A stretch of DNA of 64,000 bases from Oscillatoriales cyanobacterium CG2_30_40_61 (GTDB lineage Bacteria > Cyanobacteriota > Cyanobacteriia > Cyanobacteriales > Microcoleaceae), in contig MNYZ01000094.1 of assembly GCA_001873365.1 (NCBI GenBank), forward strand, positions 1 to 64,000, written 5' to 3'. The notes beneath the pieces are model-generated. The model was not told where the DNA came from and did not search any database. It saw only the letters and a program-made list of their open reading frames with translations. Below are positions 1 through 64,000 of this stretch, piece by piece. The position numbers and the translations under genes were made by a program. Every line of letters begins with the position of its first letter. Positions within the stretch are counted from its first letter, which is position 1.

Positions 1-198
1 AATGCCGATAATCCCAGTCAACAGAAGTTTTCTGGTAGAAGGATTAACAGAGGATTGTATAGAACAAAGGATAGACATCTGGTTTCGGCCGATATTAATG
101 GTAGTGCCAATATTTTGGTTAAAAGTAAGCACAGACTTGATTTTGAGCGAGTGTCTAGCGGGTTTTTGGCTAACCCTTTAAGGATTTACGTCTCTTAA
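1..198 (+). CDS. tnpB: RNA-guided nuclease/transposase-associated TnpB, C-terminal fragment (5' end outside window)
   Basis: Frame 1 is open from the first base to TAA at 196-198 and gives 65 residues. The segment RGLYRTKDRHLVSADINGSA followed by NILVK is the typical end of TnpB, where the Asp of the ADxNGAxNI motif is the last RuvC catalytic residue. TnpB proteins are omega-RNA-guided DNA nucleases that help retain IS200/IS605 elements. The tail after NILVK is of ordinary length, so the 3' end looks intact. No upstream zinc finger or other RuvC motif can be judged because the start lies outside the window. Confidence 0.8.
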   Translation, partial: NADNPSQQKFSGRRINRGLYRTKDRHLVSADINGSANILVKSKHRLDFERVSSGFLANPLRIYVS

Positions 199-231
199 GA
201 ATCCCCCAGTTTTACGGCGCGGGAGTGTCAA
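1..231 (+). mobile_element. Right end of an IS200/IS605-family insertion sequence (left part outside window)
   Basis: The window opens inside a TnpB reading frame, which ends at 198. It is followed at about 199-227 by an imperfect hairpin (CCCCC and GCGGG arms) and the tetranucleotide TCAA at 228-231. An imperfect subterminal hairpin followed by TCAA is the right-end arrangement known for IS200/IS605 elements such as IS608. The right boundary is therefore placed at 231, directly before a short tandem repeat. Whether a tnpA exists upstream cannot be seen. Confidence 0.7.
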
Positions 232-233
232 TA

Positions 234-268
234 ACTTCTGACTTCTGACTTCTGACTTCTGACTTCTG
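234..268. repeat. Five perfect tandem copies of heptamer ACTTCTG
   Basis: ACTTCTG is repeated five times without change, starting three bases after the IS right end. It is one of several 7-bp iterated tracts in spacers of this window. It ends 43 bp before the bolA start. Confidence 0.9.
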
Positions 269-310
269 TTTCCTCTAAGATATTGGAAATACTATGGTTT
301 GGGAATAACG

Positions 311-568
311 ATGATTACACTCAATCAAGTTGAAGCAATGATTAAGTCGGAATTACCGAATGCGGTGGTTCAAGTTCAAGATTTAGGCGGTGGTGACCAT
401 TTACAAGCAATTGTGGTATCAGCCGAATTTGAAGGCAAGACTTTAGTAAAACAACACCAAATGGTTTACAAAGCTGTTAAGGAAGCCATGGCTACCGAAG
501 CTATTCACGCTTTAGCTCTGAAGACCTACACCCCCCAAGAGTGGGAACAAGCCAGCCCCGGCGCTTAA
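311..568 (+). CDS. bolA: BolA family protein
   Basis: The product is an 85-residue BolA-like protein. BolA proteins bind CGFS monothiol glutaredoxins and can share a [2Fe-2S] cluster with them. The family fold is visible: an N-terminal helix, the central [18 protein letters not shown] stretch, and the conserved KQHQMVY segment whose His is the usual cluster ligand region. The frame is open from a TTG at 299, but the ATG at 311 ([10 protein letters not shown]) fits the family start and is preferred. The next gene, 102 bp downstream on the same strand, is a CGFS glutaredoxin, which supports a joint role in Fe-S trafficking or iron sensing. The start choice and operon link are inferences. Confidence 0.9.
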
Positions 569-670
569 CGCCTAAATTCTCAGAAATAGGTTAAACTCAA
601 ATCGGGGATTCTATGATCGTTTTGTCGATCAATTGACCTATCCAAACCTACCTCATTTTATTAATAAACC

Positions 671-994
671 ATGACGACAGACGCACAGAAAAAAATTGAA
701 GATCTGATTACGAAAAACAAAATCTTTGTTTTTATGAAAGGAACAAAGCTCATGCCAATGTGCGGTTTTTCCAATAATGTTGTACAGATTTTAAATAGTT
801 TGGGGGTTCCTTTTGAAACCCTAGATGTTTTAGAAGATTATGAAATTCGCCAAGGGATTAAAGATTATTCCAACTGGCCAACAATTCCCCAGGTCTATAT
901 CAATGGCGAGTTTATTGGCGGTTCTGATGTGCTGATTGAACTGTATCAAAAAGGTGAGTTACAGCAACTTGTAGAAGTGGCTTTTGCCTCATAA
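671..994 (+). CDS. grxD: Monothiol CGFS glutaredoxin (Grx4/GrxD family)
   Basis: This 107-residue protein has the thioredoxin-fold Grx core. The signature CGFS is at residues 31-34, and it also has WPTIPQVYINGEFIGG with the cis-Pro (TIPQ) and the GG glutathione-binding turn. CGFS glutaredoxins bind a glutathione-ligated [2Fe-2S] cluster and deliver it to targets or to BolA; they have little classical disulfide reductase activity. The length is normal for the single-domain class. It lies directly behind bolA on the same strand. The start ATG has no clear Shine-Dalgarno but agrees with family length. Confidence 0.93.
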   Translation: MTTDAQKKIEDLITKNKIFVFMKGTKLMPMCGFSNNVVQILNSLGVPFETLDVLEDYEIRQGIKDYSNWPTIPQVYINGEFIGGSDVLIELYQKGELQQLVEVAFAS

Positions 995-999
995 AAGGG

Positions 1000-1085
1000 G
1001 TATGGGGTTTTGGGTATAGGGTTGGGGTTGGAGTTAATTCCTCCCTAACCCTGTATCCCGGTTTCCCCTATTCCCAACCCTATTA
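1000..1085. repeat. G-rich/C-rich imperfect inverted repeat in the glutaredoxin 3' spacer
   Basis: One arm is built from GGGTATAGGG and GGTTGGGGTTGG blocks, the other from CCCTAACCCTG, ATCCCGG and ATTCCCAACCC blocks, so the spacer can fold on itself. It separates two convergent genes and could work as a two-way terminator, but no T-run follows. It also belongs to the GGGAATAGGG-type iterated spacer DNA seen elsewhere in the window. Confidence 0.5.
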
Positions 1086-1099
1086 GATGAATTTCTCAG

Positions 1100-1348
1100 T
1101 TAATAATAATCGACTTGACGTTGAGGCATTGGCATTTCAAAATTTGAGGGGTCGTAAATGTAGCGAGTCGCTTCTTCCTCCAAACGACTGATTAAATAGG
1201 GTTCTAAGTTATTCGTGTGTCTGAGGGCGGCTAGATAACCGTCTAAATATAACCTGAGATCGTCATAACGATAACCTCGGTTCCACATCTCGACGAGGGC
1301 GTCGGTGAGTTTCTGATAATGGCGAATTGTTAAGGTGTCCTGAAGCAT
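1100..1348 (-). CDS. Small conserved cyanobacterial protein (DUF6761-like)
   Basis: This 82-residue soluble protein is rich in Tyr, Arg and Leu, with predicted helices (YQKLTDALVEMWNRGYRYDD, then YLDGYLAALRH) and a Pro/Gln-rich tail ending in two Tyr. It resembles a short cyanobacteria-restricted family that I recall as DUF6761; the family number is from memory. No catalytic motif or membrane segment is visible, and the function is unknown. It is convergent with the glutaredoxin gene and divergent from the response regulator. The ATG is the only sensible start. Confidence 0.7.
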   Translation of the reverse strand: MLQDTLTIRHYQKLTDALVEMWNRGYRYDDLRLYLDGYLAALRHTNNLEPYLISRLEEEATRYIYDPSNFEMPMPQRQVDYY

Positions 1349-1593
1349 GGTTTGAATGGGGGTTAAGGGGTGATTACTCGATTGAATTGGGAGCTTAGGC
1401 CGAATTACGGGATTAATACTCGTCTATCTTCATGTTAACTCTTTCTTTCCATCTTAACTTCAGATCAAAATTACCCCGGTTGGCTTTTATACTTTTGATA
1501 GAATCAGGTGATTAGTAGGTAACAGTAGCTACAAAATCAGAAAGATTACCCTGTTACGCTTGAACTCAACATTGAAGAAGGAAGCTCGCATTC

Positions 1594-2358
1594 GTGGGAT
1601 CTGCTTGTATTTCAATTATTGAGGGAAACCCGCATTTACGGTCGCTCTTGGGTTGGCATTTACAGCACGTCGGTTACTTGGTTCATCAGGCGGCTGATTT
1701 GCACAATGCAAGGGATATCTTCTATGCTCATCAACCCAATTTAGTGATTTTGGACGCTGAATTACCAGAGGGAAATAGTTTAGAATTTTGCCAATGGCTT
1801 CAGCAGCAACGACAATCTTTAATTCTGATGTTATCAGCCCGGACAACGGAATCGGATATTGTCCGAGGCTTGAGGGCGGGCGCTGATGACTATTTAGCTA
1901 AACCTTTTGGAATGCAGGAGTTTTTGGCAAGGACAGAATCTTTGATGCGCCGCAGTCGCACCATTGTTCCGCCAACTACCTTGGATTATGGCTCTCTCAA
2001 AATTGACTTAGTACAGCGTCGTGTGCGCTTACAGAGTCAATTGATTGAACTCACTCCCCAGGAATATAGTTTACTCTATGTTCTCGCTCAAGCCTGTGGA
2101 GAACCTTTGACCCGTTCGGAACTATTGCGACGAGCCTGGCCAGATGCTATTGATAATCCTCGCACGATTGATACCCATGTTCTTTCGTTAAGGAAAAAGT
2201 TAGAAACTGACCCCCGCCAACCGAATTTAATCCAAACCGTTCGGAATATTGGCTATCGTCTCAATTTAGAAATTCTGAAGGCTGAAACGGTTCGTACCGT
2301 TAGGCTCAATGGTAAATATCCACCCATTCGAGGGATGAAAACAGAGAGTAGTGCTTGA
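1594..2358 (+). CDS. OmpR/PhoB-family response regulator with atypical receiver (possibly NblR-like)
   Basis: The 254-residue protein has an N-terminal receiver (about 5-118) and a C-terminal winged helix (about 128-228; ELTPQEYSLLYVLA and the TIDTHVLSLRKKL recognition helix), plus a 25-residue tail. The phospho-acceptor Asp54 (VILDAELPEG), Ser81 (MLSARTT) and Lys103 (LAKPF) are present. The usual acidic pair near residue 10 is reduced to Glu10-Gly11, so Mg2+ binding and phosphorylation may be weak. A phosphorylation-independent OmpR-type regulator of this kind is known in cyanobacteria (NblR), but orthology is only a guess. Translation starts at GTG 1594 behind a GAAGAAGGAAG purine tract. 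No histidine kinase is adjacent. A strong stem-loop follows the stop. Confidence 0.85.
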   Translation: MGSACISIIEGNPHLRSLLGWHLQHVGYLVHQAADLHNARDIFYAHQPNLVILDAELPEGNSLEFCQWLQQQRQSLILMLSARTTESDIVRGLRAGADDYLAKPFGMQEFLARTESLMRRSRTIVPPTTLDYGSLKIDLVQRRVRLQSQLIELTPQEYSLLYVLAQACGEPLTRSELLRRAWPDAIDNPRTIDTHVLSLRKKLETDPRQPNLIQTVRNIGYRLNLEILKAETVRTVRLNGKYPPIRGMKTESSA

Positions 2359-2373
2359 TCTAATCGGATTTCT

Positions 2374-2413
2374 GGGAATAATCGAAGTCTAATCCTTAAC
2401 TTTGATTATTCCC
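2374..2413 (+). terminator. Stem-loop behind the response regulator gene
   Basis: GGGAATAATC at 2374-2383 is perfectly complementary to GATTATTCCC at 2404-2413 (10-bp stem, 20-nt loop). It sits 15 bp after the stop codon. Only a weak pyrimidine run follows, so it could be a terminator or a 3'-stabilising hairpin. Confidence 0.55.
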
Positions 2414-2427
2414 TATTCTCCGAGGAT

Positions 2428-2710
2428 TATTTCAGGGTGAGGGCGGTGGAAATTGTCCAAATATCCACTAGACCTAATCATAAACTACAGCCTAATAAAA
2501 TAAAATACATCCAGGGTTGGGCTAAGGGACGGACATCGGTTGTGTCAATTCCTGTTTTTTCTTGGACAATTGCGGCAAACTTGGCAAACCCAACCATTCG
2601 CAGTAAACCGAGGAAATAGCTGACCTTAATCCTGTTAACTCCCAATTCCCAGTCAAAATAACATCGGAGAAATGAGAAAATTGACAGCTTTTGACAAAAA
2701 AGGTATGTTT
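2428..2710 (-). pseudogene. Decayed partial copy of the PH-like membrane protein gene found at 3717-4286
   Basis: From ATTTCAGGGTGAGGGCGGTG onward, this stretch aligns base by base with the 3' part of the intact minus-strand gene starting at 3717. The match is near-identical for the first 80-90 bp, then with scattered substitutions. Two internal deletions are visible. About 125 bp are lost at a short AGTAAA-like match (near 2620), and about 50 bp are lost near 2636. Homology stops near 2710, so the 5' third of the gene is absent. Small frames opened by the decay carry no family signal. It lies upstream of the glycosyltransferase-like gene that separates the two copies. Confidence 0.8.
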
Positions 2711-2745
2711 ATTGTCTAAATCTACTGATTTTGAGGTGGGAAAGA

Positions 2746-3669
2746 ATGAAAGACTTAATAATGGGTTATGCCACAAACTGCAAATTCTGTGATTTCTACA
2801 GGTTTGTTACCTCAATTCGTCAGCATTGTCATCCAGATAAAGTTGATATTGTTGTATTTATTAATGCTTTAGGGGATGAGTTCGCAAAAGTAGCTTTAGA
2901 AAAAAACATCACGCTTATACCCGTTGAAAATGTGTGGAAGTGGGTAACTGGCTCAAAGATACTAAATCTTATTTATCACATAAAAATGGTAGGACTCAGA
3001 GTTTTGATTCGACTAAGTTCCGGCTCTGATCGTACCTACTTAGAGAAAGATTATAGGAATACGGTTGCCAATTGGATTCATCCGCAAGCAGGTCGCTGGA
3101 TTGCTTACGATACATTCCTTCAGGTTAATTCCAGTTATCGAATGGTTATGACTTCAGATGTGCGTGATGTTGTCTTCCAAGCTTCTCCCTTCGATGAGTT
3201 AGACTCTAGTATGCTTCATGTTTTTGAACAAGCTGGTATTTATTATGGGCAGGAACAGAAAGAAAATATAGACACTAAATGGTTTAGTGCTGTTTATGGA
3301 AAAAAAGCTCTTGAAGAAATGTTGGGAAAACCTACACTCTGTTCAGGGACAGTATTAGGAGGAAACCCTCTGATGACGCAATTAATGACATTAATGATGT
3401 TGGAGACTCAACGTCATCCTCGCCAACCTCTCGATCAAGCAATGTTCAATCAGGTGATTAACTATCAATTTCCCGGTGACAAAATAGTGAAACATAATTT
3501 GAAGAGTGGTTCCGTCCTCACACTGTGTGGAGATCATAAGGAATGTTGGGAGATTCACGATGACAAAGTTATGGTTGATGATCGGCTTGTTCCTGTTATA
3601 CATATGTACGATCGCGATTCTCGGACTAAGGAATTATTTCTCAGCAAGATTCCAACTCCACAGAACTAA
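2746..3669 (+). CDS. Putative GT-A-type glycosyltransferase-like protein
   Basis: The protein is 307 residues with no signal peptide or membrane segment. Its key stretch is MVMTSDVRDVVFQASPFDEL, a DxRDVxFQxDPF-type motif. I associate that motif with GT-A-fold nucleotide-sugar transferases in which the Asp pair binds the metal/nucleotide. It is followed by a CSGTVLGG segment and PLDQAMFNQ, both common in such enzymes. The frame extends to TTG 2731, but ATG 2746 follows a good GAGGTGGGA ribosome site and is chosen. The gene is flanked on both sides by copies of a neighbouring membrane-protein gene, suggesting arrival or rearrangement by duplication. Substrate unknown; the family call is moderate. 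Confidence 0.65.
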   Translation: MKDLIMGYATNCKFCDFYRFVTSIRQHCHPDKVDIVVFINALGDEFAKVALEKNITLIPVENVWKWVTGSKILNLIYHIKMVGLRVLIRLSSGSDRTYLEKDYRNTVANWIHPQAGRWIAYDTFLQVNSSYRMVMTSDVRDVVFQASPFDELDSSMLHVFEQAGIYYGQEQKENIDTKWFSAVYGKKALEEMLGKPTLCSGTVLGGNPLMTQLMTLMMLETQRHPRQPLDQAMFNQVINYQFPGDKIVKHNLKSGSVLTLCGDHKECWEIHDDKVMVDDRLVPVIHMYDRDSRTKELFLSKIPTPQN

Positions 3670-3716
3670 CCTTTTTATTTATCTTTCCATACTTTCGTTT
3701 TTTCCTGCCTACCTCC

Positions 3717-4286
3717 TTATTTCAGGGTGAGGGCGGTGGAAATTGTCCAAATATCTACTAGACCTAATAATAAACTACAGCCTAATAAAATAAAATACAT
3801 CCAGGGTTGAGCCAATGGACGGACATCGGTTGTATCAATTCCGGTTTTTTCTTGGACTATTCCCACAAACCTCGCAAATCCGGCCATTCGCATCGGTAGT
3901 AAATAGCCTTCTCCCGTCTGACTAACGAAATAATAAACCAGTCCTCCTTGTCCGGTGGTTCTGGGTTTCAAGGCTTTGATCTGATTCCAGGGTAATGACC
4001 AACCCCGACGGAATATCAGAGTAAACCAAGAAAAATAGCTTACTTTAATCCCATCATTATCTACTATTACTCTTTCTGTTAAAAGTGCTAATAAGGCGAT
4101 CGCTCCGAGCCCAATTCCCAGCCAAAGTACCGCCGGAGAAACAGGAGCATTAACAGCTTTGGATAAAAAAGGTAGGGGGATCATCAACACCGTATATAAA
4201 CTTAACAGCGTGATTCTAATAATTGGAGACAGGCGAAATATAATGGGACTGGGTAGGGCTACGGATTCTACTGTTTCAACATTCAT
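3717..4286 (-). CDS. Membrane protein with PH-like domain, function unknown
   Basis: From ATG 4286 the product has 189 residues. It has two hydrophobic segments near the N-terminus (around ITLLSLYTVLMIPLPF and AVLWLGIGLGAIALLALL), then a beta-rich stretch (ERVIVDNDGIKVSYFSWFT, then RGWSLPWNQIKALKPRT). The beta-rich part resembles the bacterial PH-like domains that follow paired membrane helices. A C-terminal hydrophobic segment (WMYFILLGCSLLLGLVDIWT) completes it. The frame continues upstream to GTG 4325, which is an alternative start. A degraded 3' copy sits at 2428-2710. No function can be assigned; membrane location is inferred from hydropathy. Confidence 0.75.
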   Translation of the reverse strand: MNVETVESVALPSPIIFRLSPIIRITLLSLYTVLMIPLPFLSKAVNAPVSPAVLWLGIGLGAIALLALLTERVIVDNDGIKVSYFSWFTLIFRRGWSLPWNQIKALKPRTTGQGGLVYYFVSQTGEGYLLPMRMAGFARFVGIVQEKTGIDTTDVRPLAQPWMYFILLGCSLLLGLVDIWTISTALTLK

Positions 4287-4397
4287 TTTTAAACAGATTT
4301 TAAAATTAACCTCCAGAAATTCCACCCCGATATGTTAAGTCGCAGTGGAATTTTTCCGGTGAGTTTTGAGATGATTTTATTATCGTTTTTTGGTAAA

Positions 4398-4808
4398 TTA
4401 ATCAACAGAAGTTAAAGCTGGAGTTGTTAAAGGTTCCTGTTTAACTGTACGCTTAGTGGCAAAATTTCTGGATTGAGGATTCAGAGTCAATGGTTTATCC
4501 TCATAGCTGGTAGACTGTTGATCAATCATCAGCCGATCACAAGGAATATTATCAGCAATAATCGCACTCGCCATACTTCCGGTATGGATTTCCAAAGTCG
4601 CTTGTGGAATTGCTTCAAATACTAAGCGTTGTCCCGGGAAGACTACCCGCTCAAAATACCAATTAGGAACATTAGTAATGCGGGCGATCTGAATATGGCT
4701 GGTAGCATTGACATAGCAGCACAAAATTCGACCAGAACTATTTGACGGTAGGGGATCAAGAATTTGAGCCATATCGGAATCTAGGGGGCTTTGAGCTAAA
4801 GATTTCAT
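4398..4808 (-). CDS. DUF1830 domain protein
   Basis: The 136-residue protein contains the cyanobacterial DUF1830 core at about 30-95: ILCCYVNATSHIQIARITN, then NWYFERVVFPGQRLVFEA and LEIHTG...IPCDRL. The core is followed by a longer variable, charged C-terminal tail (RNFATKRTVKQEP). There is no known function, signal peptide or membrane segment. ATG 4808 is preferred over the TTG one codon earlier. It is divergently arranged with the radical SAM gene, and the 285-bp spacer between them probably holds both promoters (a TATAGT box is visible near 5016-5021 on the plus strand). Confidence 0.85.
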   Translation of the reverse strand: MKSLAQSPLDSDMAQILDPLPSNSSGRILCCYVNATSHIQIARITNVPNWYFERVVFPGQRLVFEAIPQATLEIHTGSMASAIIADNIPCDRLMIDQQSTSYEDKPLTLNPQSRNFATKRTVKQEPLTTPALTSVD

Positions 4809-5093
4809 CAACTACTTGTCAGGTTAACACTTCCCGATCCCCATTGGTTGTAACCCCGACTACCAATCCCTTGTTACAATCATCCAGTTGATCAGAAATT
4901 GGAGAGCCAAAAAGTTCCGATTGGTATTGTAGATATGGGTCGCCCGTTGTCCCAGCGACTTATTGAAACTTAACTAATTTCTCAGATCAGTCACCCTAAA
5001 GGGCGGAAAATTCGTTATAGTGTTAAGGAATCTTAAGTAAAGTCGATATAACTTCGCCGATTTTCACCCAACTCCCGCCTGACCCATAAAATC

Positions 5094-6662
5094 ATGGAAG
5101 ATAAAATCCTTTACGTCCGCCTTCCCTGTAACCCGATTTTCCCGATTGGGGTGGTTTACCTGTCTGACCACGTTCACAAGCTATTTCCCACCGTCCAACA
5201 GCGCATTTTTGACTTGGGTGCTGTTCCTCCCTTGGATTATACCGCCGCCTTGGATGCTTGTGTTGATGAGTTTCAACCCACTTTATTAGTCTTTTCTTGG
5301 CGAGATATTCAAATTTATGCTCCCGTAGGGGGACGGGGTGGAAATCCTCTACAAAATGCCTTTGAATTTTATTATGCTAAAAACCCTTTAATTAAGTTAC
5401 GAGGGGCTTTAGGAGGATTACGTTTAGCAACATCCTACTATACGGAACTTTGGCAGAATTTAGGATTAATTAAACGGGGATTATCCCGTTCTCAACGTTA
5501 TAATTCCCAAGCCCGGGTCGTAGTTGGGGGCGGGGCGGTGAGTGTTTTTTATGAACAGTTAGGAAAGAGTTTACCCAAAGGAAGTATTGTTTCGGTTGGG
5601 GAAGGAGAAAGTTTATTAGAAAGGCTATTAAGAGGGCAAGATTTAGCCGATGAACGCTGTTATATTGTCGGAGAAACAACACCCCGCGATCGCTTAATTC
5701 ATGAACAACCCATGAATTTTGAAAAAACCGCCTGTGATTACAATTATATTGAAACCATTTGGCCGGAATTTCAATATTATTTTCAAGATCAAGACTTTTA
5801 TATTGGAGTTCAAACCAAACGGGGTTGTCCCCATAATTGTTGTTATTGTATCTATACGGTTATTGAGGGAAAACAAGTTAGAATTAATCCCGCCGATGAA
5901 GTTGTGGCGGAAATTAAACAACTGTATCAACGGGGAATTAGAAACTTTTGGTTTACCGATGCTCAATTTATTCCCGCCCGTAAGTTTATTAATGATGCTG
6001 TAGAATTATTGCAGAAAATCCTTGATTCTGGGATGACAGATATTCACTGGGCCGCCTATATTCGGGCAGATAATCTAACCCCAGAATTGTGTGATTTGAT
6101 GGCTAAAACGGGGATGAATTATTTTGAAATTGGGATTACCAGTGGTTCCCAGGAATTAGTTAGAAAAATGCGAATGGGATATAATTTACGGGTGGTTTTA
6201 GAAAATTGTCGGGATTTAAAAGCCGCCGGATTTAATGATTTAGTTTCGGTGAATTATTCCTTTAATGTGATTGATGAAACCTTTGAAACCATTCGTCAAA
6301 CCATTGCTTACCATCGAGAATTAGAAGCTATTTTTGGGGCGGATAAAGTGGAACCTGCGATTTTCTTTATCGGGTTACAACCCCATACCCATTTAGAAGA
6401 ATATGCCTTTGAGAAAGAAATGTTAAAACCCGGCTATGATCCTATGAGTTTAATGCCTTGGACAGCCAGAAAGTTACTTTGGAATCCTGAACCTTTAGGA
6501 TCATTTTTTGGGGAAATCTGTTTAGAAGCCTGGAAGCGCAACCCCAATGATTTCGGGCGGACGGTGATGGATATTTTAGAGGAAAAGTTAGGACGCGCGC
6601 CTTTAGAAGAAGCGTTGAGTGCGCCATTGGGTGGTGGAAAAGAGTTAGCGGGTATTCGTTGA
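5094..6662 (+). CDS. Radical SAM protein with B12-binding-like N-terminus (PSII high-light-acclimation type)
   Basis: The 522-residue protein has an N-terminal Rossmann-like region (about 1-215). A radical SAM core follows, with the cluster motif Cys245-PHN-Cys249-CY-Cys252 (CxxxCxxC), then FWFTDAQF and EIGITSGSQELVRKMRMGY, typical of the B12-binding radical SAM class. The canonical cobalamin DxHxxG motif is not evident. The length and sequence style match a cyanobacterial family annotated, from memory, as photosystem II high light acclimation radical SAM protein. The reaction is unknown. It starts at an ATG with no strong ribosome site. The 3' flank is an 80-bp-period palindrome array instead of a clear terminator. 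Confidence 0.85.
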   Translation: MEDKILYVRLPCNPIFPIGVVYLSDHVHKLFPTVQQRIFDLGAVPPLDYTAALDACVDEFQPTLLVFSWRDIQIYAPVGGRGGNPLQNAFEFYYAKNPLIKLRGALGGLRLATSYYTELWQNLGLIKRGLSRSQRYNSQARVVVGGGAVSVFYEQLGKSLPKGSIVSVGEGESLLERLLRGQDLADERCYIVGETTPRDRLIHEQPMNFEKTACDYNYIETIWPEFQYYFQDQDFYIGVQTKRGCPHNCCYCIYTVIEGKQVRINPADEVVAEIKQLYQRGIRNFWFTDAQFIPARKFINDAVELLQKILDSGMTDIHWAAYIRADNLTPELCDLMAKTGMNYFEIGITSGSQELVRKMRMGYNLRVVLENCRDLKAAGFNDLVSVNYSFNVIDETFETIRQTIAYHRELEAIFGADKVEPAIFFIGLQPHTHLEEYAFEKEMLKPGYDPMSLMPWTARKLLWNPEPLGSFFGEICLEAWKRNPNDFGRTVMDILEEKLGRAPLEEALSAPLGGGKELAGIR

Positions 6663-6744
6663 TTTTGGGTTGAATTATGGGCTGTGGTTAGGGTAGCGAT
6701 CGCACTTTCCCCTAAGATTAAATCCCTCAATTTACACCTACCCA

Positions 6745-6898
6745 AGAAACCCGGTTTCTAATTAAGTTAATTGCCACCAATTAAGATATATTGAGAAACC
6801 CGGTTTCTAATTTAAGAGAGCTTGAGAAACCGGGTTTCTAATTAAGTTAATTGCTAAAAATTAAGATATATTGAGAAACCCGGTTTCTAATTAAGTTA
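6745..6898. repeat. Array of four AGAAACC(C/G)GGTTTCT palindromes with 80-bp period
   Basis: The 15-bp palindromes AGAAACCCGGTTTCT or AGAAACCGGGTTTCT are at 6745-6759, 6794-6808, 6825-6839 and 6874-6888. Copies 1 and 3, and 2 and 4, are exactly 80 bp apart. The linking DNA (TAATTAAGTTAATTG, then ATTAAGATATATTG) is repeated too, so an 80-bp unit is present about twice. It fills the convergent spacer between the radical SAM and BON genes. The same palindrome recurs at 12366 and 12417. Confidence 0.9.
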
Positions 6899-6902
6899 GC
6901 CC

Positions 6903-7421
6903 CTAATTATTATTAGTCACTGGTTCAACCTGTTTATCTTCGGTTTTAGATTGGGTTTCTTTCCCTGGTTGGGCTGGGGCGATCGCTACATTCACCACCA
7001 CCTGCCCAACTCCTTTAATTTCTTTTGCTAAGGGATCAATGCGGTCATATTGGGGTTGGTTTGGCACTGTACCAGCTACGGTTACGACTCCATCTTTGGC
7101 CGTAACTGTTAGTTGACTCGCGGGTAAATTAGCTTCTAATTTAGAGCGCACTTCACTTTCTAAATCACCATCGGCTCGAATGGCATCACCACCGGTGATA
7201 TTATTTCGTTGTTCCCGCGCCCGAATATCTTCATTAAGCTGACGTTGCCGCAGGTCACTTTTAGCATCTTTCTGAACGGCTTGGGCGGTTTCTACCGTGG
7301 GGGTTTCTGCGGTTTGGTTCGACCCACTCGGTGCGCCCGTGCTGGTTTTAGCGCCATTTCCGCAGGCGACAGTGCTCAGTAGTAAGAAACTACCGATAAG
7401 TAAAGAGGTTGATTTTTTCAT
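6903..7421 (-). CDS. BON-domain lipoprotein
   Basis: The product is 172 residues. MKKSTSLLIGSFLLLSTVAC is a lipoprotein signal, with the lipobox ending at Cys20. A low-complexity Thr/Ser/Gln linker and a charged helical part (RQRQLNEDIRAREQRNN) follow, then one BON domain at about 88-150 (SEVRSKLEANLPASQLTVTA, then GVVTVAGTVPN). BON domains bind phospholipid or stabilise envelopes. It should be anchored to the membrane facing the periplasm. The frame extends upstream to 7469, but ATG 7421 has an AGGAG site 8 bp ahead and begins the signal peptide. The next gene upstream encodes a stress-type protein on the same strand. Confidence 0.88.
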   Translation of the reverse strand: MKKSTSLLIGSFLLLSTVACGNGAKTSTGAPSGSNQTAETPTVETAQAVQKDAKSDLRQRQLNEDIRAREQRNNITGGDAIRADGDLESEVRSKLEANLPASQLTVTAKDGVVTVAGTVPNQPQYDRIDPLAKEIKGVGQVVVNVAIAPAQPGKETQSKTEDKQVEPVTNNN

Positions 7422-7517
7422 GATGGAAACTCCTAAACAAAAATATAAAGTAGGGAACACACCGAACAATAAGAGTTAACCCAGTTCTGCTGTTCCCGAT
7501 TCGGGTATGAATGGCTT

Positions 7518-8576
7518 TTAAACAGGGAAATTAGTGCGATCGCGACCAAGAGACGTTAATGGTTTTATGGGGGGAGTTTCTATGGGCTCATAGATGTGCC
7601 ATTCTTCAATTTTGTGATTGCGGAAAATTGGCGCAGCCCGTTGAACTTCATCTTTTGTACCACTGACAATTACAACCGAATCACCCCGATCTAGGCGATC
7701 GCTATAAATTTTGGTATGTTCAACCGGGATGCTATATCCCAGGCCATCAAAGCGATCGCGCATTTCCACATCTGTAAAACTATCTCGTTGCGGTTGACGA
7801 GAGATTAAACGAATCCGACTTAAAGGGAAACCTGTATTTTTTAAATCCGTAATCGCCCGTTCGGTATCCTGTACATTGGAGAACACACCCATGGCCTGTT
7901 TATTTCCGTTGACATTCAGGGAATGGTCTGGATCAGGCAAAGTAATATCTCGGTTGAGGTGTTCCGGGCTCATGGAAGCCAGACCGGGGGCATCATAAAC
8001 CCTGTATTCCCGGATATTATGGGTTTGTAGAATTTGGTGGGCGCGGGCAAGATCTGCCTCATCGCCATCCACAATAACTAAATATTCACCCCGACCGATA
8101 CAATCGTTATAGATTTTGGCATCTGCTTCGGGAATTCCCAGGCCAATCAATCCCCCTAATAACCCTCCGGTGGCCACCCCAATCGCTGTCCCGGCTAAGG
8201 TAGTTGCGATCGCTGTAGCAGCGGCTCCTGCTAACATAATCGGGCCAACTCCGGGAATGGCGATACTGCCTAAACCGACTAATAACCCGGTGAGTCCACC
8301 TACAACCCCCCCAGTGGTCACTCCTAAAGCTGCCCCTTCTTCGGCTTTATTATCAACTCGGTTGGCGACGTGATCCTGGGAAACGGAATCACTGACATCG
8401 GCTCCAGCAATGTTGTCGTCATGAATCGCATCTTTTGTCATCACAGAAACCTGATTCATCGGAAAACCAGAGTCTTTTAAGGCATAAAGAGCTTCCTCAG
8501 CCGTGCTCCGGTTGGGAAACACACCTACGGCCCGCCGATTTTTAGTCGCTACAGAATTAGACTGATTAATGACCAT
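7518..8576 (-). CDS. General stress protein 17M/YflT-like domain protein, two domains
   Basis: The 352-residue protein has two related domains with RRAVGVFPNRSTAEEALYAL (about 14-50) and QAMGVFSNVQDTERAITDLK (about 227-265), each with SGFP or TGFP. This is the heat-induced/general stress domain of the YflT-GSP17M type. Between them lies a Gly/Ala-rich amphipathic stretch (about 80-150; GVTTGGVVGGLTGLLVGLGS and similar), which looks like glycine-zipper membrane-inserting sequence. After each half an IYNDCIGRGEYLVIVDG or IYSDRLDRGDSVVIVSG strand repeats, so the protein is an internal duplication. The role is unknown, probably stress- or envelope-related. It lies upstream of the BON lipoprotein on the same strand, 96 bp apart. 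Confidence 0.85.
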   Translation of the reverse strand: MVINQSNSVATKNRRAVGVFPNRSTAEEALYALKDSGFPMNQVSVMTKDAIHDDNIAGADVSDSVSQDHVANRVDNKAEEGAALGVTTGGVVGGLTGLLVGLGSIAIPGVGPIMLAGAAATAIATTLAGTAIGVATGGLLGGLIGLGIPEADAKIYNDCIGRGEYLVIVDGDEADLARAHQILQTHNIREYRVYDAPGLASMSPEHLNRDITLPDPDHSLNVNGNKQAMGVFSNVQDTERAITDLKNTGFPLSRIRLISRQPQRDSFTDVEMRDRFDGLGYSIPVEHTKIYSDRLDRGDSVVIVSGTKDEVQRAAPIFRNHKIEEWHIYEPIETPPIKPLTSLGRDRTNFPV

Positions 8577-8798
8577 AATATTATTCCTTGAAAATAGCTT
8601 ATTTGTGTTTTTAGCTTCAATAAGATCGACTCAAATTATTAAGTCTTAGTGCTAAAGTAAGATGATAAATTTCGTCATACTGATCAACACTATGATTTTT
8701 TAAGTGACCCTATTTCCTCAAAACGGTCTGAGGTTTACAGATATTTACTGACGAGCTTTAACTTCCATAATCACTACGTTAACGAGATTAGAGATATT

Positions 8799-8828
8799 TG
8801 TCCTCTGTCTTTAGAGACAAGTTTTTTT
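8799..8828 (+). terminator. Intrinsic terminator with no upstream gene on its strand
   Basis: TTGT-C-CTCT, a six-base loop, then AGAG-ACAA (8 bp with one bulged C) is followed by G and seven T at 8822-8828. This is the standard form of a Rho-independent terminator read on the plus strand. The only upstream gene is on the minus strand and reads away, so the likely transcript is a small RNA from the spacer. Confidence 0.6.
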
Positions 8829-8949
8829 CAGTCATCATTCATCAGTTATCAGTGTAAGAGTTAGCCGTTAATTCTACTATTCACTTCTTGACTGATCACT
8901 GATTATTAAGTTATGTCTAAAGAATGGTGATTTTCCTGATTATTTGTTT

Positions 8950-8955
8950 TATAAT
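8950..8955 (+). promoter_or_regulatory. Candidate -10 box for treS
   Basis: A perfect TATAAT lies 61 bp before the treS start in an AT-rich stretch. No convincing -35 TTGACA-like hexamer is found 16-19 bp upstream, so it would be a weak or activator-dependent promoter. Confidence 0.35.
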
Positions 8956-9016
8956 ATAAAAGTGTGTATTGACTCTATTCAAACAAAACACCGAAAATCT
9001 TAGGTAATTTAAACAA

Positions 9017-12000
9017 ATGCAACACAATAAACTCCCTAACGATCCCCTGTGGTTTAAAGATGCCATTATTTATGAAGTTCCAGTTCGCGCCTTTGCCGAT
9101 AGTAATGGGGATGGAATTGGAGACTTTATTGGATTAACCGAAAAATTAGATTATTTGCAGGATTTAGGAGTAACAGCCCTGTGGATTCTTCCGTTTTTTC
9201 CTTCCCCCCTGCGAGATGATGGTTATGATATTGCCGACTATATTAATATTAACGGAATTTATGGAAATTTAGAAGATTTTAAAACCTTTTTAAATGCCGC
9301 CCACGATCGCGGAATTCGCGTGATTGTCGAATTAGTAATTAATCATACCTCCGATCAACATCCTTGGTTTCAACGGGCAAGAATAGCACCAAAAGGCAGT
9401 AAAGAAAGGGATTTTTATGTCTGGAGTGATACCCCGGAAAAATATCCAGAAGTTAGAATTATTTTCCAAGATTTTGAAACCTCAAATTGGACTTGGGATA
9501 GTGTGGCAAAATCCTATTATTGGCATCGGTTTTATTCCCATCAACCGGATTTGAATTATGAAAATCCAGAAGTGATCACCGCCATTTTAGAAGTCTTAGA
9601 TTTCTGGATGGAAATGGGGGTCGATGGAATGCGACTCGATGCCATTCCCTATATTTTTGAACGGGAGGACACCAACTGTGAAAACTTACCCGAAACCCAT
9701 CAACTATTAAAACAATTACGCAGTTATTTAGATACTCACTATGCTAACCGAATTTTCCTCGCCGAAGCCAACCAATGGCCGGAGGATGCGGCCGCTTATT
9801 ATGGTGAAGGAAATGAATGTCACCTAAATTTTCACTTCCCCTTAATGCCTCGATTATTTATGGCATTACGGATGGAAGATAGCTTTCCAATTATTGATAT
9901 TTTGAATCAAACCCCGGCAATTCCTGATAACTGTCAATGGGCATTATTTTTAAGGAATCATGATGAATTAACCTTAGAAATGGTAACAGATGAAGATCGG
10001 GATTATATGTATAAAGTTTATGCTCAAGATCCCCAAGCTAGAATTAATTTAGGTATTCGGCGCCGCCTTGCACCCCTACTCGGAAATGATCGCCGTCAGA
10101 TTGAATTAATGAATAGTTTATTACTCTCCTTACCCGGAACTCCCGTACTTTATTATGGGGATGAAATTGGCATGGGAGATAATATTTATATTGGCGATCG
10201 CAATGGCGTCAGAACCCCCATGCAATGGAGTCCAGATCGCAATGCCGGATTTAGTCGAGCGAATCCGCAAAAACTCTATTTACCCTTAATTTTTGATTCC
10301 GAATACGATTATAAAGCCGTTAATGTCGAATCCCAAAGTAGTAATCCTAATTCCTTTTTATCTTGGATGAAACGGATTATTGCCATGCGAAAACGGTTTC
10401 AAGCCTTTGGACGAGGAACCTTTGAAATCTTACATTCAGAAAACCGTAAAGTTTTGGTTTTTGCTCGCACTTATCAAGGAGAACATCTGTTAATTGTCGC
10501 TAATTTATCTCGATTTGTACAATCGGTGAATTTAGATTTATCCGCCTTTAAAGGCATGGTTCCCGTGGAAATATTTGGCCGGACAGAGTTTCCTAAAATT
10601 AGCGATTCTTCCTATTTTATTAGTTTATCTCCCCACGGATTTTACTGGTTTATGCTTCAGTTTGATCCTAAAGTCGCTTTACTACCTCGACCTCAAGCCC
10701 AATTACCCACTTTTATTGTTGAAAATAATTGGCAAGAAATTCTCACCCAACCGAACCTAAAAACCCGCTTAGAATCTATTTTACCCGCCTATATCTATCG
10801 CTGTCGCTGGTTTCTTTCTAAATCTCGAATTCTCCAATCTGTAAAGATTATAGAAGCCATTCCTATTCCCTATCAAGACAGTCAAGCTATTATTGTTTTA
10901 TTGCAAGTGGAATATACAGAAGGATTCCCGGAAATCTATCTTGTTCCTTTAGCTTATGCGGGGGAGAAATTAGCAGAAACTCTGAAAATAGAAAACCCCC
11001 AATTCATCTTAGCAACGGTACAACAGAATACAGAAACCGGAATTTTATTGGAAGTCGGACAGAATCTTGACTTTTTAAGTTTACCCTTAAAAATGATTAT
11101 CAATTCCGACCGTTATGCGGGTCGGTCGGGTAATTTAATCGCCACCACAACAGCAGCATTAAAACAACAGGATTTAGAGCAGAAATTAGAGCCTCATTTA
11201 TTAAAAGAGGAGTATGATAATTCCTTTGTAATTTATGGCGATCGCTTCCTGTTTAAACTATTTCGTAGAGTAGAAGAAGGTATCCATCCTGAGTTAGAAG
11301 TCCGTAAATTTTTGGAACAAAAACAACACTCAGGATACACAACGCCATTATTAGGGGGATTAGAATATCGTCGTCACCGAGGAGAATCCCTCACTTTAGG
11401 GGTTCTTCAAGGGTATATTCCCCATGCCATTAATGGCTGGAATTATACCTTAGATAGTCTCCGAGATTACTTTGATCGAGTCATCCTACAACCCAGTCAA
11501 GATTTAGAGATTTTATCTACATCCGGTTCTTTCTTTGACCTCTATCAACAACCCATTCCTGAAGAAGTTTTACTACTGATTGGTTCCTATTTAACCAGTG
11601 CAGAACTTCTAGGAAAACGTACCGCAGAATTTCATATTGTTCTATCGAGTGATCCCCTTAATTCTGATTTTGCCCCCGAACCATTTTCTACTTTTTATCA
11701 ACGCTCAATTTATCAATATTCTCGCAATTTGACCGGGCAAGTCTTGTTAAAATTCAGGCAACAACTGGACAGCTTACCCTCGGAACTTCAACCCCTTACC
11801 CAACATATTTTGAGCAATCAAAACTATATTTTAGGTCGGTTTCACAGCCTATTAAATCTAAAAATTACCGCCCTAAGAACCCGATGTCATGGTAACTATT
11901 CTTTATACGATGTCTTGTATACAGGAAAGGATTTTATCATCATTGATTTTGAAGGAGAATCCTATCGGTCACTCAGTGAAAGACGCATGAAACGTTCCCC

Positions 12001-12337
12001 CCTGCGAGATGTCGCGGGAATGTTACAATCCTTTGATTTTGCTACTCGTTTCGCCCTGCGAGAAGAAGTGAAAAATGGCATGATTCGCCCAGAGAATTTA
12101 GCCCTGATGGAACAGTGGGGTCAATTATGGTCAAGTTGGGTGAGTGTGGCTTTCCTCAATAGTTATTTAGAAACCGCATCCCAAGATCGTTTTTTACCCC
12201 AAGGAAAACAGGAACTTAATGTCTTATTAGATTGTTATTTGTTAGAAAGAATTATTCAAGAATTAGGCTACCATTTAGATTATCGCCCGGAATTATTAGA
12301 TATTTCTCTCAAGCGATTAGTCTCTAGTCTTCACTAA
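9017..12337 (+). CDS. treS: Trehalose synthase (maltose glucosyltransferase) fused to maltokinase-like domain
   Basis: The 1106-residue fusion has a GH13 TreS half (about 1-555) that converts maltose and trehalose into each other. Its nucleophile Asp208 (GMRLDAI), acid Glu250 (FLAEANQW) and Asp316 (LRNHDEL) are all present. The C-terminal half (about 570-1106) is like maltokinase, which makes maltose-1-phosphate for glycogen synthesis: CRWFLSKSR, a phosphotransferase core, and FIIIDFEGE...RRMKRSPLRDVAGML. The expected HGDxHLGQ catalytic loop reads HGNYSLYD, so the catalytic Asp is Asn960, and the kinase half may be inactive or altered. The fusion and length are standard. treZ and treY lie a few kb downstream on the opposite strand. 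No glgE is visible. Confidence 0.93.
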   Translation: MQHNKLPNDPLWFKDAIIYEVPVRAFADSNGDGIGDFIGLTEKLDYLQDLGVTALWILPFFPSPLRDDGYDIADYININGIYGNLEDFKTFLNAAHDRGIRVIVELVINHTSDQHPWFQRARIAPKGSKERDFYVWSDTPEKYPEVRIIFQDFETSNWTWDSVAKSYYWHRFYSHQPDLNYENPEVITAILEVLDFWMEMGVDGMRLDAIPYIFEREDTNCENLPETHQLLKQLRSYLDTHYANRIFLAEANQWPEDAAAYYGEGNECHLNFHFPLMPRLFMALRMEDSFPIIDILNQTPAIPDNCQWALFLRNHDELTLEMVTDEDRDYMYKVYAQDPQARINLGIRRRLAPLLGNDRRQIELMNSLLLSLPGTPVLYYGDEIGMGDNIYIGDRNGVRTPMQWSPDRNAGFSRANPQKLYLPLIFDSEYDYKAVNVESQSSNPNSFLSWMKRIIAMRKRFQAFGRGTFEILHSENRKVLVFARTYQGEHLLIVANLSRFVQSVNLDLSAFKGMVPVEIFGRTEFPKISDSSYFISLSPHGFYWFMLQFDPKVALLPRPQAQLPTFIVENNWQEILTQPNLKTRLESILPAYIYRCRWFLSKSRILQSVKIIEAIPIPYQDSQAIIVLLQVEYTEGFPEIYLVPLAYAGEKLAETLKIENPQFILATVQQNTETGILLEVGQNLDFLSLPLKMIINSDRYAGRSGNLIATTTAALKQQDLEQKLEPHLLKEEYDNSFVIYGDRFLFKLFRRVEEGIHPELEVRKFLEQKQHSGYTTPLLGGLEYRRHRGESLTLGVLQGYIPHAINGWNYTLDSLRDYFDRVILQPSQDLEILSTSGSFFDLYQQPIPEEVLLLIGSYLTSAELLGKRTAEFHIVLSSDPLNSDFAPEPFSTFYQRSIYQYSRNLTGQVLLKFRQQLDSLPSELQPLTQHILSNQNYILGRFHSLLNLKITALRTRCHGNYSLYDVLYTGKDFIIIDFEGESYRSLSERRMKRSPLRDVAGMLQSFDFATRFALREEVKNGMIRPENLALMEQWGQLWSSWVSVAFLNSYLETASQDRFLPQGKQELNVLLDCYLLERIIQELGYHLDYRPELLDISLKRLVSSLH

Positions 12338-12365
12338 GTTATAGGAAGGACTTACGCACAACCCC

Positions 12366-12431
12366 AGAAACCGGGTTTCTGCTTAGAGATTGTTGGGGAA
12401 AACTAGATATTTTGACAGAAACCCGGTTTCT
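12366..12431. repeat. Two more copies of the AGAAACC(C/G)GGTTTCT palindrome
   Basis: The 15-bp palindromes are at 12366-12380 and 12417-12431, 51 bp apart, in the convergent spacer between treS and the toxin-antitoxin genes. They are the same family as the array at 6745-6898. The inverted pair could form hairpins and act as a two-way terminator. Confidence 0.85.
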
Positions 12432-12465
12432 CAATATAAAGTGCGATCGCTCTTGACAAATTTAT

Positions 12466-12831
12466 TCAAACAATCTCTCGCAAATGAACTATTTGATCCT
12501 GATATTCATCATCAAAAGATGCCTCAGCAATAAAAATCAATTGCTGAATATTTTGTCCGATACTTAATTTGCCATTAAGGAGAAAAATGCCTGGTATATG
12601 ATGACCCTCCGCTAAATGATCTGTCAAATGCACGGGCATGGATTTACGATTATTCGTCACCAATATAAAGTTATATTCCTCGCACCATTTAAGAATTTCT
12701 GGATCTAAAGTTCCCCGACTCGGAGCTTCTGGTTCGCCCACGCACCAAATTATCAAATCGGGATTGCGTGTCAGGATTTCAGCTTTATAGCTAGGATCGA
12801 CATTTTCATCCAACAGATAATTCAGACTCAT
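12466..12831 (-). CDS. DUF5615 PIN-like toxin
   Basis: The 121-residue protein starts MSLNYLLDENVDPSYKAEIL, the (F/Y)LLDENV opening of the DUF5615/Mut7-C PIN-like family. Later motifs are DPEILKWCEEYNFILVTNNR (the second acidic site and the VTNN/TxDxD-like strand) and a C-terminal IGQNIQQLIFIAE helix. Such proteins are predicted metal-dependent RNases acting as toxins. The gene overlaps the upstream DUF433 antitoxin by 26 bp, so translation is likely coupled. Toxicity is inferred from family and context only. Confidence 0.85.
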   Translation of the reverse strand: MSLNYLLDENVDPSYKAEILTRNPDLIIWCVGEPEAPSRGTLDPEILKWCEEYNFILVTNNRKSMPVHLTDHLAEGHHIPGIFLLNGKLSIGQNIQQLIFIAEASFDDEYQDQIVHLREIV

Positions 12832-13159
12832 TTTTGATTTGTTTAGCTTTTTGTTCCGCTCTCAATTTTTGCAGTCTAGCAATACCAGGTGGAGGATTAA
12901 GTTCTTGTGCTTTTAGTTGCTGATGACTCCACTCCAACCAATCAGCAATGTAGTTACTAACAGCCTCTTTATTGTGCAGATAATAAAGGATAGTGGCATA
13001 AACTTGTTCCAAGTTAAGAGATGGATAAGTTTGAGCAATTTGTTCGGGAGTGCGAGCGCGATGAATGAAATCATATAGGATAGTTTCAATGCCGATTCGT
13101 GTCCCTTTAACCCGAATATCATCAGGTCGCTGAAAGTCAAAATATTCTTCCAGTTGCAT
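12806..13159 (-). CDS. DUF433 family antitoxin
   Basis: The 117-residue protein carries the DUF433 core: FDFQRPDDIRVKGTRIGIET, then ARTPEQIAQTYPSLNLEQVY and ATILYYLHN. This is a short HTH-like domain known from VapB-type antitoxins paired with PIN-like toxins. The C-terminal part is charged (Lys/Glu-rich), as expected of a toxin-binding tail. It is the first gene of a two-gene unit and overlaps the toxin start. Antitoxins of this type usually repress their own operon; no operator was identified here. Confidence 0.87.
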   Translation of the reverse strand: MQLEEYFDFQRPDDIRVKGTRIGIETILYDFIHRARTPEQIAQTYPSLNLEQVYATILYYLHNKEAVSNYIADWLEWSHQQLKAQELNPPPGIARLQKLRAEQKAKQIKNESELSVG

Positions 13160-13242
13160 CGGTGAATACTCCTATTTTACAGTTGGTGAAAATTTACTCG
13201 CTAATATTATATCCTATCAAAAGGAGAACAGCTATCAATTAT

Positions 13243-14421
13243 CTATTCTTGAGTTTTTTGAGTGGGTTGATGTTGGGGAAAACTGGGAATTTTGACCTGA
13301 CTCCAATCCACCGTAAACGCTAAAATAATTGCTGTAGCCGTTACCATTCCTGCAATCATAGAGGCAGCAATTTTTAACCGACTATAGGGACGTGCTCCTT
13401 GTACTTCTCCCGTGCGAGCATTCACTAAAACTTGATATTTTTGATTTCGATAATGATAGGAACAAAGCCAAACCGGAAGCAAAATTGGTTTAAAAGCTAT
13501 ATCTTCATATTGAGTCGAAATATGAGCAACCTTTTGTTCATCGCCACCAATATGACAGCACACATCTCGATGAATTTGACCTGCCATAATATGTTTAGCC
13601 TGTTCAAATCCATCTTTTAAACCTATTTGGGGACGTTGGGCTTCAAATCCCGCTAAATAAGAAGAATTATAGGGTTTCAAAGATTGTCGTAAATCCCAAG
13701 GTTCTAAGCCGTTTAAATAGGCAGTATCCACTGATTTTGTAGCCGCCACTAAAACATCATCAAACCAGCGATTTACCCGCCCAGACGCCGGACACCATCG
13801 GGTGTGTCTGACCTCCCGGGTGCGTTCTTCCTCCTGTTGTTTTCCCTCGGAATCTGTCACCGTAACCCTGTAGGTTTCCGTGACATAATAATAGTCTCCC
13901 CGTTCCCCCCGATAATCACTATTGGTGTGAGCATCGTAAGTCCAAAAGGGCAAATAAATCCCATGAATTTTTTCCTGTTGTGCTAAGTATTTCAAAGCAG
14001 ATGGAGCAAACCAGCGACTTTTAATCCACTTTTGAATTTCATTTCGCGCCTGTTTTCCTGTGATTTGAAATGGGATAATTCCCTCTGGAATCACAGTAGG
14101 ATTCGCTTCTGGCGGCTGGGCGATTAAAGCGGTATTACAAAACGGACAATTCTTGGCTACCGAGGAGGGCTCAAACAAAATATTAGCCCCACACCCGGTA
14201 CATTTGACCTCTAAGGCCGTTTCCGATAAGCTCGCAACCGGGGTAGAGTCCCAATCCAAAGAATCGGTATAGGAGCGTTCTTGCACCCCTGCGCCCGTCT
14301 CTGGAATTTCCTCCATCGACCCACAATAACTACATTTGAGTTTTCCCCCCGTCGGGTTAAACTCCATCGGCGCACCACAACTCGGACAGGGAAAATTTTG
14401 GATTGATGCCGGGGTTTTCAT
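13243..14421 (-). CDS. Double zinc-ribbon protein with C-terminal membrane anchor
   Basis: The product is 392 residues from ATG 14421 (MKTPASIQNF). Two zinc ribbons are at the N-terminus: CPSCGAPMEF...CSYCG (about 12-34) and CTGCGANILF...CPFCN (about 74-97). A long globular region follows (IHGIYLPFWTYDAHTNSDYR; RHTRWCPASGRVNRWFDDVL), then one hydrophobic anchor near the C-terminus (IAASMIAGMVTATAIILAF). Databases often call such proteins TFIIB-type zinc ribbon or PriA-like, without real evidence of helicase function; no Walker motifs are present. The open frame runs on to 14607 only because it overlaps the next gene. It is 8 bp from the SPFH-GYF gene on the same strand, so they form an operon. 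Confidence 0.8.
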   Translation of the reverse strand: MKTPASIQNFPCPSCGAPMEFNPTGGKLKCSYCGSMEEIPETGAGVQERSYTDSLDWDSTPVASLSETALEVKCTGCGANILFEPSSVAKNCPFCNTALIAQPPEANPTVIPEGIIPFQITGKQARNEIQKWIKSRWFAPSALKYLAQQEKIHGIYLPFWTYDAHTNSDYRGERGDYYYVTETYRVTVTDSEGKQQEEERTREVRHTRWCPASGRVNRWFDDVLVAATKSVDTAYLNGLEPWDLRQSLKPYNSSYLAGFEAQRPQIGLKDGFEQAKHIMAGQIHRDVCCHIGGDEQKVAHISTQYEDIAFKPILLPVWLCSYHYRNQKYQVLVNARTGEVQGARPYSRLKIAASMIAGMVTATAIILAFTVDWSQVKIPSFPQHQPTQKTQE

Positions 14422-14429
14422 AAACTGTT

Positions 14430-15482
14430 CTATAGCGCTGGAGGGGGCGGAGGCGGCAAGATTGTGGCTAATTCTGGAATTTGGGCCGCGGCCGTCCAAC
14501 CGGGGAGTGCAGAGTGCCAAACCAGGGTATCCCGTGTTAATCCCTGCTGGCGCAGTTGGTCTGGGGTCAATGGCCCGACGGGTTGACCATTTAGGGCAAT
14601 AAACCATTGAATAATGGGGGGAGGAGGGGCTGAAGGCGAGGGATTAGTTAACTTTTGTGCCATTGCCATTCCCACCCCAAATTCTAAACCCATGTTACCC
14701 GAACCTGGATTTTTTGCCGACTCCTCAATGGCATTGGCGGCTTGATATTGGGCATAGTCTTGAAGATTGCCTAAAATTCCCATGGAAGACCGTTTATCTA
14801 TGGCTTCTTCAACGCTAGGAGGAACCGAAACATTTTCAATATATAATCCGGTGAGTTCGACCCCGATTTCTTGCATTTGGGGTTGAATTCCTTGGCGGAC
14901 TTGTTCCCCAAAATCTGCATAATGGGAAGCAAAATTTAACAGGGGAATTTGAGCTTTTCCTAACCAAGATGCAAACTCTGTTATGATAATATTACGGAGA
15001 TGATCTTGAACTTCATCGACTTGGAATAACCCATCTGTACTGACTAGGGTTTTTAATAAATTTCCCGGTTCATTAACCCGAATACTATAGTTTCCATAGG
15101 CACGAATCCGCACAACCCCAAAGTCTGCATCTCTCATGGGAATAGGGTTAGATGTGCCCCATTTTAAGTTAGTAAAGGTTTTGGTATTGACAAAATAAAC
15201 TTCCGCTTTATAGGGAGAATTAAACCCATAGGGCCAGGCTTTGAGGGTACTTAAAATGGGTAAGTTTTTTGTATAAAGTTCGTAGGTTCCGGGTTGAAAA
15301 ATATCGGCTATTTGCCCTTCATTTACAAAAATAGCTTGTTGTCCTGGTCGGACAATTAGTTTGGCTCCCTGTTTGATTTCGTTATTATGGCGCTGAAAAC
15401 GGTAGATTATTGTATCATTTGTAGAGTCAAGCCATTCGATAACGTCAACGAATTGACCTAAAATATTATCAAATAATCCCAT
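14430..15482 (-). CDS. SPFH-domain protein with C-terminal GYF_2 domain (YdjI/virion-core-like)
   Basis: The 350-residue protein starts with MGLFDNILGQFVDVIEWLD and a segment typical of the YdjI-type SPFH family (IIYRFQRHNNEIKQGAKLIV, RPGQQAIFVNEGQ). The SPFH core is about 20-245. A helical linker with Pro-rich PSPSAPPPP follows. The GYF_2/DUF4339 domain is at about 293-345 (QWFIALNGQPVGPLTPDQLR, DTLVWHSALPGW), a peptide-binding module. SPFH proteins scaffold membrane microdomains; in this subgroup, the zinc-ribbon/GYF parts are thought to recruit partners. The zinc-ribbon anchor protein is encoded 8 bp downstream. The ending PPPPPPAL is low complexity. Confidence 0.85.
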   Translation of the reverse strand: MGLFDNILGQFVDVIEWLDSTNDTIIYRFQRHNNEIKQGAKLIVRPGQQAIFVNEGQIADIFQPGTYELYTKNLPILSTLKAWPYGFNSPYKAEVYFVNTKTFTNLKWGTSNPIPMRDADFGVVRIRAYGNYSIRVNEPGNLLKTLVSTDGLFQVDEVQDHLRNIIITEFASWLGKAQIPLLNFASHYADFGEQVRQGIQPQMQEIGVELTGLYIENVSVPPSVEEAIDKRSSMGILGNLQDYAQYQAANAIEESAKNPGSGNMGLEFGVGMAMAQKLTNPSPSAPPPPIIQWFIALNGQPVGPLTPDQLRQQGLTRDTLVWHSALPGWTAAAQIPELATILPPPPPPAL

Positions 15483-15526
15483 GGATTTACCTCAAATTCG
15501 TCAGTGCAAACTGCTGATTATTATAT

Positions 15527-15556
15527 TATATAGCAATCCTCAATAGGTTGTAATAT
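15527..15556. repeat. Dispersed TATAGCAATCCT...TTGTAATAT repeat end
   Basis: TATAGCAATCCTCAATAGG and TTGTAATAT closely match 37900-37928 and, in part, 18527-18540 and 41581-41592. At 37.9 kb the same sequence is one end of a palindromic element, so this is probably a solitary end or relic of it. Confidence 0.6.
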
Positions 15557-15628
15557 GAAATCCTGAAATTAGTGCTACAGATAGGGAGGGAATAGGTAAC
15601 ACCGGAACACCGGAACACCAAAAAGTGA

Positions 15629-18433
15629 TTAGCCATCTGAAGATAAACTTGCCAATACAGCCACCGGAAACACTGTTAAAATATCTCCAATTTTCAAGGA
15701 ATTATCCCATTTAACCAATTGATTAGTAATCGTTTCTTTCCAATCATTTGTCCAATCTTCAGGTAATGTAATCGCTGTATCTTTCCAAACATTATTTCCG
15801 ACAGGAAACTGTTTGGGTTCAACTAAATTTGTTAAAAATCGGGGAACAACGGTAATCATAATCGTCTGACCATAGGTACGACCAAAAGCTAAAATATGTT
15901 CCCAATATTCTCCCGTTACTTCTAAGGGAATGTAAGTCCCCTGTTGATAAACTTCCAAATATTGTTGACGGATGGCTAACGCTTGAGTCGTTAAAAATAA
16001 CTTAATCTTTCCATCTTCAGGGGTCTGTTTTAACTCCTCAATTAAAGATAAAATATTTTTCTGAGAACGGGTTTTAATTTCCTTGAGATATTCCATCCGT
16101 TTTTGATAATCAACCGGACGACGATTATCTGGGTCAACTAAACTAAAATCCCAGAGTTCTGTTCCTTGGTAAAAATCCGGTAAACCAGGGCTAGTGATTT
16201 TAATTAAGGTTTGGGAGAGAGAATTAAATATTCCATAAAAGGCTATTTTTTGTTGGAATTTTCTGAACTGTTGTAAAAACTTATTGTTCTGGGAAGGGTT
16301 CAAAATTTTATCAATAAAAGCTAGATAACCCTCCTCATAAACCGAGTCAGGACGTAACCAAGCCGTATGAAATTTTGCTTCTCGGACAGCTTTAATTGCA
16401 AACTGTTTGACCCGTTCTACAAATTCGGGATATTCAGCTTCATCAAAGGGGTAAGCACCGATTAAATTTTGATACAAGAAATATTCATCATTTCCATCAG
16501 GAATAATTCGCCCATCGGTTTCGGTTTTCTGCTCACGGTTTAAAGCCATCCAAGTTCTAACTTGCGCTTCCCAGTCATCGGGAATTTCAGAAATAACGTT
16601 TAACCTGGCGCGTAAATCTTCACTGCGTTTTGTATCATGGGTTGAGGTGGTATTCAGGGTTTGGGGACAACTTTTTGCCCGTTTTTTATTAAATTGATGC
16701 AGGATATCGGGACTAATTCCAAAGTGATTTGGTGCGCCACCAACTTCATTTAAAGAAACAAAACGGTTATAAACATAAAATAAGGTATCTTCCACTCCTT
16801 TGGCGGTTAATGGCCCAGAAAACTGTTGGAATTTCATCACAAAATGCAGCCATAACCGTTTGTTTTCATCACTTAAATAGGTGTCATATTCTAGTAAGAG
16901 AAACTTTTCAATTAAATTGAGTTCGTTAATTAATTCAGGATGTTTTCCTTTAGCTTCTTGAACTGCGAACTGCACATAATGTCGATCAGCTTCGCTGATT
17001 TGTCCTTCCTTAATATAGGTTCGATAGACTGGAAACCGGACTAATACTTCTAAAATGGCGGTTTGTAATCCATGTAAGGTTAAGTCTCGTCCGTAACGAT
17101 ATTGACCGGCAATTTGCTTGAGTAATTGGGCTAAATTATCTGCATCTCCGGCTAAGTTACGATTAGCAATTAAGCGTTTTTTGTTAATTAATAATTGTTT
17201 AAAAGATACGGCTAAACCCGTTGCATCTCGATAAATTTGGCTAAACCGATCTTCATTTTTGCTTTGACAAAACAAACTATTCACATAAATTAAAAATTCA
17301 TAACCGGAGGTTCCTTCAATCGGCCAAGAACTCGGTAAGTCTTCCTCAATTTCTAAAATTTTCTCGACGGTTAGATAAATATTTCCAACCTTTTCTCGAA
17401 TACATTGTAAGTATTGCCAGGGGTTATAGAGCCCATCAATATGATCAATTCTAAGTCCGGTAAATTTTCCTGATCTGACTAATTTAAAAATTAGATCATG
17501 GGTTTTATTAAATACTTTTTCATCTTCTACCTTGACACTAATTAATTCATTGACTGTAAAGAAGCGTCGATAGTTTAGTTCTTCCGCACCGACTTTCCAA
17601 TAGGATAATCTAAAAATTTGTTCAGATAATAGTTTATCTAAAAAGTTGAAACTTTCAGTATCTCCAGTTTCTCCATTCAAATATTGAATATTTTCATCAA
17701 TAATTTTTTTGATATCAACGTTTTCTTGATACAGTTGCCAAAGTAGTCCCTTAGCAAATAAGGCTTGCGATCGCCGATCTTGACTTGATTCTTCATTGGG
17801 AATATTTTTAAGAACATAAAGCACCCCTAAAAGTTTAATTACATTCGGGTGTCTTCGTCCTAATCTTGCTTCTAATTCTTTCAGGCGATAACTGACTAAA
17901 TAAGTATAGGATTCAATTTTTAAGGGGAATTTTAGGTGATAATAATTTACACATAATTCTTCTTCTTCGTAAGAAATACTTAACTGTCTATTTTCTAAAC
18001 AATTGCCATAAAAATCTCCTAATAGGGGAGCTAAAACTCGACCTTTAAAGTCAGCATGGGAATGTTCCCAATCAATATCAAAAAAGTCTAAATAATCGGA
18101 ATCATAACCATATTGAAAGATATCGGTTAAATATTTATTTTGGCTATCATAGGCCATGTGGTTAGGAACAATATCCTGTAACCATCCCATCCCATGATTT
18201 TTGATTTCTTCCATTAATTGATCAAAGTCTTCCGGGGTTCCCAGTTCGGGGTTGAGTTGATTTTGATCAACAATATCATAGCCATGGGTACTTCCAATTC
18301 TGGCTTTAAAAATTGGAGACGCATACAGGTCAGAAATTCCCAATTCATGCAAATAATTAATAATGGCTTGAGCATGATTAAATGGGAAATCCCTATTAAA
18401 CTGAATTCGATAGGTCGCTAAAGGAATTCTCAT
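15629..18433 (-). CDS. treY: Maltooligosyl trehalose synthase
   Basis: The 934-residue GH13_26 enzyme turns the reducing-end glucosyl linkage of maltodextrins into a trehalose unit. Diagnostic stretches are PLATYRIQFNRDFPF, ISDLYASPIFKARIGSTHGY, WLQDIVPNHMAYD, the nucleophile region TGLRIDHIDGLYNP, LEIEEDLPSSWPIEGTSGYE and NTTSTHDTKRSED. The length is in the normal range (about 900-950). It is encoded downstream of treZ on the same strand; the 262-bp gap contains AT-rich DNA with an ATATAGCAATC repeat and no obvious terminator. It works with TreZ to release trehalose from glycogen-derived chains in the cytoplasm. The start ATG is clear. Confidence 0.96.
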   Translation of the reverse strand: MRIPLATYRIQFNRDFPFNHAQAIINYLHELGISDLYASPIFKARIGSTHGYDIVDQNQLNPELGTPEDFDQLMEEIKNHGMGWLQDIVPNHMAYDSQNKYLTDIFQYGYDSDYLDFFDIDWEHSHADFKGRVLAPLLGDFYGNCLENRQLSISYEEEELCVNYYHLKFPLKIESYTYLVSYRLKELEARLGRRHPNVIKLLGVLYVLKNIPNEESSQDRRSQALFAKGLLWQLYQENVDIKKIIDENIQYLNGETGDTESFNFLDKLLSEQIFRLSYWKVGAEELNYRRFFTVNELISVKVEDEKVFNKTHDLIFKLVRSGKFTGLRIDHIDGLYNPWQYLQCIREKVGNIYLTVEKILEIEEDLPSSWPIEGTSGYEFLIYVNSLFCQSKNEDRFSQIYRDATGLAVSFKQLLINKKRLIANRNLAGDADNLAQLLKQIAGQYRYGRDLTLHGLQTAILEVLVRFPVYRTYIKEGQISEADRHYVQFAVQEAKGKHPELINELNLIEKFLLLEYDTYLSDENKRLWLHFVMKFQQFSGPLTAKGVEDTLFYVYNRFVSLNEVGGAPNHFGISPDILHQFNKKRAKSCPQTLNTTSTHDTKRSEDLRARLNVISEIPDDWEAQVRTWMALNREQKTETDGRIIPDGNDEYFLYQNLIGAYPFDEAEYPEFVERVKQFAIKAVREAKFHTAWLRPDSVYEEGYLAFIDKILNPSQNNKFLQQFRKFQQKIAFYGIFNSLSQTLIKITSPGLPDFYQGTELWDFSLVDPDNRRPVDYQKRMEYLKEIKTRSQKNILSLIEELKQTPEDGKIKLFLTTQALAIRQQYLEVYQQGTYIPLEVTGEYWEHILAFGRTYGQTIMITVVPRFLTNLVEPKQFPVGNNVWKDTAITLPEDWTNDWKETITNQLVKWDNSLKIGDILTVFPVAVLASLSSDG

Positions 18434-18695
18434 AATATGGTAGGTAACATCGGAGAAAAAGGTTTTATTATTAGTCTTTGTCCTAACTGTTTAGGCGCGG
18501 TTGGTATGGTATTATTTTGGATAATATAGCAATCAGAGTGTTTACAATTTGGTTTTGTTCGTGTTTTTTTGTCTAAACAACCCATAAACCCACCGTAGCT
18601 TAATTTTGAATTTTAGTCATCTATCTAAAGATATGTCTTTTCAGACTATCCCATAATATTTGACTAATATTTTGAGGCTTATCAACCATCGAAAA

Positions 18696-20516
18696 TCAAG
18701 TTTTATACAAAACAAAACTTTCAGGAACTAAGGTTAATGCTTCAGCATTAATTAAATTTTGCGGTAAATTTGATCCTGAACCAAGCCATTTTTGATCATT
18801 AGAATCAAAGCATTTTTCCCAGGTTTTTCCGACTAAATCAGGACAGTGGGAAACGGAGTTTTTACTAAAATTAATTAAACAGAAAACCTGATTATCTTCA
18901 AACCAACGCCGGAAGTATAATAATTTATTCTCCTCGATAGCGTGAACTTCTTGATGATTGCGATCGCGTAATTTCAAAGCCGGAATATTCCGCCGTAATC
19001 TAATCAATTGTTGATATAATTCCCATAATACTTGATGTTTCCCTTCCCGTTTTAATTGCCAATTTAACTTACATTGCTCAAAGGTTTCTCGACTTTGGGG
19101 ATCGGGAGCCTCACCCGCCAGATGAAATGCTTCAAACTCTGCTTTTCTTCCCTTTCTAACGGCTTCAATTAAATCCTGATCGGAGTGACTAATAAAATAT
19201 TGAAAGGGTGCAGGTTCCCCATATTCTTCGCCCATAAATAATAGGGGAATATAGGGAGATAATAACACCGTCGCGGCGGCTAACTTCAGGGCATTGTATG
19301 AGACTAAAGCTGTTAATCTTTCCCCTAATAAACGATTACCAATTTGGTCATGATTTTGACTGAAAACTAAAAAATGATCGGGAGGACAATCTACGGCTGA
19401 CTGTCCGTGTAAACGTTTCCGGTTGGGGGAATAATCCCAGGTATAAATAAACCCTTCTCGGTAGGATTTTGCTAACTGTTCGCAGCGACCATAATCTTGA
19501 TAATAGCCGATATTTTCACCCGTTAATATTGTATGAATAGCATGGTGAAAATCATCACACCACTGCACATCTAAACCATAGCCTCCTACGGCTTTTGAAC
19601 GGATTAATTTAGCATCGTTTAAATCCGTTTCTGCCATTAAATAAAACTTCCGTCCTTGCTGTTGAGAAAGTTGATTGACTTGATCGGCTAATTCCTGTAG
19701 AATGTGTTTAGCACCGAGATCAAAAATATTATCAGCCGCATCCAATCTCAAGGCATCAATATGAAAATCTCTTAACCAATAGAGGGCATTTTCAATAATA
19801 AAATTCCTCACTCCCTGACAATAGGCTTGGTCATAATTAATGGCTGAACCCCAAGGAGTTCGATAGAAGTCGGTAAAATAGGGGCCGAATTGTCCGATAT
19901 AATTTCCTTCGGGGCCAAAGTGATTATAAACCACATCTAAAATCACCGCCATGCCCTGTTGATGGCAAGCATTAACTAACTGTTTTAAGCCTTCTACTCC
20001 CCCATAGGAATTTTGAGGAGCATAGAGATAGGTGCCATCATAACCCCAATTGCGATCGCCTGGAAACTGACCAATGGGCATTAATTCAATAGCATTAATT
20101 CCTAATTCTAATAACTCGGAAATTCGAGGAATAATTGCTGCAAAAGTTCCCTCCGGGGTAAAGGTTCCCACGTGCAATTCATAAACAATTAGTTCATCTA
20201 AGGGAATATTTTTCCAGTCCTGATCCTGCCAAATAAAACTATTTTGATCAATCACTTCTGAGGCTTGATGAACCCCATTTGGTTGAGAATAGGAAGCAGG
20301 ATCTGTATGGAGTAATTCCCCATCTAATTGATAAAAATAACGACTTCCTGGGGGGATATTATCAACAGTGGCACGACCGTATCCCTGTGGATCAATTTCT
20401 AAATCAATTAATCGTTCTTCCGGGGATATAATCTTAACAGCAACCCTTTCACGCCAGGGCGACCAAACTTTAAATTCACAGCAATTGTTGCCTAAATAAT
20501 TTGCACCGATTTTCAT
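18696..20516 (-). CDS. treZ: Maltooligosyl trehalose trehalohydrolase
   Basis: The 606-residue GH13_10 enzyme cleaves the trehalose unit made by TreY. It starts with an N-terminal beta-sandwich (CEFKVWSPWRERVAVKI, about 1-90). A catalytic barrel follows with VYELHVGTFTPEGTF, AVILDVVYNHFGPEGNY, the nucleophile motif DALRLDAADNIFD, acid motif YLMAETDLND and FSQNHDQIGNR. A C-terminal beta domain ends the protein. The length is typical. The gene starts 18 bp after the DMT transporter stop on the same strand and precedes treY, giving the order exporter-treZ-treY. No Shine-Dalgarno is visible, so translation may rely on coupling. Confidence 0.96.
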   Translation of the reverse strand: MKIGANYLGNNCCEFKVWSPWRERVAVKIISPEERLIDLEIDPQGYGRATVDNIPPGSRYFYQLDGELLHTDPASYSQPNGVHQASEVIDQNSFIWQDQDWKNIPLDELIVYELHVGTFTPEGTFAAIIPRISELLELGINAIELMPIGQFPGDRNWGYDGTYLYAPQNSYGGVEGLKQLVNACHQQGMAVILDVVYNHFGPEGNYIGQFGPYFTDFYRTPWGSAINYDQAYCQGVRNFIIENALYWLRDFHIDALRLDAADNIFDLGAKHILQELADQVNQLSQQQGRKFYLMAETDLNDAKLIRSKAVGGYGLDVQWCDDFHHAIHTILTGENIGYYQDYGRCEQLAKSYREGFIYTWDYSPNRKRLHGQSAVDCPPDHFLVFSQNHDQIGNRLLGERLTALVSYNALKLAAATVLLSPYIPLLFMGEEYGEPAPFQYFISHSDQDLIEAVRKGRKAEFEAFHLAGEAPDPQSRETFEQCKLNWQLKREGKHQVLWELYQQLIRLRRNIPALKLRDRNHQEVHAIEENKLLYFRRWFEDNQVFCLINFSKNSVSHCPDLVGKTWEKCFDSNDQKWLGSGSNLPQNLINAEALTLVPESFVLYKT

Positions 20517-20534
20517 AAGAAATTTTGGGGTAAA

Positions 20535-21626
20535 TTACAGCTTAGGGTGTAGAGATGGGTTTGGGCTAGTCTCTACCTCGTGAATTTCTACGGGTATTTC
20601 TAGGGAATTTGCCTCTGCGGGTTGTAATAAATTAGCTTTTGTTTGAGAGGGGGTAAAATTATGAAAAGCTTTGATTTTAAACTTTTCGGCTAAGGTTTCC
20701 CGTTGATTTACCAAATAGATACTCACTAAGGTTAAACACACACCTAATGATTGTAACGGACTGAGAACTTCTTGTAAAAATAAATTTCCAAATAAGAGGG
20801 CAAAAACCGGAGTCAGAAAGGTCAGAGAACTAAGGCTAGTCAGGCTTCCACTGGATGCAAAATAGAAAAATAATCCGTAGGATATGGCACTGCCAAATAG
20901 GGTAGAATAGCCCATAGCCACCAAACCGGAAAGATCAATATTTTGCCATTGTTGAGTTTCTGAAATAGCCGATAACCCGAATAGGGGTAAACCGCCAATA
21001 ATCATGTGCCATCCGGTTCCCACCACTGGATCAGCATAGCGACAAACCCACCGTACTAATACCGTGCCAATAGCCATAGAAAGGGCAGCGAATAACATTA
21101 ATAATTGCCCACTATTAAATAGTTGAGAGATATCAATAGAATTTATTAGTAATTCCGAATTAAATAACCCTAAAATCCAATCATCGGGTAAACCAATAAA
21201 ACTGATTCCAATAATACCAATGGTTAACCCTAACCATCCCCAAAATCCAATGGTTTCTTGAAATAACCATAAGGATAAAATTGCCACGGCTAGGGGTTGG
21301 GAGTCGATCATCACCGATCCTAACCCGGCCCCAGTCCTAACTAACCCTTGGGCTAAAAATCCTTGAAATAGAGTGGCATCCACTAACCCAAAAATCGATA
21401 TCCACAGCCAAGCCTGCCAGCCTTTGGGTTGCGGGCGTCCCGACAATATCCCCGCTAATATTACCAAAACCCCAGCCGGAACTAAGCGGACTCCCGCCAT
21501 AAAAAACGGTGTCGTATGGGGTAGGAGCCCCTTCATCGCCACCATCGCCGTCCCCCAGAAGAAGAAGGGGGCAATTAACAATAATGGTTGAAAGGGTAAT
21601 TTTGCCGGGGTTTGGGGTTGCTGCAT
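20535..21626 (-). CDS. DMT (EamA) family transporter
   Basis: The 363-residue inner-membrane protein has ten hydrophobic segments in two EamA repeats (about 15-150 and 175-310). It starts with the typical PLLLIAPFFFWGTAMVAMKG and ends with FLTPVFALLFGNLFLQEVLS and a 60-residue cytoplasmic tail. EamA carriers export metabolites, often amino acids, sugars or nucleobases; the substrate cannot be read from the sequence. The frame includes an ATG at 21638, but ATG 21626 has GGAGAAG just ahead and is preferred. It is the first gene of a probable operon with treZ and treY, which makes a sugar or osmolyte link possible but unproven. Confidence 0.87.
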   Translation of the reverse strand: MQQPQTPAKLPFQPLLLIAPFFFWGTAMVAMKGLLPHTTPFFMAGVRLVPAGVLVILAGILSGRPQPKGWQAWLWISIFGLVDATLFQGFLAQGLVRTGAGLGSVMIDSQPLAVAILSLWLFQETIGFWGWLGLTIGIIGISFIGLPDDWILGLFNSELLINSIDISQLFNSGQLLMLFAALSMAIGTVLVRWVCRYADPVVGTGWHMIIGGLPLFGLSAISETQQWQNIDLSGLVAMGYSTLFGSAISYGLFFYFASSGSLTSLSSLTFLTPVFALLFGNLFLQEVLSPLQSLGVCLTLVSIYLVNQRETLAEKFKIKAFHNFTPSQTKANLLQPAEANSLEIPVEIHEVETSPNPSLHPKL

Positions 21627-21736
21627 TCGCTTCTCCATGGAGGTTGAGTGAGGAGGGATGAAAATTATGTACTTTTATTAAGCCGTTTATATCATATTAT
21701 TAATTTAATTAATTTAATACAGTTCTGTTATTACCC

Positions 21737-22555
21737 ATGATTTGGCCATTTAAACCGAGATATCGCAAACAAATCGCCCGCATAGAAATTAATGGTGCCA
21801 TTGGGTCAGAGACCCGCAAACGGGTGTTAGAAGACCTAAAAACCGTGGAAGAACGGAAATTTCCCGCCCTATTATTGAGAATTGATAGCCCCGGGGGAAC
21901 CGTTGGCGACTCCCAAGAGATTTATAGTGCCCTGAAACGGTTACAGAAAAAAGTCAAAATTGTGGCGAGTTTTGGTAATATTTCCGCGTCTGGGGGTGTG
22001 TATATTGGCATGGGCGCTGAACATATTGTGGCTAACCCAGGTACAATTACCGGAAGTATTGGAGTAATTTTAAGAGGTAATAATATAGAACGGTTATTAG
22101 AAAAAATTGGTGTATCTTTTAAGGTAATTAAATCCGGGCCTTATAAAGATATATTGTCTTTTGATCGAGAATTAACTGAACCCGAACAACATATTTTACA
22201 GGAATTAATTGATACCAGTTATCAACAATTTGTACAAACGGTAGCCGAGTCTCGGAATTTGAGTCATGACACCGTGAGGAGTTTTGCCGATGGTCGGATT
22301 TTTACCGGACAACAGGCGGTGGAATTGGGCATAGTAGACCGTTTAGGGACGGAAGAAGATGCCCGGTGTTGGGCGGCGGAATTGGTTAAACTAGATCCCA
22401 AGAAAACCCAGTGTTTCACCTTTGAAAAACCTAAACCTTTTGTAAGTAGATTAACCGGGAGTAATTTAACTCCAAATAGTATTATTGCGGCTAACCGTTG
22501 GCTAGAATTTGAGTTGTCTACCAGTGGTTTACCGTTGTGGATGTATCGACCGTAA
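21737..22555 (+). CDS. sppA: SppA-type signal peptide peptidase (S49)
   Basis: The 272-residue single-domain S49 protease has LRIDSPGGTVGDSQEIYSAL, the nucleophile loop ISASGGVYIG (Ser85), NPGTITGSIGVI, and the general base Lys137 in KSGPYKDIL. It therefore carries the Ser-Lys dyad. The later IFTGQQAVELGIVDRLG is also standard. It degrades released signal peptides or membrane protein fragments. The length matches the short SppA form (half of the E. coli protein). No N-terminal membrane helix is obvious, unlike many SppA proteins; attachment may be peripheral. It is divergent from the DMT-treZ-treY unit, with an AT-rich 110-bp spacer holding both promoters. Confidence 0.92.
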   Translation: MIWPFKPRYRKQIARIEINGAIGSETRKRVLEDLKTVEERKFPALLLRIDSPGGTVGDSQEIYSALKRLQKKVKIVASFGNISASGGVYIGMGAEHIVANPGTITGSIGVILRGNNIERLLEKIGVSFKVIKSGPYKDILSFDRELTEPEQHILQELIDTSYQQFVQTVAESRNLSHDTVRSFADGRIFTGQQAVELGIVDRLGTEEDARCWAAELVKLDPKKTQCFTFEKPKPFVSRLTGSNLTPNSIIAANRWLEFELSTSGLPLWMYRP

Positions 22556-22632
22556 TCAGTCATCAGTCATCAGTCATCAGTTAACAGTTATCAGTTATTA
22601 GTTATTAGTTATCAGTTAACAGTTAACAGTTT
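22556..22632. repeat. CAGTCAT/CAGTTAT-type iterated tract behind sppA
   Basis: The heptamers TCAGTCA, TCAGTTA, ACAGTTA and TAGTTAT follow each other from the sppA stop codon onward. The same iterons occur near 8829, between zwf and opcA, and behind the ATPase gene at 39703. Confidence 0.85.
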
Positions 22633-22636
22633 TCCT

Positions 22637-22740
22637 GGTTCCAATGCTCTGCATTGGAATACTGTTTGGAGGCTCTGCCTCCTATTAGAAACGGAGGCAG
22701 AGCCTCCTTACTGTCATTTCAAGGTAGAACCTTGAAACGA
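22637..22740. repeat. Cluster of four short hairpins (MITE-like or repetitive extragenic element)
   Basis: Perfect palindromic arms are TTCCAATGC/GCATTGGAA (22639-22659), GGAGGCTCTGCCTCC (22668-22682), GGAGGCAGAGCCTCC (22693-22707) and TTTCAAGGT/ACCTTGAAA (22717-22737). The second and third are also complementary to each other. The cluster lies between convergent sppA and the reductase gene. It looks like a repetitive extragenic palindromic element that may also terminate transcription. Confidence 0.8.
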
Positions 22741-22760
22741 GGAGAACGAGGAGAGATTTA

Positions 22761-23279
22761 TCAGTTTTTTAAATTATAAGATACCTGTAATAAACCGGAA
22801 GGATAGGTTTTTACCTGTGTTAATTCTAGGGAAATTTCTAAATTTGGATCGGAAATTATTAAGGGAATCCCACTACCTAAAATGATGGGATGAATGGACA
22901 AAATTAATTCATCAATCCAACCTTGTCGGAGAAATTCATGGATTAATTGACCTCCTCCTACAATCCAAATATGTTGACCCGGAGATTGACGTAAGGATTC
23001 AATAAAGTTTTGACAATCTCCGCTAATGAATTCTACATGATTAGTTTTTGTCCCTTGACCAGATTTGGAAAAGACAAATCCCTTTTTTTCAGGATAGGGA
23101 TATTCTCCAAAGGTTAGAACTTGCTGATAGGTTTTACGACCCATCAAAACCGTATCAATTTGATCATAAAATTCCGTATAACCATAATCCCCATCGGTGA
23201 ATAACCAATCGATTTCGCCCGAAGTTCTGGCAATATATCCATCTAAACTTGATGCAATAAACAAGCGTATTTTTCTCAT
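22761..23279 (-). CDS. RibD C-terminal/dihydrofolate-reductase-like protein
   Basis: The 172-residue protein starts with MRKIRLFIASSLDGYIA, the family's NADPH-binding opening. It then has GEIDWL, TVLMGRKTYQQVL, IWIVGGGQLIHEFL and LSIHPIILGSGIPLI, which are hallmarks of the RibD_C/DHFR-like superfamily (YyaP/YwjB type). Substrate unknown; it is not classical FolA. The open frame extends to 23336, but ATG 23279 is the real start because it overlaps the upstream NUDIX stop as ATGA. The two genes therefore form a translationally coupled pair. Confidence 0.88.
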   Translation of the reverse strand: MRKIRLFIASSLDGYIARTSGEIDWLFTDGDYGYTEFYDQIDTVLMGRKTYQQVLTFGEYPYPEKKGFVFSKSGQGTKTNHVEFISGDCQNFIESLRQSPGQHIWIVGGGQLIHEFLRQGWIDELILSIHPIILGSGIPLIISDPNLEISLELTQVKTYPSGLLQVSYNLKN

Positions 23280-23821
23280 GATTTCTTTAAATAATTTAAA
23301 CCCAAAAATAGGGCCGCCACCGAACCCGCCACACAAATTTCTCCCGCTTGAATTTTTTCTAACACCCCATCTATCGGAATTAGAACTACTTGAATATCTT
23401 CAGTGCAATCTAAAGAGGTTGCTGATAGTAGTTTAACCGGATTTGCTAAAAATAAATGTACAGAATTAGTATCTTTAACCGGATTATCATAAAGGGTTGC
23501 CAGTTTAATTAGGGACTCAGCAACATAACCCGTTTCTTCGGTTAATTCTCTTAATGCTGCGGCTTCTGGAGTTTCTTGTTCAGGATGAAAAGCTCCGGCG
23601 GGTAATTCTAATAAAATTTGTTCGACCCCATGACGATATTGACGGACAAAGACAATTTCCTGTTGTTCGGTAATGGGTAAAACCAAAGCAATATCGGGTC
23701 GAATATGAATAAAAAAATCATCAATAATTGTGCCATTGGGTAACTCAACCCTATCCCGTCTAATTCTGCACCAAAGATGATCAAAAATAAAATAGGATTG
23801 GAGTCGTTTCCATTTTTGCAT
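23276..23821 (-). CDS. NUDIX hydrolase (ADP-ribose pyrophosphatase-like)
   Basis: The 181-residue protein has a NUDIX box at about 75-98: AGAFHPEQETPEAAALRELT followed by EETGY, with the REL.EE.G core intact and one extra residue before it. The preceding VFVRQYRHGVEQILLELPAG is typical of ADP-ribose/nucleoside-diphosphate-sugar pyrophosphatases. It hydrolyses X-linked nucleoside diphosphates using Mg2+. The stop overlaps the next gene by 4 bp (ATGA). It is divergent from zwf. Exact substrate not determinable. Confidence 0.9.
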   Translation of the reverse strand: MQKWKRLQSYFIFDHLWCRIRRDRVELPNGTIIDDFFIHIRPDIALVLPITEQQEIVFVRQYRHGVEQILLELPAGAFHPEQETPEAAALRELTEETGYVAESLIKLATLYDNPVKDTNSVHLFLANPVKLLSATSLDCTEDIQVVLIPIDGVLEKIQAGEICVAGSVAALFLGLNYLKKS

Positions 23822-24023
23822 CAGTTTAATCTGGGTTTGAGTGGAAATCCTGCACTGGTTAATCTTAAATTAAACAAAAATTTTCCCAGATTAAAGACGA
23901 TCAATAGTAAAAATTGTTTTAATAATCGGGAAATATTTTTGGCCAACCCAATGGGATAAACGTGCTACTTTATCCCTAGAGTCAAGCAAAAAGATAAGTG
24001 AGCGAAAGCGAATAGGAACAGAC

Positions 24024-25553
24024 ATGGTAACACTGATTGAAAATCCCTTGCGGGTAGGACTGCAACAAGATCGAATTCCCGAACCCCAGATTTTAGTAAT
24101 TTTTGGTGCATCGGGAGACTTAACCCAACGGAAATTGGTTCCCGCCCTCTATCAGATGAAATTAGAGCGCAAACTTCCCCCGGAAATCACCATTGTTGGG
24201 GTTGCCCGTCGGGAGTGGAGCCACGAATTTTTCCGCGAACACCTGCGGGAAGGGGTGGAAGAATTCGGGGGCGGTTTATATTCCCAAGCCCTTTGGGACG
24301 ACTTCGCCCAGGGGATTTTTTATTGTTCGGGGAATATGGACGAACCCGAAAGTTACCAAAAACTCAAAGCCTTTTTAGAGGAAGTCGATGAACAACGCCG
24401 CACCCGGGGAAACCGAGTCTTTTATTTATCCGTAGCCCCGCGTTTTTTTGCCGAAGCCATTCAACAACTCGGTGGAGCCGGAATGCTCCCCGACCCGAAA
24501 AAACAGCGTTTAGTGATTGAAAAACCCTTTGGTCGAGATTTAGGTTCGGCCCAAATTCTTAACCGGGTGGTGCGTCAAGTCTGTTCGGAAGAACAGGTCT
24601 ATCGTATTGACCATTATTTGGGCAAAGAAACCGTCCAAAACCTGATGGTGTTTCGGTTTGGTAATGCGATTTTTGAGCCGTTGTGGAACCGTCAATTTGT
24701 CGATCATGTCCAAATTACCGTGGCGGAAACCGTGGGTTTAGAAGGACGGGCGGGCTATTATGAAACCTCCGGGGCGCTGCGGGATATGGTACAAAATCAC
24801 CTGATGCAGTTATTTTCCCTGACGGCGATGGAACCCCCCAACTCCCTCGACGCCGATAGTATTCGCAACGAAAAAGTTAAGGTGGTGCAAGCAACCCACC
24901 TGGCGGATACTAATTTTTTAGAATATTCTGCGGTACGGGGACAATATACCCCCGGTTGGATGAATGGCCAACAGGTTCCGGGTTATCGTTCCGAAGATGG
25001 AGCCGCCCTCGAGTCCATCACTCCAACCTATGCCGCCTTAAAATTTTATATTGATAACTGGCGCTGGAAGGGCGTACCGTTTTATCTGCGAACCGGAAAA
25101 CGAATGCCGAAAAAGGTAACGGAAATTGCCATTCAATTTAAGGAAGTACCGTTTTTGATGTTCCAGTCGGCGGCAAAACAGGCTAACCCGAACGTTTTAG
25201 TCTTGAGAATTCAACCGAATGAGGGAATTTCCATGCGCTTTGAGGTGAAAACCCCGGGCAATTCCCTGCGGACTCGTTCCGTTGATATGGATTTTCGCTA
25301 TGATACGGCTTTTGGTAAAGCCAATACAGACGCCTACGCCCGTTTATTGATTGACTGTATGTTAGGAGATCAAACTCTGTTTACTCGCGGTGATGAAGTC
25401 GAAGCCTCTTGGCAAGCCCTGACCCCGGTTTTAGAAGTCTGGGATGCTCCGGCGCCAGCCGAGTCTATCCCTCTCTATGAAGCCGGAACTTGGGGGCCAG
25501 TGGAATCGGAAATTCTGCTCAACCGAGATGGCCGACGTTGGCGCAGACTTTAA
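24024..25553 (+). CDS. zwf: Glucose-6-phosphate 1-dehydrogenase
   Basis: The 509-residue enzyme oxidises glucose-6-phosphate with NADP+, the entry of the oxidative pentose phosphate pathway. The coenzyme loop [13 protein letters not shown] (about 26-38) is present. So is the substrate/active-site motif [10 protein letters not shown] (Arg194-Thr203, with Asp196/His197), preceded by [13 protein letters not shown]. The length is normal. In cyanobacteria its activity depends on OpcA, encoded next on the same strand; here a 170-bp inverted-repeat spacer separates the two. The start ATG lies about 200 bp from the divergent NUDIX gene. The spacer between them must hold both promoters, although no strong boxes are evident. 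Confidence 0.97.
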
Positions 25554-25555
25554 TC

Positions 25556-25725
25556 AGTCATCAGTTATCAGTTAACAGTTATCAGTGTAAGAGTTATCAG
25601 TGTAAGAGTTCAGAATTTGAAACTGATGACTAATAACTGATGACTAATAACTGATGACTGATAACTAATGACTGATGACTGATGACTAATAACTGATAAC
25701 TGTTAACTGTTAACTGATAACTGAT
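25556..25725. repeat. Long inverted repeat between zwf and opcA made of CAGTTAT/CAGTCAT iterons
   Basis: The left part (about 25556-25612) consists of TCAGTCATCAGTTATCAG-type units, including GTGTAAGAGTTATCAG twice. The right part (about 25621-25725) consists of the reverse complement (ACTGATGACTAATAACTG and similar). The whole can fold into one long hairpin with a short AGAATTTGAAA-like loop. It ends one base before the opcA ATG, so the arm overlaps where a ribosome site would be. Confidence 0.9.
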
Positions 25726-25726
25726 T

Positions 25727-27058
25727 ATGACTACACCACTGGTTGCGTTACAAAAACCCAAGGATATTTCCCTCAGTCAAATTGAAGCTGAGTTGAGCAG
25801 TATTTGGCTAAGTCAGAATATTGGCAATGGCAAAACCACCGCCATTGCTACCCGGGCGGCCACCTTTAGTATGGTGGTTTATGAACCCGAAGAATTTCAA
25901 CAATTGTTAGGAGCTTTAGGGTTTTATCTCGGCAGTATTGATGGAATTCATGGCACATCAACCCGGGATGCTATTAAAGAAGCTCAGAGAATTTATGGTT
26001 TACCAATTAACGGCCGGGTTGATTCTGATACTTTGGTAAAATTACGCCAAGAATTTGCCAAACTTCCGGCCGCCGATCAAATTATTCCGAATTTGGATGG
26101 ACGGGGATTTAGTATTAGTGAAACCATTGCCGCCCAAAATCCCTGTCGGATTATTACTTTGTGTCCAATTTTGGGAGAGGATACCGGAGTAACGGCCCAG
26201 GTTTCTGCCTATTGTCCGATTCAGAAAAAAAGTGAAGAAGGGTTAGTTTGTTGTGAATATATTACTCTCAGAGGCACAAAAGCAGCCCTAGAACGGGTGG
26301 GAAATGTGGTTTCATCCCTGATGATTCCCGATTTACCTAAGTTTGTTTGGTGGAAAGCTACGCCTAACCCAGAGCAGGAATTGTTCAAACAATTAGCGGG
26401 TTGTTGTAATTGTGTGATTGTGGATTCCTCTTATTTTAGTGATCCAGAATCGGAATTGTTAAAAATGAACGATTTGATTGAACAGGAAACCTATATTGCT
26501 GACTTGAATTGGCATCGACTTTCCCCTTGGCAAGAATTAACTGCTTCTGCCTTTGACCCCCCAGAACGTAGAGCTTCCTTAGTCGAAATTGATAATATCA
26601 CCATTGACTACGAAAAAGGCAATGCGGCTCAAGCCTTAATGTTTTTGGGATGGTTTGCTAGTCGTTTGGAATGGAAACCCGTTTCCTTTACCGACCAGGG
26701 TGGGGATTATGAATTAAAGCATATCGAGTTTATCGGGCCGAATGATCAAAAAATTATGGCTGAACTCGCGGCAATTCCTACGGCCGATTATGGTGAAATT
26801 CCTGGGGATTTAGTCGGGTTACGCTTAACTTCGGGTAACCCTAGTGCTAACTGTTGCACGATTTTATGTTCAGAAACCACCGGATGTATGCGGATGGAAG
26901 CCGGAGGGAGTGCCCAATCTTGTCGGACTGAACAAGTGATCGCCGCTACGGATCAAAAAGCGGAATCCCTGATGGCTCAACAGTTACAGCGTTGGGGACG
27001 GGATGTTCTCTATGAGGAAAGTCTGGATCTCACCGCTCAAATTCTGAAGTTACGATAA
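25727..27058 (+). CDS. opcA: Glucose-6-phosphate dehydrogenase assembly protein OpcA with peptidoglycan-binding-like domain
   Basis: The 443-residue protein activates and assembles G6PDH and is a redox-linked regulator in cyanobacteria. An N-terminal insert (about 58-115; FQQLLGALGFYLGSIDGIHG, then AQRIYGLPINGRVDSDTLVKL) is a PG_binding_1-like fold, seen in OpcA homologues. The OpcA core follows: RIITLCPILGEDTGVTAQVS, LPKFVWWKATPNPEQELF and WHRLSPWQELTASAFDP. Several Cys residues (CCNC, NCCTILCSETTGC) fit redox control. It lies downstream of zwf. No Shine-Dalgarno is visible because the start abuts the repeat; initiation may be weak or depend on the hairpin. A perfect terminator follows. Confidence 0.95.
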   Translation: MTTPLVALQKPKDISLSQIEAELSSIWLSQNIGNGKTTAIATRAATFSMVVYEPEEFQQLLGALGFYLGSIDGIHGTSTRDAIKEAQRIYGLPINGRVDSDTLVKLRQEFAKLPAADQIIPNLDGRGFSISETIAAQNPCRIITLCPILGEDTGVTAQVSAYCPIQKKSEEGLVCCEYITLRGTKAALERVGNVVSSLMIPDLPKFVWWKATPNPEQELFKQLAGCCNCVIVDSSYFSDPESELLKMNDLIEQETYIADLNWHRLSPWQELTASAFDPPERRASLVEIDNITIDYEKGNAAQALMFLGWFASRLEWKPVSFTDQGGDYELKHIEFIGPNDQKIMAELAAIPTADYGEIPGDLVGLRLTSGNPSANCCTILCSETTGCMRMEAGGSAQSCRTEQVIAATDQKAESLMAQQLQRWGRDVLYEESLDLTAQILKLR

Positions 27059-27096
27059 ATTCAGATTAATTTCAAATCAGGATAGTCCCCTGCGTT

Positions 27097-27122
27097 GCAC
27101 CCCATGATGGGGTGTTTTTTTT
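27097..27122 (+). terminator. Intrinsic terminator of zwf-opcA
   Basis: CACCCCATGATGGGGTG forms a compact hairpin and is followed directly by eight T. It lies 40 bp after the opcA stop. This is the cleanest intrinsic terminator in the window. Confidence 0.92.
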
Positions 27123-27196
27123 GATTCCTGATCCGTTGTGATGGGTGTCATTGTCAAATCGTGATCAATCACCGTAAAATATAATATAAATAGCAG

Positions 27197-27229
27197 GGAA
27201 CACCGCAACAGGCAACACCGCAACAGGGG
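27197..27229. repeat. Two copies of an AACACCGCAACAGG unit
   Basis: AACACCGCAACAGG occurs twice in a row (with GC or GG between) in the spacer ahead of the hybrid kinase. A related ACACCGGA repeat is at about 15599-15616. Confidence 0.7.
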
Positions 27230-27403
27230 AAAAACTTCACCATAAGGTTTGCTGGATCAATTTTTATCCTAACCGCGGCTGGCGGTTATTATAAATCCGT
27301 TGATCAACGGTTATAAACATTTATAATTAAGTTGAGTTGAGATAGTAATTTGCTTTTTGCTGGAACAATTTCAATTGATCCATAAATCATAATCCCATTT
27401 AAT

Positions 27404-28750
27404 ATGCACTCCAACTCATTCAAAGAAACCACCATACTAATTGTCGATGATAGCCCAACAAACCTTAATTTATTATCAGGTTTCATTGATAATTGTGGCT
27501 GGAGAATTTTAATTGCCAACCATAGTAATCAAGCTATTAAAGTTGCGCAAACTGAACAACCTGATTTGATTTTATTAGATGTGGTGATGCCGGAAACCGA
27601 TGGGTTTGAAACCTGTAAACACTTGAAAAATAATCCCTCGACCAATGATATTCCGATCATTTTTATGACCGCAGTTACCGATGATTTAGAGAAGGTAAAG
27701 GGCTTATCCATTGGGGCTGTGGATTATATTACTAAACCATTTCAAGCTGAAGAAGTGATTGCTCGGATTAAAATTCATTTAAAAATTAGCTCTTTAACTC
27801 AACAATTATTAGAAAAAAATCAAGAGTTAGAACAACGGGTTTTAGAACGAACAGCCGAATTATCTCAGGTATTAGAAGATTTAAAACAGTCTCAAATGCA
27901 ATTAGTACAAAGCGAAAAAATGTCAACTTTAGGGCATTTAATTGCCGGAGTTGCCCATGAAATTAATAATCCGATTAACTTTATTGCGGGTAATTTGAAT
28001 CACGCTAATGTTTATATTAAGGATTTAATTCAACATTTGAAACTCTATCAAAGCTATTATCCTAATGTCGATCATTCGATTATCGCCCATGCTGAATCTA
28101 TTGATTTAGACTATATAATTGAAGATTTACCTAAATTGATTTCTTCTATGAAATTGGGAACAGATAGAATTTCTAATATCAGCACCAGTTTACGCACTTT
28201 TTCTCGGAGAGATATTAAAGTTCAAGTTCCTTTTAATATTCATGAAGGTTTAGAAAGTACCCTATTAATTCTGAAACATTTATTACAAGCAACCGATCAT
28301 CGTCCTGATATTAAAGTGGTTAAAAAATATGGGCAAATGCCTTTAGTTGAATGCTATCCGGGGCAATTAAATCAGGTGTTTATGAATTTAATTAATAATG
28401 CTATTGATGCTTTAAATGAATCTAGCACCACTAAATCCTATCAAGAATTACTACAATATCCGAATCAAATTATTATTTCAACCTATCTGGTTTCTAATAG
28501 TCGGGCTGTGGCAATTTCTGTACAGGATAATGGGACGGGAATGTCGGACGATACTAAAAAATGTGCCTTTGATTATTTATTTACGACTAAACCTGTAGGA
28601 AAAGGCACGGGACTGGGGCTATCAATTAGTCGAAAGATTATTGAAGATACCCACAAAGGGCGATTATTGTGTCATTCTCAGTTAGGAAAAGGATCGGAAT
28701 TCATCATCGAGATTCCGATTTGTAAGGAGTTAGAAATTAGTAATAAGTAA
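27404..28750 (+). CDS. Response regulator receiver-histidine kinase hybrid
   Basis: The 448-residue protein starts with a receiver domain (about 10-125; ILIVDDSPTN, phospho-acceptor Asp59 in LILLDVVMPETDG, YITKPF). A coiled-coil linker follows (QQLLEKNQELEQRVLERTAE). The kinase part has H-box GVAHEINNPINF (His185), N-box QVFMNLINNAIDAL, G1 VQDNGTGM and G2 GKGTGLGLSIS. This order is common in cyanobacteria: an input receiver controls a cytoplasmic kinase. There is no membrane segment. The partner regulator is not adjacent, so it is an orphan. The Shine-Dalgarno is weak. Confidence 0.92.
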   Translation: MHSNSFKETTILIVDDSPTNLNLLSGFIDNCGWRILIANHSNQAIKVAQTEQPDLILLDVVMPETDGFETCKHLKNNPSTNDIPIIFMTAVTDDLEKVKGLSIGAVDYITKPFQAEEVIARIKIHLKISSLTQQLLEKNQELEQRVLERTAELSQVLEDLKQSQMQLVQSEKMSTLGHLIAGVAHEINNPINFIAGNLNHANVYIKDLIQHLKLYQSYYPNVDHSIIAHAESIDLDYIIEDLPKLISSMKLGTDRISNISTSLRTFSRRDIKVQVPFNIHEGLESTLLILKHLLQATDHRPDIKVVKKYGQMPLVECYPGQLNQVFMNLINNAIDALNESSTTKSYQELLQYPNQIIISTYLVSNSRAVAISVQDNGTGMSDDTKKCAFDYLFTTKPVGKGTGLGLSISRKIIEDTHKGRLLCHSQLGKGSEFIIEIPICKELEISNK

Positions 28751-28756
28751 TCAGTG

Positions 28757-28782
28757 TAGAGACGTTGCATACAACGTCTCTA
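28757..28782. repeat. GAGACGTTG...CAACGTCTC palindrome
   Basis: TAGAGACGTTG and CAACGTCTCTA are perfect inverted arms around a CATA centre. A diverged family member lies at 43406-43433, and a half copy (GTAGAGACGTT) at 55859-55869. It sits 7 bp after the kinase stop and may act as a 3' hairpin. Confidence 0.85.
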
Positions 28783-28806
28783 GTATAGGAAATAAAGCCA
28801 AAAATA

Positions 28807-30288
28807 ATGACTGATACAAAATATAAATTTAAACTCACGGTTTCTGGTTTTAGTTTGGGAATGATCTCAATATTTATGGGATCTATTCTTTTAAGATTTT
28901 GGGGTTTAGAGCGATTTAATACTTTGGTTTTTGATGAGGTTTATTATGCTAAATTTGCCCATAATTATTTAACTCAAACTCCTTTTTTTAATTCCCATCC
29001 TCCCTTAAGTCAATATTTAATTGCGATCGGAATTTGGCTGGGATCTAAATTACCCTTCGGACAAGAAACCCTTAATAATTTAACGAGTTCGACCCTATCA
29101 ACCTGGAGTTATCGATGGTTTAATGCTTTATTTGGTTCGTTTATTCCTTTAATTGTTGGGGCGATCGCCTATCAACTAACTCAACGTCGTAGCTATACTT
29201 TAATCGCTACATTTTTAATGGCAACAGATGGATTATTTATTGTAGAATCTCGTTATGCTCTGAGTAATATTTATATTGTATTTTGGGGATTATTAGGACA
29301 ACTATTTTTTTTAAAGGCTTTAGATCAAAAAGGAGTTAACCGTTGGTTTTGGATGGGTTTGGCTGGAATGGGATTAGGATTAGCCGCCCTCACTAAATGG
29401 AATGGATTAGGATTTTTATTAGGAATTTATTTAATCTTAATCGTAGCTTATTTTATTCAATATTTTACTAAAAATTCAAAAATACCAATCCCACAAACAT
29501 CCTTTAAATCTCCCTTACAAAACCTAAATCAACTCACCCCAATTATTATTCTAGTCACCTTAATTATCATTCCTATTCTGGTTTATATTATCGGTTGGCT
29601 TCCCCATTTACAACAAAATCCAGATCCGCCCTTTTGGGGTCTACAAGCCAAAATTTGGGCTTACCATCACAGCTTAGGAGATGGAACAAAAGTTCATCCT
29701 TACTGTTCTAAATGGTACAGTTGGATTCTGATGTTACGACCCATTCCCTATTTTTATCAGAAAGTGGATGTAACAACTCCCCTTGATCAGACTTTACCTT
29801 TAATTCATCCCGATCAACTTCCCATTATTTATTCTGTTCATGCGATGGGAAATCCCTTTTTATGGTGGTTATCGACCCTAGCCAGTCTGTTATTATGTGG
29901 GATGTTACTTCAACGGGTTTGGGTGGCTTTATCTGTGAGATTTTCCTATTTAAAACCTAGATTATTGATAGAATTTCCGCCGACACCGGAACTATGGTTA
30001 GCTCTATTTTTAAGTTTGAATTGGTTGGCAAATCTATTACCCTGGGTGAGAGTGACTCGCTGTTTATTTATTTATCACTATATGACTGGATTTGTGTTTA
30101 GCTGTATGGCTTTAGCTTGGTGGTTAGAACGATGGTTATATAGTCATAATCAACAATTTCGGTGGTTAGGAGGTCTGATCCTATTCCTGGTTTTATTTGG
30201 TTTTTTCTATTGGATGCCTTTATATTTAGGACTGCCTTTGTCTCCTGCACAATGGCAACTGCGGATGTGGTTTCCGTCATGGATTTAG
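28807..30288 (+). CDS. PMT-family (GT39-like) phospholipid-carrier-dependent mannosyltransferase
   Basis: The 493-residue multispanning protein has around ten hydrophobic segments. Near the N-terminus it has the family motif FDEVYYAKFA followed by HPPLSQYLIA, where the Asp-Glu pair is catalytic in the O-mannosyltransferase (PMT) fold, and later FWGLQAKIWAYHHSLGDGTK with HPYCSKWYSWILMLRP. The family moves a sugar from a polyprenyl-phosphate carrier to protein or glycan outside the membrane. Acceptor unknown. It lies 57 bp behind the hybrid kinase, and the GACGTTG palindrome separates them. Confidence 0.9.
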   Translation: MTDTKYKFKLTVSGFSLGMISIFMGSILLRFWGLERFNTLVFDEVYYAKFAHNYLTQTPFFNSHPPLSQYLIAIGIWLGSKLPFGQETLNNLTSSTLSTWSYRWFNALFGSFIPLIVGAIAYQLTQRRSYTLIATFLMATDGLFIVESRYALSNIYIVFWGLLGQLFFLKALDQKGVNRWFWMGLAGMGLGLAALTKWNGLGFLLGIYLILIVAYFIQYFTKNSKIPIPQTSFKSPLQNLNQLTPIIILVTLIIIPILVYIIGWLPHLQQNPDPPFWGLQAKIWAYHHSLGDGTKVHPYCSKWYSWILMLRPIPYFYQKVDVTTPLDQTLPLIHPDQLPIIYSVHAMGNPFLWWLSTLASLLLCGMLLQRVWVALSVRFSYLKPRLLIEFPPTPELWLALFLSLNWLANLLPWVRVTRCLFIYHYMTGFVFSCMALAWWLERWLYSHNQQFRWLGGLILFLVLFGFFYWMPLYLGLPLSPAQWQLRMWFPSWI

Positions 30289-30434
30289 TTTTTAGGACTA
30301 ATCTCAATACAGAATAGAAGGTGAGATTCATCACATAAATTGGTAATAATGATCACAAATAATCTTGACAAATATTGCGGAAATCTGAAGCTAGATCGTG
30401 AATACTTGTAATAGGTTCTAAAAAATATAATTTT

Positions 30435-30659
30435 ATGAATACCAATAATTCCGATCCCAAACAATATTCTGTACCAGGATCTCAAGAAAAACAATTAGAT
30501 GCGATCGCTAAATTAGCCGTTTTAAGTTTAACCTGGTCTTTAGCGGGTCTATCCCAAGAAAATAGATCCCGTCCTAACCCTGAAAGAGTCGCCCCTGAGA
30601 TCCATATCAACTTGTCTGGACTTAAAGATGGGGTTTCTCCCTCGGAGTTGCCCCCATAA
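30435..30659 (+). CDS. Small hypothetical protein
   Basis: This 74-residue frame starts at ATG 30435. It has a polar N-terminus (MNTNNSDPKQY), one weakly hydrophobic helix (LDAIAKLAVLSLTWSLAGLS) and a Pro-rich tail ending ELPP. No domain was recognised and no strong ribosome site precedes it. It lies 98 bp ahead of petP on the same strand. The ordered amphipathic helix and strand sharing favour a real gene, but this is not certain. Confidence 0.5.
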   Translation: MNTNNSDPKQYSVPGSQEKQLDAIAKLAVLSLTWSLAGLSQENRSRPNPERVAPEIHINLSGLKDGVSPSELPP

Positions 30660-30757
30660 GGTCAGATCACCTAAGTTTTGCCGAACGGTATAATCTGGGG
30701 CAACGACATATTAAACTAAGTTGTGAATTGGTTAATACCCCAAGGAGAACACCGGAC

Positions 30758-30964
30758 GTGGCAATCGAAATTGGTCAAAGAGTCAAGATTCGTCGAATTA
30801 GAGAGCGAGTTCCTAGCAATATTGTCGATCAACTCAAGCAAAATCCTTTTGGAACCGTCAAAGGCTTTAAAATGGTTGATGGAAGTGGAGTCGGTTTTAT
30901 TGTCCAACTCGATAATAAAGCAGCAACTTGGTTCTTTGAAGATGAACTAGAAGTTTCTCGTTAA
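30758..30964 (+). CDS. petP: Cytochrome b6f complex subunit PetP
   Basis: The 68-residue product starts VAIEIGQRVKIRRIRERVPS and has VKGFKMVDGSGVGFIVQLD and WFFEDELE, the recognised PetP/DUF2862 pattern with an SH3-like fold. PetP is a small cytoplasmic-side subunit of the cyanobacterial cytochrome b6f complex that affects electron transport. The start is taken as GTG 30758, ten bases after GGAG; the frame itself opens at TTG 30728. A long terminator hairpin follows. It is not near other pet genes, as is usual. Confidence 0.9.
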   Translation: MAIEIGQRVKIRRIRERVPSNIVDQLKQNPFGTVKGFKMVDGSGVGFIVQLDNKAATWFFEDELEVSR

Positions 30965-30994
30965 TATTCCCTAGGGTGGGAGACGGGAAATATT

Positions 30995-31051
30995 AAGAGG
31001 ATGATCTGCAAGTTTGGTTTTAGGTTATTGTGGATCATCCTCTTGATTTTT
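30995..31051. terminator. Terminator hairpin between petP and the YHS gene
   Basis: AAGAGGATGATC at 30995-31006 pairs perfectly with GATCATCCTCTT at 31033-31044. It is followed by GATTTTT on the plus strand. It separates convergent genes and ends petP; the reverse reading (preceded by AATATT) is weaker. Confidence 0.8.
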
Positions 31052-31077
31052 GGAAATTGTCGAGATGTTAATAGAAG

Positions 31078-31707
31078 TTAGCGAAATAAATCATTGTTAT
31101 TGAGAATACCTGGCCAATTTTTATTCGCTAAAGCAATATGACCGGGAATATCGGTCATCCATTGTGTTTGTACGGTCTTGTCATAGTTAAGATAGAGTTT
31201 TCCATTAACAATTTTCCAAGCATCAGGTTTAGTGGCAGCCAGCTTGCCTTCACTGGCCGCCTGGGCACAATATCCCCCGTATTGAGGAGCATACTTTTCA
31301 GGATTTTGAGCAAACAGATCACGGTTAGCGGCGCTAGAAAATAGCCAATTTGTTCCGCCCCAATTATGCTTAAATTGCTGAACTCCATTCACAAGTTTAT
31401 TTTGAGTAAAGTAGGCTACTACATCTTGACCATCTAAAGCCATGCCATTTTCTGTATAAAATTTGGGGTGACGGGTTGTTGAAGTATTAGTCTTACCTGC
31501 GCAGGGATTAGGTTTTCCGGCACAGGGGTTAGGTTTTCCAGCGCAGGGATTAGGTTTTCCAGCACAGGGGTTAGACTGTGCGACCTGGGATGAAAGGGTT
31601 ATAGAATTTGAGCGGGTTAAAATATTAGAATTAGCATTACTAATATTAGCTGTTGCTAATCCTAAGATAGCGGTAATGGCAATGGTGGCAATATATTGTA
31701 CTTTCAT
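31078..31707 (-). CDS. Secreted YHS-domain protein with NPCAGKP repeats
   Basis: The 209-residue protein has an N-terminal signal peptide (MKVQYIATIAITAILGLATA). Next comes a Cys-containing repeat NPCAGKP four times (about 46-73), then a YHS domain (about 85-150): YTENGMALDGQDVVAYFTQN, QFKHNWGGTNWLFSSA and YAPQYGGYCAQAASEG. YHS domains are linked to metal binding, and the extra Cys repeats could bind copper or form disulfides in the periplasm. At DNA level the repeat is an A-B-A-B pattern of 21-bp units (31499-31579). It is upstream of nothing on the same strand; the adjacent DUF4079 gene is on the same strand 120 bp away. Role unknown. Confidence 0.85.
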   Translation of the reverse strand: MKVQYIATIAITAILGLATANISNANSNILTRSNSITLSSQVAQSNPCAGKPNPCAGKPNPCAGKPNPCAGKTNTSTTRHPKFYTENGMALDGQDVVAYFTQNKLVNGVQQFKHNWGGTNWLFSSAANRDLFAQNPEKYAPQYGGYCAQAASEGKLAATKPDAWKIVNGKLYLNYDKTVQTQWMTDIPGHIALANKNWPGILNNNDLFR

Positions 31708-31828
31708 GGTGTTTAATATGCTAAGAATTTGAGGTTATTTACATTAAGACTTAAGAAAATGAGTCTTAGATGAGGAAAACATGGGTGTTAGATAAAACTA
31801 TGGAAACCAACCATTCAGGGTAAATAGA

Positions 31829-32530
31829 TTAAGGTTTTGGGCAAGTGTTATTGACAAAATCACAGCTATAAATATAAGGTTTTTGCCAATTCAAAGGAAT
31901 TTCTAATAAATCCCGGGTTCCAGTCATTCCCTGTCCAATAAATAGAAGCACAGCAATCATGTTCAAAACCACATGAATAGTCCGCCAACGATTCGAGCGA
32001 TCTTGATAAATATTTTGGATAATAGCTAGGGAAAACACCATAATTAATGCCGCGGCCATGCCAATATAATAATGAGACCAATACCATTCATTTGTGCGTC
32101 GAAAAACACCATCCTGCGTGCCTAAAATGACTAAACCCGCACCCGTCAAAGTAGCAAATATACCTCGCCATAAAGCAGGTTTAGCTCGATAAAGCATCAC
32201 CAAAGAAGCAATTGTAGCCCCAAACATCAAAACAATAAAAATCACCTGAAACGGATTTTTACTCCAAATCTGTTGACTCAAAATATGCTCAAAAATTGCG
32301 TAACCCAGGCCCAATAATGTTAATCCTACCACTGAACCCGACAAAACTTTACCAGATTTGACGTGATCTTGACCGACTATAGGTGGAATCTTGCTCTTGC
32401 CTTCTAGGGCTATCTGTTGACGACGCTGCATTGTTTTCCAGGCCATATTTAGAACAATACCCAGCATCGGAAAAACAATCACGATCGCTAAAATAGGATG
32501 CAGCAAAGCCAGAAAATCTTTAAATTGCAT
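31829..32530 (-). CDS. DUF4079 membrane protein (cytochrome b561-like fold)
   Basis: The 233-residue protein has about six hydrophobic segments (FLALLHPILAIVIVFPMLG, VLSGSVVGLTLLGLGYAIF, FQVIFIVLMFGATIASLVML and so on). Conserved HP and H residues near the segment ends fit the DUF4079 family, which resembles b561/ferric-reductase-type electron carriers of the thylakoid or plasma membrane. Heme binding is inferred from the family. The C-terminus has a Cys pair (YSCDFVNNTCPKP). It lies 33 bp upstream of the cellulose-synthase-like gene's 3' end on the same strand. Confidence 0.85.
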   Translation of the reverse strand: MQFKDFLALLHPILAIVIVFPMLGIVLNMAWKTMQRRQQIALEGKSKIPPIVGQDHVKSGKVLSGSVVGLTLLGLGYAIFEHILSQQIWSKNPFQVIFIVLMFGATIASLVMLYRAKPALWRGIFATLTGAGLVILGTQDGVFRRTNEWYWSHYYIGMAAALIMVFSLAIIQNIYQDRSNRWRTIHVVLNMIAVLLFIGQGMTGTRDLLEIPLNWQKPYIYSCDFVNNTCPKP

Positions 32531-32563
32531 AGAACACCTTTGGGGATAATAAATTGATCAAAA

Positions 32564-34828
32564 CTAAACTTTGGAAACCTTAATAAAGTCGATTATTCGA
32601 TCTCGGTCGAATAAAAATCGAGGTTTTAATAAAATCCCAACTAGAATCAAAATAGACTTTAACTCTCCGGGAGTACAAAGACTTTTCCATTGACCAGGAC
32701 GACAAAATAACATCTCAACTAAACAGCGATGTTGAGTCAGATTTAATTGATTAAAACAGATAGAATAAGTGGGAAATTCACTATTATTATGAGTCGGGAT
32801 AATTTGTCCTTCTAATCTTAAATTATCTTCCAGAATTTCCAGTGTAACCGGAAGCATTTCTCCTGAAACCATAACAGGAAATACTGATTGAGTCACTTCA
32901 ACATAAACCCCAACTTCAGAAATAAATGTAGTTACACCCCACAAAACTTTTCCATTTACTTCCAGTTTGACTAACCGACGTAAATCAAACCATTCATATT
33001 GATCGGATTTGGGAGCATCCACCAAAATTAATAGTGTAATACTGATTATTAAAAGGTTGTAAAGACTCCAAATCCAAGCAATTCCTAAACCTTTAAAATG
33101 TTGAATAATTTCTGGTTGAAAGGTTTGCATTTGTACTATAATTAGACAGGTTCCTAGAACGTGCCATAAACTAATGGCATTAGGAATAAATAAAATTAGC
33201 AATGGTAAGGCTAACTTCCAGTTAAATGAAAAGCGATGATTAACTATTCCTTTAGCCGTGACTTCAAATCCTTTAGAAAATGGAGATAACATTACTTGGA
33301 TAATAGTGATCGCTAGGGGAAATGCTAGTATTAATGAATAAATATCAGATAATAAAGCGGATCGAGATCGATAATTTAACCAAGAAAAAACTGTTAACTG
33401 CACTAGATAATAAGGGAGAAAAAAGTAAATTATTTCTGGAATAGTTGCTCGAATAGGAATCACACCTAAGAAAGAATAAGCTAAAGGTATTAACAGAAAA
33501 ATAACCCGGTGAATACTGGTAAACCAATGTAAAAGTCCTTCTAAATGGGCAAGTCTTTGAATTGGTTTAAGTCCTGGTATTGTCAGAGGGTTAGACTGAA
33601 TAAAAAATGCCTGTAAAGTTCCTCTAGCCCAGCGTAAACGTTGAGTTGCATAGGCGGAAATATTTTCTGCTGCTAAACCAGCACTGAGTTTTTCATTCAG
33701 ATAAACTAAGCGATAACCTTGAGCAGAAAGTTGAATTCCGGTGAAATAATCTTCACTCAGAGACTCAGTAACAAAACCTCCGGCTTTTTCTAAAGCACTG
33801 CGTCTAACAACAAAAGAAGTCCCCGCACAAACGACACTTCCAGCACTATCTTTAATCGATTGAATTTGTCGATAAAAAACTTCTTCTTCGGGGGTAATAA
33901 TATTCTCTAACCCTAAGTTACGCGCAATTGGATCAGCATTATAATAGCTTTGAGGTGTTTGGACGAGAGCAACTGTATGATCTTGAAAGAAACCAACTGT
34001 GCGAGTTAGAAAGTTTTTAGTCGGGACAAAATCGGCATCAAATACGACAATTAATTCTCCTTGAGTCTGACCTAAAGCATGGTTTAAATTTCCGGCTTTC
34101 GCATGAATATTATTATTTCGGGTAATATATTGACATCCTAACTCTTGCGAAAGTAATCTAATTTCTTCTCGCCTTGTATCATCAAGCAGGTATATTTTTT
34201 TATGAGAATAATCAAGAGCTTGACAAGCAATAATAGTGCGTTTAAGAATATAGGTAGGTTCATTGTAAGTCGGAATCAAAATATCAACTGATGGTGTGAA
34301 TCGATCCTCAAGCACATCCACAGCATAAAGATTGGCTTCTGTCCGACGATCCTTGACCCTAAACATCAAAAATAATTGTAGTATATTAGTCAGCAGAATG
34401 AAAACTTCTAGTAAGAGTAAACCAATACTAAAAACACTATTTAACGGACTAGATAGATTTAGGGTTGTGAGCGATCGCCACAATAAATAACGAATAGTTA
34501 ATCCTAATAAAATTCCTAAAATTGTGATTCTTGACCAATTTTTAGGAACAGGAGAAACCCACATAATTATCCAAGAAATTACCAATAAGATGATGGTAGG
34601 TGTGAATAAGTAATCTACCATAACCAGGGGAACTTGTAACCAGAATGGAGGAGTATTATATAGGACTTCTAATTGAGCAAATACATAATTAAGTGTCCCG
34701 TCAAGAGAAAACCAAACCCCCACTAATCCTCCGGCTAAAATAACTAACCCTAACAGGATTAGTATAGCTATCAGCATAGGATTTTTGGAGATATAACCAC
34801 GATGATTAAAACTAATAAAGTCAAACAT
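32564..34828 (-). CDS. Cellulose-synthase-like GT2 with C-terminal PilZ domain
   Basis: From ATG 34828 the product has 754 residues. N-terminal transmembrane helices come first, then the GT2 domain with VDILIPTYNEP, YLLDDTRREE, VVFDADFVPT (DxD), SLSEDYFTGI (TED-like catalytic base) and TQRLRWARG (QxxRW, processive synthases). More transmembrane helices follow, then a PilZ region (about 640-730). The PilZ motifs are degenerate: RRLVK lacks the second Arg, and the D/NxSxxG loop reads FISEVG, so c-di-GMP binding is doubtful. It probably makes cellulose or a related extracellular glucan across the plasma membrane. The frame runs up to TTG 34882; neither start has a clear ribosome site, so the start is uncertain. 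Confidence 0.87.
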   Translation of the reverse strand: MFDFISFNHRGYISKNPMLIAILILLGLVILAGGLVGVWFSLDGTLNYVFAQLEVLYNTPPFWLQVPLVMVDYLFTPTIILLVISWIIMWVSPVPKNWSRITILGILLGLTIRYLLWRSLTTLNLSSPLNSVFSIGLLLLEVFILLTNILQLFLMFRVKDRRTEANLYAVDVLEDRFTPSVDILIPTYNEPTYILKRTIIACQALDYSHKKIYLLDDTRREEIRLLSQELGCQYITRNNNIHAKAGNLNHALGQTQGELIVVFDADFVPTKNFLTRTVGFFQDHTVALVQTPQSYYNADPIARNLGLENIITPEEEVFYRQIQSIKDSAGSVVCAGTSFVVRRSALEKAGGFVTESLSEDYFTGIQLSAQGYRLVYLNEKLSAGLAAENISAYATQRLRWARGTLQAFFIQSNPLTIPGLKPIQRLAHLEGLLHWFTSIHRVIFLLIPLAYSFLGVIPIRATIPEIIYFFLPYYLVQLTVFSWLNYRSRSALLSDIYSLILAFPLAITIIQVMLSPFSKGFEVTAKGIVNHRFSFNWKLALPLLILFIPNAISLWHVLGTCLIIVQMQTFQPEIIQHFKGLGIAWIWSLYNLLIISITLLILVDAPKSDQYEWFDLRRLVKLEVNGKVLWGVTTFISEVGVYVEVTQSVFPVMVSGEMLPVTLEILEDNLRLEGQIIPTHNNSEFPTYSICFNQLNLTQHRCLVEMLFCRPGQWKSLCTPGELKSILILVGILLKPRFLFDRDRIIDFIKVSKV

Positions 34829-35036
34829 TAAGTTTTTAGGTATATTTTTATAGGAGTGTATCCAGAGATTGATCCTATTCAACTTTAGTAATATGAGTCT
34901 CAGATGAAGATTAGATAGAAATTAGATAAAAACCAATCTTCATGAAAAATTAATCTGATCATTAGGAAATTATCATCTAAGGAGCGGAAATTGTTTATAA
35001 AATAGAGATTAACCCTAACTGTATCTAATTAATCCC

Positions 35037-35645
35037 ATGACCGGACAAGATTGGTTTGTAAGTAATGATGGACAGTGTAATCTTTTGGAAACCCTTAATT
35101 TTAGAGAAAATCAAACTGATCCCTATCGTTTATATCGTTTTCTTACCGACCTCGAAGATCTATTAAATCAAATTAGTGATGATCGTTCACGACTGCAAGC
35201 AATTTGTCCTCTGGTGCGTCAATTATTAGAGAGTTGCTCTTGGTTACAAATGCCTTTTTTAGAACCTGATCCGCAAACGGGTTGGGCTGTACAAACTCTC
35301 TATGATGAACCATTTTTCCCCTTAACTGTGCAGTTAGTTGCTTGGAGTCCGGGTGCAACTTCTCCGATTCATAATCATGGAAGTTGGGGAGTTGTTGCGC
35401 TTTTAGATGGACAGGAAAAAAATACATTTTGGCAGCGATCGCCTACTCCTAAATTTACCGATCGCATTCAAACTTTTAACAATAAAATTCTAATTCCTGG
35501 GGATATTTTATGTTTAATGCCTGATAGTATTCATCAGGTAGAAGCTATCAGTTTAAATCCAACTATTAGTTTAAATTTGTATGGTGAAACTAACCAGGAT
35601 CGATTTGAGTTTGATTCTATTCAACATACAGCCCACACCTTTTAA
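35037..35645 (+). CDS. Cysteine-dioxygenase-like cupin protein
   Basis: The 202-residue protein carries a cupin with the iron-binding pattern SPIHNHGSWGVVALLDGQE (His-x-His and, farther on, the DSIHQVEA His), and SWSPGATS before it. This resembles bacterial CDO-type thiol dioxygenases; the Cys-Tyr pair of mammalian CDO is not evident. It could oxidise a thiol or another small substrate with Fe2+ and O2. It is divergent from the GT2-PilZ gene and is followed 10 bp later by a histidine kinase, so they may be co-transcribed. Confidence 0.8.
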   Translation: MTGQDWFVSNDGQCNLLETLNFRENQTDPYRLYRFLTDLEDLLNQISDDRSRLQAICPLVRQLLESCSWLQMPFLEPDPQTGWAVQTLYDEPFFPLTVQLVAWSPGATSPIHNHGSWGVVALLDGQEKNTFWQRSPTPKFTDRIQTFNNKILIPGDILCLMPDSIHQVEAISLNPTISLNLYGETNQDRFEFDSIQHTAHTF

Positions 35646-35655
35646 AATCAATCCT

Positions 35656-37104
35656 ATGAAACTAATCCACCAATTTATATCTGTTATTAATCCATTTATC
35701 CGCAAGCAAATCTCTCTATCATCTCTGCAATTTCGCCTCACCTTAGAATTGGTATTATTATCAATTTTGGGATTAAGTAGTGTAGCATTTTGGGCAGGTT
35801 GGCAACTTTCACAAAACCTAATTATAGCCCATAAAGGAACTTTAGAATATATTAGTGCGCGATTTCCTGAACAGGTTGAATTATACAGCGAAATGGGATC
35901 AATTGAGGTGGGTTTAAACCGCAGTGTTTATAAAGCATCCACCGATGGAGTTATGGTTTGGGTGAAACGAAATGATGGAATGCTATTAGTTAATTCCCCA
36001 GGAATGGATATGCAGTCTACTAAAATTACCCAGATGATTTCCTTAACTAAAGTCCCCACTTATCCCAGTTTAATTTATATAAGTGATCGCTATTTAGTGA
36101 TCTGTGCTCGAACTTTAACAATTAAAAATAATTTGGTTGGTACAGTTTATTTTTCTAAAGATATTACCCTAGAAAAAAATCAATTAAATCATAGTATTCG
36201 CAGTTTGATTTGGGTTAGTATTTTAGTGATTTTATTATTAATGTTAGCGATCGCCAGTCGCATTCGTCATGCTCTGCGTCCCTTACAACAAATGAGTCAA
36301 GTAGCAAGTACCCTATCTGCGGAGGATTTGAAGGCGGCTAAACTGGAACTACATCAAGCACCCGATGAGATTTTAGGACTCGCCCAAACCTTTAATCAAA
36401 TGTTATTAAGATTATCGGATTCTTGGGAACAACAACGGCAATTTGTTGGCAATGTTTCCCATGAATTACGCACACCATTAACGGTAGTTTTAGGTTATTT
36501 ACAAAGTTTATTAAGGCGGGGTACAAATTTTAGTGATTATCAAAAACAAGCATTAGAAACGGCTATTGGTGAAACAGAAAGAACGATTAGAATGTTAGAA
36601 GATTTGCTCAATTTAGCCAGGGCGGATAGTGGAAATCTACACTTTGCGGTCAATCCCGTGGTATTAAATACTTTAGTCGCAGAAGTTGCAGCCATGAGTC
36701 AAAATGTCAGTAATCGACAAATTATTTTAATTTCAAATGATCAGCAAGTGGTTGCTTGTGCGGATCAAAATCGTTTACAACAAGTATTAATTAATTTAGT
36801 CGATAATGCGATTAAATATTCATCCCCAGAACAACCAGTTGAGTTAAAATTAGAAAAGACAGAAAAACAGGCTATAATTCATATATGCGATCGCGGGATT
36901 GGGATTTCTCTGGCTCATCAAAACCGAATTTTTGAACGGTTTTATCGAGTAGATGAATCCATGACTCGCTCTCGGGATGGGACGGGGTTAGGATTGGCGA
37001 TCGCTAAAAGTTTAATTGAGGGAATGGAAGGACATATTACTCTGCGCTCTAAACCCGGAGAAGGGAGTATTTTTACAATTATTTTACCGCTCTGGAATCC
37101 TTAA
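35656..37104 (+). CDS. Membrane sensor histidine kinase (HAMP-HisKA-HATPase)
   Basis: From ATG 35656 the protein has 482 residues. Two transmembrane helices (about 25-45 and 180-200) frame a periplasmic sensor region. A HAMP-like stretch (RIRHALRPLQQMSQVASTLS) leads to H-box NVSHELRTPLTV (His269), N-box LINLVDNAIKYSS, G1 DRGIGIS and GTGLGLAIAKS. This is a classical OmpR-partner kinase. The frame extends upstream over the previous gene's end; ATG 35656 just after the cupin stop is the natural start. The response regulator follows 57 bp downstream. Signal unknown; the layout resembles the RppAB/NrsRS/ManSR group. Confidence 0.9.
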   Translation: MKLIHQFISVINPFIRKQISLSSLQFRLTLELVLLSILGLSSVAFWAGWQLSQNLIIAHKGTLEYISARFPEQVELYSEMGSIEVGLNRSVYKASTDGVMVWVKRNDGMLLVNSPGMDMQSTKITQMISLTKVPTYPSLIYISDRYLVICARTLTIKNNLVGTVYFSKDITLEKNQLNHSIRSLIWVSILVILLLMLAIASRIRHALRPLQQMSQVASTLSAEDLKAAKLELHQAPDEILGLAQTFNQMLLRLSDSWEQQRQFVGNVSHELRTPLTVVLGYLQSLLRRGTNFSDYQKQALETAIGETERTIRMLEDLLNLARADSGNLHFAVNPVVLNTLVAEVAAMSQNVSNRQIILISNDQQVVACADQNRLQQVLINLVDNAIKYSSPEQPVELKLEKTEKQAIIHICDRGIGISLAHQNRIFERFYRVDESMTRSRDGTGLGLAIAKSLIEGMEGHITLRSKPGEGSIFTIILPLWNP

Positions 37105-37161
37105 TATGAAATCAAAAATTAATTATTATTACCAATTACCAATTACCCATTAATTATAACT

Positions 37162-37842
37162 ATGAGTGATCAGATTCTTGTGGTTGAAGATGACCCTAAA
37201 TTAGCTCAATTTATGGAAATTGAACTCCGTCTTGAAGGGTATCAAGTTACAGTTGCTCAAAATGGATTTGATGGATTAATGATCGCCCGTGATACTCAAC
37301 CGGATTTATTGATTTTAGATTGGATGCTTCCTGGTATTTCGGGGTTAGATATGTGTTTAAGATTGCGATCAACGGGGGTAGAAATTCCAATTATTATGTT
37401 AACCGCTAAAGATGAAGTACCAGATCGAGTTATGGGATTAAATGCGGGTGCGGATGATTATGTCACCAAACCTTTTAGTATGGAAGAATTATTGGCTAGG
37501 GTCAAAGCTCGTTTACGTCGCACCCAACCGAATGACCCGAATAACTTACAATTTGAAGACTTAACCTTAAACCGTTTAACCAGGGAAGTCTATCGCGGAA
37601 GTCAATTAATTGAATTAACAGCCAAAGAATTTGATTTATTAGAATTTCTCCTGAGAAATCCCCGTCAAGTGATGACGCGAGAGCAAATTTTAGAGCAGGT
37701 TTGGGGCTATGATTTTATGGGAGAATCTAATATTATTGAGGTGTATATTCGAGCTTTGCGGATTAAGTTAGAGGTGAATCAGTTAAAAAGATTATTACAT
37801 ACTGTTCGAGGAGTTGGCTATGTGTTGAGAGATTATGCTTAA
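37162..37842 (+). CDS. OmpR-family response regulator
   Basis: The 226-residue protein has a receiver with VVEDDPKL, phospho-acceptor Asp53 (LLILDWMLPGISG), LTAKDE and YVTKPFS. A winged helix follows (about 130-224; IELTAKEFDLLEFLLRNP; NIIEVYIRALRIKLE; VRGVGYVL). All catalytic residues are present, so normal phosphotransfer from the upstream kinase is expected. It is the last gene of a cupin-kinase-regulator row. A palindromic element follows. DNA targets unknown. Confidence 0.94.
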   Translation: MSDQILVVEDDPKLAQFMEIELRLEGYQVTVAQNGFDGLMIARDTQPDLLILDWMLPGISGLDMCLRLRSTGVEIPIIMLTAKDEVPDRVMGLNAGADDYVTKPFSMEELLARVKARLRRTQPNDPNNLQFEDLTLNRLTREVYRGSQLIELTAKEFDLLEFLLRNPRQVMTREQILEQVWGYDFMGESNIIEVYIRALRIKLEVNQLKRLLHTVRGVGYVLRDYA

Positions 37843-37899
37843 GTTATTTTATAAGACGGATCTGGGGGGGTGAAAAGTCTTTTTTCCCTTGTTGCCTGC

Positions 37900-38034
37900 T
37901 ATAGCAATCCTAAATAGATTGTAATATTTAATTATAGGGGTTTGGTCTTCAAACCCAGGCTTAAAGAGGGTTTGGAGACCAAACCCCTACGAGTTTTTAT
38001 CACAAATCCTACAGGGATTGCTGATTGCTATATA
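37900..38034. repeat. Palindromic MITE-like element whose end supplies the DUF29 stop codon
   Basis: The element is about 135 bp, bounded by TATAGCAATC (left) and its inverted form GATTGCTATA (right). Inside, AGGGGTTTGGTCT (37936-37948) and AGACCAAACCCCT (37976-37988) are perfect 13-bp inverted arms, and each arm can also form its own small hairpin with the middle. The right end reaches 38034, so it overlaps the last codons (His-Ile-stop) of the DUF29 gene. Its left end matches 15527-15556. Confidence 0.75.
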
Positions 38035-38504
38035 TGACTATTATCAGAATCGGGTAAATAATCAATGTTCAGTGTTTCTTCAATAGAAAATGGACAATTT
38101 TCAGGAAAAGAAGAATGGGGTAAACCTGTTTCTGCGACGGCTAATTTTTTAGCACCTTGATAACATTGTATAAAAATATTTTCTAAAAATGGCTTGAGAC
38201 TGGGACTATTTTCGAGTGCATCTTCAATCCTTTGACGATGCTCAATGATTGTATATTGCCAACTATTAGAACGTTTTTCTGGCTGAAATCTATATTTCAG
38301 TAAGTGCATTAATAAAATTCTCAAATTACTTTTTAAGGCATTTTGATCATTTTTTCCTATACTATCTAATTCTTCAATTAAATTTTGACAATCTAATTCT
38401 TCAAAATGTTTGGTTTCTAGCAATTGAATCGTTTGCTGTAGCCATAAATTGAAATCTTGTTCATAAAGTTGGTTAAGTTTGAGTGATAATTCAGAGTTGA
38501 TCAA
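38028..38504 (-). CDS. DUF29 family protein
   Basis: The 158-residue protein has the DUF29 pattern: LYEQDFNLWLQQTIQLLETK, LIEELDSIGKNDQNALKSNL, LLMHLLKYRFQPEKRSNSW and a C-terminal CPFSIEETLN. DUF29 is a helical family amplified in cyanobacteria, of unknown role. It starts at TTG 38504 with AAGGAG five bases ahead, which supports a genuine non-ATG start. Its final codons and stop come from the palindromic element. A second DUF29 protein is encoded at 45528-45998. Confidence 0.87.
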   Translation of the reverse strand: MINSELSLKLNQLYEQDFNLWLQQTIQLLETKHFEELDCQNLIEELDSIGKNDQNALKSNLRILLMHLLKYRFQPEKRSNSWQYTIIEHRQRIEDALENSPSLKPFLENIFIQCYQGAKKLAVAETGLPHSSFPENCPFSIEETLNIDYLPDSDNSHI

Positions 38505-38607
38505 ATTAGCTCCTTGATGAGTTTAAAATATACCCGATGAAAATATACCTATTCTAATTGATTTGTTGTAGGATCAAGTTTCCATGAACGAGATTAGGAA
38601 ATCATAA

Positions 38608-39702
38608 ATGGCCTTAACATTAACATTTTTGGGTAAGGGGGGTACGGGTCGAACAACACTGGCGATCGCAGCCGCTCAACAATTAGCCGCCAGTGGGAAG
38701 CGGGTATTATTAGTTGGACAAGATGGCAGTCCCGCCTGGAATATCCTACTAGAAACGGAAGTGGGGTGTGATCCAACGCAGATCTCCACCCATTTGAAAG
38801 CCGTGCAACTCAAAAGTGCAGTTTTACTCGAGCGCAGTTGGGAAGAAGTGAAAAAGCTGGAAACCCAATATGTTCGTACCCCATTTTTTAGGAATGTTTA
38901 TGGTCAGGAATTGGGGGTTTTACCGGGGATGGATAGCGCTCTGGCCCTGAATGCTATTCGCCAATATGATGCCAGTGGGGAATATGATGTAATTGTTTAT
39001 GATGGGTTAGCCAGTCAAGATACCCTAAGAATGTTAGGAATGCCAGAGATTTTAAGCTGGTATCTGCGCCGTTTTCGGAATGTATTTATGGAGTCGGATT
39101 TGGGAAAAACCCTCTCTCCTTTTGTGCAACCGATTGCTAGTAGTATTCTAAATATTGATATTTCTGGGGATACTTTTTCTCAACCGACTCAAGAAATGAA
39201 TAATATTTTGGATCAGGGGAAAACGGCGGTATCCGATCCCCAACGAGTGGCGGCTTATTTAGTGAGTAATCAAGATCAAGTGGCGATCGCCACCGCCAAA
39301 TATTTATGGGGAAGTGCCCAACAGGTGGGACTGACCGTGGGCGGGGTGCTATTAAACCAAACATCACTCACAGAGGCAATTACAGAAGCCTTTGATCCGT
39401 TAAAAGTTAGTGTGATTCCCCCACGTTTGGGTCAAAGTTGGCAACCTTTGATTGATGCTTTACCCAATTTTACCCAAGCCGGATTAGCTCCAAAACCGAT
39501 TAATATTGATGTGGCACAACGCCAGGTCAGCCTATTTCTGCCCAGTTTTGATAAAAAACAGGTGAAGCTAACCCAATACGGCCCAGAAGTCACGATAGAA
39601 GCCGGAGATCAACGGCGAAATATCTTCCTTCCCCCAGCTTTAACCGGAAAACCCGTAACTGGAGCTAAGTTTCAAAATGGTTATTTAACAATTAGCTTTT
39701 AA
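38608..39702 (+). CDS. ArsA/Get3-like ATPase with C-terminal crystallin-like domain (NosAFP type)
   Basis: The 364-residue protein starts with a SIMIBI ATPase (LTFLGKGGTGRTTLAIAAAQ), in which the deviant Walker A keeps the first Lys but the second, normally invariant, Lys is Arg. The ATPase core spans about 1-290 (YDVIVYDG, GGVLLNQT). The last part (about 295-364; QVSLFLPSFDKKQVKLTQYG, TIEAGDQRRNIFLPPAL) resembles the small heat-shock-like domain found in bacterial Get3 proteins. Cyanobacterial members are annotated, from memory, as NosAFP. A role in tail-anchored protein or other client handling is an inference. It starts at ATG 38608 and is divergent from DUF29. Confidence 0.85.
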   Translation: MALTLTFLGKGGTGRTTLAIAAAQQLAASGKRVLLVGQDGSPAWNILLETEVGCDPTQISTHLKAVQLKSAVLLERSWEEVKKLETQYVRTPFFRNVYGQELGVLPGMDSALALNAIRQYDASGEYDVIVYDGLASQDTLRMLGMPEILSWYLRRFRNVFMESDLGKTLSPFVQPIASSILNIDISGDTFSQPTQEMNNILDQGKTAVSDPQRVAAYLVSNQDQVAIATAKYLWGSAQQVGLTVGGVLLNQTSLTEAITEAFDPLKVSVIPPRLGQSWQPLIDALPNFTQAGLAPKPINIDVAQRQVSLFLPSFDKKQVKLTQYGPEVTIEAGDQRRNIFLPPALTGKPVTGAKFQNGYLTISF

Positions 39703-39875
39703 TCAGTCATCAGTTATCAGTTATCAGTTATCAGTTATTAGTTATCAGTCATCAGTTATCAGTGTAAGAGTTAATTGTTAACTCTTAATCTATGAATCAA
39801 AAAATAAACCACTGTTCCTCATTACCCATTACCCATTACCCATTACCCATTACCCATTACCCATTACCCATTACC
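39703..39875. repeat. CAGTTAT iterons followed by an ATTACCC tandem tract
   Basis: From the ATPase stop to about 39777, CAGTCAT/CAGTTAT units repeat. After a 43-bp linker, ATTACCC is repeated seven times perfectly plus six bases (39821-39875). Both types occur elsewhere in the window. Confidence 0.9.
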
Positions 39876-39886
39876 TTAAATTATTA

Positions 39887-40288
39887 TTAGGGATCAAAAT
39901 CAGAAGAATCCGGTGAAAACTCGACTTGAGGATCAATTTTAGGATCAATATTTTGATGATTTAAGTTTAATTTTTCAGTTAAAGTGACAGCCATTCCCAG
40001 GAATAAAAGACTACTAATAACAGCTAAAAGCGGTAATCCTCTGGTTAAACTCAGATCCCGACGCAGGCGAGCAAAAGGATGACTTTGACGTCGGAGCATT
40101 TGGGCAACCGCACATTGCTGGAAACAGAAGGGATCTCGCACATAATGACCACTATGACTCATGACAAAATGGGTATGGCAGTGAGGGCAAGTAAAGAGTC
40201 CACCTAACATTCCAATTGAGGGCAAAATGCTAGTATGATGGCAAATTGGGCAAGTAACAGAATGAGTGTTAAAGGTATCTGCGTTCAT
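39887..40288 (-). CDS. Zinc-ribbon single-pass membrane protein
   Basis: From ATG 40288 the product has 133 residues. The zinc ribbon is CPICHHTS...CPHCHTHF (about 13-36; four Cys), followed by a basic stretch (QMLRRQSHPFARLRRDL). One membrane helix (GLPLLAVISSLLFLGMAVTL) and an acidic tail (PDSSDFDP) complete it. Unknown function. The frame starts at TTG 40303, but ATG 40288 is preferred. It is convergent with the ATPase gene and lies downstream of surE on the same strand, 159 bp apart. Confidence 0.72.
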   Translation of the reverse strand: MNADTFNTHSVTCPICHHTSILPSIGMLGGLFTCPHCHTHFVMSHSGHYVRDPFCFQQCAVAQMLRRQSHPFARLRRDLSLTRGLPLLAVISSLLFLGMAVTLTEKLNLNHQNIDPKIDPQVEFSPDSSDFDP

Positions 40289-40447
40289 AACAACTGGACT
40301 CAAACGTAGAAAAATAAAGGTTTATCGAAACTTGGAAGGCAACAGCTTGGGCAGTAAGTCATGTTTGCTGTTTTGTATTACCTCTAGTCTACCTCTAAGG
40401 AGGGAGAGTTTATCCAGGGGAAACGTTAACATTTGTAGAGCTGATTT

Positions 40448-41254
40448 TTAAGGGTTAATTCTTAACATTTGTATCCAATCTTGTAATTTGTGTAACTCTG
40501 TAACATGGGTAAGGTTATATTGTAAGGGGGTAATAGTGATCAGATTTTGACGTAAAGCATGAACATCAGTCATAAACTCATCTAATTCTGAGGGTTCATT
40601 TAATAGTTCTACATCTTGCATTAATTCTCCGGTCAACCAATAATAGGTTTTTCCCCTAGGGTCGATACGTTTTTCCAAAATATCCAAATAACGACGAATT
40701 CCTTGACGGGTAATCTTCACCCCGCGAATATCTTGGGATGGGACGCCTGGAACATTAACATTTAGTAACATTGGTTGGGGTAGGGGATGTTTCTCTAGGG
40801 TATGAATTAACTGTTGGGCAAATTCCACCGCCGCTTGAAAGTCCCGGGAGGAATAACTCCCTAAACTAAAAGCCATACTGGGAATACCTTGAATTAACCC
40901 TTCCATAGCCGCTGAAACCGTACCGGAGTAAAGGATATCCGTGGCCACATTCGGTCCATGATTAATTCCGGCTAAAACCAGATCCGGCGGGGTTTCCATC
41001 ACCCCAAATAGTCCCACTTTCACCGAGTCGGCGGGGGTTCCAGAACAGGCCCAAGCGGTTACGGAGGGGGCAAAAATATCCTCTACCTGTTCAGCGCGAA
41101 TGGGATGGTGTAAGGTTAAACCATGACCCGTTGCCGAGCGTTCTTGATCGGGACAAACCACGGTAACATCATGCCCGACTTGGGCTAAACCATTGGCTAA
41201 ACTGCGAATTCCTTGGGCAAAAACCCCATCATCATTACTAATTAATAGTTTCAT
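40448..41254 (-). CDS. surE: 5'-nucleotidase SurE
   Basis: The 268-residue SurE phosphatase starts with [18 protein letters not shown] (metal-binding NDDG), then [27 protein letters not shown] and [20 protein letters not shown] (Asn metal site). SurE removes phosphate from nucleoside 5'- and 3'-monophosphates, with a stationary-phase/stress role. The length is normal. A second, shorter SurE is encoded at 58652-59329. Upstream is a 450-bp non-coding spacer. Confidence in the family is very high; substrate range is inferred. Confidence 0.96.
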
Positions 41255-41708
41255 TGACTTTAATAATTAAAACTCCTGCATCGATAAAAGTTAGTTTATT
41301 TATTCGGCTTCCTGATATCCACCTCGTCCCAGATTTTAGATATGTAAGTTTGCATATTATAGCAGTTTCTTCTAAATATGTGTTAAATATAGCCAGTCTA
41401 AATCATGGGTATAAATCCTTTGAGTCTCCTCGCCTTGAAGGAGGAATCTCGCCCCGTGGTTAGAATTATTTGTAGTTACAATCCATTTAGACTTACTAGG
41501 GAATAGGGAATAGGGAATAGGGAACACTAGATAATACTTATGGCTATTTCAAATAAGTTATAAATTATTACAACTTATTTGGATTGCTATATTTTTGAAC
41601 TGCTTTTTTAACAAAAGACTGATCAGTAAAGGGTAACAAATTAAGCTACACTCAGCAAAGGTAGAACAATTTACCCCTACCTAATTTCAATCGTCTATTA
41701 ATCATGAT
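41255..41708. other. 454-bp spacer between surE and pheS with repeat relics
   Basis: There is no convincing gene. Around 41400-41463 there is a short stretch (CATGGGTATAAATCC, CCTCGCCTTGAAGGAGG, CTCGCCCCGTGG) that looks like an IS200/IS605-type end or other mobile-element relic, but no transposase is seen. Then come about three GGGAATA units (41502-41521). AAATAAGTT (41551-41559) and AACTTATTT (41572-41580) are perfect inverted arms, followed by GGATTGCTATAT, which matches the palindromic element at 37.9 kb. Confidence 0.5.
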
Positions 41709-42710
41709 ATGGCAACTCAACTTAGTGAATTAGAAACCCAACTCGAAGACCTCCGCACTGAGGCAACAGAAGCGATCGCCACTTCTCAAACCCTAGAAGA
41801 ATTGGAACAATTGCGAATTAACTATTTAGGTAAAAAAGGCAAAGTTTCCGTAGTTCTCGGGGCCATGGGAAAACTCGACGCCAGCGATCGCCCTCGCATT
41901 GGATCTGTAGCCAACGATGTCAAAAAAGCCCTAGAAACAGGTTTAGAAGATAAACGCACCGCCCTCCAACGCGCCCAACTCGAAGCCCAACTCCAATCAG
42001 AAACCCTAGATGTCACCATGCCAGGAGTCTATCATTCCCAGGGCCGAATTCATCCCCTAAATGGCATTATTGATCGGGCTTTGGATATATTTGTCGGGTT
42101 GGGATATACTGTCGCTTCTGGCCCGGAAATGGAAACGGATTATTATAATTTTGAAGCATTAAATACTCCCCCAGACCACCCAGCCAGGGATATGCAGGAT
42201 ACCTTTTATTTACCCGATGGTAACTTATTAAGAACCCATACCTCCTCGGTGCAAATTCGCTACATGGAAGAACACCAACCCCCCATCCGTATTGTCGCCC
42301 CGGGTCGGGTTTATCGTCGGGATACGGTGGATGCTACCCATGCGGCGGTCTTCCATCAAATTGAACTCTTAGCTATTGAAGAAGGCCTACAATTTACCGA
42401 TTTAAAAGGAACTATTAAAGAGTTTTTACGGCAAATGTTTGGGGATTTACCTGTGCGGTTTCGGGCGAGTTATTTCCCCTTTACTGAACCTTCAGCCGAA
42501 GTGGATTTACAATGGCAAGGAAAATGGCTAGAAGTGTTAGGATGTGGCATGGTTGATCCGAATGTGTTAAAAGCGGCTGGATATGACCCGGAAAAATACA
42601 CGGGATTTGCGGCGGGTTTTGGTGTAGAACGATTTGCTATGGTTTTACATCAAATTGATGATATTCGCCGGGTTTATGCCAGCGATTTACGGTTTTTACG
42701 TCAGTTCTAA
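41709..42710 (+). CDS. pheS: Phenylalanine-tRNA ligase alpha subunit
   Basis: The 333-residue class II synthetase subunit has an N-terminal coiled coil (about 1-90). Its catalytic core has [31 protein letters not shown], motif 2 [20 protein letters not shown] and motif 3 [19 protein letters not shown]. It charges tRNA-Phe together with PheT. pheT is not adjacent, as is common in cyanobacteria. It starts at ATG 41709; an overlapping ATG at 41704 is out of frame. The 3' side flows into an SH3 protein gene. Confidence 0.97.
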
Positions 42711-42748
42711 TTGTTAAAATTGAGTGTGGTTAATGAGGAGTGAAATTG

Positions 42749-43402
42749 ATGAATAATTTAGGATTGAGGAGTCGGTCTTTTCGGGTTTTAGCATTAGTTG
42801 TATTAGCGGTGATGGGGAGTCAATTACCCACTTTAGCAACGATTCACCCTAAACCCACAACCCCGAATTCAGAAACACAAATCGCTCAAAGTCGTTCTAG
42901 TTTGTGCCGGGTTATTGGGGAACAACAGGGGTTAGCGGTTCATTCTCGACCGACTCCGACTTCTCCGGTGGTCGGGGGTGTGGGGTTTAAAACGGAAGTG
43001 ACTTTAGCTAATAATTCCGGCGGGACTCGGGGCCCGGATGGTCGCACTTGGGTAGAAATTTCTGCCCCGATTAAGGGTTATATTTCTAATGGTTTTCCCG
43101 ATCGCAGTGGAAATTTACAAGACTGTTCGGGTCAAGTCGAACAACCCAAACCCCCAACACAAACACCCCTAAGTCTGTGTCGTCAAGTCGATTTAGCCGC
43201 CGCACCTAGGGGGGTTGTGGTACGGGAAAAACCCTCGCGACTTTCTGACCGGGTTGGGGGTGTGGCTTCAGGAGCCCGAGTTAGACTGATGCAGAATTAT
43301 AAGTTAATTCCTGATCCGAATGGGGAAAAACGGGACTGGGTTGGCATTAGTGAGCCTGTGGAGGGATATATCTCGGCAAATACTTTAATTATGTGTCGGT
43401 AA
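42749..43402 (+). CDS. Secreted protein with two bacterial SH3 domains
   Basis: The 217-residue protein has a signal peptide (SFRVLALVVLAVMGSQLPTLA) and two SH3b-like repeats. The first is at about 50-122 (LCRVIGEQQGLAVHSRPTPT...WVEISAPIKGYISNG), the second at about 137-217 (LCRQVDLAAAPRGVVVREKP...WVGISEPVEGYISANT). A short Pro/Thr linker separates them. It is probably a periplasmic cell-wall- or peptide-binding protein. ATG 42749 has a GAGGAG site eight bases ahead; the GTG at 42740 is rejected. It lies 38 bp behind pheS, so co-transcription is likely. Function beyond binding is unknown. Confidence 0.85.
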   Translation: MNNLGLRSRSFRVLALVVLAVMGSQLPTLATIHPKPTTPNSETQIAQSRSSLCRVIGEQQGLAVHSRPTPTSPVVGGVGFKTEVTLANNSGGTRGPDGRTWVEISAPIKGYISNGFPDRSGNLQDCSGQVEQPKPPTQTPLSLCRQVDLAAAPRGVVVREKPSRLSDRVGGVASGARVRLMQNYKLIPDPNGEKRDWVGISEPVEGYISANTLIMCR

Positions 43403-43405
43403 TAG

Positions 43406-43433
43406 TAGAGACGTGCCACGGCGCGTCTCTCTA
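43406..43433. repeat. AGAGACG...CGTCTCT palindrome
   Basis: AGAGACG (43407-43413) and CGTCTCT (43424-43430) are inverted arms around GTGCCACGGCG. It sits four bases after the SH3 gene and is the same family as the palindrome at 28757. Behind it is an ACCACAAAGACACAAAGGC tract, also seen at about 59350-59375. Confidence 0.75.
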
Positions 43434-43497
43434 TATTACTATATTTAATTATATTTAACCACAAAGACACAAAGGCACAAAGATATTATAACGGGAT

Positions 43498-44745
43498 TCA
43501 AGTTTTTTCAAGAAGTTGGAAAAAATGACCTAATAAATACAATGATCCACAAATAACTGGTAAGGTGTTTTGATCTTGAATGGCAGTTTCTAAAGCTAAA
43601 ATTAATGTGTGATCGGCTTGACAATGGTTTAAATCAGGACATAAATTTTTAGCTAGGGTTGCTAACTGTTGCGGGTCTGTGTATGGGTGATTAGGAATAG
43701 GAACTAAATATAATTGATCACCGGATCTTAATAGGGCTTGAAAAATATTATTATGATCTTTTGTTGATAACATTCCCATCACCCAACTAATAGATGAAAT
43801 CTCTAAACTATCTACATATTGACGTAACGCCATGGCGGCGGCGGGGTTATGGGCTCCATCAATTAATAGGCGATGTTGTTTCCAGTTAATCCATTGTAGA
43901 CGTCCTGGCCATTGGGCTTTTTCCATTCCTTGAATTAAGGCATTTTCGGAAATTTGCCATCCTTTTTGATGTAGAATTTGGATGGTAGCGATCGCGATCG
44001 CTGAATTAATTAATTGTATATCTCCCGCTAGGGGTAAAGGGTATTCTAACCCTTGATAATTAGCCGTTTGTTGCTTACCATTTTGCTTGACCCAAACCGC
44101 AGGTTTAACCCACGTTACCGGGGCGTTTAATTCCGTTGCCCGTTGTTGAATAACTTGTTGAGCATCCGGGGGTAAAATACCCGCAACAACTGGACATTTA
44201 GATTTAATAATTCCCGCCTTTTCAAAAGCTATTTCTGCTATGGTTGACCCCAGGTATTCTTGATGGTCTAAACCAATAGAAGTAATCACAGTAACCAGGG
44301 GATGATCACAAACATTGGTGGCATCTAAACGTCCCCCTAACCCCACTTCCATCACCGCCATATCTACTTTTTGTTGAGCAAAATAGACCCAAGCTGCAAC
44401 GGTGACAATTTCAAATAAAGTGGGGGGAACTTCATCGGGGAGAATGGCATTTTCTACCTGTTGTAAAACTTGTAAAAAATCCGCTTGTGAAATCGGTTGT
44501 TGATTAATTGATAAACGTTCTGTCCAATCAACTAAATGGGGGGAAATATACCGTCCGACCCGATAACCCGCCTGGGATAAAATAGAAGATAGGTAAGCAC
44601 AAACCGAACCTTTACCATTAGTTCCAGCTACATGAATTATAGGAACATTTAGGTGAGGATTTCCTAAACGTTCTAATAGGTTTTTAATCCGTTCTAAACC
44701 TAGATTAATCCCAAATTGTTGATATTTTTGTAAAAAATTTTCCAT
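43498..44745 (-). CDS. folC: Bifunctional folylpolyglutamate synthase/dihydrofolate synthase
   Basis: The 415-residue Mur-ligase-type enzyme adds glutamate to folates. It has HVAGTNGKGSVCAYLSSIL (Walker A), YISPHLVDWTERL, MEVGLGGRLDATNV, TSIGLDHQEYLG and LLIDGAHNPAAAMAL. Length and motif order are normal. It starts at ATG 44745. The PIN toxin gene ends 5 bp upstream on the same strand, so the toxin-antitoxin pair and folC may be transcribed together. The SH3 gene is convergent with it. Confidence 0.96.
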   Translation of the reverse strand: MENFLQKYQQFGINLGLERIKNLLERLGNPHLNVPIIHVAGTNGKGSVCAYLSSILSQAGYRVGRYISPHLVDWTERLSINQQPISQADFLQVLQQVENAILPDEVPPTLFEIVTVAAWVYFAQQKVDMAVMEVGLGGRLDATNVCDHPLVTVITSIGLDHQEYLGSTIAEIAFEKAGIIKSKCPVVAGILPPDAQQVIQQRATELNAPVTWVKPAVWVKQNGKQQTANYQGLEYPLPLAGDIQLINSAIAIATIQILHQKGWQISENALIQGMEKAQWPGRLQWINWKQHRLLIDGAHNPAAAMALRQYVDSLEISSISWVMGMLSTKDHNNIFQALLRSGDQLYLVPIPNHPYTDPQQLATLAKNLCPDLNHCQADHTLILALETAIQDQNTLPVICGSLYLLGHFFQLLEKT

Positions 44746-44750
44746 ATTAT

Positions 44751-45173
44751 TTATATTTCATCAGCAATTATTAAATCAATTATTTCCTGCTGATTTTTAC
44801 GATAAATTCTAAAATCACTATCTAAGGTTAATATCGAACTCCCTGGAATTAATTCACTCATTCTGACTAAACAAGCATCGGCTAAGGACATCGGTATATT
44901 CTGATAACGCTTCATTAAATTGCCAATATCTTCAATTTCTTCTGTTAAATGAAAGGGAATTTTAATCACTCCCGATTTCAATAAAGCAATAACAGCTTCC
45001 TCTCCTCCATAGGTTCGATGCAGTAAAAAACACGCTTCAGAAATAACCGCTTCACAAGTGAATAATGGAGGAACTAAGGTTTTCCAAATCTGTACTGACC
45101 AACCATGAAAGCGATCACTTTTATCAATTAAAGCAACTAAAGGACTCGTATCTAAAATAATTAATGGCTTCAT
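44751..45173 (-). CDS. PIN-domain toxin (VapC-like)
   Basis: The 140-residue PIN protein has acidic catalytic residues in LIILDTSPLVALIDKSD, CEAVISEACFLLH, SLADACLVRMSE and ILTLDSDFRIYR, the expected four-acid site. It is a predicted Mg2+-dependent RNase toxin. The start ATG overlaps the antitoxin stop by 4 bp (ATGA), which shows translational coupling. It ends 5 bp before folC. Toxicity is inferred from family and context. Confidence 0.88.
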   Translation of the reverse strand: MKPLIILDTSPLVALIDKSDRFHGWSVQIWKTLVPPLFTCEAVISEACFLLHRTYGGEEAVIALLKSGVIKIPFHLTEEIEDIGNLMKRYQNIPMSLADACLVRMSELIPGSSILTLDSDFRIYRKNQQEIIDLIIADEI

Positions 45174-45427
45174 TTTGCTGACACACCCTCCAGATAGGTT
45201 TTATTATAGGATAAATCACCAATTCCACTCTCCACACATCCTACCCACTGTTTTGCTGCTTCATAGGCTGAAATCGGTTGTTGTTCTGCTTGTGGAGGTT
45301 GAATTTCTGGTTTTTGGGCTTTAAAATGCAAAAATTCAATAAAATTAATCACTTCCTCCTGTTGTTGAAGCGATAAGGTTTTCATCATCTCGACAATAGC
45401 TTCTGCTTGAGTAATAGTTTGAGTCAT
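45170..45427 (-). CDS. DUF2281-like antitoxin
   Basis: The 85-residue protein starts at ATG 45427 with an AGGAAAAC site nine bases ahead. The frame reaches up to 45508 but has no better start. MKTLSLQQQEEVINFIEFLH is the typical N-terminal helix pair of DUF2281/Phd-like antitoxins for PIN toxins. The C-terminal part is disordered, with QPPQAEQQPISAYEAAK. It forms a two-gene unit with the downstream PIN toxin. An alternative would be a VapB-type antitoxin of another family. Confidence 0.8.
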   Translation of the reverse strand: MTQTITQAEAIVEMMKTLSLQQQEEVINFIEFLHFKAQKPEIQPPQAEQQPISAYEAAKQWVGCVESGIGDLSYNKTYLEGVSAK

Positions 45428-45527
45428 GGTGTTTTCCTGTAGTTGATAATAATATATAACTGCTATATTTAATTTATTATAACATATCTCTACTAGAAAA
45501 TCGCTCAATCTAAATGATTAAGTTGAT

Positions 45528-45998
45528 TTAGTTCGGTAGAAATTCACTATCGAGGATGGCTTCTGGTGTAAACGGACAAACCAGAGAAAATACTTCTAAA
45601 GTTAAACCCGTTTCTAAGGCTGCTTCTTGTCTGGCATCTTGATAACATTCCTCTAATATTTCTGTATAGTAAGGTTTTAAGCTAGGACTACTTTTTAATG
45701 ATTTTTTCAGTCTTCTACGATGTTCATAAATCGAAGACAACCAACTGTTGGAACGTTTATCTGGTTGATATTTATATTTCAATAGATGCAGTAAAACAAT
45801 AATTAAATTACTTTCTAGTGCTTGCTTTTCACTGCGTCCCATAGATTCGATTTCTTCAATTAAATTTCCCAAATCAACCTCTAATAATTGCCCTGTTTTT
45901 AAATGATTTACCGTATTTTCAATCCATAAGTAAAAATCTTGTTCATACAGGCTTAAATTTTCTGTTGATTTTAATTGAGGGTGCTTAGAACTTACCAT
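45528..45998 (-). CDS. DUF29 family protein, second copy
   Basis: The 156-residue DUF29 protein has LYEQDFYLWIENTVNHLKTG, LIEEIESMGRSEKQALESNL, LLHLLKYKYQPDKRSNSW and CPFTPEAILDSEFLPN. It is colinear with the protein at 38028-38504 and clearly paralogous. It starts at ATG 45998, with a strong AAAGGAGGT site five bases ahead. There is no known function. It lies upstream of the PIN/antitoxin pair on the same strand, with a 100-bp gap. Confidence 0.88.
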   Translation of the reverse strand: MVSSKHPQLKSTENLSLYEQDFYLWIENTVNHLKTGQLLEVDLGNLIEEIESMGRSEKQALESNLIIVLLHLLKYKYQPDKRSNSWLSSIYEHRRRLKKSLKSSPSLKPYYTEILEECYQDARQEAALETGLTLEVFSLVCPFTPEAILDSEFLPN

Positions 45999-46182
45999 TG
46001 ATACCTCCTTTGAGAGTTGAGAGGATTAGGGCCTATTTTATTAATTTATAACTGAAAAAGGCGCGTAAGACGCACCCGATAAAATGATAATTTGTATAAC
46101 AGTCTCAAGCGAAAAGTAGGAAATAAAATCAGAGCATTAAGTCTTTTCTTACTGATTTCTCGCTATATGTGACTTTCAGGTA

Positions 46183-46526
46183 TGGGGGCGGTGGGACTTG
46201 AACCCACACGACCTTATAAGGGTCAACGGATTTTCATTCTCCCGTAGCTTTCGCTACTACCAATTGGCGTTGAGAATTGGACTCTCTCTTTACCCTCGGC
46301 TTAACGTTAGGGTAGCTCCCGTCGAGTCTCTGCACCTTCCTAAGATTTAGATTAGATTGGGGAAACTCCCTCATTTCTAATACCCCTAGGCTTGGCTCAG
46401 GATTGCCTTGTCTGAATTCACAGATTTAGGTTTCCCTGAATTTGACAGCTTACACTTGAGAGATTTCTCGCCTCAAGGCTCAATTTATCTTTAAGTCCGT
46501 AGCGTCTACCATTCCGCCACGCCCCC
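46183..46526 (-). tRNA. trnL-UAA: tRNA-Leu(UAA) interrupted by a group I intron
   Basis: Read on the minus strand, exon 1 (46493-46526, 34 nt) starts GGGGGCGTGGCGGAATGG and ends ...GGACTT. Exon 2 (46183-46234) starts AAAATCCGTTGACC and ends with the TPsiC arm and CGCCCCC plus discriminator A. The acceptor stem GGGGGCG/CGCCCCC pairs fully. The intron splits the anticodon loop after the first anticodon base (U-AA), the classic position in cyanobacterial and plastid trnL. CCA is not encoded. Confidence 0.95.
46235..46492 (-). ncRNA. Group I intron of trnL-UAA (258 nt)
   Basis: The intron begins AAAGATAAATTGAG and ends GAGAATG with the terminal guanosine. Core stretches typical of the self-splicing cyanobacterial trnL intron are readable on the minus strand: TCAGGGAAACCTAAATCTG (P3/P4 side), CAAGGCAATCCTGAGCCAAG (P4-P6), GGTGCAGAGACTCGACGGGA (P3/P7) and ACCCTAACG. 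No homing endonuclease is encoded. The length is close to that of the Anabaena intron. Confidence 0.94.
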
Positions 46527-46753
46527 GTATTGGGTTATGTGTTGATTCGTTTTTGAATTTTCACATTTCTATATCTAAGCATTTTATTTTGATTTGCGCA
46601 AGGGTTTTGGGAAAGTTTTTTTTCAACAGGGGCTGAAACCTTGTCCTATTGGAATTTTTGGCTTCTGGGGAAAGACTATAATTGCACCCCCCCTTAACAA
46701 TCAGGGGCTAGGGCGGTAAACTAAGATTGAGTTCACCTAAGCCTTAAAATATT

Positions 46754-46951
46754 ATGATTTTGCCAGGTTCGGCCGTGCGTGTCACTAACCCTATTGATAC
46801 TTACTACGGTTTCCAAGGTTTAGTTCAACGAGTCAGTGACGGGAAAGTCGCTGTTTTGTTTGAAGGGGGAAACTGGGATAAACTGGTCACTTTCAGACGT
46901 TCTGAACTAGAAGCTATTGATACAACTGCGGGACGCAAAGGTAAAAAGTAA
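46754..46951 (+). CDS. ndhS: NDH-1 subunit S
   Basis: The 65-residue protein has an SH3-like fold, with [40 protein letters not shown] and [15 protein letters not shown]. It is the ferredoxin-binding NdhS of the photosynthetic NDH-1 complex, used in cyclic electron flow around photosystem I. The length and all key segments fit. The start ATG is preceded by only a weak site. An AATTACG-repeat spacer and a nine-base tandem repeat follow. Confidence 0.92.
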
Positions 46952-46993
46952 TTACGAATTACGAATTACGAATGGGTAATAGAAAGAGTTTAC

Positions 46994-47065
46994 CTCCCGG
47001 TGCTCCCGGTGCTCCCGGTGCTCCCGGTGCTCCCGGTGCTCCCGGTGCTCCCGGTGCTCCCGGTG
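46994..47065. repeat. Eight perfect tandem copies of CTCCCGGTG
   Basis: The 9-bp unit CTCCCGGTG repeats eight times perfectly (46994-47065). It then decays through CCTCCCGGTG and CCTCCCCTG to about 47095, just before the HAS-barrel gene start. A reading frame across it would encode a collagen-like Gly-Ala-Pro run, but this is a consequence of the 9-bp period. Confidence 0.95.
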
Positions 47066-47102
47066 CCTCCCGGTGCCTCCCCTGCCTCCCCTGCTCTCTC
47101 TT

Positions 47103-47768
47103 ATGCGTCTCCCCTTCCCAACGTTTTCAACTTCTGCCCGTTCTCAACAACATATTGGTGAGGTAATTGAAACGGCGACAACGGAATATTTAGCCCAATG
47201 TTTGGAGCCGGAGGATTTGAGTTTTCCGGTGATGCCCCCCTTTGGCAGTTGGGTGAAATCCCGGGATGAGGAGTCGGGAAATCAGGTTTATGGGGTGGTT
47301 TATCATGCTACCACTTGCCCAATTGATTCGGTACATCGGGCGAGGGCGCTAGGATTAAGTTTAGAGGAATTGCGAGAACAGCAACCGCAAATTTTTGCGA
47401 TGTTAAAAACGGAATTTAGGGTGGCAATTGTGGGGTTTGAGTTGGCGGGTGAAGATAATATTTCGCAACCGCAACGGGGCAAAATTTATCAATATATTCC
47501 GCCCCGTCCCCCTCAAATTCATCAGGCGGTGTATGAATGTGAAGCGGATGAAATTGTGGGTTTTAGTCAGGAATTAGATTTTTTAAGAACCTTATTAGAT
47601 GTGGGTAATGCTCCGGTTGATTCTTTGGTAGCCGCAGCCATTAGAGAAGTTTATAAGTTTAAAACCTTAGATAGATCTTGGTTAGTAGAAGCGGGACGAA
47701 CCCTAAGTATTTTATTAAAAGATGATTATGATCGTTTGCGGGTAATTCTCAAACAAATTCATCCTTGA
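47103..47768 (+). CDS. HAS-barrel-domain protein
   Basis: The 221-residue soluble protein has a beta-barrel N-terminal half (IGEVIETATTEYLAQCLEPE, PVMPPFGSWVKSRDEESG, VYGVVYHATTCPIDSVHRAR). This resembles the HAS-barrel found with HerA ATPases, and cyanobacterial proteins of this length are annotated so. The C-terminal half is helical, with LVAAAIREVYKFK and LKDDYDRLRVILKQ. No ATPase partner is adjacent. ATG 47103 is chosen because the longer frame would start inside the tandem repeat. Function unknown. Confidence 0.75.
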   Translation: MRLPFPTFSTSARSQQHIGEVIETATTEYLAQCLEPEDLSFPVMPPFGSWVKSRDEESGNQVYGVVYHATTCPIDSVHRARALGLSLEELREQQPQIFAMLKTEFRVAIVGFELAGEDNISQPQRGKIYQYIPPRPPQIHQAVYECEADEIVGFSQELDFLRTLLDVGNAPVDSLVAAAIREVYKFKTLDRSWLVEAGRTLSILLKDDYDRLRVILKQIHP

Positions 47769-47897
47769 TTATGGGGGACTTAAATTTATTCCAGCTTCTG
47801 TTACCTTCCGAGTTAAGCAAATATTAAATAAACCCTTTTATCCACAAGAATATAAGGGTTTAATCCCATTTATTGCTAATAAAAAATCAGGAGCAAA

Positions 47898-48785
47898 ATG
47901 TCATCATCTATAGGTTTTATTTTACTTACTCACAGAAATCCAGAGCAAATTTACAGACTAATAGCTCATTTAAACAAAATGTTTAATTATCCAACTATTG
48001 TCTGTCATCATGATTTTTATAAATGTGATTTGTCTGTGGATAACTTACCTAAAAATATCTCCTTTGTCCGTCCCCATATAGAAACCGCCTGGGGTGATTT
48101 CTCCATAGTAGAAGCTACCATACAGGCGATTAAACTAATGTATGAGTCTGCAAATTACCCAGATTGGTTTATATTGCTGAGTGGCTCAGATTATCCGATT
48201 AAAACTGCTAAGGAAATATTAAGTGATTTAACTTCAAGTCAATATGATGCTCACATACACTATGAAGAAATTCTATATAAAGTTTATAAACAAAATGTAA
48301 AAATGAGTGTGATTTGGCAAATATTAGCCCATCGGCGATACTGTAGTTATGAATTATTTTCAGTTCCATTTTTAAATAATCTCAAAATTCGTTTAGAACA
48401 TCCGTTATTAACTCAACTTTTCCTTCCTTTTTCCGAAAAACTTCGCTGTTTTGCTGGAGGTCAATGGTTTTCTGCTAACTATCGAGTCGCCGAGTATATT
48501 ATTAAGTTCCACTGTCAAAAAAATGCCTTAACATCACACTACCGCCATCGGATGTTCGCGGACGAGTCATACTTTCAAAGTAGACTGGCTAATGCGTCTC
48601 ACCTGAATTTAAAAAATGATGATTACCGTTATATAGACTGGTCAACACAAGGGGCTCATCCCAAAACAATGGTTATGGAAGATTTGCCTAATCTTCTTTC
48701 CTCATCATGCCATTTTGCTCGAAAATTTGATATAGATGTAGATAGCAATATTCTTGATCAACTTGACAGGATTACTTTAGCATGA
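47898..48785 (+). CDS. GT14-type (core-2/I-branching-like) beta-1,6-N-acetylglucosaminyltransferase
   Basis: The 295-residue soluble protein starts GFILLTHRNPEQIYRLIAHL, then NISFVRPHIETAWGDFSIVE and the family hallmark WFILLSGSDYPIKTAKEI. It continues GGQWFSANYRVAEYIIKFH and FADESYFQS (catalytic-base-like Glu). Bacterial GT14 proteins transfer a GlcNAc or xylose-like residue onto exopolysaccharide or cell-surface glycans. It has an AGGAG site near the ATG. It is the first gene of a compact four-gene unit with a methyltransferase, GT2 and substrate-binding protein. Acceptor unknown. Confidence 0.87.
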   Translation: MSSSIGFILLTHRNPEQIYRLIAHLNKMFNYPTIVCHHDFYKCDLSVDNLPKNISFVRPHIETAWGDFSIVEATIQAIKLMYESANYPDWFILLSGSDYPIKTAKEILSDLTSSQYDAHIHYEEILYKVYKQNVKMSVIWQILAHRRYCSYELFSVPFLNNLKIRLEHPLLTQLFLPFSEKLRCFAGGQWFSANYRVAEYIIKFHCQKNALTSHYRHRMFADESYFQSRLANASHLNLKNDDYRYIDWSTQGAHPKTMVMEDLPNLLSSSCHFARKFDIDVDSNILDQLDRITLA

Positions 48786-48845
48786 TAACTTCAGTTTTGG
48801 TTGTGGATTCGTCGAATTTTACTTTCAAAAATCAGAAAAAATTGT

Positions 48846-49952
48846 ATGATTAAAACTTATGTAAGTAATGCTTTTTTAAAAATTGAAGATTCCCAACTGT
48901 ATGCTATTTTTGCTTGGAGTCAACGCACGGCAGAAATTATTACGGCTAAATCCTGGTTGACAATATTAGAAATATTTGTTCACGAACATTCTTTAGAAAA
49001 AGCTTACCTAATATTTGAACAAATTAAATCAGCGTCAGTAACAGAGAAACTGACGGAGAAGCTAGAGCAATATCAACATCTGATTGAAAATGCTATAGTG
49101 TTTTTAGCCGATGGAAAAATTACAATTTTTGGGAAGGGATTTCGGAGCTTTATCGAAAAGGAAATGTTATTTGAATTGGGTGATATTAGTCAAAATAATT
49201 ACCAAGTTCTGACACAACTATTTTTTGAATATCAATTACAGGATGATTTACAAACCATTAATACCCTAGAAGAATTTAGTAATTTAGTAGAACATTTAGA
49301 ACAACTTGGGTTGCTATCTCCTGCTACAAATTCTATCAATTGGGGTGATTTAAAAAGGACTGTTCCTATTTGTCAAGCCTTTGGTTTAACTAGGGGTACG
49401 CCAGTAGATAGATACTATCTCAGCCGATATTTAGACACAATTCAAACCCAAATTCGTGGTAATATCTTAGAAATAGGAGGCATACCCAAAGATAAAGACT
49501 TCTATGAAGTTAATCCGGGTACATCCTATCAAATTATGAATATAGAACCCGGTTTAGGAATAGATATAGTGGGTGATGCTCACGATTCATCTATAATTAA
49601 ACCTGAATCCTTTGATTCAATTGTAATTTTTAATGTTCTGGAACATTGTTATGCACCTTGGCAAGTAGTAGAAAATATTTATACTTGGTTAAAACCCGGG
49701 GGTAAATGTTTTGCTATGGTTCCTAGTGCGATTAGACTCCATGCTACACCCATGGACTATTGGCGACCTTTACCCGATGCTTTTGCTTGGATGTTTAGAA
49801 ATTTCTCTGACCAAAAGCTCTATATTTATGGTAATCCTATTACTGTGATTGCTAGTTATCATGGCATCGCCACTGAAGAACTAACAACCGCAGAATTAGA
49901 CGCATATCATCCAGATTATCCCGTAGCTACTTGTATCGTAGCTCAGAAATAA
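48846..49952 (+). CDS. SAM-dependent methyltransferase with an N-terminal helical extension
   Basis: From ATG 48846 the protein has 368 residues. The C-terminal class I methyltransferase fold (about 165-368) has ILEIGGIPKD (motif I), VGDAHDSSII, FDSIVIFNVLEHCYAPWQVV and PGGKCFAMVPSAIR. It is preceded by GLTRGTPVDRYYLSRYL, known from glycan-cluster methyltransferases. The first 165 residues form two helical units (about 5-85 and 95-160) that may be winged-helix-like and resemble each other slightly; no domain was recognised. The earlier TTG 48801 is rejected. It sits between the GT14 and GT2 genes, suggesting methylation of a glycan. Confidence 0.8.
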   Translation: MIKTYVSNAFLKIEDSQLYAIFAWSQRTAEIITAKSWLTILEIFVHEHSLEKAYLIFEQIKSASVTEKLTEKLEQYQHLIENAIVFLADGKITIFGKGFRSFIEKEMLFELGDISQNNYQVLTQLFFEYQLQDDLQTINTLEEFSNLVEHLEQLGLLSPATNSINWGDLKRTVPICQAFGLTRGTPVDRYYLSRYLDTIQTQIRGNILEIGGIPKDKDFYEVNPGTSYQIMNIEPGLGIDIVGDAHDSSIIKPESFDSIVIFNVLEHCYAPWQVVENIYTWLKPGGKCFAMVPSAIRLHATPMDYWRPLPDAFAWMFRNFSDQKLYIYGNPITVIASYHGIATEELTTAELDAYHPDYPVATCIVAQK

Positions 49953-49972
49953 AATTCACCTTCTAAATTGCC

Positions 49973-50635
49973 ATGAGTCCGATTAATTTTGATATCCAAC
50001 CCGAAGTTAGTATCCTTTTATGTACATACAATCGAGCCCAATATTTAACTCAATGTATTGATAGTGTTATTGATCAAACTTTTAACAATTGGGAATTATT
50101 AGTTGTTGATGATGGCAGTAATGATCAGACTTTTGAAATAGTTAATCCCTATTTACAAAAAAATCAAAATATCCGTTATTTGAAACATAAAAACCGCAAA
50201 TTAGCCTACTCAAAAAATGTGGGTATTCAAGCATCATTTAGCCCCTATATCACCTTTTTAGATAGTGATGATACCTATGCCCCTAATCATATAGAATCTC
50301 GTCTTAACTATCTAAAATCTCATCCTGAAATTGATTTACTACAAGGCGGATTCTTTTCTGAGGAAGATATTATAGTAGCCGATTATTATAAACCAGGAAA
50401 CACCATTAATTTAAAAGAATGTGTTTTGGGGCCGACATTTTTTGGGAAGCGTAAAGTATTTTTTGAATTAAAAGGATTTGATAATATTGCCTATGGTGAA
50501 GATACGGATTTTTGGGAAAGAGCAGAAAAAATATTTAAAACTCAAAACATTATCAACCCGGAAACCTATATTTACACAAGAGCAGAAACAAGTATTACTA
50601 AGAGTGTTTTAGAGAAGATTTCTTTAGCGGATTAA
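49973..50635 (+). CDS. GT2 family glycosyltransferase
   Basis: The 220-residue GT-A enzyme has VSILLCTYNRAQYLTQCIDS, ELLVVDDGSNDQTF, and SKNVGIQASFSPYITFLDSDD with the DxD metal motif. GFDNIAYGEDTDFWERA holds the catalytic ED motif. The short length matches single-domain GT2 proteins. There are no membrane segments. It lies 20 bp after the methyltransferase and 9 bp before the solute-binding protein gene on the same strand, so it is in an operon. Sugar unknown. Confidence 0.92.
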   Translation: MSPINFDIQPEVSILLCTYNRAQYLTQCIDSVIDQTFNNWELLVVDDGSNDQTFEIVNPYLQKNQNIRYLKHKNRKLAYSKNVGIQASFSPYITFLDSDDTYAPNHIESRLNYLKSHPEIDLLQGGFFSEEDIIVADYYKPGNTINLKECVLGPTFFGKRKVFFELKGFDNIAYGEDTDFWERAEKIFKTQNIINPETYIYTRAETSITKSVLEKISLAD

Positions 50636-50644
50636 ATACTTAGT

Positions 50645-51934
50645 ATGAAAGTTAATATTTCCTTCTCCCAAATCAGAAGTTATTTTTCCCTAATTGTCGG
50701 AATTGTCCTATGTTTATCTCTAGTATTCTTATCAAGTTGTCAGACTACATTACCCAAGGATAATAATGTTATTCATTTGACACTATGGCAATCAATTAAT
50801 CCTCCGGTAAACCGTGATGTTTTTGAAAGATTGGTAGATAAATTTAATCACAAATATAGTGATATTCAAGTAGAATCTATTTATGCAGAAGGACTACCCA
50901 AAGTATTAACGGCTGTTGTTGGTAATTCCTCCCCAGATATTCTATCATTTTATCCTCAACTTACGGGTCAGTTTGTAGAACTAGGAGCAATTGTTCCCTT
51001 AGAAGAATGGTTTGAGCAATTACCTGGGAAATCTGAAGTTATTCCTAACACATTGGAGGAATTAAAATTAGAGGGTCACTTGTGGTCAATTCCCCTTTCT
51101 ACCAGTAATTTGGCTATTTTTTATCGTCCCACACTTTTTGAAGCTGCGGGAATCAAAGAACTGCCGAAAACCTGGGAAGAATTGCGCCAAGTTGCTAAAA
51201 AATTGACTATAGATAAAAATGGCGATAACCGACCGGAACAACATGGAATATTACTCCCGTTAGGCAAGGGAGAATGGACGGTTTTTAGTTGGTTTCCGTT
51301 TTTATTAAGTGCGGCGGGTGAAATAGTAACTAATGGCTATCCCAATTTAACAAATGCTGGAGCGATTACCGCTTTAAAATTCTGGGAAGACTTAATTAAA
51401 GATGGTTCCGCAATTCTTTCTAGTCCAGAACGGGGTTATGAGGAGGATAATTTTATTGCTGGTCGTGTGGCAATGCAAATCACGGGCCCTTGGACTTATA
51501 TTACTAAATCTAATGTTGATTATCAAATCTTTCCTATGCCTGCTAATGTTGAGAAAGCTACGGTTATTGGTGGAGGAAATCTTTATGTAATGAAGACTCA
51601 GCCAGAAAGAGAGCAGGCAGCACTGAAGTTTTTAGAATTTGTGATTAGTGAGGAATTTCAAACAGAATGGGCTATAGGTACGGGTTTTTTACCTGTTAAT
51701 ATTAATTCGGTTCAAAGTCCGGCTTATCAACAATTTCTCAACTCCAAACCTTGGTTAAAAGTGTTTGTAGACCAAATGTCCGTAGCCCGCGCTCGACCTA
51801 TTATTGCCGGATATAATCGTTTATCTGATGGTCTGGGTCGAGCCATTGAGTCCACATTACTCGGTCAATCTTCTGCTGAATCAGCACTTAAAGAAGCTCA
51901 AGAACGTTTAGAACTAATTTGGAAAAGTAATTAA
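50645..51934 (+). CDS. ABC transporter family 1 sugar-binding lipoprotein
   Basis: The 429-residue protein has a lipoprotein signal (LCLSLVFLSSC, lipobox ending at Cys32). It has the fold of extracellular solute-binding family 1 (malE-like): HLTLWQSINPPVNRDVFERL, LPKTWEELRQVAKKL, FIAGRVAMQITGPWTYI and AALKFLEFVISEEFQTEWA. It probably binds a di- or oligosaccharide in the periplasm. No permease or ATPase gene is adjacent, so it is an orphan receptor or serves a remote transporter. It is last in the GT14-methyltransferase-GT2 row, with a 9-bp gap. The 3' end has no clear terminator. Confidence 0.92.
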   Translation: MKVNISFSQIRSYFSLIVGIVLCLSLVFLSSCQTTLPKDNNVIHLTLWQSINPPVNRDVFERLVDKFNHKYSDIQVESIYAEGLPKVLTAVVGNSSPDILSFYPQLTGQFVELGAIVPLEEWFEQLPGKSEVIPNTLEELKLEGHLWSIPLSTSNLAIFYRPTLFEAAGIKELPKTWEELRQVAKKLTIDKNGDNRPEQHGILLPLGKGEWTVFSWFPFLLSAAGEIVTNGYPNLTNAGAITALKFWEDLIKDGSAILSSPERGYEEDNFIAGRVAMQITGPWTYITKSNVDYQIFPMPANVEKATVIGGGNLYVMKTQPEREQAALKFLEFVISEEFQTEWAIGTGFLPVNINSVQSPAYQQFLNSKPWLKVFVDQMSVARARPIIAGYNRLSDGLGRAIESTLLGQSSAESALKEAQERLELIWKSN

Positions 51935-51984
51935 TTAGTTATAGCAGTCGTCAAGGTAGTTATGACATAGACTGATGCTAAAAC

Positions 51985-52746
51985 CTAAATAGAGAAATCT
52001 TTTCCTTCCTGTTCCCTGTTCCCTGTTCCCTGTTCCCTGCTATAGTTACAAATTCCGGTTTTTTGTTCTAGTAAATAAAGTTTGGTTGCTTCTTCATAAT
52101 AGGCAGTGGCTGCGGCAGATTCAGAGGCAATTAAGCGGGTAATAACTTCATTTATTTGGGGAACTTTTGGGTGATTGGCATGAACATAATCTAAGACATT
52201 GTAGCGATACCAAGGGGCAACGCTGGGATGATTGCGTAACTTCTCGCGGATGCGATCGCTAATCAAAAAGTTGGATTTAGTAAATAAGTTGTGCCAATAA
52301 TCACGGGGGTGTAAATTAATATGTCCATGTCCATCTTGACCGGGAACGGCGGCGGAAAATATTACCACTGGTGCAATTTTAGTCAGCCAATTTATGATAG
52401 TAGGTGAACTTTCTGGCTGTAAGTGTTCGGCTACTTCTAGGGATAGGGCTAGATCAAAATGTTTGTCTTGAAAAAAGTTAGCGATCGCGGTAGGATCATT
52501 CAAGTTCAATGGATAAAATTCTACGGATAATCCGGTAAAATCCGGTTGGGAATAACCATCAACAGATGTCACCTGTACCCCTAGTTTTGCCAGTTCTCGA
52601 CTGAGATGACCGGGGCCACAACCAAATTCGGCGACGGTTTTGGGATGATAAATTTCCACAATATACAAGGCTAGGGTCTGGTAATCTGTGTCAAAAGCCT
52701 CGCTCTGAAAATAATCTGAAGTGTAATCAATAGTCTGATTAATCAT
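51985..52746 (-). CDS. Class I SAM-dependent methyltransferase
   Basis: From ATG 52746 the product is 253 residues. The Rossmann core has TVAEFGCGPGHLSRELAKLG (motif I), VTSVDGYSQPD, FDLALSLEVAEHLQPES and VIFSAAVPGQDGHGHINLHP. It is probably a small-molecule or glycan methyltransferase. A GGAAG ribosome site supports ATG 52746 over GTG 52761. The extreme C-terminus (about 236-247) is encoded by four tandem TTCCCTG heptamers and reads as GNREQ-like repeats. The original stop was therefore probably displaced by repeat DNA. It is convergent with the solute-binding protein gene. Confidence 0.85.
   Translation of the reverse strand: MINQTIDYTSDYFQSEAFDTDYQTLALYIVEIYHPKTVAEFGCGPGHLSRELAKLGVQVTSVDGYSQPDFTGLSVEFYPLNLNDPTAIANFFQDKHFDLALSLEVAEHLQPESSPTIINWLTKIAPVVIFSAAVPGQDGHGHINLHPRDYWHNLFTKSNFLISDRIREKLRNHPSVAPWYRYNVLDYVHANHPKVPQINEVITRLIASESAAATAYYEEATKLYLLEQKTGICNYSREQGTGNREQEGKDFSI
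52012..52039. repeat. Four perfect TTCCCTG heptamers inside the methyltransferase 3' end
   Basis: TTCCCTG is repeated four times without change, preceded by a TTCC-TG partial. On the minus strand it is CAGGGAA, the same iteron family as GGGAACA at 58447-58474. It forms the 3' coding end of the methyltransferase gene. Confidence 0.92.
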
Positions 52747-52872
52747 TTGTGTTTCTTCCACTTATCTACTCATACGATAACGGAAAAGTTGACCCCCTAC
52801 GGATTATCTTTTGATTCTTTGATTCGGAATACTCAAGATGTGGTATAGTCGAGAGGTTGTCTAAAAATCACA

Positions 52873-52951
52873 CATCCAGGGATTCGGGTGTTTCTAGGGT
52901 TTAAACCCTTAGCTGATACGCCTGGATGGAGGATTAACCCGAATATAGGAG
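52873..52951 (+). promoter_or_regulatory. Structured rpsB leader with possible pseudoknot
   Basis: CATCCAGG (52873-52880) is complementary to CCTGGATG (52921-52928). ATTCGGGT (52882-52889) is complementary to ACCCGAAT (52937-52944). The two 8-bp helices cross, as in an H-type pseudoknot, with loop lengths of 1, 31 and 8 nt. The 31-nt loop has its own palindrome (AGGGTTTAAACCCT, 52896-52909). The last helix ends two bases before the AGGAG at 52947-52951. In E. coli, S2 represses rpsB-tsf through the leader; a similar role is inferred here. Confidence 0.55.
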
Positions 52952-52960
52952 TTATAAAGA

Positions 52961-53746
52961 ATGGGCGTTATTAGTTTGGCAGAAATGCTGGAGTCTGGAG
53001 TTCACTTTGGACATCAGACCCGCCGTTGGAATCCAAAAATGTCTCCCTATATCTACACGGAGCGTAACGGGGTTCATATTATCGATTTAGTTCAAACCGC
53101 AGAACTAATGGAGGAGGCCTATGATTATGTCAGAAGTTCCTCTGAAAATGGGAAAAAGTTTCTGTTTGTCGGGACTAAACGCCAAGCCGCCGGAATTATC
53201 GCCAGTGAAGCCGCCCGTTGTGGGGGATATTATGTCAACCAACGTTGGTTAGGGGGAATGCTGACCAACTGGGCGACAATTAAAACCCGGGTTGACCGTC
53301 TGAAAACTTTGGAAGACCGCGAGTCTAGTGGTTATTTTGATTATCTTCCTAAAAAAGAAGCTTCGGTTTTACGTCGAGAATTGACGAAATTACGGAAGTA
53401 TTTAGGGGGAATTAAAGCCATGCGTCGTGTTCCTGATGTGGTGATTTTAGTTGACCAACGCCGGGAATATAATGCGGTGATGGAATGTCGGAAATTAGAT
53501 ATTCCAATTGTGTCTTTATTAGATACTAATTGTGATCCTGATTTAGCAGATATTCATATTCCGGCTAATGATGATGCAATTCGTTCGATTAAATTGATTG
53601 TCGGTAAGTTAGCCGATGCAATTTATGAAGGGCGTCATGGTCAAGGTACAGAAGCACCTGACGATGAATATGACTTCGCCGAGTATGAAGAAGATGAAGA
53701 AGAAGTTGAAGATATCGGCGATTTAGATTCGGAGTCGGAAGGTTAA
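52961..53746 (+). CDS. rpsB: 30S ribosomal protein S2
   Basis: The 261-residue ribosomal protein has the standard [58 protein letters not shown] and [20 protein letters not shown]. It ends in a strongly acidic tail ([20 protein letters not shown]), longer than in many bacteria but usual in cyanobacteria. It binds the 30S head and, together with EF-Ts, forms the rpsB-tsf operon. ATG 52961 is nine bases after AGGAG. A TATAGT (about 52843-52848) is a candidate -10 box upstream. Confidence 0.97.
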
Positions 53747-53760
53747 AACCTAAAATAGTT

Positions 53761-53819
53761 CTCAGGAGTCTTTTTTAGGAAGGGTTGAAGCTCAATTATC
53801 CCATTGAGACTCCTGGGAG
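53761..53819 (+). promoter_or_regulatory. Intercistronic hairpin between rpsB and tsf
   Basis: CTCAGGAGTCT (53761-53771) pairs with AGACTCCTGGGAG (53807-53819) almost perfectly. An alternative inner stem CTCAAT/ATTGAG (53791-53796 and 53803-53808) competes with its 3' arm. A T-run follows the 5' arm, not the 3' arm, so this is not a simple terminator. It may adjust the S2:EF-Ts ratio. Confidence 0.55.
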
Positions 53820-53914
53820 ATTAATTCGGGAAAACGCTCTTATTGATTTGTTATACTTGTGGTTAACAGATGAGTAATGGCGATAGGTAAACATCAAACA
53901 AATCTGAGGAAAAG

Positions 53915-54574
53915 ATGGCGGAAATCTCAGCAAAACTTGTTAAGGAACTGCGCGATAAAACGGGCGCGGGGATGATGGACTGTAAGAAAGCCCTGGTTGA
54001 AAACGAGGGAGATATTGCGAAGTCTATTGAATGGTTGCGTCAAAAGGGTATTAGTTCTGCGGATAAAAAAACATCTCGCAGCGCTACCGAAGGCTTGGTG
54101 GGAAGTTATATTCACACTGGCGGACGGGTGGGGGTAATGGTGGAAGTCAACTGCGAAACCGACTTTGTGGCGCGTCGGGAGGAATTTAAGGCATTAGTGA
54201 ATAATATTGCGATGCAAATTGCAGCTTGTCCTAATGTGGAATATGTTTCTATTGATGATATTCCCGCGGCTATTACCGCTAAGGAAAAAGAGATTGAAAT
54301 GAAGCGGGATGATTTAGGAAAGAAACCCGATAATATTAAGGAAAAAATTGTTCAAGGACGAATTGATAAACGTCTTCAGGAGTTATCTTTAGTTGATCAA
54401 CCTTACATTCGCAATCAAGATATTACGGTGGCGGAGTTGGTGAAACAAAGTATTGCTCTGTTAGGCGAAAATATTAAGATTCGTCGCTTTGCTCGTTTTG
54501 TTTTGGGTGAAGGGTTGGAGAAGGAAGAAAAGAATTTTGCGGATGAAGTGGCTGAACAAATGGGTAAAGCCTAG
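53915..54574 (+). CDS. tsf: Elongation factor Ts
   Basis: The 219-residue exchange factor for EF-Tu has the N-terminal UBA-like domain ([20 protein letters not shown]) and the TDFVAR motif ([14 protein letters not shown]) that contacts EF-Tu. It is the short cyanobacterial form, with a shortened core domain and a C-terminal [20 protein letters not shown] module. It follows rpsB by 168 bp, with one hairpin between them. The start ATG has a GAGGAAAAG site. Confidence 0.96.
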
Positions 54575-54605
54575 GGTTACTTTTGAAGTTAGTTAATAGT
54601 TAAGA

Positions 54606-54639
54606 CTCCGATCAGATCAAATTTTAATTATGATCGGAG
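54606..54639 (+). terminator. Stem-loop behind tsf
   Basis: CTCCGATCA (54606-54614) and TGATCGGAG (54631-54639) are perfect 9-bp inverted arms with a 16-nt AT-rich loop. They are followed by CTCATTAATTTTTAATTCG. It is likely the rpsB-tsf terminator. Confidence 0.65.
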
Positions 54640-54682
54640 CTCATTAATTTTTAATTCGTAATTCGTAATTCCTAATTCCTTT

Positions 54683-55510
54683 ATGGCTGGATCAATAAAT
54701 CGCATTGATCAGGATATCGTTGCTTTGGAGGAGGCGATCGCTAAAATTGCCCAAGAGTTTGATCAAGCCTATGAAGTGTATTTGGTCGCCCTGGGGCATG
54801 GCGTACGTCAACAATTGATTTTGGCGAGTTATCACCTCTGTACTCAAACCTATCCTCAATCTTTTTTAGAGTTATCGGTTTCACAACGACAAAAATTACA
54901 GCAGGGGTTAAAAAATTTAGCCCGACAAATGCAGGCGGATTTGTGCGAGTCCCTACTCCTTCCTACGGATGTGGAACTTGAAGATTTAGAGGATGATTTC
55001 ACCTCAGAACCGGAGGAGAGCAATCACCATACCAATCTACAAGTTTCAGGGACTCCACAGCCCCTAACCCCTGAACGTTTATTAGCCTGGCAAGAAGGAA
55101 TTGAAACTGGAATTGTGCGGCGGTTGAAATTGCTGTCCAAGGATGCTAACTTGCTGTTACAACGGTCTGGGCTGTTACCGAAAAAACTACCCGAAGCAAT
55201 TTTGGAAGTGGCTTCTAAGGCTGATGCTTCTAGCGATATGGTGGCTGGGCCAGCGAATTTACTCCAGATTATGATTGAGACTGAGGATGATGACGAGTCC
55301 CAAACCTCTATGATGACAAGGTTAACGGCTATTCATCTGCGCTTGGGGGAAATTGAGTTTGCGGATGCTAGTGTGATGGCGCGACGTCACCAACTCCGCC
55401 ATTTATCGGGACAGTTGAGTGGTATTCGTCGGGACTATCAAAAAAAGTTACGCGAGAGGGCTGTACTCCACGCCGAATCTGCCTGGAGAGCCAGTTGGTA
55501 TGAGGACTGA
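54683..55510 (+). CDS. Conserved cyanobacterial hypothetical protein
   Basis: The 275-residue soluble protein is dominated by helices and has three parts. The N-terminal segment (about 1-100) has DIVALEEAIAKIAQEFDQAY and LILASYHLCTQTYPQSFLEL. An acidic linker (about 100-135; DVELEDLEDDF, EEES-like runs) follows. The third part (about 140-275) has WQEGIETGIVRRLKLLSKDA and a C-terminal GQLSGIRRDYQKKLRERAVL helix. I recognise it as the type of protein that sits before recG in related cyanobacteria, but have no domain name. It is preceded by AATTCGT repeats. Confidence 0.7.
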   Translation: MAGSINRIDQDIVALEEAIAKIAQEFDQAYEVYLVALGHGVRQQLILASYHLCTQTYPQSFLELSVSQRQKLQQGLKNLARQMQADLCESLLLPTDVELEDLEDDFTSEPEESNHHTNLQVSGTPQPLTPERLLAWQEGIETGIVRRLKLLSKDANLLLQRSGLLPKKLPEAILEVASKADASSDMVAGPANLLQIMIETEDDDESQTSMMTRLTAIHLRLGEIEFADASVMARRHQLRHLSGQLSGIRRDYQKKLRERAVLHAESAWRASWYED

Positions 55511-55606
55511 GAAATGGATGAAATGCTTATAGGTTGGGTTTTGTGGCTTTTAATTGACTAAAAAATCAAGCATATAGCCATACTACCCCCACCAGAGTAT
55601 ACTATA

Positions 55607-55636
55607 ATTGTAGCACCTAAAAATTATTCGTGTCAA
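55607..55636 (-). promoter_or_regulatory. Sigma-70-type promoter, copy 1
   Basis: On the minus strand TTGACA (plus 55631-55636) is followed after 18 bp by TACAAT (plus 55607-55612). The expected start is near 55600. Downstream is GGTGGGGGTAGT, a seven-codon frame, then antisense DNA to the 3' end of the hypothetical gene. Confidence 0.65.
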
Positions 55637-55784
55637 CCTTGTTTAAAATATGTCTCAATTCTACCTAAAAACTCAGGGGTGGAAAATTCGTGGAAGTCTG
55701 TAATCCTATGGATAAACGGATTGTTAACTAATTGACTAAAAAATCAAGTATATAGCCATACTACCCCCACCAGCATTTGCTAAA

Positions 55785-55814
55785 ATTATAGCAAAATGGA
55801 TTTGTTATTGTCAA
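55785..55814 (-). promoter_or_regulatory. Consensus sigma-70 promoter, copy 2
   Basis: On the minus strand a perfect TTGACA (plus 55809-55814) and perfect TATAAT (plus 55785-55790) are separated by 18 bp. The expected start is near 55778. It is the strongest promoter signature found by eye in the window and has no annotated gene downstream. Confidence 0.75.
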
Positions 55815-55968
55815 CCCCCTGGAAAATTTGGGTTAATTCCTATTATCAAAAAGCTGAGTAGAGACGTTAAAGAAAACCCAAGGAAATCTCTGTTATAATG
55901 AAAATACGATATATTATAATAGACTGTGGTGAGTCACAAATACAGGGTAATTAGGAAGACTATTTAAG

Positions 55969-58440
55969 ATGAAATCTTATCAACCGGACTGGTGGAGATT
56001 TAGTAAAGCGTTGTGCGTGGAAGCAGAGCGGGGTTTTACGAATTTACAGGGGAGTCAATATCAGTTCCATGAATTTTTCTATGTGAGTTTAAAGGAATTG
56101 TTTGAAAATGCACCGCCGGAGATCCAACAACGGTGTCAAGATTTGGCGGAGGAATTTTTAAGCTATCCCCAATTAACCGTAGAAGACCGACAACATTTAA
56201 TTGCGGATACAAGACGGTTTTTGCTGCAATTACAACGGTTATTTGAATGTCGGAATCAGGTATCGGAAATTAGAGAAAAAGAACAAAGTCGAAACCCCCA
56301 AGCTCGTACAACTGGAATTACGGAAAAAGCCAAAAGTGTTGATATTTCCTTAGAACAATCCTTAGAAAAAATTATCGGGCCAAGAAATAGCGATCGCATT
56401 GCCAAATTAGGAATTTTAACCGTATTTGATTTACTGTATTATTATCCCAGGGATCATATTGACTACGCCCGACAGGTAAAAATTAAAGAACTCGAACCCG
56501 GGGAAACCGTAACCTTAATTGCTCAGGTAAAAAGGTGTAGTTGTTTTAGTAGTCCTCGGAACAAAAAATTAACCATATTAGAATTAGTATTAAGCGATAA
56601 TACCGGACAGCTTAAAATTAGTCGGTTTTATGCGGGAAATCGATATAGTAGTAAAGGTTGGCAACATCAACAAAAAAATAATTATGCTCCGGGGGTGTTA
56701 ATTGCGGCATCGGGTTTAGTGAAAAAAAATCAATATGGCATTACCTTAGATAACCCGGAATTAGAAGTTTTAGATGATGCCGGGGGTCAAATTGAATCGA
56801 TGAAGATCGGGCGACTTTTACCCGTGTATCCGCTATCAGATGGAATTGGGGCGGATGTAGTAAGAAAAGCGGTAATTGCGGCGTTACCGGCGGCGAAACA
56901 ATTAAAAGATGCCTTACCCCAAGAAGTATTAAATCAATATCAATTAATTGGTTTAACCCATGCCATTGAGAATATCCATTTCCCTCCAGACCGAGATTGT
57001 TTATCGGCGGCGAGACGGCGGTTAGTCTTTGATGAATTTTTCTATTTACAGTTAGGATTATTAACCCGGAGACAACAGCAGAAACAAGTTGAAACCAGTG
57101 CAATTTTAGCCCCCAAGGGAAAATTGATTGATGAATTTTATCAGATGTTACCGTTTAAATTAACCAATGCTCAACAAAGGGTAATTGAAGAAATTCTCCA
57201 GGATTTATATTCTCCTGAACCGATGAATAGATTAGTGCAAGGAGATGTCGGGGCGGGTAAAACTGTGGTGGCGGTGGTGGCAATGTTAGCAGCAATTCAA
57301 GCCGGATATCAAGCCGCTTTAATGGCGCCGACGGAAGTTTTAGCCGAACAACATTATCGAAAATTAGTCGAGTGGTTTAATTTAATGCACCTACCTGTAG
57401 AATTATTAACAGGTTCAACTAAAGTGGGGAAACGGCGTCAAATTCATGCCCATTTAGAAACGGGAGAATTGCCTGTTTTAGTTGGAACCCATGCCTTAAT
57501 TCAAGATAAGGTTAATTTTCATCGTTTGGGATTAGTGGTGATTGATGAACAACATCGATTTGGGGTTCAACAACGGGCAAGATTACAACAAAAAGGCGAA
57601 TCTCCCCATGTTTTAACCATGACTGCTACTCCCATTCCCCGAACTTTAGCGTTAACCTTACATGGGGATTTAGATGTGAGTCAAATTGATGAACTTCCCC
57701 CCGGTCGCCAACCAATTCAAACCACTATTTTAACCGGAAAACAACGACGGGATGCCTATGATTTAATTCAACGGGAGGTAGCAAAAGGCAGACAGGTTTA
57801 TGTGGTGTTACCCTTAATTGAAGAATCAGAAAAATTAGATGTAAAATCGGCGGTGGAGGAACATGAAAAATTGCAGTCTAAGATTTTTCCTGAGTTTAAA
57901 ATTGGCTTACTCCATGGTCGGATGAGTAGCGCGGAAAAAGATCAAGCTATTACTCTATTTAGGGATAGGGAAACTCAGATTCTGGTGTCAACAACGGTGG
58001 TGGAAGTGGGGGTTGATGTTCCTAATGCCACGGTGATGTTAATTGAAAATGCGGAGCGGTTTGGATTATCTCAAGTGCATCAATTACGGGGTAGGGTGGG
58101 TAGAGGAAAAGATAAATCCTATTGTTTATTAATGTTGGGAGGTTCTACCCCGGAAGCGCGCCAAAGGTTACAGGTTTTGGAACAATCTCAGGATGGGTTT
58201 TTAATTGCAGAAATGGATTTACAATTGCGCGGCCCAGGACAGGTTTTAGGCACTCGTCAGTCGGGTTTACCGGATTTTGCTTTAGCGAGTTTAGTGGAGG
58301 ATCAGGAGGTGTTACAATTGGCAAGGGAAGCCGCCCAGCAGGTATTAGAAAAAGATCCGAAGTTACAGGGTTTACCCTTAATGCGGGAGGAATTAAATCG
58401 TCGTTATATTAAAATTATGGGAGGCAGTATTTTAACTTAA
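55969..58440 (+). CDS. recG: ATP-dependent DNA helicase RecG
   Basis: The 823-residue helicase has an N-terminal extension (about 1-130), as in other cyanobacterial RecG proteins. Next is the wedge/OB domain (ITEKAKSVDISLEQSLEKII; TLIAQVKRCSCFSS). The SF2 motor follows with QGDVGAGKTVVAVVAMLAAI (Walker A), VVIDEQHRFGVQQR (DEQH box), TATPIPRTLALTLHGDLDVS, STTVVEVGVDVPNATVML and the QLRGRVGRGKDKSYC motif VI. RecG reverses stalled forks and acts in recombination. The N-terminal extension lengthens the protein over the 690-residue E. coli form. A candidate TATAAT lies 70 bp upstream. Confidence 0.96.
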   Translation: MKSYQPDWWRFSKALCVEAERGFTNLQGSQYQFHEFFYVSLKELFENAPPEIQQRCQDLAEEFLSYPQLTVEDRQHLIADTRRFLLQLQRLFECRNQVSEIREKEQSRNPQARTTGITEKAKSVDISLEQSLEKIIGPRNSDRIAKLGILTVFDLLYYYPRDHIDYARQVKIKELEPGETVTLIAQVKRCSCFSSPRNKKLTILELVLSDNTGQLKISRFYAGNRYSSKGWQHQQKNNYAPGVLIAASGLVKKNQYGITLDNPELEVLDDAGGQIESMKIGRLLPVYPLSDGIGADVVRKAVIAALPAAKQLKDALPQEVLNQYQLIGLTHAIENIHFPPDRDCLSAARRRLVFDEFFYLQLGLLTRRQQQKQVETSAILAPKGKLIDEFYQMLPFKLTNAQQRVIEEILQDLYSPEPMNRLVQGDVGAGKTVVAVVAMLAAIQAGYQAALMAPTEVLAEQHYRKLVEWFNLMHLPVELLTGSTKVGKRRQIHAHLETGELPVLVGTHALIQDKVNFHRLGLVVIDEQHRFGVQQRARLQQKGESPHVLTMTATPIPRTLALTLHGDLDVSQIDELPPGRQPIQTTILTGKQRRDAYDLIQREVAKGRQVYVVLPLIEESEKLDVKSAVEEHEKLQSKIFPEFKIGLLHGRMSSAEKDQAITLFRDRETQILVSTTVVEVGVDVPNATVMLIENAERFGLSQVHQLRGRVGRGKDKSYCLLMLGGSTPEARQRLQVLEQSQDGFLIAEMDLQLRGPGQVLGTRQSGLPDFALASLVEDQEVLQLAREAAQQVLEKDPKLQGLPLMREELNRRYIKIMGGSILT

Positions 58441-58446
58441 TAAATA

Positions 58447-58635
58447 GGGAACAGGGAACAGGGAACAGGGAACAGGGAATAGGCAATAGGCAATAGGCAA
58501 TAGGCAATAGGCAATAGGCAATAGAAAAAAGTGATTAGCCACTCGATCAAGTATTTATAGCAAACATTTAAGGATAGAATATTATTAGAACCCAAAACCT
58601 ATTACCTATTACCTATTACCTATTACCCATTCCGG
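58447..58635. repeat. GGGAACA/GGCAATA iterated tract and inverse ACCTATT tract
   Basis: GGGAACA is repeated four times (58447-58474), then one GGGAATA and six GGCAATA (58482-58523). About 75 bp farther on, ACCTATT/TTACCTA units (about 58597-58630) are the reverse complement of the TAGGCAATAGG type. The two tracts can pair, forming a loop between recG and surE. They are the same repeat class as the heptamer tracts elsewhere. Confidence 0.85.
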
Positions 58636-58651
58636 TGTTCCCTTAAAAAAA

Positions 58652-59329
58652 ATGAAAATTGTCTTAACAAATGATGATGGTATTGATGCTCCCGGAATTA
58701 GAGCGTTAGGGAAGGCAATTTCTGGGGAAAAAGTTTTGATTGCTCCCCAAAAAGAATATTCTCAATGTGGACATCAAGTGACAACTAATCAAGGAATTCA
58801 TGTTGAAAAACGTTCGGAAATTGAATATGCAATTGGGGGGACTCCCGCCGATTGTATTCGGTTGGCGGTGTCCCATCTTTGTCCTGATTTAAGTTGGGTA
58901 ATTTCGGGTATTAATCCAGGGGGAAATATGGGGGTTGATGTTTATATTTCTGGGACGGTGGCGGCGGTTAGGGAAGCAGCAATTCAGGGAATTCCGGGGA
59001 TAGCTTTATCGCAATATCGCAAAGGAGGAAAATCGGTAAATTGGGAAAAGGCAACCCGTTGGGCAAGTTTAGTGTTAGATGAATTAATGAAACATCCGCC
59101 GCAACGGGGGTGTTTTTGGAATGTTAATTTTCCTGATTTGGAACCGGAAGATCCTGAGCCAGATCTGGTATTTTGTAAACTGGGAACTGAATCTTTGCCG
59201 ATTAATTATAGAATAGAAGGGGATTATTTTCATTATCATGGAAATTATAGTGATCGCCTTTATGAAGCGGGAACGGATGTAGAGGTTTGTTTTGGAGGTA
59301 AAATAGCGGTTAGTTTAATTAAATTGTAG
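58652..59329 (+). CDS. surE: SurE-like 5'/3'-nucleotidase, second copy
   Basis: The 225-residue SurE paralogue has IVLTNDDGIDAPGIRALGKA (metal NDDG), PQKEYSQCGHQVTT, AIGGTPADCIRLAV and WVISGINPGGNMGVDVYISG. It is shorter and more divergent than the SurE at 40448-41254, especially in the C-terminal half. All metal ligands are retained, so activity is likely. Its substrate range may differ. It starts 18 bp after the end of the repeat tract. Confidence 0.92.
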   Translation: MKIVLTNDDGIDAPGIRALGKAISGEKVLIAPQKEYSQCGHQVTTNQGIHVEKRSEIEYAIGGTPADCIRLAVSHLCPDLSWVISGINPGGNMGVDVYISGTVAAVREAAIQGIPGIALSQYRKGGKSVNWEKATRWASLVLDELMKHPPQRGCFWNVNFPDLEPEDPEPDLVFCKLGTESLPINYRIEGDYFHYHGNYSDRLYEAGTDVEVCFGGKIAVSLIKL

Positions 59330-59502
59330 GTGAGGGGTCAAGATTAATTGAACCACAAAGACTAAGAGACACAAAGAGGTTGTAAATATAACTGGCTGAT
59401 TGGTATCAGGGGTTAATGTGACAATTCTTAACACGATTTCTCAGGAAATTAGTTTAATATTAAAAATTAGATTGAATTTAGCTTTGGGATTAAAATTTTA
59501 GT

Positions 59503-60225
59503 ATGAGCGTTAACTTAGCAACCCAACTGCGAGAAGGCACGAAGAAGTCTCACACCATGGCGGAAAACGTTGGTTTTATTAAGTGCTTTTTAAAGGGTAC
59601 GGTAGAAAAAACGTCTTACCGGAAATTGGCGGGAAATCTCTATTTTGTCTATTCTGCAATGGAAGAAGAAATGGAGCGCCACCGTAACCATCCAATTTTA
59701 TCTAAATTGTATTTTCCTGAACTGAATCGTAAACAAAGTTTAGAGCAGGATTTATACTTTTATCATGGTGCTAATTGGAAGGAAGAAGTACAACCTTCTG
59801 AAGCTACAAAATCTTATGTTGCTCGGATTCGGGAAATTTCTAATTCTGAACCGGAATTGTTAATTGCCCATCTCTATACTCGCTATTTAGGTGATTTGTC
59901 TGGGGGGCAAATTCTTAAAGGAATTGCTCAAAACGCCATGAATCTGCAAGATGGACAAGGGACTCAGTTTTACGAGTTTAATGATATTCCTGATGAAAAA
60001 GCTTTTAAGGTCAATTATCGTCAACAAATGGATAGCGTTGATATTGACCAAGAAATGGCAACTCGCATTGTTGATGAAGCAAATGATGCGTTTGGGATGA
60101 ACATGAAGATGTTCAATGAATTAGAAGGGAATTTAGTTAAAGCTATTGGTCAAATGTTATTTAATACCTTAACTCGTCGCCGAACAAAAGGGGCAACGGA
60201 AGGGTTAGCAACCGCCGCCGAATAA
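59503..60225 (+). CDS. ho1: Heme oxygenase HO1
   Basis: The 240-residue heme oxygenase makes biliverdin IX-alpha, the precursor of phycobilins, from heme with ferredoxin electrons. The heme ligand is His17 (TKKSHTMAE), and the distal helix is LYTRYLGDLSGGQILKG. The length and motifs match cyanobacterial HO1, the constitutive aerobic form. The C-terminus has a short Arg/Lys-rich and Ala tail. The start is ATG 59503. A hairpin terminator follows the gene. It is not next to pcyA. Confidence 0.95.
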   Translation: MSVNLATQLREGTKKSHTMAENVGFIKCFLKGTVEKTSYRKLAGNLYFVYSAMEEEMERHRNHPILSKLYFPELNRKQSLEQDLYFYHGANWKEEVQPSEATKSYVARIREISNSEPELLIAHLYTRYLGDLSGGQILKGIAQNAMNLQDGQGTQFYEFNDIPDEKAFKVNYRQQMDSVDIDQEMATRIVDEANDAFGMNMKMFNELEGNLVKAIGQMLFNTLTRRRTKGATEGLATAAE

Positions 60226-60252
60226 TCAGTTAAAATACGGATGATTGAACTT

Positions 60253-60297
60253 AATCCTGAACGCGAGAATTTGCCTTGTGTTCAGGATTTTGTGGTT
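60253..60297 (+). terminator. Terminator-like hairpin behind ho1
   Basis: AATCCTGAAC (60253-60262) and GTTCAGGATT (60280-60289) are perfect 10-bp arms. They are followed by TTGTGGTTTT. The hairpin lies between convergent ho1 and the AMIN gene and probably serves ho1. Confidence 0.8.
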
Positions 60298-60317
60298 TTA
60301 AAAAGTCCTACATTAGC

Positions 60318-61682
60318 CTATTGATTGACTAAAAAGAAGTTAGGAGTTGTCAGATCTTGGGTTAACTGAATAGAAATGATTTGACCCGGTTGCAAAGTAG
60401 TGGGAGAAGGAGAAGTCCCAATTCCAATTCCTGCTCCAGCAATAGCACCAACTAAAGCCCCAACTCCGGTAAAACCACTAACTACAAACCCAGCCAAACT
60501 CCCAGCCCCTGTCCCAATTCCGACCCGTTCAGGACGAATTTCTAAAGACCCGGGTATCCAATTAGATTGACCTTGAATCGGAATACTGCGACCATCTAAA
60601 TTAATCGCTTGGGCAATAAATCGACTGCCTTTGGTAGTAGTTTCAAACTCTCCGACAATCGGCGTATCTGGTGGCACAATATAATTGCCCAAACTATCCA
60701 CAATTCCTCCTTGCAATAACAACACATCCTGGCGTTCAGAACGATGGGTTAAACGCACCTGATCTTCCGTGGGATAGAGTAAGGTTAAGGCGGTTCCCGT
60801 CGGGAGCAGAATTGCTGAGGGACGGGGATTCAGATAGGATTGTTGTAGAGGCTGCAAAGGTTGACCAAAGGGAACGGATTGGGGGGAGAATGGAGGTGCG
60901 TAGGGATAAGCAGCATTTGCTTGAACAACGGCAACGGGGGGACGAAAGGCTGTGGTTTCCGGGGCGGGGGCCAGGGTGGGAAATAGTTGAGCTTGACGGG
61001 GCTGAGTTAATGGAACCCGCACTACCTGTAAACTCGCTTCTCTGGTCGGTTGGGGGTTGGGCAAGGCCGTTTGTCGGGGGTCGTATTGACCAACGGCAGA
61101 TTGAGGCGGTTTCGGGGATGCTGGGGGTTGGGGGGCAGGGGTGGGAGTGGTTTGGGGTTGGGTGGCCACGGTACTTGCCGGAGTCGTCGGGGGTTCGGGG
61201 GGTAAGGTTTGCAGGGTAGGACGCAAGACCCAGAGATTATCAATGCCAATTTGTCGTAAATCGAGGGCTTGGGGGTCAACGGTAATACCGGAGGTAAATT
61301 CCACGACCAGTTGAGCCTGTTGGGGTTTGGCCTGAATTAAACTGACTTGACGAATCACGCCCGTCTCATAGCGTTCTGTAATATTAACTTTAACTTCTGT
61401 ATTCGGAAGGTCTAGGACTAAACGGGGGGGAAGGTTAAAAACCGATAATTGGGGCTGATTTCCCGGAGGCAATTCCACCTCCACAACTCCGGTGTTGGGG
61501 TCAATTTTCCAGTCTACGACAACGGCTGCTTGTCCGGCTAAGGGATAGGCCGTCGCTAGGGTTAGACCGATGACAACGCCAGAGGTTCTCAACAGCAGAC
61601 TCCCATACAACCCAGGTACCTCTGAGGCGACCAAGGCTTGTACCGTTTGCTTGAATTTTGATTTGAAGTTTTTCGGTTGCAT
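60318..61682 (-). CDS. AMIN-domain envelope protein
   Basis: The 454-residue protein has a twin-basic N-terminus and a hydrophobic signal (GVVIGLTLATAYPLAGQAAV). An AMIN domain follows (about 55-155; LSVFNLPPRLVLDLPNTEVK, RQVSLIQAKPQQAQLVVEF), then a long Pro/Gln/Thr-rich linker (about 160-290). A C-terminal segment has a beta-rich part and a Gly-rich hydrophobic stretch (GTGAGSLAGFVVSGFTGVGA, VGAIAGAGIGIG). AMIN domains direct proteins to the periplasmic peptidoglycan or septum. No amidase or secretin domain is present, so it is probably a structural or localisation factor. It is convergent with ho1. Confidence 0.82.
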   Translation of the reverse strand: MQPKNFKSKFKQTVQALVASEVPGLYGSLLLRTSGVVIGLTLATAYPLAGQAAVVVDWKIDPNTGVVEVELPPGNQPQLSVFNLPPRLVLDLPNTEVKVNITERYETGVIRQVSLIQAKPQQAQLVVEFTSGITVDPQALDLRQIGIDNLWVLRPTLQTLPPEPPTTPASTVATQPQTTPTPAPQPPASPKPPQSAVGQYDPRQTALPNPQPTREASLQVVRVPLTQPRQAQLFPTLAPAPETTAFRPPVAVVQANAAYPYAPPFSPQSVPFGQPLQPLQQSYLNPRPSAILLPTGTALTLLYPTEDQVRLTHRSERQDVLLLQGGIVDSLGNYIVPPDTPIVGEFETTTKGSRFIAQAINLDGRSIPIQGQSNWIPGSLEIRPERVGIGTGAGSLAGFVVSGFTGVGALVGAIAGAGIGIGTSPSPTTLQPGQIISIQLTQDLTTPNFFLVNQ

Positions 61683-61743
61683 GGTTTCTGCATGAAAACT
61701 CTAGTTTAGATGTTTTATTAACACATTTAACCGCAAAAGGCAA

Positions 61744-61785
61744 GAGCAACCACGGGGGGATGGGGGCAACCACGGGGGGATTGCC
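61744..61785. repeat. Two copies of GCAACCACGGGGGGAT
   Basis: The unit GCAACCACGGGGGGAT occurs twice, 21 bp apart, with GGGG between, followed by TGCCCCTAC. It is a short G-rich spacer repeat between the AMIN and fbp genes. Confidence 0.85.
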
Positions 61786-61833
61786 CCTACAACGAATGAA
61801 ACAGAACCAAAAAACATCACAGGGGGTTAATTT

Positions 61834-62910
61834 TTATTCAATACTTCCTTCTTGTTCCCTACGTTTGCGATCTTCAATGAATGATTTAACTAACATCACA
61901 TCTTCTTGACTACCAATAATTAAAGGGGTGCGTTGATGCAGTTTTCCGGGAATAACATCTAAAATTTCTTGAGTTCCAGTTGAAGCCATTCCCCCCGCTT
62001 GTTCAATTAAAAATGCCATGGGTGCAGACTCATATAATAACCGTAATTTTCCGTCGGGTTTCTTAACAGTCCCCGGATATAAAAACACACCGCCTTGATA
62101 TAAAATTCGGTGAACATCTCCCACTAAAGCCCCACTATAACGGGCTGTATATCCTTCATGGCGATGAACATAACGGGTATAATCTCGAATGGATTCATCC
62201 CACTGCCAAAAATTCCCTTCATTCACACTATAAACCGGGCCATGATTGGGAATTTTAATATTTTCATTAGCCAGAATAAATTCTCCTAAACTGGGGTCAA
62301 GAATAAACGCATGAACCCCGGTGCCAATAGAATAAACTAGAATTGTACTAGGGCCATAAAGAATATATCCGGCGGCAATTTGTTTGCGTCCATTTTGCAA
62401 TAAATCCGCCGCTTCCCCGTCTTCATCGTTGCCTTCCTGTTGACGAATTGCAAATATTGATCCGACATTTAAGTTAGTATCTAAATTCGATGAACCATCG
62501 AGGGGATCATAGAGCAAAGTATAACGTCCAATCGGGCAGTTTTCGGGAATATAAAAGGGTTTTTCCATTTCTTCCGATGCCAAACGACAGACTAAACCGC
62601 TTTGTTTGAACACCGAAATAAACACGGAATTGGAATAAACATCCATCTGTTGTACGGACTCTCCCTGCACGTTTATGGCCCCGGTAAACCCCAACGCATC
62701 ATCCACTAAACCCGACTGAGATAAGCGACGGGCGATGAGTTTTCCGGCCAATCCGATGCGATTCATTAAAGCGCTAATATCCTGAGCATCGTGGGAAAAA
62801 CTATGCAGTTGTTCGAGAACATGACGGGATAAAGTTGTGCAATCTCGATCTAAGTAATATCCTTGATCAATAGCATCGGAAAAGTTAGATTGAACAGATT
62901 GATCTACCAT
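61834..62910 (-). CDS. fbp: Fructose-1,6-bisphosphatase class 1
   Basis: The 358-residue enzyme removes the 1-phosphate from fructose-1,6-bisphosphate. It has the metal site in [20 protein letters not shown], and also [25 protein letters not shown] and [17 protein letters not shown]. Class I FBPase acts in gluconeogenesis; in cyanobacteria the bifunctional class II (GlpX-type) usually serves the Calvin cycle. ATG 62910 has a GGAGA site nine bases ahead; the TTG two codons earlier is rejected. It is followed by the AMIN gene on the same strand. The desaturase stop lies 27 bp upstream, so the genes may be co-transcribed. Confidence 0.95.
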
Positions 62911-62937
62911 AATCAAGGGTCTCCATATTAGGGGGAT

Positions 62938-64000
62938 TTAAACTGAGTTGATTGCTGGTGCCATTTTGTTTGTACAATTCAAAGCAGCAGCTTGACGAAA
63001 TGAGCGGATTGAGACTAGACGGTTAGCATCACAATCCCAGAGAATAAACTTAAAACAATCAGGAATATCGGAAATTCTCAGGGTTTTTACCCCGGCGAGT
63101 AAATGTATATTCTGATTATGACAAGCTTCGAGGTTATAATTTGGAATCCTTTCACAAAGATGATGGATATTATGATAGCCAATATCGGCGGAAAACCACT
63201 TTAAAATCCGGGGTAATTCCAGATAACTACTGCCCTCAATCGCACCTCGGAGATAGTCCCAACCTGCGGTTTTATGGGCGTAGGAACCCTCAAAGTTATG
63301 TTGTACAAAAAACACACAAATAAACAGTGCCGCCGAACAGGTTAGGGTAATTGAATATACTGTCCAGAAAAACCCCCATCCCAGATAATTACTCAGGATA
63401 ATCCAGCCTCCAACTACACAAATATTGTTAAAAAGTAGATCCCAAAACTCACCCACGGTATACCAATTTCGGGATTGATAGGATGAGAAACGCTGCTTTA
63501 AACTAATATCTGGATATTGCTTAAAGGAAGTTAAAACATGAACAAAACAACCATAGGTTCCCAGGATTAATGCTAGTCTGGGTTTAATTGCTAGGTAGAA
63601 AAAACCTCCTGGGAAAATCATTAAGGGATGTCTAAGAATTTCATACCACCACTGAGCCGATGGACTCAGTTTAGCAAATTCTTGCGTGGAAATCAAAGCC
63701 GATGGGCCGCGATAACGTTCCCAGTCCCCATTGGTTTTGTGATGATAGGCGTGTCCTCTTGACCAGGGATATTGAGGGATAGCGTTAATCACACCCAAGA
63801 TAAAACCCACAACTCGATTCGCCTTTTTTGAACTAAATAGGGAGTAATGTCCGCAATCGTGCATTAAGGAAAAACAACGAACTGAAAACAGGGTCATTAA
63901 CACCATAATCGGTGGTAGTAACCACAGAGAAATAGTAGCAGCTTTAACAGCTAAAATCCATAACAGCAGATAGGGAATAACGGTATTTAAAATTTGATAA
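62938..64000 (-). CDS. Fatty acid desaturase (5' end outside window)
   Basis: The frame is open to the window's right edge, so the N-terminus is missing; at least 353 residues are visible. The three histidine boxes of membrane acyl-lipid desaturases are present: HDCGH (in SLMHDCGHYSLFSS), HAYHHK (GHAYHHKTNGDWERYRGPS) and HNIHH. The hydrophobic segments between them fit a di-iron membrane desaturase. It introduces a double bond into acyl chains. Which position (omega-6, delta-9 or other) cannot be decided by eye. The visible N-terminal part includes a TM-like stretch (TVIPYLLLWILAVKAAT). Confidence 0.88.
   Translation of the reverse strand, partial: YQILNTVIPYLLLWILAVKAATISLWLLPPIMVLMTLFSVRCFSLMHDCGHYSLFSSKKANRVVGFILGVINAIPQYPWSRGHAYHHKTNGDWERYRGPSALISTQEFAKLSPSAQWWYEILRHPLMIFPGGFFYLAIKPRLALILGTYGCFVHVLTSFKQYPDISLKQRFSSYQSRNWYTVGEFWDLLFNNICVVGGWIILSNYLGWGFFWTVYSITLTCSAALFICVFFVQHNFEGSYAHKTAGWDYLRGAIEGSSYLELPRILKWFSADIGYHNIHHLCERIPNYNLEACHNQNIHLLAGVKTLRISDIPDCFKFILWDCDANRLVSIRSFRQAAALNCTNKMAPAINSV

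Follow-up and report, generated by a model that had tools for sequence, protein, structure and literature searches.

The leader of rpsB in the window (the whole stretch of 64,000 nucleotides analysed) contains a conserved and covarying RNA pseudoknot, which sits directly before the Shine-Dalgarno (SD) sequence of the gene and resembles a known motif of rpsB leaders. We put the probability at roughly three in four (0.77) that it is a control element in the 5' leader of the rpsB-tsf mRNA, a cyanobacterial form of that motif, in which ribosomal protein S2 stabilises the fold and blocks the 30S subunit. By analogy with E. coli, S2 would be the ligand and translational repression the effect. An earlier note, made from the letters alone, had suspected a control element here, perhaps one that binds S2. 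This proposal is supported in part: the pseudoknot is real and covaries, transcription probably starts upstream of both helices, and S2 autoregulation is probable.

The gene for S2, rpsB, occupies 52961..53746 on the plus strand, as identified from its open reading frame, its translation and an S2 protein search. It is followed by an open reading frame at 53915..54574 (plus strand) that we take, from its translation and the gene order, to be tsf, encoding elongation factor Ts. In the named collection, S2 of Planktothrix paucivesiculata PCC 9631 comes closest (98% identical), and to judge by this protein the window lies in a Planktothrix-like genome.

All parts of the element lie on the plus strand. 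CACA (52869..52872) is followed by the 5' arm of helix P1 (CATCCAGG, 52873-52880), the 5' arm of the pseudoknot helix PK (ATTCGGGT, 52882-52889), the P3 hairpin region (52890..52920), which has the palindrome AGGGTTTAAACCCT (52896-52909) at its core, and the P1 3' arm (CCTGGATG, 52921-52928). Between P1 and PK stands GGAGG (52928..52932); the PK 3' arm (ACCCGAAT, 52937-52944) comes next and, 2 nt after it, the SD sequence AGGAG (52947-52951). P1 and PK are perfect 8-bp helices that cross each other, with loops of 1 nt (52881), 31 nt (52890-52920) and 8 nt (52929-52936). Direct reading and recomputation thus confirmed what the earlier note had described: two crossing pairs with these loops, the palindrome, and a second helix ending two bases before AGGAG (52944 against 52947). 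From the end of PK to the rpsB ATG there are 16 nt. In the proposed fold, P1 would close the element around the P3 hairpin, and the pseudoknot would arise by pairing of the segment that links P1 to P3 with the one immediately 3' of P1. CACA, as in E. coli, may form the pairs C52871-G52929 and C52869-G52931 around A52870.A52930, leaving A52872 bulged. A nested-only fold assigned P1 a probability of about 1 and PK about 0, as a nested model cannot represent PK; forcing PK into it opened P1 and raised the energy from -30.7 to -22.4 kcal/mol.

We compared this leader with those of other genomes. Eighty rpsB loci were chosen by their S2 protein as the best 80 of 446 relatives. Two of their leaders (L007 and L052) and six duplicates were left out of the alignment (A1), and covariation statistics for P1, P3 and PK were calculated from 73 distinct leaders. 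A larger set of 159 leaders comprised L001-L081 and L122-L201 minus two false matches (L148, L149). In this set the PK arms were anchored on GGGU/ACCC and pairs were counted outward; arms were placed by hand in three (L155, L185, L186) of 160 leaders, E. coli included. A covariance model, R1, was built on 73 cyanobacterial leaders using P1 and P3 pairs and no PK pairs. An alignment fitted to the model, A2, comprised 93 matches obtained from 96 sources (none in L182, L183 and L191), and several of its rows had the 3' arm of PK in the wrong place; for the PK count it was dropped in favour of the anchor-based extraction.

PK is closely fitted to the SD sequence. Downstream of the PK core, 129 of the 159 leaders have an SD-like word: in 97 of them 0-2 nt separate its start from the last PK pair, in 16 the distance is 3-6 nt, and in another 16 the word and PK overlap. 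Of the 30 leaders without such a word, 29 make up every examined row of one family, f25, membership being assigned by matching leader handles to the genome listing (L127, L128, L130-L132, L137, L139, L144, L147, L175, L177-L180 and L187-L201). All 29 have a 9-bp PK ending 8-15 nt before the ATG, with no SD-like word in between. A PK of 7-9 bp that abuts the SD sequence, and in one family stands where it is missing, seems to be special to cyanobacteria. The tight spacing and the SD-less f25 leaders offer a way to test, in laboratory cyanobacteria, how S2 autoregulation works.

Because PK usually ends 0-2 nt before the SD sequence, the simplest reading, which we propose, is that a knot stabilised by S2 would exclude the 30S subunit sterically. 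Free S2 beyond the need of new 30S subunits would bind the folded leader, perhaps together with S1, and stabilise it. With PK stabilised, the 30S subunit would be unable to dock at the SD sequence, and blocked docking would lead to less S2 and, through coupling, less EF-Ts. For E. coli, the review PMC10931766 describes repression of the rpsB-tsf mRNA by S2, with S1 needed as a companion. It also reports an S2 operator without the ribosome binding site and calls the details unclear for that reason, which makes the 30S-blocking step an extrapolation. A more speculative and rather doubtful idea is that the cyanobacterial pseudoknot is fused with the ribosome binding site, abutting or overlapping the SD sequence and replacing it in f25, a family with small genomes. 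The knot with its looped GGAGG would then be a 30S docking site gated by S2 and S1; the RNA scaffold would be shared with the E. coli operator, the mechanism of repression would not.

The pseudoknot could instead be a constitutive translation aid that recruits S1 or the 30S subunit and spaces the start codon, and involves no S2 feedback. Pseudoknots are one kind of high-affinity S1 target, as stated in the same review, and both the spacing of 0-2 nt in 97/129 leaders and the 9-bp PK of all 29 SD-less f25 leaders fit such a role. We nevertheless think this unlikely, as the bulge letters, GGAGG and PK are common to the E. coli leader, for which that source reports S2 feedback.

The open reading frame upstream of rpsB is divergent (51985-52761, minus strand) and leaves a gap of 200 bp, so rpsB needs its own promoter there. 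An extended -10 element, TGG-TATAGT, can be read at 52841..52849 (plus strand). The pattern TGnTAnnnT, conserved in relatives, occurs 16-42 nt (mostly 27-28) upstream of the element's CRCA in 147 of 157 leaders (L185 and L186 left out), compared with 5.75 on average after base shuffling. From the position of this element we infer that transcription starts at about 52856, ahead of both helices, so that the whole pseudoknot would be transcribed. A classical -35/-10 promoter was rejected, since a general sigma-70 scan gave no -35/-10 pair at the rpsB leader. Transcription attenuation, with the leader switching between pseudoknot and terminator, occurs in some ribosomal protein leaders, such as that of L20 in Bacillus (PMC10931766). 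Here it is very improbable: no terminator-like site was found in 52740-53000 (shuffled sequences contain 0.4 on average), and the element ends at the SD sequence.

If both helices form in the RNA, the earlier note had argued, relatives should show compensatory changes in each. For P1 this was borne out in the 73 leaders, with 97.9% of cells paired and changes on both sides in six of eight pairs; for P3 the values were 92.7% and four of six pairs. The inner six PK pairs were invariant in this set. For P1, P3 and PK jointly, none of 500 shuffles reached the observed covariation score, and sliding the partners by 1-3 columns left at most 56.7% of cells paired, against 96.3% in the true register.

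PK bears it out as well: the helix is frozen in near relatives but shows compensation in two distant families and in its outer pairs. Among the 159 leaders, pair 5 is C-G in 154, U-A in three and U-G in one, which makes it paired in 158 and broken in one (L140). Pair 6 is paired in 153, with A-U in place of U-A in two. The U-A rows at pair 5 (L134, L174, L184) belong to a single genus of family f24 and the A-U rows at pair 6 (L185, L186) to a single genus of f23; both are compensatory changes, in separate families. Further out, pair 7 is kept in 143 leaders, pair 8 in 114 (U-A 49, A-U 44, G-U 11, C-G 8, G-C 2) and pair 9 in 54. The contiguous helix is 7-9 bp long in 141 leaders, 10 bp in one and 4-6 bp in 17. 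For 72 unique arm pairs, in a permutation test with random partners that ignores relatedness, the mean length of 7.46 bp compared with 7.09 bp (1 of 20,000 permutations was as high), and pair 8 was kept in 42, compared with 31.3 (102 of 20,000 as high). The four inner pairs (GGGU/ACCC) are invariant in all 159 leaders, partly since the arms were found by these letters, which means that no covariation evidence comes from these four core pairs.

These comparisons also bear on whether the conserved feature is DNA, a promoter or operator, with incidental complementarity. Such a DNA element would account for the conservation of the extended -10 directly upstream and for the strong conservation of much of the sequence. 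Compensatory changes in P1, P3 and PK disfavour it, however, as do the variable loops and PK core arm starts that lie from 34 to 157 nt apart, and we give it very little credence.

Crossing geometry by itself is rare and not unique. Dinucleotide-preserving shuffles of 52856-52960 (n=20,000) produced a perfect 8-bp helix in 1,411 cases and a crossing pair in 10. Of 1,229 tiles of 105 nt taken from the window, each overlapping the next by half, three held crossing perfect 8-bp helices; none of the three is the rpsB element, which no tile contained whole. Conservation is what makes the pseudoknot convincing, and chance complementarity, for all that crossing perfect 8-mers do turn up in those 10 shuffles, is refuted for practical purposes by the equal structure of the 159 leaders and by covariation.

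The three crossing tiles are located at 25793-26053 and 48933-49037 of the window. Elsewhere in the window, a match to the group I intron family (RF00028, 94 bits) was found on the minus strand at 46258-46502, within 46187-46525. Read by eye, it splits an apparent tRNA-Leu(UAA) gene; ARAGORN reported no tRNA in the window. We presume that this is the well-known cyanobacterial tRNA-Leu intron.

The rpsB pseudoknot is widespread in cyanobacteria. The 159 leaders examined all contain the PK core and, at the position of P1, a helix of at least 6 pairs, taken as the longest one there with G-U allowed and without a shuffled control. CRCA or TACA stands 5' of P1 in 154 and GGAGG in 145. One hundred of the 159 were located through the S2 protein, independently of the leader: the 80 loci and 20 in-class genomes that R1 had missed. 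The element was found in 80/80 loci among the best 80 of 446 relatives. A strict motif test passed 64 of these; the other 16 deviate in letters of P1, of the linker or of a loop, or have long loop inserts, and both PK arms were located in all 16. In L007 and L052, the long inserts fall in the loop that joins the 5' arm of PK to the 3' arm of P1, and both arms are kept.

With strict filters, R1 matched in 147 of the 386 phylum genomes; S2 itself was detected in 379 of the 386. By kinship, in a hand count, matches were made in 105/105 genomes of the same order or closer, 40/81 of the rest of the class and 2/200 outside the class. Neither of the two outside matches is at rpsB, which lies elsewhere in those genomes, and they were dropped as L148 and L149. 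Of 41 class genomes without an R1 match, one of which also lacks a detected S2, the rpsB leaders of 20 were fetched, and all 20 carry P1 and PK. Unfiltered, R1 matched 17 of these at E <= 1; the three it missed (L182, L183, L191) have long loops. Outside the class, unfiltered R1 matched the rpsB leader in one of 15 genomes (L202, 21.9 bits).

A family of the same phylum outside the class, f31, perhaps Gastranaerophilales, has a different conserved rpsB leader. Its predicted, covarying three-way junction consists of GGUUA/UAGCC, GNNN/NNNC, UAGG/CCUA and a variable stem, followed by CCCGUAGUA. The alignment (A4) holds 17 rows picked by sight (L204, L207, L208, L218-L229, L233, L234), from 15 of 26 sampled genomes and two others, and the structure was predicted from A4 itself. 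Of its 18 pairs, 8 have changes on both sides, and 96.1% of cells are paired; the covariation score was reached by 0/500 shuffles, and further pair types were within the range of the shuffles (475/500). Among the 11 sampled genomes outside A4, nine leaders start with GATAGG or GTATGG and two (L230, L240) do not. Ten of the 17 loci in A4 gave no Rfam match at the leader at E <= 0.5. This is possibly a separate class of S2 leader.

Known families recognise the leader in the window weakly. At a relaxed threshold, an Rfam scan of 341 nt gave 30.1 bits for t44 (RF00127; E 1.2e-4, cut-off 44) and 28.3 bits for rpsB (RF01815; E 6.9e-4, cut-off 40). In a joint scan of 19 cyanobacterial loci, t44 or rpsB came up at E <= 1 in four, each time below cut-off; the E. 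coli leader scores 83.5 bits for t44. With strict filters RF01815 exceeded its cut-off in 0/386 phylum genomes (E <= 0.01 in nine) and in 0/14 control genomes, which indicates a model that is insensitive in general. The element is present in all 100 leaders located by S2 protein, yet RF01815 stays below cut-off in every one of the 386 phylum genomes, so routine annotation would miss it. In the reciprocal search, R1 found the E. coli leader (L091 265-372, 21.1 bits, E 6.5e-5; next best E 2.8). The leader in the window belongs to the rpsB motif as published, and not to RF01815 or RF00127 at the curated cut-off.

The earlier note knew of no cyanobacterial version of this form. In this it was mistaken, as Meyer et al. 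2009 (PMC2704228) name Cyanobacteria and describe this pseudoknot. Their motif comprises P1, P3 and a P2 that is absent or very short in Cyanobacteria, with a pseudoknot between J2-3 and a 3' extension after P1 in all taxa studied. S2 binding and rpsB regulation are reported for E. coli (PMC2704228; PMC10931766). In a passage of Eckert and Weinberg 2020 (PMC7247131), rpsB stands only in a Bacteroidia row. Our literature search, screened largely by title and abstract opening, found no functional work on the cyanobacterial rpsB leader; Meyer et al. 2009 and the 2024 review were the only papers in it that seemed to bear on this leader.

The rpsO (S15) leaders of E. coli and mycobacteria share autoregulation of a ribosomal protein through a leader pseudoknot (PMC10931766), with another gene and another ligand. 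The published rpsB motif (Meyer et al. 2009; RF01815) has the same position upstream of rpsB, a long P1 (8 bp in the window), P3, the absent or very short P2 (a single nucleotide separates P1 and PK in the window) and the same pseudoknot, in which the strand preceding P3 pairs with the 3' extension that follows P1. It differs in the length of the pseudoknot, stated as five pairs in groups other than Firmicutes (PMC2704228), compared with 7-9 bp in 141/159 cyanobacterial leaders, in which PK usually abuts the SD sequence. Cyanobacteria and E. coli have in common the succession CACA, P1, GGGU-type PK strand, P3, P1, GGAGG and ACCC. The E. coli rpsB leader (t44, RF00127) shows the same order of CACA (identical letters), P1, GGAGG and a GGGGU/ACCCC pseudoknot, its pairing read by eye, and similar promoter letters, TGTGGTATA. 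Again by eye, it differs in an extra stem, CATATT/AATATG, inside P1, in PK pair 5, which is G-C and in cyanobacteria mostly C-G, and in the 11 nt that separate its PK from AGAGG, compared with 2 nt in the window.
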